Positions 1 through 64,000 of a DNA stretch of 64,000 nt are shown here, one piece after another. The stretch comes from Allomuricauda sp. (GTDB lineage Bacteria; Bacteroidota; Bacteroidia; Flavobacteriales; Flavobacteriaceae). Numbering within the stretch: the stretch's first letter is position 1; each line of letters begins with the position of its first letter. Under the pieces are notes generated by a model. That model saw only the letters and a list, made by a program, of their open reading frames with translations. It did no database searches and was not told the origin of the DNA. The stretch spans positions 369,033 through 433,032 of the forward strand of contig CP051244.1 in the NCBI GenBank assembly GCA_017795045.1, given 5' to 3'. The translations under genes were made by a program, and so were the position numbers.

Positions 1-210
1 GGGGTCCGAGGCATCTATGGTCACAGTGAAGTCGATCGTGCTCACTCCCGGACCGTTGCCCTCCGCAACGGGAGCGGGACTGTCTATGCTGATGTCGGAT
101 TGCCCAAACCCAACACCTATACCAAAAAACAGAAAAGCCCAAAACAGGATGTTTATCCGGCTTGGGCCAGCACAAAGAAATAATGAGGTCTTTTTACAGA
201 AAGATAGCAT
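1..210 (-). CDS. Secreted protein N-terminus, Calx-beta-like (partial)
   Basis: Only the first 70 residues lie in the window; the gene runs off the left edge. It starts at the ATG at 210 and has a hydrophobic signal-peptide-like segment (about residues 17-38, ending near VGFGQ). This is followed by a segment containing AEGNGPGVSTIDFTV, which resembles the start of a Calx-beta repeat, the extracellular beta-sandwich common in Bacteroidota surface proteins. An in-frame stop lies about 40 bases upstream of the ATG, so the start is well bounded. Domain assignment rests on one short motif and is an inference. The protein is probably exported, possibly by the T9SS, but the C-terminus that would carry a sorting domain is outside the window. 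Confidence 0.6.
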   Translation of the reverse strand, partial: MLSFCKKTSLFLCAGPSRINILFWAFLFFGIGVGFGQSDISIDSPAPVAEGNGPGVSTIDFTVTIDASDP

Positions 211-364
211 CAGCTTTTCTATGAGTTTCAGTTTCGTTCCTTTACTTTTTCAGGTTGGTTTTTGGGAATATCAATATTACTAAAAAAGCTCAGAACGCCA
301 CAACTTTACGGTTTAAATCTATGTTTCTTGGTTGAAATACAACTGCTTTGAAAAAAACAGGTTT

Positions 365-1246
365 TTACACCGCTGCGGATGCCGTTTCTGCATCTGGACT
401 TATCTTTTTCACCAGTCCTTGCAAAACCTTGCCCGGACCTACTTCCACGAAGGTTTTTGCCCCATCTTCAACCATTTGCTGTACACTTTGGGTCCACTTG
501 ACGGGAGCGGTCAATTGCAGAATCAGGTTTTTCTTGATTTCATCAGCGTTGGATACCGCTGTTGTCGTCACATTTTGATATATGGGGCAGCTGGGAGTGC
601 CAAACTGTGTTGCTTCTATGGCCGCGGCCAACTCTTCCCTTGCGGGCTCCATCAATGGGGAGTGGAACGCCCCTCCTACGGGCAACAACAATGCTCTTCT
701 TGCTCCTGCTTCCTTTAATTTTTCACAGGCTATGTTGACGGCATCCACCTCTCCGGAAATGACCAATTGTCCAGGACAATTGTAGTTGGCGGGAACTACC
801 ACACCATCGACCTCAGCACAGATTTTCTCCACGATACCGTCTTCCAATCCCAATACAGCTGCCATGGTGCTAGGCTTTAATTCGCATGCTTTTTGCATGG
901 CCATGGCGCGTTGGGACACTAATTTCAACCCATCCTCAAAGGTAAGGGTCCCATTGGCCACCAAAGCGGAAAATTCCCCCAATGAATGCCCTGCCACCAT
1001 ATCTGGTTTAAAACTATCCCCTAGTACCTTGCTCAAAATAACGGAATGCAAGAAAATAGCAGGTTGGGTCACCTTGGTCTGTTTCAGGTCCTCGGGAGTG
1101 CCCTCAAACATGATATCGGTAATGGAAAAACCTAAAATTCCATTGGCATCCTCAAAAAGTTCTTGCGCAGTGGAGTGGTTTTCATATAGGTCCAACCCCA
1201 TCCCTACAAATTGGGCGCCCTGTCCTGGAAAAATATATGCGTTCAT
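365..1246 (-). CDS. fabD: Malonyl-CoA:ACP transacylase FabD
   Basis: Cytoplasmic enzyme that moves malonyl from CoA to acyl carrier protein, feeding fatty acid chain elongation. The 293 residues match the usual family length of about 290-310. Visible landmarks are GQGAQ (residues 8-12), the nucleophile motif GHSLG with Ser88, and the catalytic His in GAFHSPLM (His195). The ATG at 1246 has a TAnnTTTG -7 box about 25 bases upstream (1271-1278). It is not in an operon with its neighbours: 77 bases separate it from the carbonic-anhydrase-like gene and 154 from the secreted protein. Confident assignment. Confidence 0.95.
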   Translation of the reverse strand: MNAYIFPGQGAQFVGMGLDLYENHSTAQELFEDANGILGFSITDIMFEGTPEDLKQTKVTQPAIFLHSVILSKVLGDSFKPDMVAGHSLGEFSALVANGTLTFEDGLKLVSQRAMAMQKACELKPSTMAAVLGLEDGIVEKICAEVDGVVVPANYNCPGQLVISGEVDAVNIACEKLKEAGARRALLLPVGGAFHSPLMEPAREELAAAIEATQFGTPSCPIYQNVTTTAVSNADEIKKNLILQLTAPVKWTQSVQQMVEDGAKTFVEVGPGKVLQGLVKKISPDAETASAAV

Positions 1247-1270
1247 AGTGTTCTTTTATTGTGAGTGGCA

Positions 1271-1278
1271 CAAAAATA
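1271..1278 (-). promoter_or_regulatory. -7 promoter box upstream of fabD
   Basis: Minus-strand TATTTTTG fits the Bacteroidota TAnnTTTG element and lies 25-32 bases before the fabD ATG. The nearest upstream TTG is 24 bases away, slightly longer than the usual 17-23. Inferred from motif and position only. Confidence 0.45.
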
Positions 1279-1323
1279 GGGATATTTTGGAATGTTGAAT
1301 GGCAAGGGAGCTTCAATAACAAA

Positions 1324-1851
1324 CTATTTGAACCAACTGGAATACGTAACATAGTTATTGGCGATTCGGTCAATTTCTCCCGACTGGAGTTCAGGACTGA
1401 TATCCTTTATCTTCCGGGCCGGCATTCCTGCATAAATGCTTCCTTCCTCCACATGTGTTCCCTTGGTCACCACGGCCCCAGCCGCTATAATGGAGTTACT
1501 CCCAACCACACAATCATCCATAATGATACTGCCCATGCCCACCAACACATTGTCTTTCAAAGTACAACCATGCACTATGGCATTATGCCCAATGGACACA
1601 TTATTGCCTATGGTGGTCGGGGATTTTTGATAGGTGCAATGGATCACGGCCCCATCTTGCACATTGACCTTATTGCCCATTTTAATGAAGTGTACATCGC
1701 CACGTACTACCGCATTGAACCATATACTGCACTGGTCTCCCATAGTAACTTCCCCTACAATGGTGGCATTTTCCGCAATAAAACAGTCCTTTCCAATTTG
1801 AGGGGTTTTTCCCCTAACGGATTTCAATATCATTTTTTCGGTGTTAGTCAT
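1324..1851 (-). CDS. Gamma-carbonic-anhydrase-like hexapeptide-repeat protein
   Basis: Left-handed beta-helix protein of the gamma carbonic anhydrase/PaaY/YrdA group, 175 residues from the ATG at 1851. Repeated hexapeptides (for example ATIVGEVTMG, NNVSIGHNAIVHG, SIIAAGAVV) run through the middle. The three zinc-ligand histidines of the family are visible in VIHC and in IGHNAIVHG. The reading frame stays open to 1911, but that extension runs through a repeat-like element (1883-1905), so I start at 1851 (MTNTEK); an ATG at 1833 is also possible. Members may be true carbonic anhydrases or acyl/metal-binding homologues, and the substrate cannot be told from sequence. Confidence 0.85.
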   Translation of the reverse strand: MTNTEKMILKSVRGKTPQIGKDCFIAENATIVGEVTMGDQCSIWFNAVVRGDVHFIKMGNKVNVQDGAVIHCTYQKSPTTIGNNVSIGHNAIVHGCTLKDNVLVGMGSIIMDDCVVGSNSIIAAGAVVTKGTHVEEGSIYAGMPARKIKDISPELQSGEIDRIANNYVTYSSWFK

Positions 1852-1882
1852 ACAAATTACGTTCTTTTCATGGATAAAAACA

Positions 1883-1905
1883 TCTCGACTGTGCTCGATG
1901 TGACA
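1883..1905. repeat. Half copy of palindromic intergenic repeat
   Basis: This 23-base stretch, beginning TCTCGACTGTGCTCGA, closely matches the right arm of the hairpin at 6510-6532 (TCTCGACTGCGCTCGA). It lies between the carbonic-anhydrase-like gene and the response regulator. Only one arm is present, so it looks like a decayed or solo half of a REP-like family. Confidence 0.5.
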
Positions 1906-1994
1906 TTCCATACTTCACTAAAGGATTTGTATTTCTTCCCATAGTCCAGAATCTCTTTCTAGGTCCGACACGAATTGCACAAATTTTCTCGAAT

Positions 1995-2085
1995 GCTCTA
2001 TGTCCTAAGCGTACAGCGAAGGAGCAGTGAGAAATCTGTTGATTGGGATTTCTCAATCGCTTTACTCATGTCGAAATGGCGATTT
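1995..2085. repeat. Imperfect palindromic intergenic repeat
   Basis: Centred on perfect arms GAGAAATC (2029-2036) and GATTTCTC (2047-2054), with weaker pairing outward (AGCGAAGGAGCAGT against AATCGCTTTACTC). It lies in the 278-base gap between the carbonic-anhydrase-like gene and the response regulator, where I see no gene. The shape, a long imperfect hairpin with a GATTTCTC core, is typical of small dispersed repeats in Flavobacteriia. Other copies would have to be found elsewhere in the genome to confirm this. Confidence 0.45.
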
Positions 2086-2129
2086 GCCTACTTTGTTTCT
2101 TACTTAGACTTGGGCTTTTCTATGTCTTT

Positions 2130-2864
2130 TCATTGAAAATAGGATAAAAATTCCGCCTTTTTGGATGCGGACACGGAGAGTTCCTTGCCATTGGACAGCA
2201 CCACACTTCCTCCTTTTCCCTTTTTGTATTTGATCACTTCGGTAACGTTGACCAAATAGGATTTGTGTATGCGTGCAAAGGGATACGCCTGAAGGGCTTC
2301 CTCAAAATATTTTAGGGTTTTGCTGACCACAATTTTTTTCTGCTCCAGATAGATTTCGGTATAGTTGTCATCGGCCTTGCAGAAATAAATGTCACCCACC
2401 TCCAACACTTGAAAACCATCTTGTTGCGGCAAGGTGATTTTCCCCTCCGCCTTCATCGATTTGGCCTGAAGGACCTGGCCTTCCAATGCCATTTCCTTTT
2501 CTTTGATCGTCCTTACGTAATCCACCGCTTTGATGAGCTCATCAATATTAATGGGCTTCATTAAATAATAGGCTGCATGTTGATTGAGGGCGTCCATGGC
2601 ATATTGGTTGTACGCCGTCACAAAAATGGTTTCAAAAGTACGCTCCGGGATTTGCTCCAATAGATCAAAGGCATTGCCAAAGGGCATTTCCACATCCAAG
2701 AAGACCAAATCGGGCCCATGTTTTTTGATGAGTGCCAGCCCTTCCTCTATATTGGCGGCCTCACCCAACAGCTTGACGCCAGAGCAATACTTTACCAAAT
2801 AATTCCGAAGGATTTCCCGGCTATTCGCCTCGTCTTCCACTATGATCGTGCGTAGTTCCATCAA
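2130..2864 (-). CDS. LytTR-family response regulator
   Basis: Two-domain response regulator of 244 residues. The N-terminal receiver has the acidic pair in VEDE (residues 9-12), phospho-acceptor Asp57 in FLDVEMP, Thr83 and Lys103 in LMKPI. The C-terminal LytTR DNA-binding domain spans about 140-244 (VGDIYFCKADDNYTEI, FARIHKSYLVN). Its ATG overlaps the stop of the upstream sensor kinase in an ATGA junction, so the two are translationally coupled and very probably cognate. The targets cannot be seen from sequence. A second Met immediately follows and could be the true start. Confidence 0.92.
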   Translation of the reverse strand: MMELRTIIVEDEANSREILRNYLVKYCSGVKLLGEAANIEEGLALIKKHGPDLVFLDVEMPFGNAFDLLEQIPERTFETIFVTAYNQYAMDALNQHAAYYLMKPINIDELIKAVDYVRTIKEKEMALEGQVLQAKSMKAEGKITLPQQDGFQVLEVGDIYFCKADDNYTEIYLEQKKIVVSKTLKYFEEALQAYPFARIHKSYLVNVTEVIKYKKGKGGSVVLSNGKELSVSASKKAEFLSYFQ

Positions 2865-5077
2865 TCTTTTTTAAGCTTTAGGGACACTCTTGTGCCGGTT
2901 TGATCTTCATTGAGGTCGGTAATGGAAACCTCTACCTTGTTCTTGTACATATCGTTTAGGATATGGATTCGTTTTTTGATATTGCCCATTCCCTTGGATT
3001 TCTGCTTCTTCTGATTACTGGTCTTCAACTCCGCAGATTTTCTTCGCCCAATGCCATTATCCTCGATGATGATTTCCAGCAGGTCGTTGGTGTGCTGTTG
3101 CACTAGAATTTTCAGAAATCCCTTATCTTCCCTGTAACGCAATCCGTGCCAGATGGCATTTTCTATATAGGGCTGTAACAACATGGGCGGAATCTGAAAG
3201 GCTTCAACGTCCACTTTTTTATCGACCTCTATTTCATAATCGAACTTATCCAAGAAGCGGGAATGCTCCAGTTTCACATATAGTTCCAACAATTCCAGTT
3301 CCTTGGACAATGGGATAAAGTCTTCTTCCGAATTTTCGAGCACACTGCGCATCAATACCGAAAACTCACTCAAAAACCGATTGGCGCTACGCTCATCACT
3401 CTTGGCGATGTAATTGTTCACCGAATTCAGTGCATTGAAGATAAAATGGGGGTTCATTTGGGTGCGAAGCGATTTCAAGGCCAAAAGGTTGTTGGCCAAT
3501 TTCTGCTGCCTATTGCTCCGATAGTACAAAAATGCGGTCAAGGCCATGAGCAAAATCCCAAAAGCCAAGGAATAAATGATCCATTTTTGTCGTTTACTGG
3601 TTTCTTCATAGAGCTGCTGTTCGGTAACGGCCAGACTGTACTTGCTCTGACTGAGTTCCCGTTCCTGCTCCAAACTGGAAATACGATTCTGGGTATTGGC
3701 AATCTCCCGATTGAACCGAGCCGCCCTTGAAATCTCCTGTTCTTTTCTGATGTACAGACTGTCCACGACAGCCACATAATCTTGATACGACTCCAAGGCT
3801 CTAGAGAAATCCCCTTTGTACTTATAGACTTCCGACAGTTTGCGGGTAGCGTCCTTTTGCACCACCAAATCGTCATCCTCATCCGCTTCCACAATACTCC
3901 GTTCCAGATAGGGAATAGCTTCATCCAACTTATCCTGGGCAATATAGGCATTGGCAATTTTATAATTAATGCGCTGGGAGGTAATGGTATCCGAATTGGG
4001 CATTACAAACCCTGAAGATGCCATTGCCGGTTGTTGGGGCAGTTGTTCCAATTCGTTCAGGCTTTTTTTGCGCAATTGGATCTCATCTTCATACCGACTT
4101 TTTTGGTTGTAGAAATCGGCAACTTTTTCGCTTTCCTGGATGGATCGTTCCGGAGCCACTTTCTTTGAAAGGTTCAAGGAATTCCGATAAAATCCTTCCG
4201 CTTCAATGGTACGATCTTGACTGGCAAAGGCATCGGCCATTTTGGAATTCAGGTCGATGACTTTTGGTGATATCTGGTTTTTTTCCGCAATTTGAAGCCC
4301 TTCCCTATAAAACTCCTGGGCTTTCTTCAAGTTGGAGAGGCCTTTATAGCTATCACCAAGGGCTTCATAAAGTTCCACTCGCTGATAGGGCACCACACTT
4401 TTTACATCCAATAATGGAGTGAGGGTGGATTCCGCATTTTCATATTCCCCATTCAAAATATAGGCCTTCCCGAGTAACAACTTGGTCTTACTGGTCTCTC
4501 TGGCCGCAAGGGCATCCTTAAAATTGGCAATGGCCAGATCATATTGTTTGTGGAACATGTAGATTTCCCCAAGAGTTGACAATGAGGCCGACAATTCTTG
4601 TTTGTTCCCTTGACTTCCCAAAGGTGCTATGGAGCGGGCAATAAAATCAATACTTTTTTCCAGATCGGTGCGTTTGTAAAAGTTGGCGGAATCCAACAAC
4701 TGTTTATGGTCTGCCGCTGCACCATAGCTCATACGGTTCCTTTTTTCTTTTTTTTCGGCCGTTGCACCTTCATAATCCTCAACCAGAACATCCACATCCT
4801 CATTGGACCGTATTCGGTATCGTACCGTTTCAAACTCCGGGCTTTCAAAAATCAACATATCCCCAATGGCAGCCTTTATCTTGAATTCCCCCAAACCATT
4901 GGTGGTGGCATGGTTTCCTTTGTCCGTTGAAATCTGGACCCCGGAAATTGGTGTATAGTTTTCCTTTCCCCGTACAGAACCTTCAATTTCTATCACCGAC
5001 TGCCCCGTATTGGTTTGCGAGAAACCCATAAAGGACATCATCAGAAAAAGAAAGAATATGTATATGTTCTTGATCAT
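2861..5077 (-). CDS. LytS-type sensor kinase with CarboxypepD_reg-like and TPR domains
   Basis: 738 residues in a mosaic order. A signal peptide (1-20, ending FMGFSQ) is followed by a CarboxypepD_reg-like beta domain (about 29-100, the fold usually found at the N-terminus of TonB-dependent receptors). Then come tetratricopeptide-type helical repeats (about 130-440), a coiled coil, one transmembrane helix (about 497-518) and a cytoplasmic histidine kinase of the LytS/YpdA class. The phosphorylated His is His544 in QMNPHFIFNALN, and the ATPase part has EDNGIGR and a GMGNIKKRI segment. The sensor part should face the periplasm. It is co-transcribed with the LytTR regulator. Its ligand is unknown. 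Confidence 0.9.
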   Translation of the reverse strand: MIKNIYIFFLFLMMSFMGFSQTNTGQSVIEIEGSVRGKENYTPISGVQISTDKGNHATTNGLGEFKIKAAIGDMLIFESPEFETVRYRIRSNEDVDVLVEDYEGATAEKKEKRNRMSYGAAADHKQLLDSANFYKRTDLEKSIDFIARSIAPLGSQGNKQELSASLSTLGEIYMFHKQYDLAIANFKDALAARETSKTKLLLGKAYILNGEYENAESTLTPLLDVKSVVPYQRVELYEALGDSYKGLSNLKKAQEFYREGLQIAEKNQISPKVIDLNSKMADAFASQDRTIEAEGFYRNSLNLSKKVAPERSIQESEKVADFYNQKSRYEDEIQLRKKSLNELEQLPQQPAMASSGFVMPNSDTITSQRINYKIANAYIAQDKLDEAIPYLERSIVEADEDDDLVVQKDATRKLSEVYKYKGDFSRALESYQDYVAVVDSLYIRKEQEISRAARFNREIANTQNRISSLEQERELSQSKYSLAVTEQQLYEETSKRQKWIIYSLAFGILLMALTAFLYYRSNRQQKLANNLLALKSLRTQMNPHFIFNALNSVNNYIAKSDERSANRFLSEFSVLMRSVLENSEEDFIPLSKELELLELYVKLEHSRFLDKFDYEIEVDKKVDVEAFQIPPMLLQPYIENAIWHGLRYREDKGFLKILVQQHTNDLLEIIIEDNGIGRRKSAELKTSNQKKQKSKGMGNIKKRIHILNDMYKNKVEVSITDLNEDQTGTRVSLKLKKD

Positions 5078-5285
5078 AGAGGTTACATCTGTTCAGTAAA
5101 CTTACTTCATCCCAAGCGTATTAAAAAATGGGGATTACCACAAAAACCACTTCAAATGGCACTATTTTGCCGTTTTACCAATCCATCCCCTCCCTTCACT
5201 CATTACAAACACCATTTCCCTCATTTGCGATTTTTCCTGAAAAATGTTGCGGGTACTTTTAGCCCATCATTTAAAACATTGCATC

Positions 5286-6455
5286 ATGAAACATTTGAAA
5301 AATCTATTGGGAATAACATTTAGCCTACTCATAACAGCAACGTCATACGGATGCGACCTGAAGGCGAAGGAACCTACGAGCACCGCCTTGACCACCAAGT
5401 CGGTCACTGAAAAACCAAGCAAACAATATGTAAAGATTGCCCTGCTCTTGGATACCAGCAATAGCATGGATGGTCTTATCAACCAAGCCAAGGCACAATT
5501 GTGGGACATTGTGAACGAATTTACCCATGCCAAGTGCGGGAACGACTCCCGACCCCTATTGAAAATTTCCTTGTATGAATATGGAAATGATAATTTATCG
5601 GCACGCGAAGGATACATCAGACAGGTTTTGGGCTTCAGTTCCGACTTGGATGAAATCTCGGAAAAACTGTTTTCGTTGACCACCAATGGCGGCGAGGAAT
5701 TTTGCGGGCAGGTCATTCAAACCTCATTGAGACAATTGGATTGGGGCAAAAATGCCGATGATCTTAAAATGATCTTTATTGCCGGAAACGAGCCTTTCAC
5801 CCAAGGAAAATTGAATTACAGGGATGCCGCCACCAATGCCATGGAGAACGATGTCATTGTAAACACCATTTTCTGCGGCAATTACGAACAGGGTATCTCC
5901 ACCATGTGGAAGAGTGGGGCCACCCTTACCGGGGGTGAATACATGGCCATTGACCACAACAAACAAATCGTGCACATAGACACTCCTTATGACGACATCA
6001 TCATCAAACTCAACTCCAAATTGAACAAGACCTACATCTCATATGGCGCCTTGGGAAGACAAAAAAAGGCCATGCAATCCATGCAGGACAGCAATGCTGC
6101 CGAAATGGAGGCCGCGGTTGCCGTAAAACGGTCCGTAAGCAAGAGTTCAAGGCTCTACAAAAACTCCAATTGGGATTTGGTCGATGCCGTGGAAGAGGAT
6201 GAAGTAGTACTTTCGGAACTGGATGCCGAGGATCTCCCCGAAGAGCTTCAAGAAAAATCGGAGAGTGAGATCAACACCTACATCAAAGAAAAAAAGGAAG
6301 AACGCGAAGCGATCCAAAAACAGATACAGGAACTCAATGCCAAGCGCGAGGCCTATATTGCCCAAAACCAAAAAGAAGAAACCGGCGAACTGGAAAATGC
6401 GCTTTTGTCCGCTATCAAGACCCAAGCGGCAAAGAAAAACTACAAGTGGGATTAA
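5286..6455 (+). CDS. von Willebrand factor A domain protein
   Basis: Exported protein of 389 residues. The hydrophobic N-terminus ends in ATSYGC (Cys23), which could be an atypical lipobox. A vWA domain follows (about 45-260) with a metal-ion-dependent adhesion site, DTSNSMD, after a hydrophobic strand. The C-terminal quarter is a strongly charged predicted coiled coil (EKKEEREAIQKQIQELNAKRE). I start at ATG 5286 because the upstream frame lacks signal-peptide character and this ATG begins a clean one. vWA domains usually bind proteins, and the partner here is unknown. It converges on the PorP/SprF gene across a short gap holding a palindromic repeat. Confidence 0.8.
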   Translation: MKHLKNLLGITFSLLITATSYGCDLKAKEPTSTALTTKSVTEKPSKQYVKIALLLDTSNSMDGLINQAKAQLWDIVNEFTHAKCGNDSRPLLKISLYEYGNDNLSAREGYIRQVLGFSSDLDEISEKLFSLTTNGGEEFCGQVIQTSLRQLDWGKNADDLKMIFIAGNEPFTQGKLNYRDAATNAMENDVIVNTIFCGNYEQGISTMWKSGATLTGGEYMAIDHNKQIVHIDTPYDDIIIKLNSKLNKTYISYGALGRQKKAMQSMQDSNAAEMEAAVAVKRSVSKSSRLYKNSNWDLVDAVEEDEVVLSELDAEDLPEELQEKSESEINTYIKEKKEEREAIQKQIQELNAKREAYIAQNQKEETGELENALLSAIKTQAAKKNYKWD

Positions 6456-6483
6456 TTAAATTCTTGAGCAATTGTCACATCGG

Positions 6484-6521
6484 GCGCAGTCGAGATGCCT
6501 TTAAAAAGTTCTCGACTGCGC
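6484..6521. repeat. Palindromic intergenic repeat (12-bp perfect arms)
   Basis: Arms GCGCAGTCGAGA (6484-6495) and TCTCGACTGCGC (6510-6521) are perfect reverse complements around a 14-base loop; weaker pairing continues outward. The element fills most of the gap between the convergent vWA and PorP/SprF genes. It may act as a transcription terminator or be a REP-like mobile repeat. Its right arm resembles 1883-1905. Confidence 0.7.
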
Positions 6522-6542
6522 TCGAACTAACATAAAGGCTTA

Positions 6543-7538
6543 TTAATTATTGGCCGCGGGACAATAGCAATCATATCGCTTGCCCTGGTCGCTCTGTCCA
6601 AAATCGTATCCCAAGGTAATCTGGTGAAAGCCTCCATTATCAAAACGGATGTCCCCTGATTGGTAGGAATAATTATAGGAAAACATAAAATTGTTCACAT
6701 TGACCCCAATAATGGGCGTGAACAACTGCAGTCGTTGCTCTGCAAAACCGCCATTGGACTGATACTGTGCACCATCAAAACTTCTTCTGTACGATAAACC
6801 ACCCCAAACGGTTCCAAAACTCACATCCCTATACACTTTGGCATTGAGGTCCACAGTTTTTTCTTTGGTAAAATCGGTCATTTGAAACAAAATGGAAGGC
6901 TCAATTCGGGTCGTTCTACCAAAAACATATCCCACGGAGAACAAATACCGCCTCAAATTGTCAAATTCGGCAGCACTGTATAGATCCCGACCACTTCCCA
7001 AAACGTTCAAGATAGCGGCATGGGCGTAAAATTCAAGAAAATTGTAAGACGCCCCTAAATCCACATTAAAGTAACTGGTCGTATTTTTCACCCCAGTGAT
7101 TACGGGGTCAGGGAATACCGACCTGAATTCCGTTTCGTCCAAACTACTCAGTATCACCCCGGCACTCAGTCCAAAAGATAATTGGTTGAGGGTCCTGAAA
7201 TCACCCGCCAATTGCAAGTGGTGGGCATACGTGGCCTTAAATCCGGTTTGGGAATGATATCCATTGGAATCATTGAAAAGAATCCCTCCAATACCACTTC
7301 GCTCCCCTACCCTCGAGTTGATGCTCAATGTCTGTAAATTGGGCGCTTCGTCCACACTGAACCATTGCTTTCTGGCCGTCAGACGTACTTTGGTCCCTTC
7401 GGCAATTCCAGCCATGGATGGATATACCAAATAGTAATTGTCCGACAAATAATCGAAATAAACCGGAATTCCTTCCTGCGCCTTGGCAAATAGCCCAAAA
7501 AACAGGGTTAATATCGTTGAGGTTATGTAGCGTCTCAT
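6543..7538 (-). CDS. PorP/SprF-family type IX secretion membrane protein
   Basis: 331 residues from the ATG at 7538, with signal peptide MRRYITSTILTLFFGLFAKAQ. The rest is a predicted outer-membrane beta-barrel with alternating hydrophobic strands and the family features YDYLSDNYY-like start, NPSMAG-like YPSMAG, and GLSYRR near the C-terminus. PorP/SprF proteins work with the T9SS, often paired with one large cell-surface substrate such as SprB. No such partner adjoins this gene; its neighbours are a vWA protein and an Fe-S scaffold gene. The reading frame extends a little upstream, but the ATG at 7538 begins a clean signal peptide. Confidence 0.85.
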   Translation of the reverse strand: MRRYITSTILTLFFGLFAKAQEGIPVYFDYLSDNYYLVYPSMAGIAEGTKVRLTARKQWFSVDEAPNLQTLSINSRVGERSGIGGILFNDSNGYHSQTGFKATYAHHLQLAGDFRTLNQLSFGLSAGVILSSLDETEFRSVFPDPVITGVKNTTSYFNVDLGASYNFLEFYAHAAILNVLGSGRDLYSAAEFDNLRRYLFSVGYVFGRTTRIEPSILFQMTDFTKEKTVDLNAKVYRDVSFGTVWGGLSYRRSFDGAQYQSNGGFAEQRLQLFTPIIGVNVNNFMFSYNYSYQSGDIRFDNGGFHQITLGYDFGQSDQGKRYDCYCPAANN

Positions 7539-7621
7539 GTGACGGTTGGGGCTATAGTGGTTGTGTTGTAACTGCAATTAAACATTTAGATAACGATTTG
7601 CCGGGTACATTATTATAATAT

Positions 7622-7653
7622 TTTGCTACGCATTCCAACTATTGGTATTTTTG
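7622..7653 (+). promoter_or_regulatory. Promoter of the Nfu-type gene
   Basis: TTTG (7622-7625), 20 bases of spacer, then TATTTTTG (7646-7653): a full match to the Bacteroidota promoter pattern. Predicted transcription begins near 7660, only a few bases before the ATG at 7668. Confidence 0.65.
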
Positions 7654-7667
7654 CACAAAGATTCGCC

Positions 7668-8564
7668 ATGAAAGAATATAACATTACCGTTGTTGCCACC
7701 AACAATCCAAAAATCATAAAATTGGAAGCCAATCATTTTTTGGCCAAGGGCAATTATGAATATAAAAACATTGACGAGGCCAAGAACTCCCCCTTGGCCC
7801 AGCAACTCTTCTATCTACCCTTCATCAAGACCGTTTACATCTCTGGAAACTTTATCGCGCTGGAACGGTTTGACATTGTGGAATGGGACGATGTAAAGGA
7901 CGAGGTGGCCCAGCAATTGGTGGAATACCTCAACGCAGGGGAACCCGTGGTCCATGAAGATATTGCACAGAAAAAAGAACCCATTACCGTATACGCCGAG
8001 GTGACCCCCAACCCAGCCGTGATGAAATTTGTGGCCAATAAGCGTATTGTTCCCGCTGTGTACGAGTTCAAGAACATTGATGAGGCCAAGGACTCACCAT
8101 TGGCACAGGAACTTTTCCATTTTCCTTTCGTAAAAGAGGTCTTTTTTGATGAAAACTATGTTTCCATCTCAAAATACGACATGGCCGAATGGGAAGAACT
8201 CACCATGCAGTTGCGTGAATTTATCCGGGATTTTTTAGCTGATGGAAAGGAAGTGGTTTCCGCGGAAGCCCTCCAAAAGAGCAAGGAATCCACCGAGCAG
8301 GCCTCAACCCAGACCCAGTATGATGACACCTCGCAACAGATCATTGATATTTTGGAAGAATATGTAAAACCTGCCGTGGCCAGTGACGGGGGAAATATTC
8401 TGTTCCAATCCTACGAAGCGGAAAGCAAAACCGTGAATGTGATCTTACAGGGCGCCTGTAGTGGTTGTCCCTCATCTACCTTTACCCTAAAGAATGGTAT
8501 TGAGACCATGCTCAAGAACATGATGGGTGACAAAATCCATGAGGTAGTGGCCCTCAATGGCTGA
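7668..8564 (+). CDS. Nfu/NifU-like Fe-S cluster scaffold with doubled N-domain
   Basis: Cytoplasmic iron-sulfur carrier of 298 residues. Two tandem Nfu N-terminal domains (about 1-100 and 105-205) share the phrases YEYKNIDEAKNSPLAQ and YEFKNIDEAKDSPLAQ, clear evidence of internal duplication. A C-terminal NifU domain (about 220-298) carries the cluster-binding CxxC in GACSGCPSS (Cys264, Cys267). Such proteins hold a 4Fe-4S cluster and pass it to target enzymes. The start at 7668 is favoured over an upstream extension because the protein's first domain begins there (MKEYNITVVATNNP) and a promoter lies just before it. Confidence 0.92.
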   Translation: MKEYNITVVATNNPKIIKLEANHFLAKGNYEYKNIDEAKNSPLAQQLFYLPFIKTVYISGNFIALERFDIVEWDDVKDEVAQQLVEYLNAGEPVVHEDIAQKKEPITVYAEVTPNPAVMKFVANKRIVPAVYEFKNIDEAKDSPLAQELFHFPFVKEVFFDENYVSISKYDMAEWEELTMQLREFIRDFLADGKEVVSAEALQKSKESTEQASTQTQYDDTSQQIIDILEEYVKPAVASDGGNILFQSYEAESKTVNVILQGACSGCPSSTFTLKNGIETMLKNMMGDKIHEVVALNG

Positions 8565-8634
8565 TTTTAAGATTCGTTTCTTCTGGATTCTGCCTAAAAT
8601 TTGCTACATTGAATGAAATTCAAAAACAATAACC

Positions 8635-8835
8635 ATGGCAGTTTTAAAAGTAATCGAAGTATTGGCTAATTCTGATAAGGGATGGGAAGACGCGGCCAAA
8701 AATGCGTTGGAGCAAGCCTCAAAATCGGTAAAGAATATCCGTTCCATCTACATCAATGAACAAAGTGCCACTGTGAAGGATGGAAAAATTGACGACTATA
8801 GAGTCAATGTAAAAATTACGTTCGAAGTTAAATGA
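8635..8835 (+). CDS. Dodecin family protein
   Basis: 66 residues, the standard dodecin length. Dodecins assemble into hollow dodecamers that bind and store flavins (riboflavin, FMN) in the cytoplasm. The sequence shows the family pattern MAVLKVIEVLANSDKGWEDA at the start and VKNIRSIYINEQSATVKDG in the middle. It follows the Nfu gene after 70 bases and is followed by a good intrinsic terminator at 8858-8880, so it may end that transcript. Confidence 0.92.
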   Translation: MAVLKVIEVLANSDKGWEDAAKNALEQASKSVKNIRSIYINEQSATVKDGKIDDYRVNVKITFEVK

Positions 8836-8857
8836 CCCAAGAGCACAACACATAATC

Positions 8858-8880
8858 GCGCCCTTATGGGCGCTTTTTTT
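8858..8880 (+). terminator. Intrinsic terminator after the dodecin gene
   Basis: GCGCCC-TTAT-GGGCGC stem-loop followed by seven T residues. Placed 22 bases after the dodecin stop and just before the DUF255 gene. Confidence 0.9.
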
Positions 8881-8896
8881 GTTTAAAAAACATCGT

Positions 8897-11011
8897 ATGC
8901 CAAAGAAAGTTCTCCTCATATTGGCCTTGGCCACCCTAATCCTCAGTTGCAATCAAAAACCCAACAAAGTGTCGCATAAATACACCAATGCCCTAATTCA
9001 TGAAACCAGTCCCTATCTGTTGCAACACGCCCATAATCCCGTAAACTGGGAAGCTTGGAGTCCAGAGGTATTGGAACGTGCCCAAAAAGAAGACAAGCCT
9101 TTGCTCATCAGCATAGGGTATGCGGCATGCCATTGGTGCCACGTTATGGAAAAAGAGTGCTTTGAAGATGAGGAAGTGGCCCAAATGATGAACGATAACT
9201 TCATCAATATTAAAATTGACCGCGAAGAACGGCCCGATGTGGACCAAATCTACATGGATGCCATTCAAATGATATCAGGAAATGGGGGTTGGCCCTTGAA
9301 CATTGTTGCCCTACCCGATGGAAAACCGTTCTGGGGCGCCACTTATCTCCCCAAGGACAATTGGATAAAATCATTGGAGCAAATTGTTCAACTCTACAAA
9401 AATGATAAGGCAAGGGTCACCCAATATGCCACGGACCTCGCCGGAGGTATCCATGCCATTAATTTGGTGGAAACCGATACAGAATCCGACCTATATTCGC
9501 TGGACCAGTTGGACACCGCCGTAAACCAATGGTCACAACATTTTGACCCCAGTTTGGGAGGATACCAAAGGGCACCCAAATTCATGATGCCCAACAACTG
9601 GGACTTTTTATTGCACTATGCTACCACAAGGAACAAACCTGAGCTCATGGAACAGGTGAACACCACCCTTACCCGAATGGCCTATGGAGGGGTCTATGAC
9701 CACGTGGGAGGGGGATTTTCCAGATATGCCGTGGACACCAAATGGCACGTGCCCCATTTTGAGAAGATGTTATATGACAACGGTCAATTGGTAAGCCTAT
9801 ATGCAAAAGCCTATGCCGTGACCAAAAACGAGCTCTATAAACAGGTCGTGGAATCGACCATTGGATTTGTCCAAGAGGAACTCTTGGATGAAAATGGAGG
9901 CTTCTATTCTTCCTTGGATGCCGATAGTTTGGATGAGCATGGAGAACTGGAGGAAGGCGCTTATTATGTTTGGACCGAAGGACAGCTGACCCAATTGCTG
10001 GGTGATGATTTCCCTATTTTTAAGGAATATTACAACATCAACCCTTATGGCCTTTGGGAAGAAGGAAATTATGTCCTGATTCGGGATAAGGGGGACGAGG
10101 AGATTGCCGAAAACCATGCAATTTCCGTTATGGAACTACAGGATAAAATGGCCAAGTGCCTTAAAATCCTAAAAAAAGAAAGGGCAAAACGTTCCAAGCC
10201 CAGATTGGACGACAAAATATTGACTTCATGGAACGGATTGATGCTAAAAGGCTTGGTGGACGCCTATCGATATTTAGGTAATGAAGCCTATTTGGAACTA
10301 GCCTTGAAAAATGCCCGCTTTCTGGAAAAGGAAATGATCAAAAAAGACCACTCCCTGTTCCGGAACCATAAAGCCGGGAAAAGCAACATCAATGCCTTTT
10401 TGGAAGACTACGCCACAGTTATTGAAGCTTATTTGGCATTGTACGAAGTAACCTTTGATGATACTTGGCTGAACCATTCCAAAAAACTACTGGACTACAC
10501 CAAACAGCATTTTAGGGATGAAGCGTCCGGGATGTTCTTTTTCACCTCGGATGAAGACCATTCCTTGATTCGTAGAAGCATTGAAACCAACGACAATGTC
10601 ATTTCCGCCTCCAATTCCATCATGGCCAAGAACCTTCTCAAGTTCCATAAACTTTATACAGAGGAAGATTATGACGACATAGCCCGCCAGATGGTGAAAA
10701 ATGTACAAAAGGATTTTGACCGAAGTGCCCAAGGTTTTGCCAACTGGCTGCATGTGATCCTCTATGAGAATCAGAATTTCTATGAAATTGCCTTGGTTGG
10801 CGATAATTACAAAGCATTGGGCAAGGAAATCGGCACACACTATCTACCCAACAGTATTTTGGTGGGCTCCGGACAAGATGGAAACCTGGAGCTCCTCAAA
10901 AACAGGCATGTGGATGGAGAAACCTTGGCTTATGTATGTATCGAGGGTACTTGCAAGCTCCCGGTCACCACTTCGGAAGGGGTCATGCAGCAAATACAGT
11001 CCTTCCAATAG
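8897..11011 (+). CDS. DUF255 thioredoxin-fold lipoprotein (YyaL/SSP411 family)
   Basis: 704 residues from ATG 8897. The signal peptide ends in LILSC (lipobox, Cys18), so it is probably a lipoprotein. An N-terminal thioredoxin-like DUF255 domain (about 30-190) contains YAACHWCHVMEKECF with the CxxC pair. A long alpha/alpha-barrel region follows, resembling N-acylglucosamine epimerase-type glycosidase folds (for example HFEKMLYDNGQL, LTSWNGLMLKGL). The family is widespread, but its reaction is not established. The reading frame begins inside the preceding terminator, so the later ATG is chosen. Confidence 0.88.
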   Translation: MPKKVLLILALATLILSCNQKPNKVSHKYTNALIHETSPYLLQHAHNPVNWEAWSPEVLERAQKEDKPLLISIGYAACHWCHVMEKECFEDEEVAQMMNDNFINIKIDREERPDVDQIYMDAIQMISGNGGWPLNIVALPDGKPFWGATYLPKDNWIKSLEQIVQLYKNDKARVTQYATDLAGGIHAINLVETDTESDLYSLDQLDTAVNQWSQHFDPSLGGYQRAPKFMMPNNWDFLLHYATTRNKPELMEQVNTTLTRMAYGGVYDHVGGGFSRYAVDTKWHVPHFEKMLYDNGQLVSLYAKAYAVTKNELYKQVVESTIGFVQEELLDENGGFYSSLDADSLDEHGELEEGAYYVWTEGQLTQLLGDDFPIFKEYYNINPYGLWEEGNYVLIRDKGDEEIAENHAISVMELQDKMAKCLKILKKERAKRSKPRLDDKILTSWNGLMLKGLVDAYRYLGNEAYLELALKNARFLEKEMIKKDHSLFRNHKAGKSNINAFLEDYATVIEAYLALYEVTFDDTWLNHSKKLLDYTKQHFRDEASGMFFFTSDEDHSLIRRSIETNDNVISASNSIMAKNLLKFHKLYTEEDYDDIARQMVKNVQKDFDRSAQGFANWLHVILYENQNFYEIALVGDNYKALGKEIGTHYLPNSILVGSGQDGNLELLKNRHVDGETLAYVCIEGTCKLPVTTSEGVMQQIQSFQ

Positions 11012-11088
11012 GATTAACATTTGTTTACATCTCATTCTTTTCGATTTCACGGATTATTATTTAGTTTGCCCCAAACCAAAAAAAGCAT

Positions 11089-11910
11089 ATGGAAGAATTC
11101 AAAAATTATCAAGACTACATAGATCAAGCTTGGGAATGGACCTTGAGCATGTTGCCCAATCTTATCTTGGCCATCGTTATATTTTTTGTGGGATTATGGA
11201 TCATACGTTTCATCAATAAGATGGTACGTAGATTTTTCCAAAGGAAGGATTACGATGAGACCTTGGAATCCTTTTTGCAAAGCTTTATAAGCATCGCCCT
11301 AAAAGTATTGCTATTTGTCTTGGTGGTTACCCAACTCGGCGTAAAAACGTCTTCCTTGGTGGCCATGATCGGTGCCGCAGGTCTTGCCATAGGTTTGGCC
11401 CTACAAGGATCTTTGGCCAATTTTGCCGGCGGGGTACTTCTATTGATCTTTAAACCCTTCAAGGTCGGGGATTGGATCTCCGCGCAAGGCGTGGATGGAA
11501 CCGTGAAGGAAATAAGCATTTTCAACACCAAACTCAGCACATTTGGCAATCAGGTTGCCATAATCCCCAACGGACAACTGTCCAACGGGAATATTGTAAA
11601 CTACAATATGGAAAATACCCGAAGGGACAAGTTTGATGTGGGAATTGGGTATGGGTCCAATATCAAGGAAGCCAAAGACATCCTTTTGAAAATCTGCGCG
11701 GACAACCCCAATATCCTTACCGAACCTGCCCCCGAAGTTTACGTAGGGGCCTTGGGTGACAGTTCCGTAAACCTAACCTTGCGTTTTTGGGCCAATACCG
11801 ATGTGTTCTGGCCAGCGCATTTTTATGTAATCGAAGAGGCCAAGCTTCGCTTTGATGCCGCTGGGATTGAGATTCCTTTCCCACAGCGTGTGGTGCACCA
11901 AGCCGATTAA
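11089..11910 (+). CDS. Small-conductance mechanosensitive channel (MscS family)
   Basis: Inner-membrane tension-gated channel of 273 residues that releases solutes during osmotic downshock. Three predicted transmembrane helices lie in the first 120 residues. The third is the glycine/alanine-rich pore helix (GAAGLAIGLALQGSLANFAGG), followed by the MscS beta domain (KVGDWI, GTVKEI, IPNGQL) and the C-terminal cage region. Length equals the compact E. coli-type MscS. Its stop codon shares the four bases TTAA with the convergent tsaB stop, so no terminator separates them. Confidence 0.95.
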   Translation: MEEFKNYQDYIDQAWEWTLSMLPNLILAIVIFFVGLWIIRFINKMVRRFFQRKDYDETLESFLQSFISIALKVLLFVLVVTQLGVKTSSLVAMIGAAGLAIGLALQGSLANFAGGVLLLIFKPFKVGDWISAQGVDGTVKEISIFNTKLSTFGNQVAIIPNGQLSNGNIVNYNMENTRRDKFDVGIGYGSNIKEAKDILLKICADNPNILTEPAPEVYVGALGDSSVNLTLRFWANTDVFWPAHFYVIEEAKLRFDAAGIEIPFPQRVVHQAD

Positions 11911-12584
11911 GCTTTCTTTTTGCCCTGTAGGACAAAATCCTTTAGATAGTAGGGTTCAAAATAGGCGACATCCTCAAAGTGTCCCGCTTCATATTTTTTA
12001 TGGGCCAATTGTGCCATTTCGTTTGCGGAAGGTGTTATCGAAACATCAAACCTAAAGTTGGGATGTTGGAGGAGGTCCTTGCATTTTTGGGCACCGCTGC
12101 CCACAATATGGACTTCTTTATGGGCCGTGTATTCCCCAAATGAGTCTTCGGTGATGATTTCGGCCTTGGTTTCACTGATTTCTTGATGGTCTGCATCAAA
12201 TACCGCCGAATATACCTCCATCCTACGGGCATCCAAAACCGGTATGATCAGTCCATCACCCTTTAGGGTGACCTGATGCACCATACTTTCCAAGGTAGGA
12301 ATGGAAATCAGCGGAAGGTCCAATGAAAAACAAAGTCCCTTTGCCGCGGATACTCCAATACGGAGTCCCGTATACGAACCAGGTCCCTTGCTTACTGATA
12401 CGGCATCCAAGTCTGAAAAAGACAAAGAAGCCCCTTGCAAGGCTTCCTTGATAAAAATGTGCAATTGTTCTGAATGGGAGTATTCCATGGCATTGTTTTC
12501 CTTAAGGAAAACAACAGTATCTCCATCGGAGATGCTCACAGAGCAATTGGTGGTCGCGGTTTCTAAATTGAGTATTCTGGCCAT
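11907..12584 (-). CDS. tsaB: tRNA threonylcarbamoyladenosine factor TsaB
   Basis: 225-residue ASKHA-fold partner of TsaD, needed with TsaC and TsaE to make the N6-threonylcarbamoyladenosine modification at position 37 of ANN-decoding tRNAs. Diagnostic stretches are ILNLETATTNCSVS at the N-terminus and SKGPGSYTGLRIGVSAAKGL (about 68-87). I start at ATG 12584; the in-frame GTG upstream is weaker. It begins 16 bases after the stop of the TolC gene and so looks like the last gene of the efflux operon, though functionally unrelated. Confidence 0.93.
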   Translation of the reverse strand: MARILNLETATTNCSVSISDGDTVVFLKENNAMEYSHSEQLHIFIKEALQGASLSFSDLDAVSVSKGPGSYTGLRIGVSAAKGLCFSLDLPLISIPTLESMVHQVTLKGDGLIIPVLDARRMEVYSAVFDADHQEISETKAEIITEDSFGEYTAHKEVHIVGSGAQKCKDLLQHPNFRFDVSITPSANEMAQLAHKKYEAGHFEDVAYFEPYYLKDFVLQGKKKA

Positions 12585-12600
12585 AGCGGCCACAAAGATA

Positions 12601-13950
12601 CTAGTTTAAGGAAATGGGCAAACCAAAGTAGAACTCCAAAATTTTCAATCTAAAGATATAATCGTATTTGGTACGGATCACTTCAGCTTCTGCATTGTCC
12701 ACCCTGGCCTGTGCCTGACTAAAATCAAAGGCATTCATTAGCCCTACATTAAAACGTTCTTTGGCATATTCATGGGCCAATCTACGTGCTTCCAAGGTTT
12801 TCAGGGCTGCCTCATAGGCTTTCTCAAAAGTGCCCACATCCACATAGGCTTGTTGCACGGTGGTCTCCAAATCCAACTTGTCCTGCTCCAATTGCAACTT
12901 GGCCTTTTGCAAACTGATTTCGGAGCGTTTTACGCTATTTTTGGTCCTCCATCCGTTAAAGATGGGCACACTCAACTGCGCTCCGTAGGAGATACCATCG
13001 AATATCCACAACTGATCGGTGAAATTTGGGGTATACACCCCTCCATTTCCATCGGGAATTTGGGTCACATCCGAATACCTTGATCCATACTGAAAAAATG
13101 CGGTTAAGCTGGGATAGTAGGCTCCCTTGGCTATTTTTAGGTCTTCCTCCGCCAAATCCACGGAAGATTCCGAGAACTTTATATCACTTCTAAAGCTTAC
13201 AGCCTTGTCAAAAATCACCTTGGCCGAATTGCTAAGGATATCGGAAGGAGGCACTTCGAACTCTTCCTCGGCGATATCAAAATTTTCATAATCGGTAATT
13301 TGAAGCAATTGCGCTAAATTCACCCTAGAGATGAGCACCATACTCTCCCCGTTCACAATCTGTTGTTCCTGGCTTGCTGCTGTGGCCTCTATCTCCAAAA
13401 GATCACCTTTGGGCACCACTCCGGATTCCACGAGTTCCTTGGTACGTTTTAAATCCTGCTCGGTCACCGCATATTGCGCCTTAAAAGTTTTCAATTGCTC
13501 TTTGTTGGACAGTACCTGTAAATAGGCATTGGCCACATTCAATCGAATGTCATCCTTAAGGTTGTCCAATCTGTATTGATTGGCAATGGCATTGAGCTTG
13601 GCCCTATTGAGCTGCCGCATATTGCGCAATCCATCAAATAAGGTAATATTGGAGCTTATACCGGCATTCACATTGAACGCCGTGCTATTGGTAGGCAAGT
13701 TGTTGGTAGGATTAATGGAAAATCCCGTGTTACTGGATACGGATGTAGATCCGTTTAAATCCGGGAGCATATTTCCCAAGGCATCCGACTTGTCTATTTT
13801 GGCGTTCTCAAGATCCAATTCAAATTGTTCAACGGTCAGATTGTGCTCCATGGCATATTGCACACACTCTAACAAGGTCCATTTACGAACCTGCGCTTGG
13901 GAGAGGGATATGGCAAAAAGGAGCACTACGGCTGTTATGATATTTCTCAT
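12601..13950 (-). CDS. TolC-family outer-membrane efflux protein
   Basis: Outer-membrane channel subunit of 449 residues, forming the exit duct for the ABC exporter encoded upstream. Signal peptide MRNIITAVVLLFAISLSQAQ, then the duplicated helical TolC repeats (LENAKIDKSDALGNMLPDLNGS; SLQKAKLQLEQDKLDLE) typical of the family. Start chosen at ATG 13950 because it begins the signal peptide; the longer open frame overlaps the adaptor gene. It follows the adaptor gene after 37 bases in the order ATPase, permease, permease, adaptor, TolC. Confidence 0.93.
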   Translation of the reverse strand: MRNIITAVVLLFAISLSQAQVRKWTLLECVQYAMEHNLTVEQFELDLENAKIDKSDALGNMLPDLNGSTSVSSNTGFSINPTNNLPTNSTAFNVNAGISSNITLFDGLRNMRQLNRAKLNAIANQYRLDNLKDDIRLNVANAYLQVLSNKEQLKTFKAQYAVTEQDLKRTKELVESGVVPKGDLLEIEATAASQEQQIVNGESMVLISRVNLAQLLQITDYENFDIAEEEFEVPPSDILSNSAKVIFDKAVSFRSDIKFSESSVDLAEEDLKIAKGAYYPSLTAFFQYGSRYSDVTQIPDGNGGVYTPNFTDQLWIFDGISYGAQLSVPIFNGWRTKNSVKRSEISLQKAKLQLEQDKLDLETTVQQAYVDVGTFEKAYEAALKTLEARRLAHEYAKERFNVGLMNAFDFSQAQARVDNAEAEVIRTKYDYIFRLKILEFYFGLPISLN

Positions 13951-13987
13951 TCGTTTTTTGATTTTGTTCTTGGAAACAGTGGCTTTT

Positions 13988-15100
13988 TTATTCTGCATCA
14001 CTTTTCTTTTCGAGCTTGTTCCAGATCTTGACCTTGGCCTTTTCATCAAGTCCTGAAACCACTTCCACATCAATGCCGTCACTGACACCCAGTTCCAAAT
14101 CCTTACGTTCAAACTCGTTCTCACCTACTTCAATTTCCACATAAGGCTTTTCGGTTTCCTTGTCAAACTGTAGCAAGGCTTCCTTGATGGCCAATACATC
14201 CTTTTTCTCCTCCAAGACAATGGAGGCATTGGCACTATATCCTGCCCTTACATAAGTGGTGCTATCGGTCAGGGCCAAATCCCCTTCAATCTTAAATTGG
14301 ACGGCACCTTCTTCCTCAACTCCCTTTGGGGCGATGAACTTTAGATTTGCCGAGAACTTTTCCGTTTCAAGGGCACCCAAACTAATATCCAAGGGCATTC
14401 CCACATGTAATTTTCCAACTTCGGCCTCGTCCACTTCGCCTTCAAAGATCATTTTGGACATATCTGCAATCGTGGCAATGGTAGTACCGTCGTTGAAATT
14501 GTTACTCTGGATCACCTGATCACCTTCCTTAACCGGTATCTCCAGAATGGTTCCGGATACCGTGGCCCTGATGTTGGTATTGGCACTGGCAGAGCCTCCG
14601 GACGATCCTTTTTTAATGATCTGGTAATCGGCACGGGCATTTTGCAATTCCTGGGTAGCTTGGTCGAAGGTCAACTTTAGGTTATTGAAATCCTGGCTGG
14701 AGATCACACCTTTATCAAACAACACTTTATTTCGATCATACTCGATCTTGGCATTGTTCAATGACAGCTCGGCGTTACGGACCCTCCCTGCCGCTTGGTT
14801 CAAGGATTGCTCGTTGGGGACCACCTTGATCACTGCGATTAGGTCTCCTGCATTGACCTTGACCCCTTCTTCCAAAATAATCTTATCTATAATCCCAGAT
14901 ATTTGGGGTTTTATGTTGATTTCATCCTCTGGAATGACCTTTCCGGTAACAATCACCTTGTTTACAATGTCCTTTCGCTCCACGGTCTCAGTTTTGTAGA
15001 GCTCTGCCGGTGTACTGTTTTGTTTGAGAAAGTATACGGTAGCGGCCAAAATACCTACGACCAAAACCCCAATCAATCCGTACTTTACATATTTGTTCAT
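13988..15100 (-). CDS. Periplasmic adaptor (HlyD/MacA-type) of ABC exporter
   Basis: 370-residue membrane-fusion protein linking the inner-membrane ABC permeases to TolC. One N-terminal transmembrane anchor (about 7-27) is followed by the split lipoyl/barrel-sandwich domain (VIPEDEINIKPQISGIIDKI... RATVSGTILEIPVKEGDQV). Between its halves lies an alpha-helical hairpin (about 105-165), and then beta-barrel and membrane-proximal domains. This arrangement is that of MacA. Substrate is unknown; known relatives export macrolides, peptides or siderophores. Confidence 0.92.
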   Translation of the reverse strand: MNKYVKYGLIGVLVVGILAATVYFLKQNSTPAELYKTETVERKDIVNKVIVTGKVIPEDEINIKPQISGIIDKIILEEGVKVNAGDLIAVIKVVPNEQSLNQAAGRVRNAELSLNNAKIEYDRNKVLFDKGVISSQDFNNLKLTFDQATQELQNARADYQIIKKGSSGGSASANTNIRATVSGTILEIPVKEGDQVIQSNNFNDGTTIATIADMSKMIFEGEVDEAEVGKLHVGMPLDISLGALETEKFSANLKFIAPKGVEEEGAVQFKIEGDLALTDSTTYVRAGYSANASIVLEEKKDVLAIKEALLQFDKETEKPYVEIEVGENEFERKDLELGVSDGIDVEVVSGLDEKAKVKIWNKLEKKSDAE

Positions 15101-15134
15101 TATGACTAATTTGATTCGTTATTATTTGTATTGA

Positions 15135-16391
15135 TTATTCTTCCCTTAATGCTTCGATGGGCCTTACCTTAACTGCCCTGTTTGCCGGTAACAGTCCAAT
15201 GAGTACACTCAGACCAACCATTAAGACAAACGATATGACAAACTGCGGTATGCTGATCATGGGATTGGCAAAGGGAAAATCGTCCCCACTGCCCCACATG
15301 GAATTCATGATGGCCAATATCCCCACGGAAATGGCAAACCCTACCAGTCCGGCGAAGGCCGTCAACACAATGGCCTCAACCACAATCTGACGTTTCACAA
15401 TTTTAGGCGTGGCCCCCAAGGCCCTTCGCACTCCAATCTCCTTGGTACGCTCCTTTACGGTAATCAACAGGATATTACTGATAGCAATGACACCTGCCAA
15501 CAGGGTAAAAATCCCCACAAAAAAGGAAAATCCTTGTAGTACCATGGTAAAACTGGTGATGTTGTTGAATATCTCGGACATATCGAAACTACCAATGGCC
15601 CGATCATCATCCGGATGGATATCGTACTTATGTTTGAGAATATCCTTGATCTGCTTTTCCACAAAAGGAACCGGGGTTTTGGATTCCACGGCTATGGCCA
15701 TCCACCCCATGCGATCTCCAGAGTTGAAAGCTTTTTGAAAGGTGGTAAAAGGAATAAACACGGCATTCTCCCCATCAATATTGATATTGTTGTTGGGTTT
15801 ATAGATTCCGACCACCGCAAAGTACACCCCATTGATGCGGATATCCTGCCCAATGGCATTCTCCCCTTTATCAAATAAAAGCTTGTAGGTTTCCTCTCCA
15901 ATGACACAAACCTTCTTGGAGTGTTCAATATCAGTTTGGTTCAGGAACCTGCCCTCCACTAATTTCTTTTTGGTAATCTCGTCAATCTCGGGGTAATCCC
16001 CATAAACTGCCGAACCACTGGTCTGTCCGTTTCTATACACGCTGACCACACTTCTATGGCTGCCCAATTCTATACGTGGGGCCAACACCTCGATTTCTGG
16101 AATCTGTTTTTTCAAGATCTCGGCGTCTTCAATCTTGTACCGAATCCTTCTGCCCCTTTCAAACCCTTTATAGGGTTCCGATGTGGATTGTCCCCAAACA
16201 AAAAGGCTATTGGAAGCCGTTCCCGCAAATATCTTGTTGAATCCATTGCTCATTCCATTGGCAGACCCCAACAGCAGCACCAAAATGACCATGGCAAAGA
16301 TAACCCCCAACATGGTAAGGAAGGTCCTGAACATATTTTTGCCCAGCGTATGAAAAATCTCTATCCACAAGTCCCTATCAAATAACCACAT
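15135..16391 (-). CDS. ABC transporter permease (MacB/FtsX type), second
   Basis: 418 residues with one N-terminal transmembrane helix, a large periplasmic MacB-type core domain (about 45-270) and three C-terminal transmembrane helices with the FtsX segment TVKERTKEIGVRRALGATPK. This is a permease without its own ATPase domain. Its paralogue lies directly upstream (3 bases between them), so the exporter is probably a heterodimer of permeases served by the single ATPase gene. Acts in the inner membrane. Confidence 0.92.
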   Translation of the reverse strand: MWLFDRDLWIEIFHTLGKNMFRTFLTMLGVIFAMVILVLLLGSANGMSNGFNKIFAGTASNSLFVWGQSTSEPYKGFERGRRIRYKIEDAEILKKQIPEIEVLAPRIELGSHRSVVSVYRNGQTSGSAVYGDYPEIDEITKKKLVEGRFLNQTDIEHSKKVCVIGEETYKLLFDKGENAIGQDIRINGVYFAVVGIYKPNNNINIDGENAVFIPFTTFQKAFNSGDRMGWMAIAVESKTPVPFVEKQIKDILKHKYDIHPDDDRAIGSFDMSEIFNNITSFTMVLQGFSFFVGIFTLLAGVIAISNILLITVKERTKEIGVRRALGATPKIVKRQIVVEAIVLTAFAGLVGFAISVGILAIMNSMWGSGDDFPFANPMISIPQFVISFVLMVGLSVLIGLLPANRAVKVRPIEALREE

Positions 16392-16393
16392 AA

Positions 16394-17623
16394 CTATTTA
16401 TCACTAAGTGCAACAATGGGTTTAACATTAGCGGCTTTCATGGCCGGTATAAGACCAGCCAAAACACCAGCAACAATCAAGATAATGGTGGCGGTAATGA
16501 CCGTGGATGCATTTACAGAGGGGTTGCTAAATGCGGGGGTCTGAAACATGGGACCTACAGCCGCCAGTATCATCCAAGCGAACAATAATCCGATAAATCC
16601 GGATAATGCGGTAATAAAAATAGACTCCAAGAGCACCAAATTTATAATCTGCCTAGGCCTTGCCCCCAATGCTTTCCGCACTCCTATTTCCTTGGTGCGC
16701 TCCTTAATGGTAAATACCATAATGTTTCCTATCCCTACAATGCCCGCAACCAGGATAAGGAAGCCAACCCCAATACCAATACCTCTTAAAACAGCCGTAA
16801 AACTGCTGATGTCATCAAAGGCCTCTGCATAATTCCAGACATACAGTCCGGCCTGGTCCTCAGGGTCTATCTTGTGCCTTCTTTTCATGACATCCTCCAG
16901 TTTCCCGGAAAATTCCAACGCCTTGGCCAAATCATAGGTAGGGTTATAGGTAAGTGCTATGACATTGATATTATTGGTGTTCCCGTAAATACGCTGGTAC
17001 GTGGTCACTGGGGCATAGATTCCTCGTTCGGCATTGTCATCCCCATCATCCGTGAACACCCCAATCACCCGAAAGGACAAATTATTGAGTTCCACAAATT
17101 TTCCAAGGGGGTCTTCTTTCTTAAAAAGATCTTCGGCCACTTTTCGTCCGATTACCACCACCTTGGCTTTGTTTATGAGATCGGCTTCATTGAAATATCT
17201 TCCGGACATGATCAAGGTCTTTTCAATGGCCTGATGGTCTGGATGGGTGGCCTGCACGTTGTAAGAACCGGTTTCGCTTTTATATCGGGCCGTGACATTG
17301 GCATAATATCTGGAGCTTAGGTACTCTATGTCATCAGCAAAGCTTTTCTTGACATACTCCAGATCTTCATTTTTTAATTGGATGCGCCTCCCTGCCTCAA
17401 ACCCACCGTAGGCTTTTGAGGTGGTCCCGGGACGGATAAAAATGGTATTGGTGGCATCGTCATTGAACTGGCCCAAAAACCCATTCTGCATTCCATTGAC
17501 GGAAGCCAGGAGCATTACCAAGATAAAGATGGCCCACCCTACGGAAAAACCTGTTAAGAAGGTCCTTAGCTTGTTGGTCTTTATGGTATTGAATATTTCT
17601 TGCCAGACGTCTCGATCAAACAT
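16394..17623 (-). CDS. ABC transporter permease (MacB/FtsX type), first
   Basis: 409 residues with the same plan as the next gene: transmembrane helix, periplasmic core domain, three C-terminal helices, and FtsX segment TIKERTKEIGVRKALGARPR. The N-terminal phrases FDRDVWQEIFNTI (here) and FDRDLWIEIFHTL (next gene) show they are tandem duplicates. Its start overlaps the end of the ATPase gene by 8 bases, which indicates coupled translation. Confidence 0.92.
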   Translation of the reverse strand: MFDRDVWQEIFNTIKTNKLRTFLTGFSVGWAIFILVMLLASVNGMQNGFLGQFNDDATNTIFIRPGTTSKAYGGFEAGRRIQLKNEDLEYVKKSFADDIEYLSSRYYANVTARYKSETGSYNVQATHPDHQAIEKTLIMSGRYFNEADLINKAKVVVIGRKVAEDLFKKEDPLGKFVELNNLSFRVIGVFTDDGDDNAERGIYAPVTTYQRIYGNTNNINVIALTYNPTYDLAKALEFSGKLEDVMKRRHKIDPEDQAGLYVWNYAEAFDDISSFTAVLRGIGIGVGFLILVAGIVGIGNIMVFTIKERTKEIGVRKALGARPRQIINLVLLESIFITALSGFIGLLFAWMILAAVGPMFQTPAFSNPSVNASTVITATIILIVAGVLAGLIPAMKAANVKPIVALSDK

Positions 17624-18317
17624 ATTGCCCTGCCCTTACCTGTTCAATTTTCTTGTCTTCCACAATCACCCCATCCTTAAGGTGTACAATACGTTTGCAC
17701 ATATGCGCAATATCTTCTTCGTGGGTCACTACCAAAATGGTATTCCCCTCGTCATTGATCTGTTGGATCAAGTCCATAACCTCATAGGAAGTTTTACTGT
17801 CCAATGCCCCGGTAGGTTCATCTGCCAACAATACTTTGGGTTCCGCGGCCATGGCACGTGCAATGGCCACCCGCTGTTTTTGCCCACCGGACAATTCGCT
17901 GGGTAAATGATGGGCCCATGGTTTGAGTCCTACTTTCTCCAAATATTGCATCGCTTTTTCCTGACGCTCCTTTCTGGGAACTTTTTGGTAGTATAGAGGC
18001 AGTGCCACGTTTTCCAAGGCACTTTTGTAATTGATGAGATTGAAGGATTGGAAAATAAATCCCAAAAACTTGTTCCTGTATTGGGCTGCCTTGGTCTCGC
18101 TCAGGTTCTTGATTGGAACCCCATCCAAGGTATATTCCCCGGAATCGGCGCCATCCAACATCCCCAGTATGTTCAAGAGTGTAGATTTTCCAGATCCTGA
18201 AGACCCCATGATGGCCACCAGTTCGCCATCCTCTACTTTAAAATTGATCCCTTTTAAAACATGTAGGGAATTGCTCCCCATTTTATAGGACTTGTGAAGA
18301 TCCTTGATTTCAATCAT
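17616..18317 (-). CDS. ABC transporter ATP-binding protein (LolD/MacB type)
   Basis: 233-residue nucleotide-binding subunit. Walker A GSSGSGKST (38-46), signature LSGGQ (142-146) in ELSGGQKQRVAIARA, Walker B VLLADEP (162-168) and the switch His in LVVTHEED. Sequence style is that of the MacB/LolD/YbbA subgroup, which powers extracytoplasmic work rather than simple transport. First gene of a five-gene exporter operon; a palindrome at 18346-18373 lies just upstream of its ATG. Confidence 0.95.
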   Translation of the reverse strand: MIEIKDLHKSYKMGSNSLHVLKGINFKVEDGELVAIMGSSGSGKSTLLNILGMLDGADSGEYTLDGVPIKNLSETKAAQYRNKFLGFIFQSFNLINYKSALENVALPLYYQKVPRKERQEKAMQYLEKVGLKPWAHHLPSELSGGQKQRVAIARAMAAEPKVLLADEPTGALDSKTSYEVMDLIQQINDEGNTILVVTHEEDIAHMCKRIVHLKDGVIVEDKKIEQVRAGQYV

Positions 18318-18345
18318 AATTGGTCATGTTAGCTATCCAATATCA

Positions 18346-18373
18346 ACTTCTGTATGTAAGACATACAAGTTGT
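18346..18373. promoter_or_regulatory. Candidate operator palindrome upstream of efflux operon
   Basis: TGTATGT (18351-18357), AAG, ACATACA (18361-18367) form a perfect 7-base inverted repeat, with further pairing (AACTT / AAGTT) outside apart from one extra base. It lies 30-55 bases before the ATPase start, where a repressor or activator would be expected to bind. No regulator gene adjoins the operon. Confidence 0.45.
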
Positions 18374-18493
18374 TGAATTGTTACAAGAATTATTGAAATT
18401 TTTTGTTAAATGATTGATAACAAGGATTTCTTACCCCCTAAAGCATAGGTTTTGATACCATCAATGGAACAAATTGAGAAAAATCAGGTTTTC

Positions 18494-18706
18494 CTATCCC
18501 CGCATTTTACGGTAGACAAAATAGCCCACACCTGCGACTAGCACATATGGGATGGCCATAAGGTACACAATCCCGTTATTGATACCTTCCGCGGTTTTAC
18601 CATCAGCCTCACTTTCCACCACTGCTCGGCACATGGCGCATTGGGCTTCCACAACATTGGGCAAAATCAACAATACAAGTAACAATAATAGAAGCTTGGT
18701 CCTCAT
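18494..18706 (-). CDS. Small CxxC membrane protein near oxidase assembly genes
   Basis: 70 residues from ATG 18706: signal peptide (MRTKLLLLLLVLLILPNVVEA), a short exposed segment with QCAMCRAVVES (CxxC), and one C-terminal transmembrane helix (about 46-64). The cysteine pair just after the signal peptide would face the periplasm, suggesting metal binding or redox activity. It is the last gene of a set with SCO and DUF420 genes (11 bases after DUF420), so a role in copper or thiol handling during cytochrome oxidase assembly is plausible but inferred only from context. I do not know an established function. Confidence 0.75.
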   Translation of the reverse strand: MRTKLLLLLLVLLILPNVVEAQCAMCRAVVESEADGKTAEGINNGIVYLMAIPYVLVAGVGYFVYRKMRG

Positions 18707-18717
18707 TTTGGGTATTT

Positions 18718-19254
18718 TCAATATGAATAGTAGGGAGAAATCATGATGTAGACAACAACCCCGGTCACTGCCACATACAACCAAATGGGAAATGTGTATT
18801 TGGCCCACAGTCTGTGGCTTTGAAAGTCGTTTAAATACACTTTGGAATAGGTAATCAGAACCAAAGGAATCACCGATATGGAAAGCACAATATGGGTCAA
18901 CAAAATAAAGTAATAGATGTATTTTATACTACCCTCACCACCATAAATGGTACTTTCCGATGTCATGTGGTATGCCACATACATGACCAAGAACAGTGCG
19001 GACAAAATGATACAAGTCGTCATTAATTTTTGGTGAAGCCCCCTTTTACCATTTTTAATGGCCACTACGGCTATCACCAAAAGAACCGCGGTCAGTCCAT
19101 TGATCGTAGCATATATGGGCGGTAAAAAAGATAAGGGTTCCGCATTGGGTATCTTGTAGCCGAACAACAGGGCCACCACCAAAGGTATGGCCACTGATAT
19201 CACCGTAATCCATTTATTGAACCGTTTTTCCCTGATAGAGACTTCGTCGATCAT
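18718..19254 (-). CDS. DUF420 membrane protein (oxidase-associated)
   Basis: 178 residues with five predicted transmembrane helices. It belongs to the DUF420 group of small membrane proteins that recur beside cytochrome c oxidase and SCO genes in Bacteroidota and Bacilli. Recognisable segments are YATINGLTAVLLV, HQKLMTTCI and HIVLSISVIPLVL. The ATG overlaps the SCO stop in an ATGA junction, so the two are coupled. A part in oxidase assembly is suggested by context; the biochemical role is not known to me. Confidence 0.82.
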   Translation of the reverse strand: MIDEVSIREKRFNKWITVISVAIPLVVALLFGYKIPNAEPLSFLPPIYATINGLTAVLLVIAVVAIKNGKRGLHQKLMTTCIILSALFLVMYVAYHMTSESTIYGGEGSIKYIYYFILLTHIVLSISVIPLVLITYSKVYLNDFQSHRLWAKYTFPIWLYVAVTGVVVYIMISPYYSY

Positions 19255-19994
19255 TCTGCCAATAATTTTTTAATATCCTCTTTTAATATGGTAATCTGCT
19301 GGGGCTCTCCCTCTGCATTGACCCCTTGTTCCTCAGTCACGGTTCCCCTGTAGTAAATCAGGGGGTTTCCATGCTCATCTTGGCGAGAACGAATATACCC
19401 ATTTTTGTCGACCAAAGCGAACATTCCGGAATGCTCAAAACCACCCGGGGCATCCTCCACTTCATTCGCAACTATATAGAATCCTTCTTGGGCCAAATTG
19501 TAAATTTCATCCCTATCCCCGGTCAACAAATGCCAATCCTTGTCCACAATAGCATACTTTTTGGCATAGTTCTTAAGTACGGATGGCGTATCGTATCTTG
19601 GGTTGATGGTAAAGGAGGCCACTCCAAAACCTTCATCATTTTGAAAGGTGTTTTGCAACGACACCAAATTTTTTGTCATTACCGGGCATATGGTAGGACA
19701 AGTGGTAAAGAAGAATTCTACCACATACACTTTGCCCAGGTAGTCCTTATCCGTAACCAATACACTATCTTGGTTCAGGAAGGCAAAAGAGGGCACTTTT
19801 CGTTTCTTCCCATTGTTCAGTACAAAACCTACCTGCTTTTGTTGGAACCCCATGTTCATACGGTCGTTCTCCACCACGGTTCCATCCTTAAGCCTCTTTG
19901 TGACTTCATAGACGGCAAAAATCCCAAAAACCAAAATGACTGCGGACACCCAGACGTAGGTATACTTTTTCTTTCTATTTGCTCCTGTTGGCAT
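19251..19994 (-). CDS. SCO-family copper chaperone
   Basis: 247 residues with an N-terminal membrane anchor (about 9-29) and a periplasmic thioredoxin fold. The copper-binding CxxxC is in FFTTCPTICPVM, and the distal family His is probably the one in GGFEHSGMFALVD. SCO proteins deliver copper to the CuA site of cytochrome oxidase subunit II, which fits the subunit II gene (ctaC) elsewhere in the window. It overlaps the upstream SCO-like gene by 20 bases and DUF420 by 4. Confidence 0.92.
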   Translation of the reverse strand: MPTGANRKKKYTYVWVSAVILVFGIFAVYEVTKRLKDGTVVENDRMNMGFQQKQVGFVLNNGKKRKVPSFAFLNQDSVLVTDKDYLGKVYVVEFFFTTCPTICPVMTKNLVSLQNTFQNDEGFGVASFTINPRYDTPSVLKNYAKKYAIVDKDWHLLTGDRDEIYNLAQEGFYIVANEVEDAPGGFEHSGMFALVDKNGYIRSRQDEHGNPLIYYRGTVTEEQGVNAEGEPQQITILKEDIKKLLAE

Positions 19995-20607
19995 CGTTGT
20001 TCTTTAAGGCTAATCTATATTCGGCCAAGATAATCTTGACATCATCTTCCATCTTATTGTTGAGCTCCGCCACTGAGGTGGTGTTAAAGCCGTATTTCAC
20101 CCCTTCATCCTCATCATCTTTTCTTCCCCTGAGGTTACGGTTCTTATCAACGATAAAAACATAGGGGGTGGATAGATCGTCATCCAAATTTACATCGGTC
20201 TTCAGTTGGGCAAAAAACGATTTGATCTCGTCCCCAGTCCCAAAGGCAAAGTGCCATTTGTCCGCATTGGAAAGTTCGCCCAGTTCCTTTTTTAGGAGTT
20301 CGGCATCTTCCCGATGTCCTTCTTCCACTACCATGACCATCTGAAAGTCATTGAAATCCCCGAACCGCTTGTAGATTTTCTGGTTAAGGTTAAAAGCATT
20401 GCCTTTTTTCTGCTGAATGCCACTTCCCATAAAACCTAGAATGGTAATCTTTCCATCTAAGCTCAAAGTGTTTTCCAATTCAGAGATATCGGGGATATTC
20501 TCCGTTAAAACCGGCAGTTTTCCGAAGTTGTTTACCCCTGATGCAAAAAACAGATAGGCCACCAAAGGGAGCACAAACAAAACCACTAAAACAAACGTCT
20601 TTTTCAT
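19975..20607 (-). CDS. SCO-like membrane-anchored protein without cysteines
   Basis: 210 residues from ATG 20607, with an N-terminal anchor (about 4-24). It then shows a thioredoxin-like pattern similar to SCO (GKLPVLTENI, ITILGFMGSG, STPYVFIVDKNRNLRGR). There is no cysteine anywhere in the protein, so the CxxxC metal site is absent. It ends 20 bases inside the true SCO gene, indicating coupled expression. It may be a non-catalytic partner or scaffold for SCO; this is inference. The longer frame starts at TTG 20616; ATG 20607 is preferred. Confidence 0.7.
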   Translation of the reverse strand: MKKTFVLVVLFVLPLVAYLFFASGVNNFGKLPVLTENIPDISELENTLSLDGKITILGFMGSGIQQKKGNAFNLNQKIYKRFGDFNDFQMVMVVEEGHREDAELLKKELGELSNADKWHFAFGTGDEIKSFFAQLKTDVNLDDDLSTPYVFIVDKNRNLRGRKDDEDEGVKYGFNTTSVAELNNKMEDDVKIILAEYRLALKNNDANRSK

Positions 20608-20623
20608 AGGAAACAAAACCTTA

Positions 20624-20631
20624 CAAAAATA
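20624..20631 (-). promoter_or_regulatory. -7 promoter box for the SCO cluster
   Basis: Minus-strand TATTTTTG matches TAnnTTTG and lies 17-24 bases before the ATG at 20607. It touches the T-run of the terminator at 20631-20658, so the end of one unit and start of the next are nearly superimposed. No good -33 element was seen. Confidence 0.45.
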
Positions 20632-20658
20632 AAAAAGACGGTTGAAAAACCGTCTTTT
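20631..20658 (-). terminator. Intrinsic terminator after oxidase subunit IV gene
   Basis: Stem GACGGTT/AACCGTC with four-base loop, and A/T runs on both sides (TTTTTT on the minus strand). It divides the ctaB-oxidase III/IV genes from the SCO cluster. Confidence 0.85.
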
Positions 20659-20678
20659 AATCTTGTTAATACTTTCCT

Positions 20679-21062
20679 TTAGAAATTCCAGGCCAAGAAA
20701 CCATCCTTGTACACATTATAGATATAATCCGCCTCAAAAAGGAGAATGAATATCAAATAACAGATCAAGAATATTGGGGTCCATACGATGGATCTTCTCA
20801 GGGCTTTCTTTTCATCACGCAAGTGCATAAAATCCCATGCAATGTAATAGGCCTTTACCAAAGTCAGGATGATAAATATCCAGTTAAGGAGTTTCATCCC
20901 CAAAAAGAAGTTATGCGTCAACACTTGTGGTTTGGCAATACCCAAAGCCACTTCCACTGCCGTTACAATGGAAAGGAAGATAAGAACGCCCCAAATCTTC
21001 TGGACGTTGGATTTGAACTTCAATGTTCCTCTAAAAATCTCAAGTTTGTGCTCGTGTGCCAT
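20679..21062 (-). CDS. Cytochrome c oxidase subunit IV-like protein
   Basis: 127 residues with three predicted transmembrane helices (about 22-42, 51-71, 90-110), the size and shape of the prokaryotic subunit IV family. Recognisable segments are FLSIVTAVEVALGI and AYYIAWDFMHLRDEKKALR. It follows the larger subunit III gene after 57 bases and ends at a strong terminator. Subunit IV is a small accessory of the heme-copper oxidase in the inner membrane; in some relatives it stabilises the complex. Confidence 0.88.
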   Translation of the reverse strand: MAHEHKLEIFRGTLKFKSNVQKIWGVLIFLSIVTAVEVALGIAKPQVLTHNFFLGMKLLNWIFIILTLVKAYYIAWDFMHLRDEKKALRRSIVWTPIFLICYLIFILLFEADYIYNVYKDGFLAWNF

Positions 21063-21119
21063 GCTATTGTATACTGTATGCTTATTGATTCCTGATGTAT
21101 CCGGAATCGAAATCCAATT

Positions 21120-22094
21120 TTAAACCAAATAAAAGAATGTAAATACGAATACCCACACCAAATCTACAAAGTGCCAGTACAATCCAACCTTCTCTACCAT
21201 TTCATAATGTCCTCTACGCTCGTAAGTGCCCAGAATGACATTAAAGAAGATGATTACGTTGATGACCACACCTGAAAATACGTGGAATCCGTGAAACCCA
21301 GTTATAAAGAAGAAGAAATCGGCGAAAAGTCTGCTACCATATTCGTTATGGATAAGGTTGGCCCCTTCCACTACCAAAACGGCATCTTTTAGTTTTGCCA
21401 AGGATTCCTCGCGGTTCAATACCGTCTTATGTCCTTCTTCATTTATGGTCTCCGTACGGATAAGGATATTGGGGGTAGCCTTGAAGCCTTCCACCACTTC
21501 ATTCAAGGAGAATGAGGTTTGACTGCCTTCCTTTTCAAACCAAACACCTTTGCTGCTTTCGTGCTTTACCCTTTCCTCGGGCAAGGTCTTGGAGAAATCG
21601 GCCAATGAGGCCCGTTGTCCGGTCTCCGCATTGACAAATTGCAATATTCTACCTCCTTTGGTTTCCAAGGCCCCATGGTCTCCCTTGATAAAGGTTGCCC
21701 ATTCCCAAGCCTGTGAACCAACGAAGATGGCCCCACCTATAATGGTAAGGAACATATAAAGAATTACTTTTTTCTGCATCATTTTATGCCCGGCATCCAC
21801 GGCAAGTACCATGGTCACGGAGGACATAATCAGAATAAAGGTCATAAAGGCCACGTAGTACATGGGATAGTTTCCGTGGAAAAAGGGAACGTGGGTAAAC
21901 ACCTCATCGGCAATAGGCCACGTTTCAATAAACTTGAACCTGGAAAAGCCATAGGACACCAAGAACCCAGAAAAGGTCAAGGCATCAGAGACAATAAAAA
22001 ACCACATCATCATTTTTCCGTAGCTAGCACCCAAGGGACGATTTCCGCCTCCCCAAACACTTTCTTCCGTACCGGTAGTCACCGTTGCATCCAT
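21120..22094 (-). CDS. Cytochrome c oxidase subunit III with long inserted loop
   Basis: 324 residues, longer than the usual prokaryotic subunit III of about 200. Membrane helices (about 29-49, 78-99, 109-130, 258-282, 300-322) match the family, with FHGNYPMYYVAFMTFILIMSS and the C-terminal GLYWHFVDLVWVFVFTFFYLV-type ending. Between helices lies a polar insertion of about 115 residues (137-252), for which I see no known domain. It is encoded beside a second, shorter subunit III. A possible own promoter (22123-22149) precedes it. Confidence 0.88.
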   Translation of the reverse strand: MDATVTTGTEESVWGGGNRPLGASYGKMMMWFFIVSDALTFSGFLVSYGFSRFKFIETWPIADEVFTHVPFFHGNYPMYYVAFMTFILIMSSVTMVLAVDAGHKMMQKKVILYMFLTIIGGAIFVGSQAWEWATFIKGDHGALETKGGRILQFVNAETGQRASLADFSKTLPEERVKHESSKGVWFEKEGSQTSFSLNEVVEGFKATPNILIRTETINEEGHKTVLNREESLAKLKDAVLVVEGANLIHNEYGSRLFADFFFFITGFHGFHVFSGVVINVIIFFNVILGTYERRGHYEMVEKVGLYWHFVDLVWVFVFTFFYLV

Positions 22095-22122
22095 AAAAAA
22101 AGTCGCTTTAATAAAACTTTCA

Positions 22123-22149
22123 CAAATTTACACCTTTTGGTGTATTCAA
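22123..22149 (-). promoter_or_regulatory. Candidate promoter with internal palindrome (subunit III)
   Basis: Minus strand TTG (22147-22149), 16-base spacer, TAAATTTG (22123-22130). The spacer contains the inverted repeat ACACC-TTTT-GGTGT (22131-22144). Spacing is one base short of the usual range. Confidence 0.4.
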
Positions 22150-22186
22150 AAAGATAAAGTTGAATGAAAACTGCTTCATTCAGAAT

Positions 22187-22768
22187 TTATTTCACGAAAT
22201 ACATAAATAGTATTAAATACACCCATAGAAAATCCAAGAAATGCCAAAACGTGGCACCCAATTCCAGACCCAACATATTTTCGGGGCTATATTTACCTCG
22301 CAATTGCTGCACCAACACCACCAATAAAGAGATGAGGCCTGCCACAACGTGTGCTATGTGCACCGCCGCGATCAAAAACACATAGGACATTTTAATGTTA
22401 CTGGTAGGACCGGTAAAATAATACCCATGCTCCAACATTTGGGAAAATCCCATGAACTGCAATACGATAAATGAAATTCCAAAGAACAAGGTCGTGAACA
22501 ACAAAATGGTCCCCAATTTCCGGTTGTTCCTTTCAACTGCTTTCTGGGCAATGAAATAGGTGATACTGCTTAAAATAATAATGGCCGTACTGACAAAGAA
22601 TGCCTGAGGGAGTTCCAAATCACTGATCCAATCGTCCCTTTTGCTACTGACAATATAGGCACTGGTCCAACCAGCAAATCCCATGATCAAACTTACTATT
22701 CCAAACCAGAGCATCATTTTCTTTGCCCTACGGTTTTTCTCCACTGCTGTTCCTTGGGTTAAATCCAT
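22187..22768 (-). CDS. Cytochrome c oxidase subunit III (short form)
   Basis: 193 residues with five predicted transmembrane helices, the classical bacterial subunit III/CyoC size. Family landmarks include MGFAGWTSAYIVS, HGYYFTGPTSN, and a C-terminal THFWHFLDFLWVYL-like stretch (GATFWHFLDFLWVYL). It starts 6 bases after the heme O synthase gene, so the two are co-transcribed. Together with the longer paralogue downstream it probably forms a two-part subunit III of the oxidase whose subunits I and II are encoded by ctaD and ctaC in this window. Confidence 0.9.
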   Translation of the reverse strand: MDLTQGTAVEKNRRAKKMMLWFGIVSLIMGFAGWTSAYIVSSKRDDWISDLELPQAFFVSTAIIILSSITYFIAQKAVERNNRKLGTILLFTTLFFGISFIVLQFMGFSQMLEHGYYFTGPTSNIKMSYVFLIAAVHIAHVVAGLISLLVVLVQQLRGKYSPENMLGLELGATFWHFLDFLWVYLILFMYFVK

Positions 22769-22774
22769 CCTTTT

Positions 22775-23674
22775 CTAAATATATTTATCTGCAACATATA
22801 CGATTTGAATCAACGATATATAGGTAACGCTGGCCAACATCAATTTTCTTGCGGTGGCATTGTCGCGTTTTTCATACAATCTCAAGGCAAAAAAGAGCAT
22901 CACCAATCCGAAAACAAATACCAGTACCGCTGCCGGAACGGAGAGGGTCAACCTTCCTGTAAACCCAAAAACGGGTATAATGGAAATTACCATCATCCAA
23001 ATCGTGTACAGTATGATCTGTAGTGCCGCTCCCTTATCTTTTTTCCCTGTGGGCAACATTTTAAAGCCTGCCTTTTTATAATCTTCATCCAACATCCAGC
23101 CCAAGGCCCAAAAATGGGGAAACTGCCAAAAAAACTGTATCATGAACAGCGTTCCGGGCTCAATGCCAAAATCATCTGTGGCGGCAACCCATCCCAACAT
23201 AAAGGGAATGGCACCAGGAAAGGCACCCACAAAAACAGACAAGGGTGTCTTTGTCTTTAAAGGTGTATAAACGCTAGTGTACAAAAAAATTGAAATGGCA
23301 CCGAACATGGCTGTTTTTGGACTCAGGGCAAACAAGGCTAAAACGCCCAGCACCGTTAAGGTAATGGCAACGGCCAAAGCGCTTTTCACCGACATCCGTC
23401 CCGAAGGAATTGGGCGGTTTTTGGTTCGGTTCATCAACGCATCCAAGTCCTTTTCTATAATTTGATTATAGGCATTGGAGGCCCCAACCATACAGTATCC
23501 ACCAAAAGTGAGCAACAATAGGGAAACCAAGCTTAGCTCGTAGGCCCCTAAAAAGTATCCCGCAATGGAAGAAAAAACCACACTGACCGCCAGCTTGGCC
23601 TTGGTAATCTCCTTGAAATCAGAAAGAATTACGGACAGCGATGTGTTTTTTACGGAACCTACAGCAGACTTCAT
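22775..23674 (-). CDS. ctaB: Heme O synthase (protoheme IX farnesyltransferase)
   Basis: 299 residues from ATG 23674 (the frame opens with a TTG six bases earlier). UbiA-superfamily membrane prenyltransferase that adds a farnesyl group to heme B, producing heme O for heme-copper oxidases. Visible motifs are the substrate-binding NAYNQIIEKDLDALMNRTKNRP (two Asp-rich parts, DxDxxMxRTxxRP) and the later LGWMLDEDYKKAGFKMLP. About nine transmembrane helices. A very good promoter lies at 23694-23724. It leads the oxidase subunit III/IV operon. Confidence 0.95.
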   Translation of the reverse strand: MKSAVGSVKNTSLSVILSDFKEITKAKLAVSVVFSSIAGYFLGAYELSLVSLLLLTFGGYCMVGASNAYNQIIEKDLDALMNRTKNRPIPSGRMSVKSALAVAITLTVLGVLALFALSPKTAMFGAISIFLYTSVYTPLKTKTPLSVFVGAFPGAIPFMLGWVAATDDFGIEPGTLFMIQFFWQFPHFWALGWMLDEDYKKAGFKMLPTGKKDKGAALQIILYTIWMMVISIIPVFGFTGRLTLSVPAAVLVFVFGLVMLFFALRLYEKRDNATARKLMLASVTYISLIQIVYVADKYI

Positions 23675-23693
23675 CCACAAATTTATTGGCTGG

Positions 23694-23724
23694 CAAAGAT
23701 AACGCGGAGAGGCTTCTTTTCCAA
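23694..23724 (-). promoter_or_regulatory. Promoter of ctaB and oxidase subunit III/IV genes
   Basis: Minus strand TTG (23722-23724), 20-base spacer, TATCTTTG (23694-23701): full match to the Bacteroidota pattern. Predicted start near 23687, about 13 bases before the ATG. Confidence 0.65.
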
Positions 23725-23802
23725 CCTATTGATGGTCTTTATGCTGTTTTGGAAATGTTAATACATCACATAAAAGCTGCCATACTATATTTTTGAAACA
23801 AA

Positions 23803-23834
23803 AAAAGCCCTGACGTTTTACTGTCAGGGCTTTT
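23803..23834 (-). terminator. Intrinsic terminator after tonB
   Basis: Twelve-base arms AAAAGCCCTGAC and GTCAGGGCTTTT around an 8-base loop. It has T-runs on both strands and so could work in both directions; here it serves tonB, whose stop is 34 bases away. Confidence 0.9.
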
Positions 23835-23867
23835 TCCATTCCTGCCTCAACAGGAACATATATGCTT

Positions 23868-24572
23868 TTACTGCAATTTAAACGTAATTGGAATACTAAA
23901 AGGTACTTTTACCGCTCTACCCCTTTGTTTTCCTGGAGTCATTTTTGGCAATTTGTTGATGATTCTCAATGCCTCAGCTTCCAAGTTTTTATCCGGTCCA
24001 CGCATTCTGATGTTACCGATACTTCCATCTTTTTGGATAACGAATATCACGTTCACCCTTCCCTGAACTCCCATTTCTTGGGCAATTTCAGGATAACGGA
24101 AATTCTTACGGATGTGTTTCTGCATCATTTCCTGAAAACAGGCCTTTTTATCTTTGGCACCCTCACAACCGGGGAAAACGGGTACATCTTCAATCACGGC
24201 AAATGGAACCGAAATATCTTCTTCAACCTCCTCAACCTCAACTTCTTCAATTTCCACAACTTCTTCTTCCTGACTGGTTTCAGTGGACTCGATAACGGTC
24301 TCTTCCACTTCTTCCTCATCTTCAACAACTTCGATTACCTCTGGCGCAGCAGGTGGCGGTGGTGGTGGTGGAGTCTTGATTTGCTCGGTCATTGGCACTT
24401 CTTCGTCCAACTGATCTTCAACGTTCATCGAAATGTCATAATCGTTTGCCTTGTCGTATTTTTTCCACTCCATGGCTCCATAAACCAACCCCAAAACAGC
24501 GGCCAACCCTACCACAAAATAGAGTGAGCTGTTTCTTCCTACGTCCGCTTTTGGATTCTTTTTTAGTTCCAT
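23868..24572 (-). CDS. tonB: Energy transducer TonB
   Basis: 234 residues: cytoplasmic start, one transmembrane helix (about 16-33) and a periplasmic linker with a seven-proline run. The linker then becomes a long Glu/Val-rich acidic stretch (about 80-118), instead of the Pro-Lys linker of proteobacterial TonB. A C-terminal TonB domain follows (about 145-234) with YPEIAQEMGVQGRVNV and FVIQKDGSIGNIR. TonB carries energy from the inner-membrane ExbBD motor to outer-membrane receptors; no exbBD lies in the window. Last gene of the maeB-to-tonB strand block, followed by a strong terminator. Confidence 0.92.
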   Translation of the reverse strand: MELKKNPKADVGRNSSLYFVVGLAAVLGLVYGAMEWKKYDKANDYDISMNVEDQLDEEVPMTEQIKTPPPPPPPAAPEVIEVVEDEEEVEETVIESTETSQEEEVVEIEEVEVEEVEEDISVPFAVIEDVPVFPGCEGAKDKKACFQEMMQKHIRKNFRYPEIAQEMGVQGRVNVIFVIQKDGSIGNIRMRGPDKNLEAEALRIINKLPKMTPGKQRGRAVKVPFSIPITFKLQ

Positions 24573-24624
24573 CTCTTTGATTTTAGTGTTTGCTAATTTA
24601 ATTATTAATTGGTTAAATAAACAA

Positions 24625-25032
24625 TTAAAATTTCCATTTTAACGGCCTTTCTTTAGAAAAAGACCACCTAACTAGGCTTATTCCTACAAATGCCCCAAAA
24701 GTATTGGCCAAAACATCTCCAAATTCGGCCATACGATCGGTGGTCAACGTATATTGTAATACCTCAATACCTATGCCATAGACCACTGCTACAAGAAAAA
24801 TAAGCCTACTTGCCTTTACCAACTCCATTTGTCCTTTGGTTCTTTCCCTAACTAAAAGGCATCCCAAGACCCCAAAAACGAGATAAAATATAAAATGGGT
24901 AATCTTATCGGCATAGGGAATATTCCATCCGCCCTCATCCAAATCCATTTCAGAAAAAGAAAATAAGCTGAGTGTCGTTATGAACAGCACCCAGCCTATA
25001 AACAATAAGGTATATCCGTTTTTTTTAAGCAC
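24625..25032 (-). CDS. VanZ-like membrane protein
   Basis: 135 residues with four predicted transmembrane helices and the VanZ-family phrases [16 protein letters not shown] and [33 protein letters not shown]. It begins at GTG 25032, overlapping the gcvH stop by 8 bases. VanZ of enterococci gives low-level teicoplanin resistance, but most chromosomal relatives have no established role. Its link with gcvH here is positional only. Confidence 0.85.
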
Positions 25033-25405
25033 CTATCAATGCCTTGTAATCATCAGCATTCATTAGACCATCAACCTCAGAGGCGTCGCTCATTTTAATT
25101 TTGATCATCCAGCCTTCCCCGTAAGGATCGGAATTCACCTTCTCAGGTTCATCTTCCAAGGCTTCGTTGAACTCAATGATCTCACCACTAAGGGGCAAGA
25201 ACAGGTCGGATACGGTCTTTACGGCCTCAACCGAACCAAAAACCTCTTCTTTATCCAAGGTTTCATCCAGTGTCTCTACCTCTACATATACGATATCCCC
25301 CAACTCACTCTGGGCAAAATCCGTGATTCCTACCGTGGCGATATCGCCATCTATTTTGACCCATTCATGGTCCTTGGTGTACTTTAGTTCAGAAGGTATG
25401 TCCAT
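25025..25405 (-). CDS. gcvH: Glycine cleavage system H protein
   Basis: 126-residue lipoyl carrier that shuttles the aminomethyl group between the P, T and L proteins of the glycine cleavage system. Lipoyl-lysine is Lys63 in [13 protein letters not shown], in the usual VEsVKaasdl context. ELSEYTKDHEW-like start ([14 protein letters not shown]) and C-terminal GEGWMIKIK agree with the family, and the length is standard. The other system genes are not in the window. It has its own promoter (25435-25465) although it lies downstream of sprA on the same strand. Confidence 0.96.
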
Positions 25406-25434
25406 TCGTGTTTATGTTTGAATTAGTCGATGGA

Positions 25435-25465
25435 CAAATGTAACGGATTGTGGATAGGTTTTCAA
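25435..25465 (-). promoter_or_regulatory. Promoter of gcvH
   Basis: Minus strand TTG (25463-25465), 20-base spacer, TACATTTG (25435-25442). Full match to the Bacteroidota pattern; predicted start near 25428, about 23 bases before the ATG. Confidence 0.65.
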
Positions 25466-25511
25466 AAAATCCGCTAAACAAAATTCAACAATCCCCCAAT
25501 CCTTCCAAAAC

Positions 25512-28500
25512 CTAGTTTCCGAAGTTGTAGCGCAAGGTAAATCCTGTATTGATCGTAGTCTGTGGAAAAGCTGTTGAGACCGCAAACTTTGAGAAGGAAT
25601 GATCGTAAAAGAACAGCGCATTGAAATTCTTGCTCAAGGCGTAATCGGCAGTAAACTTAATAGACATCAAATTCTGGCCCGAAGTGATCTGGTTATTGTC
25701 TATGTCCAAATTTCGGATGATGGTAATATTATCCCTAAGGGTAAGATCAAATTTTAAATTAAGATCTCCCTTGAGTCGGGTTTTTTCCCCGCCAATGTTG
25801 GTTACCATTTTTACATCCTTGAACCGGTAGCCCAATCCAAGGGTATATTCCTTTCCATTGATCTCGGTCATCAAATTATTGTCAAAACTCAAGGATAGGG
25901 TCCTGTCCGTTCTCACCTCGGCCAAAAAGCTAAAGGAATTCTGCATTTCAAAATCTACCCGCATCAATGGGTTGAACTGGTCCGTCAACACCACATTGTT
26001 GATAATGTTCTCGGGAAGCGCATCATCATTTTCCACATTTATGGGGGGCAGACCATCCTTTATCAATTGCTCCCGAGCCAAGTTTGTCTGGAAAGAATTG
26101 ATGCTATAGGCCGCACGATAGCCATGACTCAAAGAGAAACGTTTGAACTTCTTCCTAAACCAACGGTTTTTCATCAATCCGGTGTACTTAAGGTTCCAGT
26201 TAGGAATAGGTATCTGACGGAAGGCATCCAAATTAACACGGTTCACATCCTGACCGGTATAGGCCGCAAAGAAAGCAGGCAACAACACTTCTTGCTGCGT
26301 CTTTCCATAACGTTCCGGGAATCCATCCTCATCCAAAGTTCCTGGGTTTTCTCCGCGATCGGAAACCAATCGATTGGCTACAGTGACCCTATTCTGCTTG
26401 AACTGCTCAAAAGTTTCCGAATCAAACTCATCGCTCTTGCTGAATATGGTGCCAATCATTATGGTGGAAATACTAAAATTTCCAAAATTGTTGCCCAACA
26501 AGGTCTCATACTCAAACTGCCCCCCTCCAAGATCATTTACCTTAAAGGTCTCCTGATAACTGTTGGATATCTGTCTATCGGCCGTAATATCTATGGTCAA
26601 GTCTTGCGTAGGCTGGGCCGTGGCGGTAATGTTCAATTGTTTGGTGGAGTTCTGCATAAATTGGGTGTTGAACTCCGTGAAAGTAGTCAACCAACCTTTT
26701 CGGGCAGCCTCGTACCGCACATCGGCCTGACTACCGAACACAAATCCTATGGAAGGTCTGGCCGTACCGATAAAGCCAATGCTTTGGGTATACCCGGGCA
26801 ACATTTTACCCCTATTCTCAGTGTAGTTGATATTGACCCGCTTCACCATGGTCACAATATCCACCAAGGTATTGAATCCCTTGCCGGTCTTTTTGGGCGC
26901 GCTGCTTTCCGAATTAGTGGCGGGATTACCCGCTTTGTCCCTTCGCACAGGCGCTTGGGAAGCCGTTACCTTACCATCCCGCTTCTTTAATCCCAAAAAG
27001 TCGTAGAAACGTTGCATGGTCAGGTTACCCGTTATATTATGGGTACTGGCATTCTGCACCGTATTGATATCCTGACCGGCCACTTCATTGAGCGCATCGC
27101 CTCCCCGCTGCCAATCGAAATTACTGGTGTAGGTGTACTGGGCATTGATAAAATCAAGGAACGGGAACTTGCTAAAAGGCAATTCGTAGTTCAACTGCAT
27201 CTGCTGGGCATGACGATTGGGCTCTCCAATGTCGAAAAATCCGTCCCACAGATCCAACGCCTGGTTGATCCCTGAATCCTCATCATCATCCACATTGAAG
27301 TAATTCCGTACTATATTGTTGTTGGAGGCCGTCAAATTAAGACGTAGGGACTTGGAGATACTATAATTGAGTGCATATTGCCAATTGAACAGATAGTTGC
27401 GTTGTTGCAACAAGGGGAGCTCCAAAGCATCCACCCCTGGCTCCAACACATCCCTGAACCGTTGTTGGTTGAAAGCCCGGTTGATGTTGGCATTCACCGA
27501 CATGCTGGTGGGCAGTACATTCAAGTTCAAATCCTTGAGCCATTTCCAATACCTTCCGGTAAACAAGGAATCCTTTTTGGCAAATGGGGCAACGGGAGCT
27601 GGTTTAAAATTGTGGTTGTACACAAAGCCCGTATTCACATTCTGATCTTTTAGATCGGCTATCTCAAAATCCCGATGGCTGGTTTCATTATAGGAATAAT
27701 TAAAGGTGAAGTTCTCTATATCAAAAAAGTCCTCTTTGGCTTCCTCACCCCTATTTTTTCTCACCCCGATCAGGTTGAAACTAGTCCGCTTGGTGTAATC
27801 CTCGGCCTGCTCTTGAATGGTTTCGGCATCTTCCTGCGTGGCTGCTGCCGCAATACGGTCGTCCAGTTTTAAATCGTCATATACGGGGTCAAATTCCGGA
27901 GTGATCAAGGTTTCCGACACACCATAATTGAACGGCACCTGAAGGTTCCACTTTTTGGGCAACAGCTGCCCGGCATTTACATTGGTCACCATATCATAGG
28001 AAACCGCATCTTCCCTGGAACGTTCGTTGGGCATTTGGTCTATGGAACCAAAACCTGAGGTACTCTTGCTCCCGGTCACGGAAATGTTGGCAAAATCGGC
28101 CATATTGGCGTCCATGGCCACAATAGCGGCCCAACCACCTTTATTGTCCAAGCCCACAAGGCGTAATTCGTTGAACCACACCTCTCCCCTTGCCGGAAGG
28201 TCATCAATGTTCTTTATCCCGACCATCATACCGCGGATACTTCCCAAGGAAGGGTTACCGCGAATCCCAATTCGCACCCTTCCCAACGTACGTGGGGCAA
28301 ACTCATCCACAGGAATGGCTTCGCCATCCACAATTTCATAATAGTTGGTTTCGTTCAGGGTCTGTTCCGCTATTCCTTTGGATTTTACCTTGTTCAAATC
28401 ATTCAAGGCAATATCTATTTGGTTGACATCGGGCCAAATCTCCTCTGCGGAGGTCACATTGAAAGGGGTAAACTGCAATGGAAGTTCCACCTGATAGTAG

Positions 28501-31500
28501 TTCTCGGAGAAATCCGTTCCAATCCGAAGGAATCCTACCAATGGGGTGTCGCTATCGGCATAGTCCCCATTCATTATTTTTTCAGCGTGCATGAACATTT
28601 TAATCCGTTCATACTGACGTACATCCACATTCACATTCTTGAACACCCCACGGGAATCCTCAGACTCCAAGTTTTCCACTACAAATGACAAGGATTGTTC
28701 ATTCTGACGGATAATGGTGTTGTTATTGTTCAGCTGTTCCCGCACCACCCCTGGAGGCAATACATAAGGAATAGGTTGGCGACCAAAGTTTTCTTCAATA
28801 TTGACCGTGTTCACGTCGGTTACGGTTCCATCATCGGAAGGATCATTGTCCACTTCTTCAGGTTGTAGGGACCTTGAATAGGTACGCCAATCACCACGGA
28901 CCAAATCCAAGGTAGCAAAACGCATGACCACATCATCAGAGAATCCGGTAAGGTACATCCGCATAAAGCTAATAGACCTGAAATCTGTAATCCCTCCCAC
29001 GGCATCGGTAAAATCACTCAACGGAATCTTATACTGTATCCACCTACGGTTCAATTGGGTTCCATTGGGCAGGGTTGGGGTCTGTCCCTCACGGATATCC
29101 GTAACATACTTGTCGTTGATGGTGGTATTGGGTTTGATCTCGATACGGTACTCATAGTAACTGTTCACCGTGTTCATGGTCAAATCGCGATCAATGTCCT
29201 CCACATCGGGCAATGTGGTAGAACCCCTATTGGTATTGGTCACGGCCACGGGTGAGTTGCCTTGCGTATTGTTGAAATCAAGATAACGCTCCATGATGCT
29301 TCCCTCACGGTTCAAATAATATTGGTAGTTGTCCAAGGCGGGATCTTCTGCAGGACCGTTATATATGGCCTGCTCTTCGGCGTCGCTCAAACCATCCAAT
29401 CCAACGTCTTGTGAGGTACGGTTCGTTTCATCTGCATCAAAAGCATATACCAGGGATTGTGTGGAGGGTACTTGCCCCCACATAGTGGGTCTGGGCACCT
29501 CGCTATTGGTGCTTGCCGGTAATCCGTTTTCATATTGCTTACGACCATCACGCAAAATATCTTCGGAAATGTTCCCCAAGTTCAATACTAGCTCACCCGC
29601 GTTGGAGTTGTCGGTCTGCCCATCCACATAGGGGTCCAATACCCAAAACTGGACAAATTCCACATTGGATTGCTCAAAATTGGTACTGCTCAACGGACGC
29701 ATGATACCGGCCCATTTGTCTTGCGGTGCTTCGGTCTCAAAACTTGGGTTGGCATTGTACGGCCCTTTTTGATTGGGATAGTATACAATGTCCAAGGTGC
29801 TCTGCACCTGGGTCTGGCCCTGGGCAATGTCGGTTTCGGTAAAGACCTCATCAATGAATACCCTTCGGGTAGTGTTCAAGGAAATGTCATTGTCCGATAA
29901 ACCGGATGGTCTTTGATTGGTATAAAAGATGGGGTCGATGGTGTACCAAGCCATCTTGGCACGCTCATAGCCCACATCAATATCGGTTCTGTCCTGAATG
30001 AATTCCACTGGCGGGCTCGCAAGGGTCCACCCCAAGGAGGAACGAATGTCGATCAACGCTTGGGCCCCTTCAAAATCATCCAAATAGGTTGTGGTCTCTC
30101 CCTGAAAATCTGCATTCTTGGGTGAATTGGGCTTTAAAAAAGCCACTTCGCCCCGCAAGGACAGGTTGGAAGGCACATCGGTATCTATGTTGGGTAACTT
30201 ATTGGCCAAACGGGTCAAGAATGGAATCTCGGTGCTAAAATTTCCATTCAAACCAAAAATGGTATTGTTTACAGGTTCTACCCCATAGTTGGATTTTTGG
30301 GTAAGCGGTCTTTCATTTAGGTTGAGAAGGGTTCCTCCCAAAACAAATTTTTCATTGAACTGGTGTTCCACGTTTACCCCTGCAAATCGACGGGTCTGCT
30401 GTCCGAAAACCGCATTGTTTTCCACCGAAATGTTAATGGGGGTATTGGATGCGGCCAAACTGGGATCCAAAATCTGGACGGTTCCCGCTTGATAGTTCAC
30501 CGTATAATCTATTCCTTCCTGAAGTTGTCGGCCTCCTGCCGTTACCCGCACCGAACCCCTAGGTACGTTGAACGCCCCAATTGGAATACCATTATTCCCT
30601 TGCGACTTATAACGTCCCTTGATCTGAAAACGGTTCTTTTCCGCATCCTGCAATGACGCCGCTTTGGTTTTGGCATACATATTACGGAACACATATCGTC
30701 TTTGGTTGGCATTATACCCTTGATCGTTCTCAACATCATAGGTTCCACCTCCCATCTCCTCAAAGAGGTACTCCCCAAAAGGCTCCACCTTGGTAAAGAT
30801 GATACGTCCAGACTGTGGGTCCACGGTAATACCCGGCACGTAGTCAAAGAATCCATCCCCTCCAGGTTGAATGTCATTGTACACATTCAAACGGTCCAGG
30901 TTGAACACATTGATCAATATGCGGTCCTCCAAACCATTGGGCCATCCCGCATTGGGATCCACCGGCGTAATATAGTTTCTTGGTGTGGGGTCGGAATAAA
31001 GAATGTTGAGTTTAAAATCTTCCTGATCTAATTGAAAAGCTCCTGTGGAATAGATGTTTTTCATCATCAAATCCCAAATGGGATCCTCCACATTGGTAAT
31101 GTTGCTCTTCAACAATTTCAGGATCAAGGTATTGTTCTCAATGATAGGATTCACTCCTCCGGAAACGGTTGTGGCATCTACCCCGCCATTGGCAAACTCC
31201 CCTACTTGGTACACTTGGCCATTGATGGTATATTGAAAAGCAACCCCCAATACCTCATCATTGCTCAAACGCTGGTTCAAGGATATATATCCCAATTGCG
31301 AATTGAACTGGTAATCCCTGCCCTGCTCCAATTTTCGGGCATTTTCCAAGATGGCATAGTCAAATCCTTGGTTCACTTGATACCCGGGAACATTGAAACC
31401 TGCTTCCACCGTGGCAATATCACGAATGGACTGGGTCAAGGCGCCTGTCCCAATCTGAGCTGGATCATAGGCATTGGCCGCATTCTGCGGATATCCCGTG

Positions 31501-32654
31501 ACTATGGCCGATGGATTAAAAAATCCTGCCGGGTCTCCATTATTGATACCGATTCGGGTCTTATCCTCCAATGCTTCCCCCAAATCCTGAAGGGCCACCA
31601 CATTCCTCACATTGAGGGTCTGCTGGTTACGGTTGGTCACCCATACCTCCAATCGGGTAATCTGTACTTGGCTCCTAATAAAAGGATAGTCTTGAAGGGC
31701 ACGATCGTAATTGTCCCTAAAATATTGGGCGAGGAAAAAGTGCTTGTCCTCATCATAATCCAAGGCAGTTAGCGAGAATTCATTCAGGGTTCCCCCTCCT
31801 TGCGCCACAACCGTATTGTTCTGCGACCGCTGTTCCGAAAAAACGGCGGTTACCGTGGTTTTTCCAAATTGCAATTGGGTCTTCACCCCAAAAAGGCTCT
31901 GTGCTCCCGTGATCAAAGAACTGTTCAAGGGCATATTCACATTACCAATTTCAATCTTCTGAAGAATATCATCCTCAGTGGGAGTGTATTCCAGTTTCAC
32001 CAAGTTCTGAAAATCAAAAACAGCCTCTGTATCATAGTTGGCGGTCACCTGAAGACGTTCGCCAACCTTTCCCAACAAGCTCAAACTGATTCGCTGGTCA
32101 AAATCAAACGAAAGATTGGTCCGGTTACGGGGCGAAAGGGCCGGGTTGTCGTTCTTTTGCCAAAGTACCCCAAGGTCCATGGCCACGGAACCCTGCGGAA
32201 TCACCTCAATGGTATTTCCCCCAAAGATGGATTCAAAGAAGTTACTGTTCACATAAAAATTGGGCAATAGGTTCTTTCGGGCCTCCTCACTTCCTTCCTT
32301 TTTCCCGGTAAAAGCATCAATCTTCTGCTTGAAATAGGACCTCATCTGCTCTTTCCGTACCAGTTCATAGTATTGGTCCGGGGTAAGGATAACAGGATAA
32401 TTGATATTGAAATCCCCTATACTCTCGGTGTAGATGTAACGGTCGGTTTGGGGATCGTAAGTATATTTGGCAATAATGCTATCGGGGTTCTCCAAGATAA
32501 GCCTACCCAGGTCTACCCCGGTCTGTACAGAATCCTGAACCTGTTCATTGGTCTCCTCCTGACCCATCATGGACGTGACGGCCAAAAAACAGATGAATAC
32601 GAAAATGTACTTAAAACTGGCTGGTTTAAGTATTGGTTTTGCCCCTCTTTTCAA
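25512..32654 (-). CDS. sprA: SprA, outer-membrane translocon of the type IX secretion system
   Basis: 2380 residues, close to the roughly 2400 of Flavobacterium johnsoniae SprA (Sov in Porphyromonas). SprA forms the very large single-chain beta-barrel pore through which T9SS substrates leave the cell; it is required for gliding and adhesin secretion. A hydrophobic signal (about 13-30, ending MMGQ) is followed by long beta-rich stretches and repeated SprA-type segments, and the protein ends in a strand-like NTGFTLRYNF. The first codon appears to be TTG, 5 bases after the ruvA stop, with no better ATG before the signal peptide, so the exact start is uncertain. No interruption of the frame is seen. 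Confidence 0.95.
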   Translation of the reverse strand: MKRGAKPILKPASFKYIFVFICFLAVTSMMGQEETNEQVQDSVQTGVDLGRLILENPDSIIAKYTYDPQTDRYIYTESIGDFNINYPVILTPDQYYELVRKEQMRSYFKQKIDAFTGKKEGSEEARKNLLPNFYVNSNFFESIFGGNTIEVIPQGSVAMDLGVLWQKNDNPALSPRNRTNLSFDFDQRISLSLLGKVGERLQVTANYDTEAVFDFQNLVKLEYTPTEDDILQKIEIGNVNMPLNSSLITGAQSLFGVKTQLQFGKTTVTAVFSEQRSQNNTVVAQGGGTLNEFSLTALDYDEDKHFFLAQYFRDNYDRALQDYPFIRSQVQITRLEVWVTNRNQQTLNVRNVVALQDLGEALEDKTRIGINNGDPAGFFNPSAIVTGYPQNAANAYDPAQIGTGALTQSIRDIATVEAGFNVPGYQVNQGFDYAILENARKLEQGRDYQFNSQLGYISLNQRLSNDEVLGVAFQYTINGQVYQVGEFANGGVDATTVSGGVNPIIENNTLILKLLKSNITNVEDPIWDLMMKNIYSTGAFQLDQEDFKLNILYSDPTPRNYITPVDPNAGWPNGLEDRILINVFNLDRLNVYNDIQPGGDGFFDYVPGITVDPQSGRIIFTKVEPFGEYLFEEMGGGTYDVENDQGYNANQRRYVFRNMYAKTKAASLQDAEKNRFQIKGRYKSQGNNGIPIGAFNVPRGSVRVTAGGRQLQEGIDYTVNYQAGTVQILDPSLAASNTPINISVENNAVFGQQTRRFAGVNVEHQFNEKFVLGGTLLNLNERPLTQKSNYGVEPVNNTIFGLNGNFSTEIPFLTRLANKLPNIDTDVPSNLSLRGEVAFLKPNSPKNADFQGETTTYLDDFEGAQALIDIRSSLGWTLASPPVEFIQDRTDIDVGYERAKMAWYTIDPIFYTNQRPSGLSDNDISLNTTRRVFIDEVFTETDIAQGQTQVQSTLDIVYYPNQKGPYNANPSFETEAPQDKWAGIMRPLSSTNFEQSNVEFVQFWVLDPYVDGQTDNSNAGELVLNLGNISEDILRDGRKQYENGLPASTNSEVPRPTMWGQVPSTQSLVYAFDADETNRTSQDVGLDGLSDAEEQAIYNGPAEDPALDNYQYYLNREGSIMERYLDFNNTQGNSPVAVTNTNRGSTTLPDVEDIDRDLTMNTVNSYYEYRIEIKPNTTINDKYVTDIREGQTPTLPNGTQLNRRWIQYKIPLSDFTDAVGGITDFRSISFMRMYLTGFSDDVVMRFATLDLVRGDWRTYSRSLQPEEVDNDPSDDGTVTDVNTVNIEENFGRQPIPYVLPPGVVREQLNNNNTIIRQNEQSLSFVVENLESEDSRGVFKNVNVDVRQYERIKMFMHAEKIMNGDYADSDTPLVGFLRIGTDFSENYYQVELPLQFTPFNVTSAEEIWPDVNQIDIALNDLNKVKSKGIAEQTLNETNYYEIVDGEAIPVDEFAPRTLGRVRIGIRGNPSLGSIRGMMVGIKNIDDLPARGEVWFNELRLVGLDNKGGWAAIVAMDANMADFANISVTGSKSTSGFGSIDQMPNERSREDAVSYDMVTNVNAGQLLPKKWNLQVPFNYGVSETLITPEFDPVYDDLKLDDRIAAAATQEDAETIQEQAEDYTKRTSFNLIGVRKNRGEEAKEDFFDIENFTFNYSYNETSHRDFEIADLKDQNVNTGFVYNHNFKPAPVAPFAKKDSLFTGRYWKWLKDLNLNVLPTSMSVNANINRAFNQQRFRDVLEPGVDALELPLLQQRNYLFNWQYALNYSISKSLRLNLTASNNNIVRNYFNVDDDEDSGINQALDLWDGFFDIGEPNRHAQQMQLNYELPFSKFPFLDFINAQYTYTSNFDWQRGGDALNEVAGQDINTVQNASTHNITGNLTMQRFYDFLGLKKRDGKVTASQAPVRRDKAGNPATNSESSAPKKTGKGFNTLVDIVTMVKRVNINYTENRGKMLPGYTQSIGFIGTARPSIGFVFGSQADVRYEAARKGWLTTFTEFNTQFMQNSTKQLNITATAQPTQDLTIDITADRQISNSYQETFKVNDLGGGQFEYETLLGNNFGNFSISTIMIGTIFSKSDEFDSETFEQFKQNRVTVANRLVSDRGENPGTLDEDGFPERYGKTQQEVLLPAFFAAYTGQDVNRVNLDAFRQIPIPNWNLKYTGLMKNRWFRKKFKRFSLSHGYRAAYSINSFQTNLAREQLIKDGLPPINVENDDALPENIINNVVLTDQFNPLMRVDFEMQNSFSFLAEVRTDRTLSLSFDNNLMTEINGKEYTLGLGYRFKDVKMVTNIGGEKTRLKGDLNLKFDLTLRDNITIIRNLDIDNNQITSGQNLMSIKFTADYALSKNFNALFFYDHSFSKFAVSTAFPQTTINTGFTLRYNFGN

Positions 32655-32659
32655 ACTAG

Positions 32660-33241
32660 TTACAAATTTTTCAGCGCCTGTTTAATAGTGTTCTCAACGC
32701 TAAGTGAAGGATCTTCGGAAAGCACCTTGTCCACAACCTTTTCCGATTGTCTTCTGGTAAAACCAAGAACCTCTAAAGCAGATAACGCTTCTTCTTTACT
32801 TGTATTGTTTGATGGAAGGGAAACTTCGCCCATATCGTAGACTTTCAAAATCTTGTCCTTCAGGTCCAATATCACCCTTTGGGCTGTCTTGGCCCCAATT
32901 CCCTTTACCGCCTGTATGGTAGCTACCTCTGCATTGGCTATGGCATCCCTCACTTCGGCGGGTGACAAAGAGGACAGCATGGTCCGTGCAATGCTGGAAC
33001 CCACACCGGAAACGGATATCAACAATCTGAAAATCTCACGCTCTGATCGCTCCACAAAACCAAACAGCGTATGGGAATCTTCCTTGATCAGAAGATGGGT
33101 GTACAACTGAATGTTCTCCTCGTCTTTCAGCAAGGAAAATGTATGCAGGGAAATGTTTAAAAAATAGCCCACCCCATTGCACTCCACAATAACATAGGTT
33201 GGATTCTTTTCTACCAGTTTTCCTCTTAAATGGGTGATCAT
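32660..33241 (-). CDS. ruvA: Holliday junction helicase subunit RuvA
   Basis: 193-residue DNA-binding subunit that grips four-way junctions while RuvB drives branch migration. OB-fold start (MITHLRGKLVEKNPTYVIVECNGVGY), two helix-hairpin-helix motifs (LISVSGVGSSIARTML; VKGIGAKTAQRVILDLKDK), a flexible linker and the C-terminal RuvB-binding three-helix domain (EEALSALEVLGF). ruvB is also in the window at 38146-39168 but in a separate unit, as is common outside Proteobacteria. Directly followed by sprA. Confidence 0.97.
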   Translation of the reverse strand: MITHLRGKLVEKNPTYVIVECNGVGYFLNISLHTFSLLKDEENIQLYTHLLIKEDSHTLFGFVERSEREIFRLLISVSGVGSSIARTMLSSLSPAEVRDAIANAEVATIQAVKGIGAKTAQRVILDLKDKILKVYDMGEVSLPSNNTSKEEALSALEVLGFTRRQSEKVVDKVLSEDPSLSVENTIKQALKNL

Positions 33242-33281
33242 ATTGGTTGTGTTGGATTATTCATTTTTTTGATTGAGAAAA

Positions 33282-35579
33282 CTACTCTGCGCTTCTTCTC
33301 GTTTTTCTGCGCTTTTCCCGTTCTTGGGCATCAATTACGGCCACGGCGGTCATGTTTACCATCTCATCCACACTGGCTCCCAGCTGCAGAATGTGGGCCG
33401 CCCTGGTCAATCCTACCATAATGGGCCCAATGGAATCCGCTTTGTTGAGACCCTTAAGAAGTTTATAGGTGATATTGGCCGATTCCAAATTGGGAAAAAT
33501 AAGCGTGTTCACCTTTTTACCGGATAATTTGGAAAACGGAAAGTTATTGTTGCACAGTTCTTGGCTCAAGGCAAAATCAGTCTGTATTTCCCCATCCACA
33601 ACCAAATCAGGGTTCTTTTCATGCAAAATCCGAACCGCCTCCTTCACTTTTTGGGCATTGGGATGGATTGATGAGCCAAAGTTGGCATAGGAAAGCATGG
33701 CCACAACCGGATTAAACCCGAACGTACTGGCCACATTGGCCGTCATTTGGGCAATCTCCGCCAATTCCTCAGCATTGGGATCTATATTGATGGAGGTATC
33801 TGCCAAAAAGAGGGGGCCTCTTTCCGTGATCATAATATTGACCGTGGAAGCGTTCTTCACGCCTTTGGCCCTTCCCAAGACCTCAAAAACAGGACGAAGC
33901 ACCTTTGGGTATGACCGGGAATATCCGGAAATCATCCCATCCGCATCCCCTTCAAGGAGCATCATGGCACCAAAATAGTTGCGTTTGCCCATGTTCACCC
34001 GGGCACTATATCGGGTTTCCCCTTTGCGCTTTCTGGATTCCCATAATCTAAGGGCATATTTGGTCCGCAGTTCCTTGACCTCATCGGAACGAGGGTCGAT
34101 AATGGTCACTTCGGCATCAAAATCGAGTTCCTTTTTTAGACTTTCTATGGTTGGCTTGTGTCCCAAAAGTATCGGTTCGGCAATACCTTCCTCATAGACT
34201 ATTTGGGCTGCTTTCATCACATCCAACAGTTCAGCTTCGGCAAAAACAATACGCTTTGGATTTACTTTGGCCCTATTGTGCAGTAACCGGACCACCTTAT
34301 TGTCGTTGCCCGATCTTTGATACAGTTCTTCCTCGTACCGGTCCCAATCCTGAATGGGCGCTTTGGCCACGCCACTTTCCATAGCGGCCTTGGCCACTGC
34401 CAGCGGAATGGTGGTGATCAACCTGGGATCAAAAGGTTTTGGAATGATGTATTCCTTCCCGAAGGCCAAGCGTGTGGCATCATACGCAATATTTACCTGT
34501 TCCGGAACAGGCTCACGGGTAAGATCGGCCAAGGCCCTGACCGCTGCCATCTTCATTTCCTCATTGATCTTGGTGGCCCGTACATCAAGTGCCCCTCTAA
34601 AAATAAAAGGAAATCCAAGTACATTGTTCACTTGGTTGGGATGATCGGAACGTCCGGTGGCCATGATCACATCCTTTCGGGTCTTACAAGCCAAATCGTA
34701 GGCAATCTCCGGATTTGGATTTGCCATGGCAAAGACAATGGGGTCGTCTGCCATGGACTTGAGCATTTTAGGGGTCACAATATTGGCTATGGACAGACCG
34801 ATAAACACATCCGCACCTTTCATAGCTTCCTCCAAGGTATCTATTTTTCTATCGGTGGCAAATTCCTTCTTCTCCTCACTCAAGTTTTCCCTATCACTAC
34901 GGATAACCCCCTTACTGTCCAACATGACAATATTCTTGCCATTGGCACCGAAAGCTTTATAGAGTTTTGTGCAGGAAACTGCGGCGGCACCGGCACCACT
35001 GACCACAATGTTCACCTCATCGATTTTCTTGTTGGTCAACTCTATGGCATTCAACAAGGCTGCGGCAGAAATAATGGCCGTTCCATGCTGGTCATCATGC
35101 ATTACCGGAATGTCCAATTCTTCCTTGAGACGTCTTTCTATTTCAAACGCTTCGGGCGCTTTGATGTCTTCCAGATTGATGCCACCAAAGGTGGGCGCGA
35201 TGGTCTTTACGGTTTCAATGAATTTATCCACATCCTCCGTATCCAATTCAATATCGATGCCGTCAATATCCGCAAAAATCTTGAACAGGAGACTTTTCCC
35301 TTCCATCACGGGTTTTGAAGCTTCCGGGCCAATGTTGCCCAGACCCAAAACGGCCGTTCCATTGGAAATTACGGCCACAATGTTTCCTTTGGCCGTGTAC
35401 TTATAGACATCGTCCTTGTTTTTTTCTATTTCCAAACAGGGTTCCGCTACTCCGGGAGAGTAGGCCAAGGCCAGATCACGCTGGGTGGAATAGGGCTTGG
35501 TGGGGACTATTTTTATCTTTCCTGGCTGCGGCTTAGCATGATACAACAATGCTTCCCGTCGTTGTTTTTCCTTGCTCAT
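33282..35579 (-). CDS. maeB: NADP-dependent malic enzyme with phosphotransacetylase domain
   Basis: 765-residue two-domain enzyme of the MaeB type. The N-terminal malic enzyme half (about 1-430) oxidatively decarboxylates malate to pyruvate and makes NADPH. Landmarks are YSPGVAEPC, EDIKAPEAFEIERRL, MHDDQHGTA and the dinucleotide motif VVSGAGAAAVSC. The C-terminal half (about 430-765) is phosphotransacetylase-like and in characterised homologues is regulatory, responding to acetyl-CoA. It is 40 bases upstream of ruvA on the same strand; a functional link is not evident. Confidence 0.95.
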   Translation of the reverse strand: MSKEKQRREALLYHAKPQPGKIKIVPTKPYSTQRDLALAYSPGVAEPCLEIEKNKDDVYKYTAKGNIVAVISNGTAVLGLGNIGPEASKPVMEGKSLLFKIFADIDGIDIELDTEDVDKFIETVKTIAPTFGGINLEDIKAPEAFEIERRLKEELDIPVMHDDQHGTAIISAAALLNAIELTNKKIDEVNIVVSGAGAAAVSCTKLYKAFGANGKNIVMLDSKGVIRSDRENLSEEKKEFATDRKIDTLEEAMKGADVFIGLSIANIVTPKMLKSMADDPIVFAMANPNPEIAYDLACKTRKDVIMATGRSDHPNQVNNVLGFPFIFRGALDVRATKINEEMKMAAVRALADLTREPVPEQVNIAYDATRLAFGKEYIIPKPFDPRLITTIPLAVAKAAMESGVAKAPIQDWDRYEEELYQRSGNDNKVVRLLHNRAKVNPKRIVFAEAELLDVMKAAQIVYEEGIAEPILLGHKPTIESLKKELDFDAEVTIIDPRSDEVKELRTKYALRLWESRKRKGETRYSARVNMGKRNYFGAMMLLEGDADGMISGYSRSYPKVLRPVFEVLGRAKGVKNASTVNIMITERGPLFLADTSINIDPNAEELAEIAQMTANVASTFGFNPVVAMLSYANFGSSIHPNAQKVKEAVRILHEKNPDLVVDGEIQTDFALSQELCNNNFPFSKLSGKKVNTLIFPNLESANITYKLLKGLNKADSIGPIMVGLTRAAHILQLGASVDEMVNMTAVAVIDAQEREKRRKTRRSAE

Positions 35580-35699
35580 ATAGTGAAAAATGAATGGGTA
35601 AAGTTAGGGGATTCCTTGGTTTTGGAAAGTCCCTATCCAGCAATTTTGATATTATCCATGAAACGCCTTAAAAATTGGCATCCCATAATACACCCGAAT

Positions 35700-37031
35700 T
35701 TAAGGTATTTCAATATCCAATTCGGAATCTTGTTTGTCCTTGGGAATATTGAGTCTCATGGCCAAGAGGGAGGCCATTACAAAACATCCGCCTGCAAACA
35801 ACATCGCATTGACGGAGTTCGCCCCTAGAATATTTTTAAAGATGGGACCAAACGTCAAGGTTTGTATACCCATGGGAATCACAATCATCATATTCAATAT
35901 CCCCATATAGACCCCTCGACGTTCCTGAGGAACAATTTTGGAAACCATACTATAGGGAATGCCCATCATGGCCGCCCAACCTATGCCGAACAGAACCATT
36001 GGGAACAATACATGCACCGGGTCTTGAATATTGGGGATGGCAAACAAGGCTAGGGCAGTCCCCAACAGACTGAGTGCGTATATCTTTTTTCCTCCAAACC
36101 GCATGGTCAATGGCACCAACACCAAGGCCACTACGGCGGTTACAATATTGTATGTGGTACTCATTTTAGCGGCTTGGGCCGCCGCTTGGGAGGTATCGTA
36201 CCCCAAAGTGGCCCTAAAAAGTGGCGTAATGAACTGCCAATAGACAAACAAGGCGTACCACTGGAACAGATATACGGCAGACAACCGCCACATAAATCGG
36301 GGCATTTCCTTTACCGCATGGGAAATCTCTACAAACGGGGTTTTAAAACGCTCCATAAAAGGCAAAGACTTGTGCCTATTGATTTCCGCCAGCTCCTTAT
36401 CGGAAGGTGGTATCTCCGGGGTCTTTAAAACCGACCACAATATGGTGACAATGGATAAAAAAGAGCCTATGAAGAAGGAATAGTACAACCATTTGGGAAC
36501 CATTCCTTCTATTTCTTGACCACCCCCAAACCAATCTTGAAACAAAAAAATGGATGCATTGGCCAAAAGGATACCGGCTCCCACAAACAAGCTTTGCATT
36601 TGGTAGCCAATGCTCAATTGGGCATCCGGCAGTTTATCACCCACAAAAGCCCGGTACGGTTCCATGGCCATGTTGTTGCCCACATCCAAAATCCAAAGGA
36701 GTCCCACGGCAAACCACAAAGCAGGACTCAAAGGAAAAGCAAACAGGCAGAGACTGCCCAGCACCGCCCCTATCAAGAAAAAGGGTTTTCTCCTACCCCA
36801 TCTTGGCGACCATGTTTTATCTGAGATTGCCCCGATTATGGGTTGGACTATCAATCCCGTAACCGGACCGGCAATGTTTAAAATGGGTAGGATTTCTTCT
36901 TTGGCCCCCAAGAAAAGAAAAATGGGGTTTATGGCGCTCTGTTGTAAGCCAAAACTGTATTGGATACCCAAAAAGCCCACATTCATATTGAATATCTGCC
37001 AAAAACTTAAACGGGGTTTTATGATCTTCAT
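35700..37031 (-). CDS. MFS transporter, SLC45/sucrose-carrier-like
   Basis: 443 residues with about twelve transmembrane helices. The loop GAISDKTWSPRWGRRKPF after helix 2 is the distinctive motif of the glycoside-pentoside-hexuronide/SLC45 sugar-carrier branch, and a start with QYSFGLQQSAINPIF-like spacing fits it too. Likely a proton-coupled uptake system for a disaccharide or related glycoside. I use ATG 37031 (MKIIKPRLSFWQIFNMN) because the longer frame adds an unlikely 31-residue leader. No sugar-degrading gene adjoins it, so the substrate remains open. Confidence 0.82.
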   Translation of the reverse strand: MKIIKPRLSFWQIFNMNVGFLGIQYSFGLQQSAINPIFLFLGAKEEILPILNIAGPVTGLIVQPIIGAISDKTWSPRWGRRKPFFLIGAVLGSLCLFAFPLSPALWFAVGLLWILDVGNNMAMEPYRAFVGDKLPDAQLSIGYQMQSLFVGAGILLANASIFLFQDWFGGGQEIEGMVPKWLYYSFFIGSFLSIVTILWSVLKTPEIPPSDKELAEINRHKSLPFMERFKTPFVEISHAVKEMPRFMWRLSAVYLFQWYALFVYWQFITPLFRATLGYDTSQAAAQAAKMSTTYNIVTAVVALVLVPLTMRFGGKKIYALSLLGTALALFAIPNIQDPVHVLFPMVLFGIGWAAMMGIPYSMVSKIVPQERRGVYMGILNMMIVIPMGIQTLTFGPIFKNILGANSVNAMLFAGGCFVMASLLAMRLNIPKDKQDSELDIEIP

Positions 37032-37220
37032 CCTGTGTGTTGTTTGGTTAGAAAAGAATGGTGCTTGAAAAACAATAATTTTCAATCCATTAAAAACATG
37101 ACTCAAATTTTGAGGATTTCCCAATACGAATCCAATTCAAGATAGTCTTTTTAATGATTCCGTTAAAAAAACTTAACCGCTAATTGACTTTACAGCAAAA
37201 CGAAAACGTTGTAGTGAACC

Positions 37221-38117
37221 TTAGGATTTCAAAAAATCGATATTGCGCTGCAATCCGCCATACTTGGTGCGCTTTACCGCAGATTTTTTGAAGACCTTCC
37301 TGAACACTTCTTCCGTAATTTCCTCCCAATCTTTCTTGGTCATGGAAAGCAGTTGTGGGTTGGGGTCAAAAAGGGGCTCGCTATGCGATTTTGAAAATCG
37401 GTTCCACGGACAAACATCTTGACAAACATCGCAGCCAAACATCCAATCATCCAACTTCCCCTTGAACCCCGTGGGAATTTCATTCTTGAGCTCTATGGTA
37501 AAATAGGAAATGCATTTGCTGCCATCCACCACATAGGGTTCCACAATGGCCTCAGTAGGACAGGCGTCGATACAAGCTGTGCATGTACCACAATGATCCG
37601 TTGTTGGCGTATCGTATTCCAAATCCAAATCCACAATAAGCTCTGCAATAAAATAAAACGAACCTACTTGTTGGGTCAGGAGGTTACTGTGCTTGCCTAT
37701 CCACCCCAGACCACTCCTGGCAGCCCAGGCCTTGTCCAAAACCGGGGCGGAATCCACAAAGGCCCTTCCATGGACCTCCCCTATTTCATCTTGGATAAAA
37801 TGCAAGAGACTTTTGAGTTTGTCCTTTATCACAAAGTGATAATCCGTACCATAGGCATACTTGGAGATTTTATATGAGTCTTGGTTCTGCTCTTCGGATG
37901 GAAAATAATTCAACAATAACGAAATCACCGATGTTGACCCTTCCACCAGTTTGGTCGGGTCCAATCGCTTGTCAAAATGGTTCTCCATGTACTGCATTTC
38001 CCCGTGCATGTTATTGTTTAGCCATTTCTCCAAACGTGGGGCCTCCTCTTCCAAAAATTGCGCTTTGGAAACGCCGCAAGACAAAAAACCGAGGCGCTTG
38101 GCTTCGGTTTTGATCAT
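37221..38117 (-). CDS. queG: Epoxyqueuosine reductase QueG
   Basis: 298 residues from ATG 38117; an in-frame TTG at 38144 would add nine residues. Cobalamin- and Fe-S-dependent enzyme for the last step of queuosine synthesis in tRNA wobble position 34, reducing epoxyqueuosine. Two 4Fe-4S cluster motifs are visible: [16 protein letters not shown] and [11 protein letters not shown]; the catalytic Asp is probably in [14 protein letters not shown]-terminal HEAT-like repeats of some long homologues are absent. It follows ruvB closely and is probably co-transcribed with it. Confidence 0.95.
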
Positions 38118-38145
38118 CGTAGTATGTTTGGTCTTTGGAGTCAAA

Positions 38146-39168
38146 TCAAAAAAGTCCTCCTTGGGTTCCTCCTTTTATCCTTCCCAGATGTTTATAGGCC
38201 AACTCGGTGACCTCGCGTCCTCGTGGGGTCCGCATAATGAAGCCTTGCTGGATCAGAAACGGCTCGTATACTTCCTCAATGGTCTCAGCACTTTCTGAAA
38301 CTGCCGTGGCCAAGGTGGTAATCCCGACAGGGCCTCCCTTGAATTTATCGATGATGGTCATCAAAATCTTATTGTCCATCTCATCCAAACCATGGGCATC
38401 TACATTCAGGGCCTTTAGACCAAATTGGGAGATTCCCAAGTCGATATTACCATCTCCCTTGATCTGGGCAAAATCCCGGACCCTGCGCAAAAGGGCATTG
38501 CAAATCCTAGGGGTCCCCCTACTCCGTCCTGCAATTTCAATGGCTGCCTCTTGGGTAATGGGAACTCTTAAGATTTCCGCACTTCGTTCCACAATGGTGG
38601 AGAGCAGTTCCGTGTTGTAGTACTCCAATCGACTCTGGATACCAAACCTTGCCCGCATGGGTGCCGTGAGCAATCCAGAGCGCGTAGTGGCCCCTATCAA
38701 CGTAAAGGGGCTTAAATTTATTTGAACGGTCCTCGCATTGGGACCGGTCTCGATCATGATATCAATTTTATAATCCTCCATGGCCGAGTAGAGATATTCC
38801 TCCACAATGGGGCTCAACCGGTGGATCTCATCAATAAAGAGGACATCCCTTTCCTCCAAATTGGTCAACAATCCCGCCAAATCCCCGGGTTTGTCCAGTA
38901 CCGGACCAGAGGTCACCTTGATTCCCACACCAAGTTCATTGGCCAAAATATGGGCCAAGGTGGTCTTTCCCAATCCAGGGGGACCATGAAAAAGGGTATG
39001 GTCCAAGGCCTCATTCCTAAGATTGGCCGCCTGCACAAAAACCTTAAGGTTTTCCAATACTTGGGCCTGCCCCGTAAAATCGTCGAATGTGATTGGACGC
39101 AGCGCCCTTTCTATATCGAGCTCCTCTTGGGAAAAATTATGGGACGTTGGATCTAAATTTTCATTCAT
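38146..39168 (-). CDS. ruvB: Holliday junction helicase motor RuvB
   Basis: 340-residue AAA+ ATPase that drives branch migration with RuvA. Walker [10 protein letters not shown] (62-70), Walker B FIDEIHR (111-117), sensor [18 protein letters not shown], arginine-finger region around [18 protein letters not shown], and a winged-helix C-terminus ([16 protein letters not shown]). Length is standard. It starts only a few bases after a -7 promoter box (39176-39183), so its transcript may be nearly leaderless. Confidence 0.97.
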
Positions 39169-39175
39169 GTCTTAA

Positions 39176-39183
39176 CAAATATA
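39176..39183 (-). promoter_or_regulatory. -7 promoter box immediately upstream of ruvB
   Basis: Minus-strand TATATTTG matches TAnnTTTG; it ends 8 bases before the ATG, implying a transcript with almost no leader. A TTG lies 25 bases upstream, longer than usual. Confidence 0.4.
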
Positions 39184-39306
39184 GTTGAAAAGCCCATGAG
39201 GCTGAAAGCAATTCGGCCAAAATGATTACCTGCATACATCTTAAAAAACTAAACCTTACCTTAGATACATTGAAAACAAAATGACCCCATCGTAACCCAA
39301 AATTCA

Positions 39307-41571
39307 ATGGTAACTACAGATTATTCCTTGGGAATTCTACAATACATCCCTTTTTTCTATGTCATTTGGTCGGACGACTTGCTTTCCGCTTCCGAGATTT
39401 CGGTAGTTGAAAACACGGTTCAAGAAGACGACTCCCTTGATCCTGATGAAAAGAGGCAGTTAAAGCTCTGGCTCAACAAAGAAAATCCGCCTGCTGATGA
39501 AGAAATCAAAGCTTGGAGACAAACCATTTCCAGCTCTGGGGTGAAACTGGTGGAAAGTGACACCTACCCCTTGACTTCCTTGAGTCAACGGTTGACCAGC
39601 TTGCGATGTGATGACTGTGACTTTAATGAGTATTTAAAGCATATTGAAATCAATTTGGGCATACAGCCCAACCACTACAACCACTTGTTCGATGTTGAGG
39701 TGGTCCATGAAAAGACTTCGGACCTGTACGATGCAACCATTTTGGATGGAATCCTGAAAGGCGAGCATGCCCCTGTAGTTGATGAATTTCGCCAGTTTTT
39801 GGCACAATCCACTTTCCAATGGGATGTCCGTCGGGACAAAGAGGATTTCAGAGCAAAAATATTGCAGCAGGTACAACTTTTGGGCGAAAAGGGATACGGT
39901 GCCATGGCTTATCCGCCTGAATATGGGGGTACGGGCAACATGCCCGCCTATGCCGCCATATTTGAACATTTAATGTTCGTAGATGGAAGCCTTGCGGTAA
40001 AATTTGGGGTACAGTTTGGGCTCTTTGGGGGAAGTATCCAAAAATTAGGCACCAAAAAACATCATGACCAATATTTATCCGATGCTGGAAAAACCAACCT
40101 ATTGGGTTGTTTTGCCATGACCGAGACTGGGCACGGCTCCAATGTAAGGGGCATTAGAACCACCGCAACGTATGACCCAACCACGGATTCCATCATTATC
40201 CACACCCCGGGCAAGAATGATAATAAAGAATATATCGGCAATGCATTGCATTCCAAAATAGCCACCGTTTTTGCCCAACTCATTGTCAATGGGAAAAATG
40301 AAGGGGTGCACGCCATCTTGGTGCCCTTGAGGAATGAAAAACATGAACTGCTTGAAGGCGTTATCATTGAGGACAATGGATACAAACTCGGGCTAAATGG
40401 AGTGGATAATGGAAAGATTTGGTTCAACAATGTAAGTGTGCCCCGGGAAAATCTTTTGGACAAGTACGGAGAAATCACTTCGGAAGGAAATTATTCCTCA
40501 TCCATAAAAAACCCGAACAAACGTTTCTTTACCATGCTGGGCACGTTGGTAGGTGGACGCATCTGCGTAGCCCGCGGTGCTTTGGGAGGGGCCAAAATGG
40601 CCTTGACCATAGCCGTTAAGCACGCATTGAATCGTAGACAATTCAATGACAGTATCAAAATCCAGGAGGATTTGATCATGGATTATCCCACCCATCAGAT
40701 ACGATTGACCCCATCCATTGCCAGTGCTTACGTCTACCATGTGGTATTGGAGGAAATGATGAAGCGTTACAGTGACGACTCCCAACCGGACAAGCGGCAA
40801 ATTGAAACCCAAGTGGCCGGCCTTAAATCAGTGATCACCTGGTTTGCCAATGATACCATCCAAGAATGCAGGGAGGCCTGTGGCGGAAAGGGTTATTTGT
40901 TGGAAAACCGAATTGCCGACCTCAAAGGGGATGTGGATATCTTTACCACATTCGAAGGTGACAACACTGTACTCCTCCAATTGGCAGCAAAAGGTATTCT
41001 TTCGGATTTTAAGGCGGAATTCAACAGTGCTGGGTTCACCTCGGTGCTGAAATTGCTGCAAAGCCAGCTTTCGGACAAATTAACGGCCATCAATCCGCTT
41101 TATTCCAATAAGGTGGATGCCGAGCACTTATACAACCCAAAATTCCACAAGCACGCCTTTAACTACCGAACCCGTAGATTGACCTACACCTTGGCCATGC
41201 GGATTCGTGGTTACATTAAAAAAGGGGTGCCTTCCTATCAGGCATTCTTGAAGGTGCAGACCCATTTGTTGGCCTTGGGCAAGGCCTATAGTACCGAATT
41301 GGCCTACTCCATTTTTTCTGAATTTTGCACTACCATAGAGGATGAAGCTTATCGAGAGCTCTTGGAGAAGGTAGGTACACTGCATGCGTTGCAACAGATA
41401 CATTTGGATGCTAGATGGTATTTGGAACAGGGCTATCTCGGCAGTACAAAATCCAAGGCGATACGTCAACGGGTAGAACGCTTATCCACTGAACTACGAC
41501 CCCATATTGAGGTCTTGGTAAACGGTTTTGGCATTCCAGAGCATTGCCTTACCGCACCCATTGCCCAGTAA
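39307..41571 (+). CDS. Acyl-CoA dehydrogenase/oxidase with helical N-terminal extension
   Basis: 754 residues. The main part (about 130-750) is flavin-dependent acyl-CoA oxidase-like, with CFAMTETGHGSNVRG, ACGGKGYLLENRI and the catalytic-Glu motif TTFEGDNTVLLQ, and the long C-terminal region of peroxisomal-type oxidases. It would introduce a trans double bond into an acyl-CoA. The first 75 or so residues (SLGILQYIPFFYVIWSDDLL, then acidic helices) are not part of that family and look like a small helical, TerB-like domain. Divergent from ruvB; it ends two bases from the stop of the convergent GIN-domain gene, with no terminator seen. Confidence 0.88.
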   Translation: MVTTDYSLGILQYIPFFYVIWSDDLLSASEISVVENTVQEDDSLDPDEKRQLKLWLNKENPPADEEIKAWRQTISSSGVKLVESDTYPLTSLSQRLTSLRCDDCDFNEYLKHIEINLGIQPNHYNHLFDVEVVHEKTSDLYDATILDGILKGEHAPVVDEFRQFLAQSTFQWDVRRDKEDFRAKILQQVQLLGEKGYGAMAYPPEYGGTGNMPAYAAIFEHLMFVDGSLAVKFGVQFGLFGGSIQKLGTKKHHDQYLSDAGKTNLLGCFAMTETGHGSNVRGIRTTATYDPTTDSIIIHTPGKNDNKEYIGNALHSKIATVFAQLIVNGKNEGVHAILVPLRNEKHELLEGVIIEDNGYKLGLNGVDNGKIWFNNVSVPRENLLDKYGEITSEGNYSSSIKNPNKRFFTMLGTLVGGRICVARGALGGAKMALTIAVKHALNRRQFNDSIKIQEDLIMDYPTHQIRLTPSIASAYVYHVVLEEMMKRYSDDSQPDKRQIETQVAGLKSVITWFANDTIQECREACGGKGYLLENRIADLKGDVDIFTTFEGDNTVLLQLAAKGILSDFKAEFNSAGFTSVLKLLQSQLSDKLTAINPLYSNKVDAEHLYNPKFHKHAFNYRTRRLTYTLAMRIRGYIKKGVPSYQAFLKVQTHLLALGKAYSTELAYSIFSEFCTTIEDEAYRELLEKVGTLHALQQIHLDARWYLEQGYLGSTKSKAIRQRVERLSTELRPHIEVLVNGFGIPEHCLTAPIAQ

Positions 41572-41573
41572 CG

Positions 41574-42398
41574 TCATTCTTGTTTTTTAATGAGTTGGGA
41601 GGTATCCAAAAATTCAAGAACGGTGACTTTTGGAGTACCGTAGAGGTATGTCCTTGAATCTCCCTTGGCGCTGAGTTCAAATTCACCATGGGCATAGATG
41701 CGGGCACTGGTATTGCTTTCCAGCCCCATTTTAACGGTCCCGGCCTCCATGGTCTCCCCTTTGTATTTGGCATTTCCCATCAAACGTCCTTGGATTCTGT
41801 TGGAGGTTCCTTCTAGGGTCAGCGAGGTATGGTCCTCCAAATCCACCAAGCTCACTTCGTTCACGGCATAGATGTAAGCATCCGACTTATGTCCCATGGT
41901 GATGTTCAAACTGTCCACATCCACATTAAAGTCTCCATGGCTGGTGTCTTCCAGATTGATGTCCATAACACCGGCCCTAGCCTTGATATCGAGTTTGGTA
42001 TTGTTGAATCCGTCTACAAACAACTCATCACTTTCAATGATATCTTGGGAAACAATACTGCCGTCTTTAAGGGTAATTGCCTTTAAATCCACATAGTTGA
42101 CAATAATATCAAACTGCTTCTTTGCGGTAACATCATAATAGGAACTGATGAGCAAGGTACCATCCTGCACCTCAAACTTGAGGATATCTATTAAATTATC
42201 ATCTGCGATGACCTCATAACCCGGGCCAAAAGACTTTTTAAGGACGATATCCAAATTATCATTCAATACTATGGCATTGAATGGGGGAAGTTCTTCATTG
42301 ACCTGGGTAACAATACGGCTTCCCTTGATTCTGGGTTTACGTTGGGACAATACCAAGATGGGGCAAACCAACAGGATAAGGACAAGTACTTTCTTCAC
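41574..42398 (-). CDS. GIN-domain (DUF2807) secreted protein
   Basis: 274 residues starting at GTG 42398, with signal peptide KKVLVLILLVCPILVLSQ. The rest is the repetitive beta-strand pattern of the DUF2807 putative auto-transporter adhesin head GIN domain (FNAIVLNDNLDIVL, GYEVIADDNLIDIL, many DL/DV turns). The fold is a right-handed beta-helix or roll and the protein is exported; no enzymatic site is seen. Function in this family is not settled. Its neighbours give no further clue. Confidence 0.85.
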   Translation of the reverse strand: MKKVLVLILLVCPILVLSQRKPRIKGSRIVTQVNEELPPFNAIVLNDNLDIVLKKSFGPGYEVIADDNLIDILKFEVQDGTLLISSYYDVTAKKQFDIIVNYVDLKAITLKDGSIVSQDIIESDELFVDGFNNTKLDIKARAGVMDINLEDTSHGDFNVDVDSLNITMGHKSDAYIYAVNEVSLVDLEDHTSLTLEGTSNRIQGRLMGNAKYKGETMEAGTVKMGLESNTSARIYAHGEFELSAKGDSRTYLYGTPKVTVLEFLDTSQLIKKQE

Positions 42399-42475
42399 TG
42401 TGCTTCTTTTTGGGGTTCCGTTCCTTAAAGATATTATAATTGTTGCTAACTCTTGTGATTCAATATGCTACAATC

Positions 42476-42504
42476 AAAAAAGCCCATCCGGATTGGATGG
42501 GCTT
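42476..42504 (-). terminator. Intrinsic terminator after ctaD (end of act-cta operon)
   Basis: Stem AGCCCATCC/GGATGGGCT with a five-base loop and a T6 run on the minus strand, about 20 bases after the ctaD stop. Confidence 0.9.
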
Positions 42505-42522
42505 TCTTTATATGTTTTCACC

Positions 42523-44340
42523 TTAGTGGTGGAGTTCTTCCTCATTTTCCTGAAGCGGTACGTTCTGCGGAACAAAATCCTGTCCAGCTATAATGTACTC
42601 CCCGTTTTCATAGGTCTTACTGTAATCGTATGCCCAACGAGTCACATGTGGAATGGCACCTGGCCAGTTTCCATGGATGTGCTCTTGAGGTGTGGTCCAT
42701 TCCAACGTATTGGCTTTCCAAGGGTTTTGTGGACCCTTCTTACCGTAGAATATACTAACGATGAAGTTATAGGCAAATACCAATTGTACACTTGCAGTGA
42801 TAATGGCAAATACGGTCATCAAGACTTGGATATTGGTCAAATCGTCAAACATTGGGAACGCAGTGTTCTGGTAGTAACGTCTTGGCACCCCAGCCATTCC
42901 CACAAAGTGCATGGGGAAGAAGATTCCGTAGGAGCCTATCGCCGTTACCCAAAAATGGACATATCCCAAATTCTTGTTCATCATACGTCCTTGGAACATT
43001 TTGGGGAACCAGTGGTATACCCCGGCAAACAATCCATACAGTGCAGAAATACCCATTACCAAGTGGAAGTGGGCCACTACAAAGTAGGTATCGTGAACGT
43101 TGATATCCAATGTACTGTCACCCAAAATAATCCCTGTTAGACCTCCAGTGATGAAGGTAGATACCATTCCTATGGAGAACAGCATCCCTGGGTTTAATTG
43201 CAGGTTTCCTTTCCACAGCGTGGTTATCCAGTTAAAGGCCTTAACCGCGGATGGAATCGCAATCAAAAGCGTAGTAAATGTAAATACAGAGCCCAAGAAT
43301 GGATTCATTCCCGAGATGAACATATGGTGTCCCCATACAATCGTAGAAAGGAACGCAATGGCCAAAATGGAGGCAATCATGGCACGGTAACCAAAAATAG
43401 GTTTACGTGCGTTCACCGCCATTACTTCGGAAACGATTCCCATCGCTGGCAAAATAACAATATATACTTCCGGGTGACCCAAGAACCAGAACAAGTGCTC
43501 GTACAATACGGGCGAACCTCCTTGATAGTGCAATACCTCACCTTGAATGAAGATATCTGAAAGGAAGAACGATGTTCCAAAACTACGGTCCATGATCAAC
43601 AACAAGGCTGCTGAAAGAAGCACCGGAAATGAAATCACACCGATAACCGCTGTTACAAAGAACGCCCAGATGGTCAATGGCAAACGTGTCATTGACATTC
43701 CCTTGGTCCTAAGGTTAAGTACGGTTACAATATAGTTCAATGAACCCAATAATGAGGAAGCAATGAATATAGCCATGGAAACCAACCATAGGGTCATACC
43801 CATACCGGAACCGGGTTGCGCCATGGGCAATGCACTCAATGGTGGATATATGGTCCAACCAGCTGCAGCGGGCCCAGCTTCAACGAACAGGGAAATTACC
43901 ATGATCAAAGAAGAAAGGAAAAACAACCAGTATGAAACCATATTCAAGAAACCGGAAGCCATATCCCTCGCACCAATCTGCAATGGAATCAATAGGTTAC
44001 TGAAGGTACCACTCAATCCGGCGGTAAGCACGAAGAATACCATGATGGTACCGTGAATGGTAACCAATGCCAGATAAATATCGGCATCCATGACCCCATC
44101 AGGCGCCCACTTTCCCAGTAGGGCCTCAAAGATTGGGAAAGACTCCCCTGGCCATGCCAATTGCATTCTAAACAACAAGGACATTGCAATACCGATGAAT
44201 CCCATGATAAGACCCGTAATCAGGTACTGCTTGGAAATCATCTTATGGTCTTGACTAAAGATGTACTTGGTAATAAAGGTCTCTTTATGATGATGCCCGT
44301 GATCTTCGTGTCCGTGTTCGTCGTGTCCGGTAGCTGACAT
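42523..44340 (-). CDS. ctaD: Cytochrome c oxidase subunit I (aa3 type)
   Basis: 605 residues with the twelve-helix heme-copper oxidase core plus a histidine-rich N-terminus. The active-site stretch HPEVYIVILPAMGIVSE holds the CuB His, cross-linked Tyr and the Glu that opens the K channel. GHHMFISGM gives two further CuB ligands, and HDTYFVVAHFHLVMG holds the heme ligands. It reduces O2 to water and pumps protons across the inner membrane. Last gene of the act-cta operon (41 bases after ctaC), followed by a strong terminator. Confidence 0.97.
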   Translation of the reverse strand: MSATGHDEHGHEDHGHHHKETFITKYIFSQDHKMISKQYLITGLIMGFIGIAMSLLFRMQLAWPGESFPIFEALLGKWAPDGVMDADIYLALVTIHGTIMVFFVLTAGLSGTFSNLLIPLQIGARDMASGFLNMVSYWLFFLSSLIMVISLFVEAGPAAAGWTIYPPLSALPMAQPGSGMGMTLWLVSMAIFIASSLLGSLNYIVTVLNLRTKGMSMTRLPLTIWAFFVTAVIGVISFPVLLSAALLLIMDRSFGTSFFLSDIFIQGEVLHYQGGSPVLYEHLFWFLGHPEVYIVILPAMGIVSEVMAVNARKPIFGYRAMIASILAIAFLSTIVWGHHMFISGMNPFLGSVFTFTTLLIAIPSAVKAFNWITTLWKGNLQLNPGMLFSIGMVSTFITGGLTGIILGDSTLDINVHDTYFVVAHFHLVMGISALYGLFAGVYHWFPKMFQGRMMNKNLGYVHFWVTAIGSYGIFFPMHFVGMAGVPRRYYQNTAFPMFDDLTNIQVLMTVFAIITASVQLVFAYNFIVSIFYGKKGPQNPWKANTLEWTTPQEHIHGNWPGAIPHVTRWAYDYSKTYENGEYIIAGQDFVPQNVPLQENEEELHH

Positions 44341-44381
44341 AATCTTCTTAAGTTTTGTTATGGTTTCTTTCCTAGCCTAAA

Positions 44382-45440
44382 TTATTCTGCGGGTGCTACA
44401 GTTTGTTTGAACGTAGCCTGTTCCGCCATCCATTTGTTGAACTCCTCTTCGGTCTCCACTATAATCTTCATTTGCATGTTATAGTGCGACTTTCCACAAA
44501 TTTTATTGCAGAGCAATACATAATCGAACTCCCATGGATCGGAATCCGGTCTTCCCTCTGCTGCCCATTCTGCCCTAATGGCATTGGTGCGTTTTACTTT
44601 ATCCACTACATCAGGGTTCAAACGCATTTCTTCCGTGGTCACGGTAGGTGTGAACGAGAATTGTGTGATCATTCCTGGCACACAGTTCATCTGTGCCCTA
44701 AAGTGCGGCATATATGCTGAGTGAAGCACATCTTGGGAACGCATCTTAAAATTTACCTTTCTGCCCACGGGCAAGTGCAATTCTTTTACAATGACATCAT
44801 CCTCTCCATTGGGGTCCGCTTCATCCAAGCCCAATATATTGGCCTTATCAATATCGATCAAGCGCACATTGGCATCTCCCAAAACGTTGTCCTCCCCACC
44901 GTAACGGGCCGTCCAGTTAAATTGCTGGGCGTAGAGCTCAACGATCAAGGGGTCATCCTCATCATTGACATCCATGATGTTGGTCCAGGTATACAATCCC
45001 CAAAGGATCAATCCGGCCAAAACCACTACTGGGATGATGGTCCAAATGAACTCCAAACGGTCGTTATCTGCATAAAACAATGCTTTTCTTCCTTCTTCCC
45101 CACGGTACTTGTACCCAAAATAGTGCAACAAGGCCTGTGTGATAAACTGAACAAAGAAGATGATTGCAAAGGACACCCACATCAATTGGTCGTATTCCCC
45201 ACCATGGGCAGATGATGCCTCAGGCAACAACACTTTGGTATATTTTGCAAAACAAAATATGGTGATTCCATAGATGAATATCAGGAATGCAAACAACAGA
45301 TATCCGTTGTTTTTGTTATCGGTATCGTTTGCTATCTCGGCCTTCTCTGTTTTAAGTTGGGACAATTCAAAAATCTTGGTCATTTGCCATATCGCAATCG
45401 CCACCAGTACTAAAACAGTCAATGTTAATAATGCAGTCAT
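44382..45440 (-). CDS. ctaC: Cytochrome c oxidase subunit II (CuA)
   Basis: 352 residues with predicted membrane helices in the first 150. A periplasmic cupredoxin domain carries the CuA ligands: VLHSAYMPHF and CNKICGKSHYNMQM (C-x3-C-x3-H-x2-M). There is no CxxCH, so no fused cytochrome c domain as in caa3 oxidases; electrons must come from a separate cytochrome, probably on alternative complex III. The usual CSEIC reads CNKIC here; the replaced Glu coordinates copper through its backbone, so function is likely retained. It lies 28 bases after actF. Confidence 0.95.
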   Translation of the reverse strand: MTALLTLTVLVLVAIAIWQMTKIFELSQLKTEKAEIANDTDNKNNGYLLFAFLIFIYGITIFCFAKYTKVLLPEASSAHGGEYDQLMWVSFAIIFFVQFITQALLHYFGYKYRGEEGRKALFYADNDRLEFIWTIIPVVVLAGLILWGLYTWTNIMDVNDEDDPLIVELYAQQFNWTARYGGEDNVLGDANVRLIDIDKANILGLDEADPNGEDDVIVKELHLPVGRKVNFKMRSQDVLHSAYMPHFRAQMNCVPGMITQFSFTPTVTTEEMRLNPDVVDKVKRTNAIRAEWAAEGRPDSDPWEFDYVLLCNKICGKSHYNMQMKIIVETEEEFNKWMAEQATFKQTVAPAE

Positions 45441-45468
45441 TGTATACTTATCTAAGACTTAAATCGTA

Positions 45469-46821
45469 TTAATAATGAAAATGTCTACTTTCCTCAATAA
45501 ATGGATTGCGCTTGGGCTGCAACGGAGCCTTGGTCAAGGTATTGAACACCCAGTACACAAATAGACCTCCAAAGAACAATATACCTCCTATTTCGGGCAA
45601 TCCAATATACCATTGGTCCCCTACCGTTGCCGGCATAACCATATTGAAGATATCCAAATAGTGTCCTGCCAATACCACGATACCTGCCATGATCACGAAC
45701 CAGTTAACCCGCTTGTAGTCGCTGTTCATCAACACCAACAATGGGAACACAAAGTTCATCGCCAACATGGCAAAGAACGGCAGTTTGAAATCCTGGAAAC
45801 GTGCCACATAATAGGTAACCTCCTCGGGAATGTTGGCATACCAGATCAACATGAACTGGGCAAACCACAGGTAAGTCCAGAAAATACTGATCCCGAACAT
45901 GAACTTGGCCAAATCGTGGATGTGGCTATTGTTCACCTGCTCCAAATATCCTTTTGATTTTAGGTAAATGGTCACCATGGCAATCACAGTGATCCCTGAA
46001 ACGAACATACTGGCAAACACATACCATCCGAAAAGGGTACTGAACCAGTGTGGGTCCAAACTCATGATCCAATCCCATGACATCATGGATTCGGTAACCA
46101 GATAGAATACCAAGAACCCGGCAGACCATCTAAAATTCTTTATAAAGTTGCTATCGTCATCAGACTCGTCCTGAGCCAATGAAAGTTTTCTGGAATACTC
46201 ACGGTAAAAAATCCATCCACCCAAAAATATGGCGGCCCTTACCAAGAAGAAGGTCGGGTTTAAATACCCTGCTTTTCCTTGTAGCAGTTCGTCATGTGCC
46301 ACAACATCGGCATCCATCCATACGAACATATGGTTCATGTGCATTACAGAGAGTACCAAAATCACAAAAACTACGATACCCCCGGGTACCAAGTATGAGG
46401 TAATCCCTTCCATGACCCTAAACAACAAGGGCGACCAACCTGCCTGCGCGGCACGTTGTATGGCGTAGAAGGCCAATACTCCCAAAGCGATCATAAAGAA
46501 AAAGAAAGCAGCTACATACAGAGCGGCCCATGGCTTGTTCTGTAGTTGGTGCAACAAATGCTCATCATGGGAGGCATCATGTCCTTCATCATGTGAAGCT
46601 TCTGCACCGTGTGCGGCACTTTCCCCGTGGCCTTGATCACCTCCATGGCTTACGGCCTCTTGTCCGTGACCACCTCCGTGGCCATCATCATGGGCAGCCA
46701 CAATGGCCTTTGCCTCTTCCACTGTTGATGGAGCCGATAGAAAACCAATGGCCAAGAAAATAACTCCAAGCCCCATGGCAATGAAAGATCCTATTTTAAG
46801 TCTGTTTGAAAAGGTGTACAT
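45469..46821 (-). CDS. actF: Alternative complex III subunit ActF
   Basis: 450-residue integral membrane subunit, about ten transmembrane helices with a quinone site in related complexes. A striking soluble stretch near residues 38-90 is rich in His, Gly, Glu and Asp (repeated GHGE, HDEGHDASHDE), which would sit between the first and second helices. Named from its order in the operon and its likeness to the NrfD-type repeat of ActC (IFLGGWIFYREYSRKLS, ESMMSWDWIMSLDPHWFSTLFGWYVF). It lies between actE and ctaC. Confidence 0.92.
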   Translation of the reverse strand: MYTFSNRLKIGSFIAMGLGVIFLAIGFLSAPSTVEEAKAIVAAHDDGHGGGHGQEAVSHGGDQGHGESAAHGAEASHDEGHDASHDEHLLHQLQNKPWAALYVAAFFFFMIALGVLAFYAIQRAAQAGWSPLLFRVMEGITSYLVPGGIVVFVILVLSVMHMNHMFVWMDADVVAHDELLQGKAGYLNPTFFLVRAAIFLGGWIFYREYSRKLSLAQDESDDDSNFIKNFRWSAGFLVFYLVTESMMSWDWIMSLDPHWFSTLFGWYVFASMFVSGITVIAMVTIYLKSKGYLEQVNNSHIHDLAKFMFGISIFWTYLWFAQFMLIWYANIPEEVTYYVARFQDFKLPFFAMLAMNFVFPLLVLMNSDYKRVNWFVIMAGIVVLAGHYLDIFNMVMPATVGDQWYIGLPEIGGILFFGGLFVYWVFNTLTKAPLQPKRNPFIEESRHFHY

Positions 46822-46838
46822 AGTTTACTCTTATCCAA

Positions 46839-47408
46839 TTATTTTGTTAGGTCCTCCTTTAACTTCATCACGTATTCCGACACCTGCCACATCTCTTTTT
46901 CGTTGGCGAACTGAGATGCATAGGAGCCCATGGAATTCAAACCATAGTAAATGGTATGGTACGTAGTACCTACGGTAATGTTTCTTGCCGCATCACTATA
47001 GCTGGGAACACCCAATATTTTTTCACGTTTTACCAAATTTCCTTGTCCATCCCCTTTGGCACCATGACATACTGCGCAATAGATATCATACAATTCCTTG
47101 CCCACGGCCAAGTTTGCTTCTGTATCCAAAGAATCCAATGGACTTGTATTCAATCTGGCCAGTTCTTTTCCTTCAGGAGTATTTTCGAACTCATAGGGCA
47201 TATATCCTCTGGAGATGGTTCCTTCAACAGGCAACATGGCTTCTGTTCCTTCAGGGAACAGTCCATTATCCACTCCTTGATAGGTTTCATATCCTACGCC
47301 TTCGTACATATTTGGCATAAATTGGTAGTTTGGTCTGTTCTTGTCAGCGCAAGCAGCAACAAACAACACCAAGGCCAATACAACACTTATTTTACCTAGT
47401 AGTTTCAT
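46839..47408 (-). CDS. actE: Alternative complex III cytochrome c subunit ActE
   Basis: 189-residue lipoprotein with a single c-type heme. The lipobox is in LFVAACADKN and the heme motif CAVCHG is at about residue 114, with axial Met expected in the following segment (GVPSY... GLNSMGSYASQ). It passes electrons from ActA/ActB to the oxidase. Usual length and position between actD and actF. Confidence 0.93.
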   Translation of the reverse strand: MKLLGKISVVLALVLFVAACADKNRPNYQFMPNMYEGVGYETYQGVDNGLFPEGTEAMLPVEGTISRGYMPYEFENTPEGKELARLNTSPLDSLDTEANLAVGKELYDIYCAVCHGAKGDGQGNLVKREKILGVPSYSDAARNITVGTTYHTIYYGLNSMGSYASQFANEKEMWQVSEYVMKLKEDLTK

Positions 47409-47412
47409 AGTA

Positions 47413-47940
47413 TTAAGACTCCTTTTCTGTAACTTTTATTTCCACCGCTCCTGTTTCCCACAACAAATCGGTCAACTCCTGTTCATTATCGTGTACTCCA
47501 ATTTCCATTAAAAAATGGTCGTCCGTGGTACGTTTATCGGGATTTTCCGCTTTTTTGAAGGGCCACATTTTACTTCTTAGGTAAAACGTGATCACCATCA
47601 AGTGAGCCGCGAAGAAAACCGTCAACTCGAACATGATCGGAACAAAGGCGGGCATATTTTCCAAATAGCTAAAGCTGGGCTTTCCTCCAATGTCTTGGGG
47701 CCAATCCTCGATCATGATGTAGTTCATCATCACAATGGCAACGGTCAATCCCAAACAACCATACATGAAGGAAGTGATCGCAATTCGCGTATCTGCCAAT
47801 CCCATGGCCTTGTCCAAACCGTGAACTGGGAAAGGGGTGTATACTTCCTCTATATGATGGTGCTCTGCCCTCACTTTCTTTACGGCATGCATCAACACAT
47901 CGTCATCGTGGTAAAGTGCCTGAATAACTTTTGATGCCAT
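47413..47940 (-). CDS. actD: Alternative complex III subunit ActD (DUF3341)
   Basis: 175 residues with two transmembrane helices (about 60-80 and 95-118) and a cytoplasmic N-terminal domain beginning KVIQALYHDDDVLMHAVKKV. DUF3341 proteins are the ActD subunit of alternative complex III, a small membrane component without cofactors. It begins 2 bases after actC and precedes actE by 4, so expression is tightly coupled. Confidence 0.93.
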   Translation of the reverse strand: MASKVIQALYHDDDVLMHAVKKVRAEHHHIEEVYTPFPVHGLDKAMGLADTRIAITSFMYGCLGLTVAIVMMNYIMIEDWPQDIGGKPSFSYLENMPAFVPIMFELTVFFAAHLMVITFYLRSKMWPFKKAENPDKRTTDDHFLMEIGVHDNEQELTDLLWETGAVEIKVTEKES

Positions 47941-47942
47941 AA

Positions 47943-49667
47943 CTATTTCTTATCGTTTAATTTTTTTGCTTGACCTGCCCAATCATCACGCTGCGCCCTT
48001 CCTGGGAAGGAACCTGTAATGGAATCCAACAAATCATATTCTTTTTCGGTCATTTTACTTACCTGTGCAAAGGTATGGATGCCTATTTGGTTCAAGGCTT
48101 CCTCCATTTGAGGACCAATGCCTTTGACCTTTTTCAAGTCATCCGCAGTATCCGTTTCAGGGTCGAATGTACCGATAGCTTCCAAGAGGGATGAAACTTG
48201 TTTTGGATCAACCTCTTTTGCTTCAGCCTTGGGAGCCTCCACCTTTTTAGAACCGCCTTTTGCTGGCATTTCATACAATGGCTTTCCAGCATCCCGTAGC
48301 TTCTTGTACTTTTCCCCTGATGATTTCAAAATGGACTTCACTTCCGCCTGTGCTATAACAGGGAATGTTCTGGAATACAACAGGAACAATACAAAGAAGA
48401 ATCCTATGGTCCCGATAAATATTCCGATATCCACAAAGGTTGGGGAGAACATGGTCCAAGAAGATGGCAGGTAATCCCTGTGCAATGAGGTAACAATGAT
48501 CACAAAACGCTCAAACCACATCCCTATGTTTACCACAATAGAGATAAAGAAAGAGAACATGATACTGGTACGTAGCTTTTTGAACCACATGAACTGAGGC
48601 GAGAACACGTTACAGGTCATCATGGACCAGTAAGCCCACCAGTAAGGTCCCGTAGCCCTGTTCAGGAAGGCGTATTGTTCGTACTCCACTCCAGAGTACC
48701 AAGCAATGAACAACTCCGTGATATAGGCACATCCTACAATGGAACCTGTAATCATGATTACGATGTTCATCAACTCAATATGTTGTACAGTGATATACGC
48801 TTCAAGGTTACACACTTTACGCATAATGATCAAAAGCGTGTTCACCATGGCAAATCCAGAGAAAATCGCACCAGCAACGAAGTACGGTGGGAAGATGGTG
48901 GTGTGCCATCCTGGAATTACCGAAGTAGCAAAGTCAAACGATACGATGGTGTGTACGGAAAGTACCAAAGGTGTTGCCAAACCAGCCAATACCAAGGAAA
49001 CTTCTTCAAAACGCTGCCAGTCTTTGGCACGACCTGTCCAACCGAAGCTCAACAAGCTGTATATTTTCTTTTGGAAAGGTTTTACCGCCCTATCACGAAT
49101 CATGGCGAAGTCAGGCAAAAGACCCGTCCACCAGAATACCAATGATACGGAAAGGTAGGTTGAAATCGCAAATACGTCCCAAAGCAATGGTGAGTTGAAG
49201 TTCACCCAAAGGGAACCAAATTGGTTAGGGATGGGAAGTACCCAATATCCCAACCATGGACGACCCATGTGGATGATCGGGAACAAACCTGCCTGCACTA
49301 CCGAGAAGATGGTCATTGCCTCTGCGGAACGGTTGATCGCCATTCTCCACTTTTGACGGAACAACAACAGTACCGCCGAAATCAGGGTTCCTGCGTGACC
49401 AATACCTACCCACCATACAAAGTTGGTGATATCCCAGGCCCAGTTAACGGTTCGGTTAAGTCCCCAAACCCCAATACCCGTGGAAACGGTATAAATGATA
49501 CATCCTAGACCCCAAAGGAATGCCACAAGGGCAATGGTGAAGACAATCCACCATTGTTTATTGGCCTTTCCCTCTACCGGACGGGCAATGTCCACGGTTA
49601 CATCGTGGTATCCTTTGTCTCCAAGTACTAAGGGCTTTCGAATAGGTGCTTCGTAATGCGACGCCAT
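47943..49667 (-). CDS. actC: Alternative complex III subunit ActC with C-terminal helix-hairpin-helix fusion
   Basis: 574 residues. Residues about 1-465 are the NrfD-type quinol-oxidising membrane subunit with ten transmembrane helices (NFVWWVGIGHAGTLISAVLLLFRQ and RSAEAMTIF near helix 2). After a charged linker (about 465-505) comes a compact domain (510-574) containing KKVKGIGPQMEEALNQIGI, a helix-hairpin-helix motif, and ending in GRAQRDDWAGQAKKL. This tail is not part of the canonical ActC. The same type of domain is known to me as a fusion on NuoE in some alphaproteobacteria and as free domains, with no clear role there. The tail should face the cytoplasm or the periplasm depending on the ActC topology; no function is assigned. 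Confidence 0.94.
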   Translation of the reverse strand: MASHYEAPIRKPLVLGDKGYHDVTVDIARPVEGKANKQWWIVFTIALVAFLWGLGCIIYTVSTGIGVWGLNRTVNWAWDITNFVWWVGIGHAGTLISAVLLLFRQKWRMAINRSAEAMTIFSVVQAGLFPIIHMGRPWLGYWVLPIPNQFGSLWVNFNSPLLWDVFAISTYLSVSLVFWWTGLLPDFAMIRDRAVKPFQKKIYSLLSFGWTGRAKDWQRFEEVSLVLAGLATPLVLSVHTIVSFDFATSVIPGWHTTIFPPYFVAGAIFSGFAMVNTLLIIMRKVCNLEAYITVQHIELMNIVIMITGSIVGCAYITELFIAWYSGVEYEQYAFLNRATGPYWWAYWSMMTCNVFSPQFMWFKKLRTSIMFSFFISIVVNIGMWFERFVIIVTSLHRDYLPSSWTMFSPTFVDIGIFIGTIGFFFVLFLLYSRTFPVIAQAEVKSILKSSGEKYKKLRDAGKPLYEMPAKGGSKKVEAPKAEAKEVDPKQVSSLLEAIGTFDPETDTADDLKKVKGIGPQMEEALNQIGIHTFAQVSKMTEKEYDLLDSITGSFPGRAQRDDWAGQAKKLNDKK

Positions 49668-49698
49668 AATTTATCTTCTAGTTACTTCTTTTTATTGA

Positions 49699-52600
49699 TT
49701 ACGCCTCGTTGGTGTTTCTTACCTTAACATGATAGAACACATTGGGTTTTGTACCCACATGCTCCAACAAGTGGTACATTCTATCATCTTCCTTCAACTT
49801 GGCAACTTTACTGTCGTGATCATTAACATCCCCAAATACCATAGCTCCGCTGCTACAAGCCGCAGAACAGGCTGTTTGGAACTCACCATCCTTGATGACA
49901 CGTCCATCCCGCTTGGCATCCAAAATGGTCTTTTGTGTCATTTGGATACACATGGAGCATTTTTCCATTACCCCTCTTGAACGAACGTTTACATCTGGGT
50001 TGATAACCATCTTGCCCAAGTCATTGTTCATATTGAAATCGAACTCGTCATTGTTGTTGTACAAGAACCAGTTGAATCGACGTACTTTATACGGACAGTT
50101 GTTGGCACAATATCTTGTACCTACACAACGGTTGTAGGCCATATGGTTCTGACCTTGTCTACTGTGCGAAGTGGCCGCAACCGGACAAACCGTTTCACAA
50201 GGTGCATGGTTACAGTGCTGGCACATTACGGGCTGGAAGGCTACCTGAGGATTGGCAGATGGATCTTCCATCTCCCTGAATCCGCCCAAGGAACCTTTTT
50301 CGCCCCAAAGACCATCCATTCCATCCTTCTTCTCATTATCTTGTTCAAAGGTCTCCTCTGAAGAGTAATATCTATCGATTCGCAACCAGTGCATATCGCG
50401 TGAACGACGCATCTCCGCTTTACCCACAACAGGAACGTTGTTTTCAGCATGACAAGCTATAACGCAAGCCCCACATCCTGTACAAGCATTCAAGTCGATG
50501 GACAAGTTGAAGTGATGCCCCACGGAACGATCGAACTCATCCCAAAGGTCGGCATCTGGAGAAGTCACAGGGATTTCATTGTGGTTCAATGAAACCTGTG
50601 GCATATGGTTCCACTCAGCATGATCTTTAGTATTGAAGATCTCCAAGGTGGTTTCCTTGATGATATCCCCTCTACCCATCAATGTTTTTTGCGACTGGAT
50701 ACATGCAAACTCATGCTCTCCACCCACTTTTTCAACGGTTACGGACTGAACATCTGAAAAATTGGTATACAAGGCGTAAGCATTTACCCCTGTGGCCATT
50801 TCAGATTGCATTCCGGCTTTTTTACCATATCCGAAAGAAAGTCCCACGGTACCTATCGCCTGACCAGGCTGCACGATTACCGGAACACTTTCCAATACTT
50901 TTCCATCAACGGTCAATTTCACATAGCTACCATTGACACCACCATCGGCGACCATCTTGTTTTCCACACCCCATTTTTCGGCATCGGCTTTGGAAATGGT
51001 CACGTAGTTGTCCCAAGAAACCCTTGAAATAGGATCAGGGAACTCTTGCAACCATGGGTTGTTGGCCTGTCGGCCATCCCCCATACCTACTTTGGAATAT
51101 AGCACCAATTCCGTTCCAGTACTGGTAGCATTCACCAAGGAGCGAATTGCGGAGGCAATGGGAACCACTGTGGATTCGCCTTCCGCTTCTTCCACCTCAA
51201 CCTGAGAGGCCGTAACAGCACCCTCCTCTTGGGCAACAGGAGCAGAAGCCACAAAAACCCCATCCTGAAGCGCCTTGTTCCAAGACCCTCCCTGAAGGAT
51301 ATCTGTACTCCAAGTTTCCTTGATGTAATCGTAATATGTTTTTTCACTGCCCATCCAAGTCAACAAGGCCGTTTGGAACTGTCTTGTATCAAACAACTGT
51401 CGGATGGCAGGTTGCATTAAAGTATATTGTCCTTTTTTGAACTGCGCATCGCCCCAAGACTCCAAGTAATGGGAAGCAGCAGCTACATAACCAGCCGCTT
51501 GGGCGGTTTCGTCGTTATTGAACGCAAATGCCACGGAAACATCAACCTTTTCAAGTCCGGATACGAACTCCTCGGCATTGGGCAATGTGTACGCAGGATT
51601 CACCCCGTCCATGATCAAAGCGCCAACTCGACCGGCATTCATATCGGCAATCAACTTGCCCACTTTGGCCGTATCACCCTGACGAACATATCTTGGGTTT
51701 TCCGCATCAAAAGCCTCACTGGCCAATAATTTGTTGATGGCCAAAACAACGGTCTGTGCATTTACATCATTAAGCCCAGTGACCACAACGGCTTTGCTTC
51801 CGGCTTTTTTCAACTCGGAAGCAACCTTATCCACAGCCTCATCCACATCGGAAGTTCCCCCACCAACACTACTACCGTTCAATTTGCCATACAACTTGGC
51901 CAAGGCAATTTTTTGCTGGGTCGGGGTCATGGGATAACGTTTATCCGCATTGGCTCCGGACAAAGACATATTGGACTCCAATTGAATGTGCCTGGACATT
52001 TTCCCATGTTTGGGCACACGTCCTTTGGCATATCCACTATCATAGCCTCCTCCTTGCCAATCTCCCAAGAAATCAGCCCCGAAGGAAACAATCAATTCCG
52101 CTTTTTCAAAATCGTAATCAGCCAAGGCACGTTCACCATAGGCTTCATTGAATGCGTTGAGTGCAGCGTCTTCAGAAATGGCATCGTAAACCACATGGTT
52201 CACATTTTCACCATAAGCTTCCTTGAACTCGGCAATCAATTTATCGGTAGATGGACTTGCATAGGTCTGGGTCAACAAAACAATTTGTCGGTTAGACCCT
52301 TTTAAACTACCCAATTTTGCTTTTACCGTAGCATCCAACACCTTCCATTCCACAGGCTCACCATTGGCACTTGACCCTTGAACCCGCTTGCTATCATACA
52401 GTGTCAACACAGAGGCCTGAACCCTTGCATTGGCACTTCCATTTACCTTGGCATCGGTGTTGTTTTCTATTTTTATTGGTCTTCCTTCCCTTGTTTTCAC
52501 CAAAACACTGGCAAAATCAAAACCATCCGCAATAGTGGTTGCGTAATAGTTGGCCACACCTGGAACAATATTGTCCGGCTGCACCACGTAGGGTATGGAC

Positions 52601-52830
52601 TTATGGACCGGTCCCTCACAAGCAGCAACAGCCGCTGCCGCCGTACTGAACCCAACATATTTTAGAAAGTCCCTTCTGTTGGTATTTGAAGCGGACAGGT
52701 TCTCCTTGTCCCCCAAAAACTCATCAACGGGAATCTGTTCTGTAAATTCGTTTTGTCTTAGCGTCTCAACAATGGAATCGTTCGGATTCAACTCCGCTTC
52801 ACTTTTCCAATATTTTTTGTTTGATGCCAT
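49699..52830 (-). CDS. actB: Alternative complex III iron-sulfur subunit ActB
   Basis: 1043 residues. A twin-arginine-like signal (NRRDFLKYVGF, RR at 52-53, then Cys71) exports the protein. The N-terminal two thirds is molybdopterin-oxidoreductase-like; in characterised complexes this part lacks the cofactor. The C-terminal third binds Fe-S clusters, with CTGCGACVIACHAEN, CQHCNHAPCETVCP, CVGTRYCANNCPY and a final CSMC...CSAAC set. It carries electrons from the quinol site to the ActA hemes. A linker of about 15 acidic residues lies near position 540. It lies between actA and actC, with about 31 bases to each. Confidence 0.94.
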   Translation of the reverse strand: MASNKKYWKSEAELNPNDSIVETLRQNEFTEQIPVDEFLGDKENLSASNTNRRDFLKYVGFSTAAAAVAACEGPVHKSIPYVVQPDNIVPGVANYYATTIADGFDFASVLVKTREGRPIKIENNTDAKVNGSANARVQASVLTLYDSKRVQGSSANGEPVEWKVLDATVKAKLGSLKGSNRQIVLLTQTYASPSTDKLIAEFKEAYGENVNHVVYDAISEDAALNAFNEAYGERALADYDFEKAELIVSFGADFLGDWQGGGYDSGYAKGRVPKHGKMSRHIQLESNMSLSGANADKRYPMTPTQQKIALAKLYGKLNGSSVGGGTSDVDEAVDKVASELKKAGSKAVVVTGLNDVNAQTVVLAINKLLASEAFDAENPRYVRQGDTAKVGKLIADMNAGRVGALIMDGVNPAYTLPNAEEFVSGLEKVDVSVAFAFNNDETAQAAGYVAAASHYLESWGDAQFKKGQYTLMQPAIRQLFDTRQFQTALLTWMGSEKTYYDYIKETWSTDILQGGSWNKALQDGVFVASAPVAQEEGAVTASQVEVEEAEGESTVVPIASAIRSLVNATSTGTELVLYSKVGMGDGRQANNPWLQEFPDPISRVSWDNYVTISKADAEKWGVENKMVADGGVNGSYVKLTVDGKVLESVPVIVQPGQAIGTVGLSFGYGKKAGMQSEMATGVNAYALYTNFSDVQSVTVEKVGGEHEFACIQSQKTLMGRGDIIKETTLEIFNTKDHAEWNHMPQVSLNHNEIPVTSPDADLWDEFDRSVGHHFNLSIDLNACTGCGACVIACHAENNVPVVGKAEMRRSRDMHWLRIDRYYSSEETFEQDNEKKDGMDGLWGEKGSLGGFREMEDPSANPQVAFQPVMCQHCNHAPCETVCPVAATSHSRQGQNHMAYNRCVGTRYCANNCPYKVRRFNWFLYNNNDEFDFNMNNDLGKMVINPDVNVRSRGVMEKCSMCIQMTQKTILDAKRDGRVIKDGEFQTACSAACSSGAMVFGDVNDHDSKVAKLKEDDRMYHLLEHVGTKPNVFYHVKVRNTNEA

Positions 52831-52862
52831 ACGATATATCTGAGATTATCTTCCTTTAATTC

Positions 52863-54200
52863 TTAATAGTGACACTTACCACATTCTATACCACCCATCA
52901 TGGCCGCGGTCAACTGCTCAACGCCATACTTTTTGGACAATTCCTCATGAATGGCCTCATAGTAAGCATTACCCTCTATCTTCACATTGGTCTCCCTGTG
53001 ACAGTTCACACACCAACCCATGGTCAATGGTGCAAATTGCTCCACAACTTCCATCTCTTCCACAGGACCGTGACAGGTCTGACAGGCAACGCCCGCAACA
53101 GAAACGTGCTGGGAGTGGTTGAAATAGGCAAAATCGGGCAGGTTATGGATTCTCACCCATTGTACCGGCTGTGTCTCGCCAGTGTAGGATTGATTTTCCT
53201 CATCCCATCCAACGGCCTTGTACAGCTTTTTGATCTCTGCCGTGTAGAACTCATTGGTGTGCCCTGCAGCCAAATCTTCAGCTGATGGCCCTTCGGGATT
53301 ACCGGCATATTGGTAGATGGACTTGTGACAGTTCATACAAACATTCAAGGAAGGTATCCCCGATGTTTTTGAAACCCTTGCCGAAGAGTGGCAATATTTA
53401 CAATCTATCTTATTGTCACCAGCGTGGATTTTATGGGAAAAGTGAATGGGCTGTACCGGAGCATATCCTTGATCGACACCCACCTGCATCATCCATCCAT
53501 AAGCGAAATACGCACTGGCCAACAAAAGGAAAATGGCACTTACCAAGACCAAAAACTGGTTTTTGGCAAACGCTTTCCAAATGGGAAGACGTTTTTCTTT
53601 CTCTTGCTCCAACACAACTCCATTGGCCTCCGCGATGCGACGCAAGGTCTTGTTCACCAAAATCAACATCACGACCAACAGACCGAACACCAACGCCAAA
53701 GCCCCCAAAATCACTTCATTGGATATTCCACCAGACGCAGCGGACCCTCCATCACCTCCACCTGACGCCGCCGGAGCAACTGCAGGTTTGGCAGGTGGTG
53801 CGGCCGTGTAGGCCAAAATATCATCGATGTCTTGATCGGACAACGTTGGGAAAGGCGTCATTGCCGCCTGATTGTACTCAGCGTAGATTGCATTTGCATA
53901 GGAATCCCCTGAGCTTATCAACCCTGGACTGTTCTTGATCCAAGCATAAAGCCATTCCTTATCCAACCCCTCATCCTCCGACAAACGCGCTTCTACGTTG
54001 GCCAATGCAGGACCGGTCATTTTACGGTCCAGGGCGTGGCAAGCAGCACAGTTCTGGTTAAAGAGCTGTTTCCCTTTTGCCGGGTCGCCCCCACCTGCGT
54101 CGGCGGCAGCTTCTTCCTGCGCATAGAATGAAATGGAGAAAAATAGGAGAGAGAAACCTAAAATTTTAGAAAATAGATGGCGGTACAAAACCTTTTTCAT
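52863..54200 (-). CDS. actA: Alternative complex III multiheme cytochrome ActA with extra N-terminal heme domain
   Basis: 445 residues from ATG 54200 (signal peptide KKVLYRHLFSKILGFSLLFF). Six c-heme motifs are present: CAACH in a mono-heme domain (about 35-125), then after a transmembrane helix CKYCH, CMNCH, CQTCH and CVNCH, and CGKCHY at the last residues. The five-heme part is the canonical ActA; the first domain is an added class I-type cytochrome c (KGKQLFNQNCAACHALDRKMTGPAL). It hands electrons toward ActE and the oxidase. Promoter at 54288-54318 leads the whole operon. Confidence 0.93.
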   Translation of the reverse strand: MKKVLYRHLFSKILGFSLLFFSISFYAQEEAAADAGGGDPAKGKQLFNQNCAACHALDRKMTGPALANVEARLSEDEGLDKEWLYAWIKNSPGLISSGDSYANAIYAEYNQAAMTPFPTLSDQDIDDILAYTAAPPAKPAVAPAASGGGDGGSAASGGISNEVILGALALVFGLLVVMLILVNKTLRRIAEANGVVLEQEKEKRLPIWKAFAKNQFLVLVSAIFLLLASAYFAYGWMMQVGVDQGYAPVQPIHFSHKIHAGDNKIDCKYCHSSARVSKTSGIPSLNVCMNCHKSIYQYAGNPEGPSAEDLAAGHTNEFYTAEIKKLYKAVGWDEENQSYTGETQPVQWVRIHNLPDFAYFNHSQHVSVAGVACQTCHGPVEEMEVVEQFAPLTMGWCVNCHRETNVKIEGNAYYEAIHEELSKKYGVEQLTAAMMGGIECGKCHY

Positions 54201-54287
54201 ATTAACGAAATTTCTATCGAAATCTTTGGCATGATTATTTCTATTGATATTGAGAACAATAGCTTCCAGTCCTACCAAAATTGGTCA

Positions 54288-54318
54288 CAAAAGTACGACA
54301 TAGCGCCATTTTTTGAAA
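54288..54318 (-). promoter_or_regulatory. Promoter of the act-cta operon
   Basis: Minus strand TTTC (54315-54318), 19-base spacer, TACTTTTG (54288-54295). The -7 box is a perfect TAnnTTTG; the -33 differs by one base from TTTG. Predicted start near 54281, about 80 bases before actA. Confidence 0.6.
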
Positions 54319-54394
54319 TGTTAAGGTATTTATAACTTCTAATTTATAAAGATTCTAAATAAAGTGGGGTCAGCGGGGTTAGACCATAAAAATT

Positions 54395-54402
54395 TACTTT
54401 TG
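54395..54402 (+). promoter_or_regulatory. -7 promoter box for the SPOR gene
   Basis: TACTTTTG fits TAnnTTTG and lies 34 bases before the ATG at 54436 (13 before the alternative ATG 54415). No clear -33 element. It is back-to-back with the act operon promoter. Confidence 0.45.
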
Positions 54403-54435
54403 CACCATGACCGCATGTCAAAACACTTGAATTAT

Positions 54436-54807
54436 ATGAAGACTCTTGTATTTATTGCTCTTTTTACAGGCTTTGCCCTACATATTTCTGCCCAGGAAGG
54501 AACCGTTTCCATACAGCAGGACCCTAAAATAGATGAGTTGGTAAAGCGCTATGCCGAAGTGAACTCAAAAGCAGAGTTTTACCAGATCCAAGTAGGTTTT
54601 GGCTCCTACCAAAAAGCACAGAACCTGAAGGCCCAGGTTGAAATTGATTTCCCGGGATGGGATTCCAAAATTGAATTTGAATCCCCTACCTACCGGGTTC
54701 GCCTTGGCCGGTTCAAGACCAAATTGGAGGCGGAACGAAAGTACCTTGAAGTCCGAAAAAAATATCCAGATGCCATGCTCCTCAAACCGGAGCACGATTC
54801 CAAATAA
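54436..54807 (+). CDS. SPOR-domain protein
   Basis: 123 residues with signal peptide KTLVFIALFTGFALHISAQ and a C-terminal SPOR fold (about 50-120: FYQIQVGFGSYQKAQNLKAQV, TYRVRLGRFKTKLEAERKYLEVRKKYPDAM). SPOR domains bind glycan strands of peptidoglycan lacking stem peptides, often at the division septum. The protein would sit in the periplasm. An ATG at 54415 is an alternative start. It ends at a bidirectional terminator shared with infB. Confidence 0.85.
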   Translation: MKTLVFIALFTGFALHISAQEGTVSIQQDPKIDELVKRYAEVNSKAEFYQIQVGFGSYQKAQNLKAQVEIDFPGWDSKIEFESPTYRVRLGRFKTKLEAERKYLEVRKKYPDAMLLKPEHDSK

Positions 54808-54808
54808 A

Positions 54809-54834
54809 AAAATCCCGTCTTGGACGGGATTTTT
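54809..54834. terminator. Bidirectional terminator between SPOR gene and infB
   Basis: Stem AATCCCGTC/GACGGGATT with three-base loop and A/T runs on both sides (AAAA before, TTTT after). Confidence 0.9.
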
Positions 54835-54859
54835 TGTTTCTATATAATTGGGTAAACTC

Positions 54860-57553
54860 CTAGAGTTTTTTCTTCACAGCCACCTCTTGGAAGGCTTCTA
54901 CAATATCGCCCTCCCGGATGTCGTTGTAGTTCTTGATCTGCAGACCACAATCGTAGCCTTTGGAGACTTCCTTCACATCGTCCTTAAATCGTTTCAAGGA
55001 TGCCAGTTCGCCGGTAAAGACGACCACCCCGTCACGGATAAGTCTAATCTGTGAGTTTCTGAAAATCTTTCCACTGGTGACCATACAACCTGCAATGGTT
55101 CCGATCTTGGAAATCTTGAAGGTTTCCCTAATCTCGGCATTTCCGGTCACCTCTTCTTTCATCACTGGTGAAAGCATGCCTTCCATAGCGTCTTTGAGAT
55201 CATTGATGGCATCGTAGATGATGGAATAGGTCCTGATATCGATTTCTTCTTTCTCTGCCACGATACGGGCGTTGCCCATTGGCCTAACGTTAAATCCTAT
55301 AATGATCGCATCGGAGGCGCTGGCCAACAACACATCGGATTCCGTAATGGCACCCACACCTTTGTGGATGATATTCACTTGGATTTCGTCTGTTGACAGT
55401 TTTTGGAAGGAATCCGTCAAGGCCTCCACAGAACCGTCCACATCCCCTTTAAGGATAATGTTGAGCTCCTTGAAATCGCCCAGCGCTATTCGTCTTCCAA
55501 TTTCGTCCAAGGTAATGTGTCGCTGTGTCCGTACAGACTGCTCACGCTGCAGTTGCGAACGTTTGGCCGCAATCTGTTTTGCTTCCCGCTCATCCTCCAA
55601 CACATTGAATCGGTCCCCTGCTTGTGGTGCACCATCCAACCCTAAAATTGAGATTGGCGTTGCCGGTCCAGCCTTTTTCACATTCTTACCGCGTTCATCC
55701 TGCATAGCCTTTACCTTACCACTGCAAGTCCCGGCCAATACGTAGTCCCCAATCTTTAGGGTACCGGTCTGAACCAAGATCGTTGAAACATATCCTCGTC
55801 CTTTATCCAAAAAGGCCTCCACTACGGTACCTGAGGCCAATCGGTCTGGATTCGCTTTGAGTTCCAGCAGTTCCGCTTCCAACAATACTTTTTCCAACAA
55901 TTCCTTAACACCTTGACCTGTCTTGGCAGATATGTCATGGGATTGGATCTTTCCTCCCCAGTCTTCCACCAAAAGGTTCATCTGGGCAAGGCCTTCCTTG
56001 ATCTTATCTGGATTGGCGGTCTGCTTATCCACCTTGTTTATGGCAAACACAATGGGCACCCCAGCCGCTTGCGCATGGCTAATGGCCTCCTTGGTCTGTG
56101 GCATGATATCGTCATCCGCAGCAATCACGATGATGGCAATATCGGTGACCTGGGCTCCACGTGCCCGCATTGCGGTAAAAGCCTCGTGACCCGGTGTATC
56201 CAAAAAGGTAATCCGTTGTCCGTTTTCCAGCGTTACCCCGTAGGCACCAATGTGCTGGGTAATACCTCCACTTTCTCCGGCAATCACATTTTCTTCCCTG
56301 ACATAATCCAACAAAGAGGTCTTACCGTGGTCTACGTGACCCATAACGGTAACGATCGGCGCTCTTGCCACCATATCTTCCGGAGCATCTTCCACCTCCT
56401 CTATGGTCTCTTCGATTTCCGCAGTGACAAATTCCACTTCGTACCCAAATTCATCGGCAACAATGGAAAGGGTTTCTGCATCCAAACGTTGGTTCATGGT
56501 TACCATGATACCGAGGGACATACAAGCGGAGATGATCTGTGTTGTGGACACATCCATCATGGTGGCCACTTCGTTCACGGTAACAAACTCCGTTACCTTG
56601 AGGATTTTGCTCTCCAACTCTTGCTGTTCCAGGTCCTTTTCGGTCTGTTGACGGTGTTGGTCCCTTTTCTCCCTTCTATATTTGGCTCCTTTGCCCTTGC
56701 TGGATTTCCCTTGGAGTTTTTCCAAGGTTTCCCGCACCTGCTTTTGTACTTCTTCCTCGGTAGGCTCCACTTTGGGAACAGCACCTCTTTGGGCACCTCT
56801 TCTACCGGGTCCGTTACCCCTATTCGGACGTCCTCCGCCAGACTGGGCATCGTTCTTTACAATTCGCTTCCTTCTCTTTCTTCTATCTGCGCTGCTATCA
56901 GATCCGTTGGCATCGGATTTTTTCTGATCTTCTTTCTTCTTTTTGGGCTTGTTGAATTGCGAAAGGTCTATCTTATCTCCCGTAATCTTTGGGCCGGACA
57001 GTTTCTTGTATTGGGTTTTGATGGTACCGGACTCCGCTGGCGCTTCTTCCTTCTCCTCTTTTACCTCTACCTTCTTGACCTCTTTTGGGGGAGCAGCCTC
57101 TTCTTTTTTGGGAGCTTCCGCTTCCACTTTGGGTGCTTCCACCTTTTCCTCGGACTCCTTTTCCTTTTCTTTGGGCGTTTCCGGCTTTTTGTCCAAATCT
57201 ATTTTACCCACAGTCTTGGGACCGGAAAGTTCAGCTTTGGCTTTTATCACCTGTTGTTCAGCCTCTCTTTTCTCCCTAGCCAGTCTGCGTTCTTCCTGTT
57301 CCTGCTCCATTTGGACCCTGATGGCTTCCTTCTCCTTGCGCTTTTCTTCACCAACCTCCTTGGAAGCTACCTTTTTACTCTTATCCGTCTGGAACTCATC
57401 CAACAGTACTTGATACACTTCGTCCGTGATCTTTGTAGTGGGACGCGCCTCTACCTCATGACCTTGTGAGGAAAGGTAGTCCACTGCTCGATCAAGTGAA
57501 ATGTTCAATTCCCTGAGAACTTTGTTAAGTCGTATTGTTGGGTTTCCTGCCAT
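54860..57553 (-). CDS. infB: Translation initiation factor IF-2
   Basis: 897-residue GTPase that brings formyl-Met-tRNA to the 30S subunit and promotes subunit joining. The N-terminus is long and very charged (Lys/Glu-rich, residues about 70-300), followed by the G domain with GHVDHGKT (405-412), DTPGHE and NKVD, and then domains II-IV. Last gene of the rimP-nusA-infB operon (42 bases after nusA), ending at a terminator facing the SPOR gene. Because the reverse strand of the biased Lys/Glu repeats is open for long stretches, antisense reading frames here are artefacts. Confidence 0.97.
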
Positions 57554-57595
57554 AAATTGTTTTGCTTGCCCTAAAATTCGCTGCTAATATATAGT

Positions 57596-58828
57596 TTAAT
57601 CTTCAAATTCTTCCTTGAGGATACGAACGACTTCCTGTACGGTTTCTTCTTCTAGGTCGGTTCGCTTCACCAAGTCACTTACATCTTGTTCCAAAACGCT
57701 TCGGGCGGTGTCCAATCCAATTTTCTTGAATTCCTCGATCACCCAGCTTTCTATCTCATCCGAGAATTCGGTCAATTCCACATCTTCCTCTACACCTTCA
57801 CGGAATACATCAATCTCATAACCAGTCAATTGGCCTGCTAATCGGATATTATGTCCTCCCCTACCGATAGCTTTGGAAACTTCTTCAGGTTTTAGGTAAA
57901 CCTGTGCCGTCTTTTTCTCATCGTTCAACTTAACGGACGATACCCTCGCCGGGCTCAACGCCCTTGTCACCATCAATTGTGCATTGTTGGTCCAGTTGAT
58001 GACATCAATATTTTCATTGCCCAATTCACGGACAATTCCATGGATTCGGCTTCCTTTCATTCCCACACAGGCTCCTACGGGATCAATTCTATCGTCATAG
58101 GAGTCCACGGCAACCTTTGCTTTTTCGCCAGGGATACGAACCGCTTTTTTAATAGTGATCAATCCATCGAACACTTCCGGGATTTCTTGGAAGAACAATT
58201 GCTCCAAGAAAATAGGCGAAGTCCTTGACATGATGATGGTGGGCTTATTTCCCTTCAACTCAACACTCTCAATGATTCCCCTTACGTTATCACCTTTGCG
58301 GAAAAAGTCAGATGGAATCTGCTTTTCCTTGGGAAGAATGATTTCGTTCCCTTCATCATCCAACAAAATGATGGCCTTGTGGCGAATGTGGTGTACCTCA
58401 GCCGTGTAAATCTCACCCTCCAAGTCCTTAAATTGCTTGTAGATGGTGGTGTTGTCATGCTCATGGATCTTGGAAATAAGGTTTTGGCGCAAGGCCAAAA
58501 TGGCCCTTCTTCCAAGGTCGATCAACTTCACTTCTTCGGAAACATCTTCCCCAACCTCAAAATCGGGCTCGATTTTTCTAGCTTCCGTAAGGGAGATTTC
58601 CTCGTTGGGATCTTCCACTTCACCGTCCTCTACCACAACTCGGTTTCTCCAAATCTCCAAATCCCCTTTATCTGGGTTGATGATGATATCAAAGTTATCA
58701 TCGGAACCAAATTTCTTCTTGAGTGCATTTCGGAACACATCTTCCAAAATGGCCATAAGGGTCACCCTGTCAATAAACTTATCGTCCTTAAACTCCGAAA
58801 AGGATTCGATGAGCGCTAGGTTTTCCAT
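57596..58828 (-). CDS. nusA: Transcription termination/antitermination factor NusA
   Basis: 410 residues: N-terminal RNA-polymerase-binding domain (1-130), S1 domain (about 135-200, GEIYTAEVHHI), two KH domains (VGACVGMKGSRIHGIVRELGNENIDVI; AIGRGGHNIRLAGQLTGYEI) and a short acidic C-terminus. The C-terminal repeats of E. coli NusA are missing, as is usual outside Gammaproteobacteria. NusA modulates pausing and termination and in E. coli regulates its own operon, which makes the hairpin in the leader upstream interesting. It follows rimP after 13 bases. Confidence 0.97.
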   Translation of the reverse strand: MENLALIESFSEFKDDKFIDRVTLMAILEDVFRNALKKKFGSDDNFDIIINPDKGDLEIWRNRVVVEDGEVEDPNEEISLTEARKIEPDFEVGEDVSEEVKLIDLGRRAILALRQNLISKIHEHDNTTIYKQFKDLEGEIYTAEVHHIRHKAIILLDDEGNEIILPKEKQIPSDFFRKGDNVRGIIESVELKGNKPTIIMSRTSPIFLEQLFFQEIPEVFDGLITIKKAVRIPGEKAKVAVDSYDDRIDPVGACVGMKGSRIHGIVRELGNENIDVINWTNNAQLMVTRALSPARVSSVKLNDEKKTAQVYLKPEEVSKAIGRGGHNIRLAGQLTGYEIDVFREGVEEDVELTEFSDEIESWVIEEFKKIGLDTARSVLEQDVSDLVKRTDLEEETVQEVVRILKEEFED

Positions 58829-58841
58829 TTTTTAACTACAA

Positions 58842-59303
58842 TTAAAATTTTAAAATAACTTTTGCTTCTTGTATGTCAGAAAATGCAATTTCCTGCTTTT
58901 TCTGTACGGTAACTTTTCCTTTACCCACGGGTTTGGGCTCACGGGCCTTCCACTCCAAGGTAATACTATTTTCCGAAGCCTGGACCAAGGTGCCTTCCAA
59001 CTCTTCACCACCTGTCCTGACCTTTATTTTCCTACCAATATTCTTCGTATACTGACGTGGCAACTGCAATGGGGATGTAGCCCCTGCCGAAGTGACCTCC
59101 AAGGAAAAATCTTCTTCCTCTCGATCCAAGTTGTGCTCTATGGCACGACTCACATTCATACAATCCTGAAGATCGACCCCTTGATCTCCGTCCAAAATCA
59201 CCCTAATGGTGTTATCCCCCCCTACGGTAAAATCAATCAAAAACAAAGATGGGTTCTCTTCCAAGGCCTTGTTCAACAACGATTCCACTTTTTCTTTCAA
59301 CAT
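58842..59303 (-). CDS. rimP: Ribosome maturation factor RimP
   Basis: 153 residues from ATG 59303; the longer frame runs through the leader hairpin and is rejected. RimP helps the 30S subunit mature. Recognisable stretches are DQGVDLQDCMNVSRAIEHNLD and FSLEVTSAGATSPLQLPRQYTKNIG (the family's SSPGLdRPL-like region). First gene of rimP-nusA-infB, a very conserved order. A promoter and a terminator-like hairpin precede it. Confidence 0.95.
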   Translation of the reverse strand: MLKEKVESLLNKALEENPSLFLIDFTVGGDNTIRVILDGDQGVDLQDCMNVSRAIEHNLDREEEDFSLEVTSAGATSPLQLPRQYTKNIGRKIKVRTGGEELEGTLVQASENSITLEWKAREPKPVGKGKVTVQKKQEIAFSDIQEAKVILKF

Positions 59304-59390
59304 GAGCACATCAAATAAAGGTTGTCCCTTCACAAAAACTGAAGCGGTATCACTAGGCTTTTTTGGTGACCAAATAAGGGTTTTGCCAAT

Positions 59391-59415
59391 AAAAGAGGGG
59401 ACTCTAAGTCCCCTC
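59391..59415 (-). promoter_or_regulatory. Terminator-like hairpin in the rimP-nusA-infB leader
   Basis: On the minus strand GAGGGGACT, loop TAG, AGTCCCCTC, then TTTTATT. Nine-base perfect stem with a short U-run, about 23-43 bases after the predicted start and 90 bases before rimP. It would work as an attenuator or early terminator, possibly a target of NusA; experimentally untested. Confidence 0.6.
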
Positions 59416-59444
59416 ATGAATACTTTTATATCCGTTCAGCTGCG

Positions 59445-59477
59445 CAAATATACGATAATTATATCAGTATGTGCAAA
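59445..59477 (-). promoter_or_regulatory. Promoter of rimP-nusA-infB
   Basis: Minus strand TTTG (59474-59477), 21-base spacer, TATATTTG (59445-59452). Predicted start near 59437, leaving a leader of about 135 bases that contains the hairpin. Confidence 0.65.
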
Positions 59478-59683
59478 CTAAGGCCACAAAACTGTTTTTG
59501 CGAATTGATTTCAAAAAAGCATACCGTTCCACACCGCATCAGTTCAATTCATTTTTCGAAACAAAAACCTCTTCAGGCATTCCTTATTTTTAGGGAATGC
59601 ATGGGCATGACCCTGCAAATCCACACTAAACATCCATATTCCCCCATTTCACAACAAATATTTTCAACAGATTCCTCCGCGGT

Positions 59684-59691
59684 TAGTTTTG
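59684..59691 (+). promoter_or_regulatory. Possible -7 box before the 1140-residue secreted protein
   Basis: TAGTTTTG fits TAnnTTTG, 22 bases before the ATG at 59714. No TTG at the usual distance upstream. Confidence 0.35.
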
Positions 59692-59713
59692 CACTCTTAA
59701 ACATAAAGCGGCT

Positions 59714-62700
59714 ATGGGCTTAATCTTATACGGCAAACAGATAGCAAAAAGAGTACCGTCAAGGAACTATCTTTTCCTACTCCTTTTGTTGCTGGGCAGC
59801 TCATCCCTATCCTCACAAACCACACTTTGGAACGAAAATTTCACGTACAACAACAACACCCAAAGTGGAACCGCGACAGGCCCTTCTGCTTCGGATTGGA
59901 CTACAGACCGAGGCAACAGACTATCCGTTAGGAACAATGCATTAAGAGGCAGAAACCTGGATTCCCAAGGCACTTGGCAAACCGACCCGATCGACATCAC
60001 CGGATACGACTTCATAAGTTTCAGCATGGAAACCTGGGTGGATGATGAAGATGAAATGGACAATGGCAATGATTATTTCAGGGGAGCATACCGTATTGAC
60101 GGAGGATCTTGGCAGCAATTTGTAAATGCCTCTGGATCGGATTCGGACCCACTGGACCCTTCTTATACGGTAAACCTATCCACTACCGGGAATTCCACCC
60201 TCGAAATCAGGGTGCAAATGCTCAACCAAAATAATGATGAGCAATATTATATTGATGATGTATCGGTTGTTGGATATTCTGGAATATGCAACGGCGAGAT
60301 TGATTTTGAATTTTATGATAGTGTCCCATCAGGTTACACCACAGACAATATCCCAACTTCCGGAGCCTTGGGAACAGGTGTGTTCTCCAGTTTTGATGTG
60401 GACGCCCTCCAAAATCAGGAAGATCCGGGGGATGCCGAAAGTTTTAGCATCAGATACTCTGGATATATCCAAATCAACACCGCAGGCTCCTATACTTTTT
60501 ATACCTCATCGGATGATGGCTCCAAACTCTTCATTGATGGAACCCAAGTGGTGGACAACGATGGTCTGCACGGCACACAAGAAAGGTCGGGCTCCATATC
60601 ACTTAGCGCAGGCTTGCATCCCATCACCGTCCTGTTTTTTGAAAATGGCGGCGGGGAAACCTTAAACGTCCAATACCAAGGCCCTTCCATTTCCAAACAA
60701 AACGTACCTTTTTCCATATTGTATTCCAATTGTAGCGTAGCCATAGCAGATTTGGATGGCGATGGCATTGAGGACAGTGTTGACGTTGATGACGACAACG
60801 ATGGTATATTGGATACAGATGAATGTGGTGGATTGAGTGTAAATTATGCCATATCAGCTACCAATATCAGACACTTTAGCAATGACTCCAACGCCCAAGG
60901 AAATCCCGGGACAACATATGCCTCCAACTCGCCCACCACATATCCTGGAGCAAGCTCCATCCTACTTCTTCAGTTCCCAACGGCATTGCCCATAGGCACC
61001 AGTGTAAGTGTATTTTTAGGGGCAGATCCCGCAGTGACCGATACAGATATGCAATTACAACGTTCGGATGCCGCAGGAAACAGCAATGGCTGGATTGCCA
61101 ATGCCGACAATACTGCACCGGGCTCCATACGGGAAGTTACCTTTACCGTAAGTGGAAGCTCCTTGGAGTATCTTCGTATTGAGGCCTACCAAATTGGAGC
61201 AAGAATCTATGGCGCCAGTTATAGTGGCACCGTGGATTGCACTACCGTAGATACCGATGGGGACGGCATCCCCAATTACCAAGACCTTGATAGCGATGGT
61301 GACGGCATCCCCGATAATGTGGAGGCCCAAACCTCTTTGGGATATACAGCACCCACTGGCAGCGATTCAGACAATGATGGTTTGGACAACGCCTATGAAA
61401 CAGGTGGGATTTCTTATGTGGACACTGATGGGGATGGCACGCCCGATTTTTTGGATACGGACAGCGACAATGACGGAACAAATGACACTACGGAAGCCGC
61501 CCTTTCCCTCTCAGGAACGGACAGCGATAATGATGGCTTGGATGATAATATGGACACCTCAACCGATTACGGCGACCCAGGTGGAACCATTGATGACCCC
61601 ACCACAACCAGTGGAGGCAGCATTATGCTACCGGATTCCGACGGGGACGCTGCATCCGGTGGTGATTTGGATTTTAGGGACGATACCAATGATGGCAACC
61701 AACCGCCCTCCATTTCTGCTACCGGAGATCAGATATTCTGTCCCGGCAGTCCAATAGCCATTGCTGAAAGTGTATCCATTTCAGACCCAGATACCGCTAC
61801 CTTGGATGCAGTCTATATACAGATAACTTCCAACTACGACAATTCGGGCGACCTCTTGAGCTTAACGGGTACACACCCCAATATCACAGCCAGCTGGAGC
61901 TCTTCGGAAGGAAGACTTACCTTGACCGGTCCGGCTACACTAGCAGAATTTGAAACAGCTGTGGCTGCTGTCACATTCCAAACCACCGCAACAGTTGCTT
62001 CTGGGGATACCCGAAGTTTTTCCATCGTATTGAACGAGGCCAATTACCTTGCCTCCACCGGACACTATTACGAATATGTGCCCGCTTTGGGCATCACATG
62101 GACCTCTGCCAGGGATGCCGCCACTCTCCGAACATTTTATGGACTCCAAGGATATTTGGCCACCATTTCCATTCAGGATGAATCCGACCTTTTGGGGTCG
62201 CAAGCTCCAGGAGCTGGGTGGATCGGGGCCAGCGACGCCGCCTTGGAAGGGGATTGGTATTGGGTAACCGGTCCAGAAGCCGGAACTTTGTTCTGGAGGG
62301 GAAATGCCTCAGGAACTGCCTTTGCCTACGAATTTTGGAACGGCGGGGAACCGAACAACTCAGGGAACGAAGATTATGCACACATCACAGCCCCGGGAGT
62401 TGGTCTTCCAGGTTCTTGGAATGACCTCTCCAATACAGGAGCCGCAAGCGGGGATTATCAACCTAAAGGATATTTGGTAGAATATGGAGGAATGCCCGGA
62501 GACCCACCTTACCCAAACCTTGCCGCAACCACAACCATTACCGTGGACAATGTTGCACCAACTGCCAGTAACCCGGCACCCCTAGCGGTGTATTGCACAG
62601 ATGATATTCCAGTACCCGATGTCACCGTTGTTAATGACGAAGCCGATAATTGTGATGCGAACCCTACCGTAACTTTCATCAGCGATGTTAGTGATGGTGG

Positions 62701-63136
62701 ATCCAATCCGGAAGTCATCACACGCACCTATAGGATAACTGATGTATCTGGAAATTTCTTGGATGTACAACAGACCATCACCGTTTCACCATTCAGCATT
62801 TCAAGTCAACCCACCGATCAAAATGTTGTTGCAGGGAATTCTGCCAACTTCTCCGTAACCGCCAGCAATGTTGACACCTACCAATGGGAGGTGAGCACTG
62901 ACGGAGGTAGCAACTTTGTATCCCTTACCGATGGCCCGGAATACACCGGGACACAAACGGCCAATCTTTCCGTGGTTGGGGCTGGGACCGATAAAAACGG
63001 ATACACCTTCCGAGTATTGGTTTCCAATTCCTCGGGGTCATGTAGCGCCCTTACTTCGGATGAAGCTACCTTGACGGTAAAAGTAGGGACCGTAATCACC
63101 AACCGTAGGGTTACGTACCGGGTAAACAAAAATTGA
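59714..63136 (+). CDS. Large secreted multidomain protein (PA14, thrombospondin type 3, C-type lectin)
   Basis: 1140 residues. Signal peptide (about 17-34) and a beta-sandwich region (about 35-190) come first. A PA14 domain follows (about 194-326, [20 protein letters not shown]), then Asp-rich calcium-binding thrombospondin type 3 repeats (about 349-372 and 513-621, [17 protein letters not shown]), then a cadherin-like stretch interrupted by a C-type lectin domain (about 785-926, with FWNGGEPNN and SWNDL). A HYR-like and an Ig-like domain (about 943-1126) lead to the ending [14 protein letters not shown]. It is expected at the cell surface or secreted. I see no standard T9SS type A or B sorting domain at the C-terminus. 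Sugar or glycan binding is likely; the target is unknown. Confidence 0.88.
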
Positions 63137-63224
63137 CCCAGCACTAAAATCGCTCCGTGTTGGACCAAGCCCTTAGCCAAAATCCAAGCGCTTTTTCATT
63201 CCAAATTCCTGTTACCTTTACAGC

Positions 63225-64000
63225 ATGAGGTTTTTTCAAAATCCGAAGACTGTATATTATTTCAAACGGATTCTTCCTTTTGGAATCATTTGGCTGGTGC
63301 TCAGTTGGTTTATTTTGCTTATTGAATCCATGGCCACCGAATATAAAAATGTCCGTCCCGAAACTGACATAACGGTCACTTGGGATATTCTTCTGTTCGC
63401 CTCCCTTGCGGTCTTTGTAGTAGGTTTGGCCGTAGGGACCCTTGAGGTCTTTTGGTTGGGAAAACTATTTAAGTCCAAAGGTTTTGGACAAAAGATTCTA
63501 TATAAAATGGGATTTTACCTCCTCTTCATGTTGGTCATTAACCTGATTGCCTATCCCATTGCGGCGAGCCTTGAGCTCAACGCTTCATTGGGAAATCCTG
63601 AAGTATGGCAAAAGTTTTCAAATTATATGGTCAGTCGAACTTTTTTAAGCACCTTGATTTCCTTGACCTTCAGCATTTTTGTGTCGCTGCTATATTCGGG
63701 CATCAGTGAACATCTTGGGCATGATGTACTACTCAACTTTTTCTCTGGCAAATACCATCAACCCAAAGAAGAATCCCGTATTTTCATGTTTCTGGATATG
63801 AAATCCTCCACATCATGGGCAGAACAACTGGGACACCAACAATACTTTCGTTTTTTAAGGGATTACTACAACCAACTTTCCAACGCGATTATTACACACC
63901 GGGGTGAAGTGTACCAATACATAGGAGATGAAATTGTAATTACCTGGAAACAGGACAAGGGACTGTCCCAACAACATTGCGTACAGTGCTTTTACAGTAT
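63225..64000 (+). CDS. Membrane-bound class III nucleotide cyclase (partial)
   Basis: The first 258 residues are in the window; the gene runs off the right edge. Four predicted transmembrane helices (about 19-37, 53-75, 97-118, 142-165) are followed by a cytoplasmic class III adenylyl/guanylyl cyclase domain. Its first metal-binding Asp is in FLDMKSST (Asp191) and the second in GDEIVITW (Asp235). ATG 63225 lies 88 bases after the previous stop, so it may or may not share its transcript. Substrate (ATP or GTP) cannot be told without the rest of the domain. Confidence 0.85.
   Translation, partial: MRFFQNPKTVYYFKRILPFGIIWLVLSWFILLIESMATEYKNVRPETDITVTWDILLFASLAVFVVGLAVGTLEVFWLGKLFKSKGFGQKILYKMGFYLLFMLVINLIAYPIAASLELNASLGNPEVWQKFSNYMVSRTFLSTLISLTFSIFVSLLYSGISEHLGHDVLLNFFSGKYHQPKEESRIFMFLDMKSSTSWAEQLGHQQYFRFLRDYYNQLSNAIITHRGEVYQYIGDEIVITWKQDKGLSQQHCVQCFYS

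Follow-up and report, generated by a model that had tools for sequence, protein, structure and literature searches.

How is a large adhesin-like protein exported and held at the cell surface when its end does not resemble the known C-terminal sorting domains of the type IX secretion system (T9SS)? The question is raised by one gene of Allomuricauda sp. in the window, by which we mean the whole stretch of 64,000 nucleotides that was analysed. The gene (59714-63136, + strand, as for all of its features given here) is a real open reading frame, as originally predicted, and encodes a tag-bearing multidomain surface protein of 1140 amino acids. Residues 1 to ~35 (59714-59818) form a probable Sec signal peptide, judged by eye, without a lipobox cysteine. 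Of the domains first proposed for this protein, PA14 is certain (residues 238-332, 60425-60709; PF07691, E=4.5e-17), and an Ig-like domain is supported at residues ~1025-1123 (62786-63082), where the AlphaFold blocks reach pLDDT values of 87-97 and the Foldseek matches are Ig domains (best E=5.4e-6). The remaining modules are visible and score under the Pfam cut-offs. These are the TSP3-like calcium-loop repeats at residues ~511-640 (61244-61633), with a shorter stretch at ~344-376 (TSP3_bac, E=0.08, below the curated cut-off); a C-type-lectin-like segment at residues 811-891 (62144-62386; PF00059, Lectin_C, E=0.064); and an HYR-like segment at residues 951-1024 (62564-62785; PF23237, HYR_4C, E=2.5e-4). 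The DxDxDG-type repeats are obvious by eye despite their low score, residues 519-580 are 52-65% identical to type B T9SS adhesins, and over residues 940-1024 the protein shares 55% identity with one of the genome's own type B adhesins. The protein finishes, at its exact C-terminus, in the segment that we call the tag (residues 1127-1140, 63092-63133), delimited by pattern search and by comparison of tails.

The T9SS setting of the gene is as had been described: the window encodes SprA (SprA_N, PF14349, E=1.6e-203; ORF 25512-32654) and a PorP/SprF protein (TIGR03519, 181 bits; match at ~6600-7517). None of the genome's TIGR04131 places adjoins the latter gene (6543-7577, - strand), which is an orphan carrier without a known substrate. 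Behind the gene under study, on the opposite strand, are genes that we take by eye to be rimP, nusA and infB. After it stands a cyclase-like gene, a truncated ORF that had no Pfam match at E<=0.01.

We found no known T9SS sorting domain in the protein. Against NCBIfam at E<=10, the whole protein matched only BamM and MtsC, with best stretches at residues 337-375 and 345-371, and its last 59 residues matched no NCBIfam or Pfam model. Neither the type A model (TIGR04183, at E<=10) nor the type B models (TIGR04131/PF13585) matched the whole protein or those last 59 residues. The TIGR models work in this genome, since a profile search found 11 TIGR04183 and 15 TIGR04131 places in it. For type C (ChiA type) there was likewise no NCBIfam or Pfam match of any kind, a result obtained with the libraries as a whole and with no one model singled out to stand for that type. 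A porP/sprF-like gene directly downstream, which is usual and not universal for type B substrates, is missing at this locus. No model of NCBIfam (June 2026) or Pfam covers the tails of eight representatives from different groups of related proteins (see below), and hhalign gave a probability of only ~0.1% for a link between either of the two large tail groups and the type B domain encoded in the cluster described below. On these library searches and the profile comparison we rejected a hidden type A or B domain. The original prediction was thus right that the end is unusual and carries no type A or type B domain, and incomplete in that the end is not merely devoid of anything signal-like: a short tag common to many proteins of the family is present.

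The tag emerged from a search for proteins ending in the same motif, which the original prediction had proposed. A degenerate DNA pattern for ITNRR[IV]T[YF]R, used as the strict search, occurs once in the genome of the window and at 91 places in 59 of 397 Flavobacteriaceae genomes, only part of these places having been read as protein ends; the reversed pattern occurs nowhere in the same 397 genomes. The tail is the exact C-terminus in 29 of the 30 loci read and internal in the other (L003). Across loci L031-L163, 147 ORFs end in the tail as defined by a slightly looser expression, 131 of them strictly, and a further eight carry the motif internally. Its typical form is VITNRRITYRVxKN, with a conserved part of 13 residues and a mean net charge of about +4, so that the tail is basic. 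Among 142 nonredundant ORFs, most (123) have a tail of 13 residues, counted from the first I of the motif; 16 have one of 12 residues and 3 one of 14-15. This set and the set of 152 tagged ORFs used below (both nonredundant by the last 60 residues) come mostly from loci found with the strict pattern, and the near-invariance of the core is therefore partly by construction.

The tag is concentrated in one family. In a phylum-wide draw of 395 genomes the pattern was present in 6 of 41 Flavobacteriaceae and in 1 of 354 others, where it does not mark a protein end like those above. A named collection held the pattern in at least 113 stretches; the 80 matches listed carry mostly what we take to be Flavobacteriaceae genus names, and the genera with the tag among them include Maribacter, Aquimarina, Zobellia, Cellulophaga, Arenibacter, Robiginitalea and Tenacibaculum. 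Three matches outside the family (L055, L092 and L210) were rejected as not being protein ends of the tail type; those in Crocinitomix (L055) and a Helicobacteraceae member (L092), both from the named collection, proved on reading to be chance occurrences.

The tail behaves as a module independent of the domain that precedes it. Compared by blastp over up to 110 residues preceding the tail, the 152 tagged ORFs fall into 11 groups (65, 51, 7, 6, 6, 5, 3, 3, 2, 2 and 2 members), and the profiles of the two largest align only over their last 20 columns, with a probability of 98%. The peptide ITNRRITYRV is encoded exactly by 106 ORFs whose nucleotide cores are all distinct, differing on average at 7.2 of 30 bases; even pairs at the same locus with identical peptide cores differ at 4-9 of the 30. 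Judged from these codons, the tail is under selection at the protein level. The same genus offers an illustration. At the syntenic site in genome G384, between rimP-like and cyclase-like genes, a gene of 393 amino acids ends in an Ig domain followed by TVITNRKITFRVNQN; set beside the sequence of the window gene, its body is altered and its tail is kept. Tagged genes may also stand in tandem, with two to four of them, differing in their bodies, at L036, L038, L039, L049 and L050, where Ig-type and TSEFSP-type proteins are often neighbours.

Structure prediction gives the tail no fold of its own. In the AlphaFold model of the window protein the tail has a pLDDT of 62, is without secondary structure, and lies outside the preceding Ig domain, so the fold of that domain cannot explain its conservation. 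A model for the second large group (NTDNTN...TSEFSP) had a mean pLDDT of 50 and was left unused. A search of solved structures with a profile of the Ig domain plus tail returned Ig-like or unrelated chains, and none of the best 60 of 98 matches extended past position 106 of 117. Signal-peptide-like starts were present in 101 of the 113 tagged ORFs tested and a lipobox in none, by a crude hydrophobicity rule, and 50 of the 152 have body modules that also occur in type B adhesins. Given these signal-like starts, the missing lipobox and the shared modules, the tagged proteins are probably surface proteins that need a route across the outer membrane.

A recurrent gene order surrounds many of the tagged genes: a type B T9SS adhesin (CHU_C), a PorP/SprF protein (TIGR03519, E=6.3e-78), a PorE-like OmpA protein (NF053607, E=7.5e-123; NF052230 PorE, E=5.8e-94; both equivalog-level models, with scores below their curated cut-offs), one to four tagged genes, and a collagen-repeat protein. 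The last ends in a conserved domain that finishes LINVVFVVK (L034:16940-17329, L033:8020-8409 and 14 further loci). This domain had no Pfam match in two examples and no link to the type B domain by hhalign, and may be one more export or trimer domain that has escaped recognition. A second order, at Aquimarina and Tenacibaculum loci, consists of a collagen-like gene, a tagged gene and a gene for a short type B protein, with no PorP or PorE beside them in the stretches examined. Among 98 named loci of up to 8 kb with a tagged ORF, 45 show at least one of PorP/PorE, a collagen-end domain or a type B gene; the other 53 show none of these and either are solo or span too little sequence to judge. 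Genomes with the cluster PorE hold 78 tail places. Of these, 56 are no more than 20 kb from that gene, every one of them downstream and on the same strand; the other 22, the window's among them, are elsewhere. In G143 a tagged gene lies upstream of both PorP and PorE. At L197 (15095-16774, - strand) in G355, the gene directly downstream of PorE has the degenerate tail GVISNRKQTYRIKIF, and two genes with normal tails adjoin it.

The gene in the window is solo, with no partner genes of the cluster adjoining. Its genome has a type B-PorP-PorE cluster with a collagen-like ORF beside it and no tagged gene between, PorE and PorP lying at contig positions 1372-4273 and scoring 1228 and 631 bits, respectively; no match to the collagen-end profile was reported in this genome. 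The PorP/SprF gene of the window was considered as a partner and rejected: it is not a reported match to the profile of the cluster PorP, and the genome's one such match lies at contig positions 3329-4273. The T9SS context noted originally is present, and the relevant one seems to be this separate cluster rather than the SprA or PorP/SprF of the window. Two features define membership of the tag family, and the window protein has both: an ITNRR[IV]T[YF]R-type motif at its extreme C-terminus and a cluster PorP in its genome.

Across the 397 family genomes the tail and the cluster go together. Thresholds were placed after gaps in the scores had been seen, at 975 bits for the cluster PorE (next genome 868), 530 for the cluster PorP (next 517) and 148 for the collagen-end domain (next 129). 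With these, the cluster PorE was found in 50 of 59 genomes with a strict tail and in 8 of 338 others; the cluster PorP in 56 of 59 and 9 of 338; and the collagen-end domain in 58 of 59, the exception being the genome of the window, and 14 of 338. Seen from the other side, 55 of the 60 genomes with both the cluster PorP and the collagen-end domain carry a strict tail, as do one of five with the cluster PorP only (the genome of the window), three of twelve with the collagen-end domain only (G143, G086 and G177), and none of 320 with neither. Fisher tests gave p values below 1e-44, which ignore shared ancestry, and for this reason we put weight on the pattern and not on p.

Genomes without a strict match are less biased evidence, because most tagged ORFs were recruited through the strict pattern. 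Eight such genomes have a cluster PorE. Three bear variant tails just downstream of it (G307, G289 and G106); G384 has variant tails elsewhere, one of them at the locus in synteny with the window gene; in G037 the contig ends at the relevant position; and G184, G270 and G135, which have both the cluster PorE and PorP, showed no tail beside PorE in the stretch read. The same held for G150 and G077, with a cluster PorP, and no tail stood beside PorE in the genomes with PorE of intermediate score (G150, G288, G077, G353 and G179). In G126, G316, G182, G355, G143 and G086, which fall below a threshold, the cluster is present in diverged form. A further eight with a strong collagen-end domain have no cluster PorP, cluster PorE or strict tail, the search there having covered strict tails only. 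The eight ORFs with an internal motif (L033:6530-8011, L052, L063, L079, L095, L121, L139 and L155) continue for ~105-120 residues beyond it; in two examples an Ig_7 domain stands just ahead of the motif and no Pfam match follows. Of those among these loci that could be named, three are from Aquimarina, and the sole strict match of G177 is of this internal type.

We suggest that the tail is probably a previously undescribed address label for the cell surface. The last 13 residues would serve as a modular C-terminal recognition tag on proteins that reach the periplasm via Sec. There, the free basic tail may be recognised, perhaps by direct binding to PorP or PorE, by a dedicated T9SS carrier and anchor complex from one cluster, comprising the type B adhesin, the particular PorP/SprF barrel and the PorE-like OmpA protein, which would tie the complex to peptidoglycan. 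The tagged protein would then exit through the SprA translocon and remain on the surface, with the type B adhesin and the collagen-like protein as its neighbours. For the protein in the window, a solo user of the tag, the cluster elsewhere in the genome would act in trans. There are precedents for parts of this model. In Porphyromonas gingivalis, a type B protein joins PorE and PorP in a complex that is believed to anchor it to the surface (PMC9143113), and in Flavobacterium johnsoniae, PorP/SprF-like shuttles serve type B substrates, with three unlinked substrates sharing one shuttle (PMC12618676). By likeness to these systems, the tail would act as a short ticket to the cluster's carrier and anchor. 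We put the chance that the complex reads the tail close to even, and favour this reading because of where the tagged genes stand in the operon and because their products have to be exported.

A serious alternative, and the main rival to reading by a carrier, is that the tail docks tagged proteins outside the cell onto the collagen-like protein or the type B adhesin and decorates a surface fibre, with export owed to some other feature. Across genomes, the collagen-end domain follows the tail about as closely as PorP does, and the one genome lacking it, that of the window, has the collagen-like ORF beside its cluster. Moreover, the second gene order sets tagged genes directly by the collagen-like gene with no PorP or PorE beside them in the stretches examined, and the eight internal motifs, odd for a C-terminal sorting signal, fit docking because a docking peptide need not sit at the extreme end. 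The five genomes that have a cluster PorP and no tail beside PorE in the stretch read also count against the carrier, as does size, since known T9SS signals are folded domains of ~100 residues or more (PMC12618676) and the tail has 13. Docking, however, leaves passage across the outer membrane unexplained, sits uneasily with the 14 tail-negative genomes that bear a strong collagen-end domain (although the eight of these without a cluster PorP were searched for strict tails only), and does not account for a main gene order in which tagged genes directly follow PorE. We regard it as possible, if doubtful.

The remaining explanations are less probable. The tail's conserved pair of arginines and its place at the very C-terminus would suit a processing or retention site that an enzyme cuts or covalently modifies, in the manner of LPXTG, with no need for PorP or fibre contact. 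However, no recurrent protease- or sortase-like gene was noticed among neighbours, which were screened for PorP, PorE, type B, collagen and tail and by a few family scans, and we consider such a site unlikely. A type A, B or C domain that has degenerated or been truncated might be expected at this end from the T9SS setting and from the body modules common to type B adhesins, but 13 conserved residues are no domain, and the empty library searches with the eight representative tails and the negligible profile similarity make this very improbable. Still harder to credit is a functionless recombination artefact in which 3´ ends are copied between genes: tagged genes do often stand in tandem, but the peptide stays constant while synonymous positions vary, and these codon differences largely refute copying.

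Fully spelled out, the carrier model gives Flavobacteriaceae a T9SS-linked signal of a class not described before: an unfolded C-terminal peptide of 13 residues in place of a folded domain, read by a dedicated PorP/SprF-PorE complex. This would act in trans on several adhesins at once and build a surface structure of mixed composition, in which a type B adhesin and a collagen-like protein also take part. We offer this complete version only tentatively, well short of even. If it is true, substrate lists for the T9SS that are built on TIGR04183 and TIGR04131 leave out a group of surface proteins in the tag-bearing genera, and carrier recognition becomes directly testable, as a 13-residue tag can be fused to a reporter or mutated residue by residue. 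The tag also marks a conserved surface locus, in which a collagen-like component occurs together with a conserved C-terminal domain that has no name.

Short modular tags on many unrelated surface proteins, each with a dedicated partner, have parallels in LPXTG and PEP-CTERM. Unlike those, the tag described here has no hydrophobic membrane stretch after it and no recognised processing enzyme, and has ten near-invariant residues in succession. The T9SS signal classes A, B and C are those that a 2023 review names (PMC10202324), and a second paper lists the same three. Full-text searches of open-access articles, a body of literature outside which most subscription papers and bioRxiv preprints lie, found none that names the peptide in this setting; the single paper returned, on human cancer, was judged from its listing to have no connection. 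We take the tail to be a C-terminal surface tag of an undescribed class, probably linked to the T9SS. The type A domain (TIGR04183/PF18962), which works with PorV, resembles it in position, being the signal at the C-terminus of surface or secreted proteins encoded in this genome, and differs in being a seven-stranded sandwich (PMC12618676; PMC10994853), with no match to the tag. Also close in organisation is the type B domain (TIGR04131/PF13585, CHU_C) with its PorP/SprF and PorE partners. That domain is folded and of ~100 residues or more, whereas the tag, which has no sequence similarity to it, is a 13-residue segment that is unfolded in the AlphaFold model of the window protein. Nevertheless, both are C-terminal, both are found on adhesin-like proteins with shared body modules that are exported by Sec, for the tagged ones probably so, both belong to the same cluster, and both probably rely on a PorP/SprF-PorE complex.
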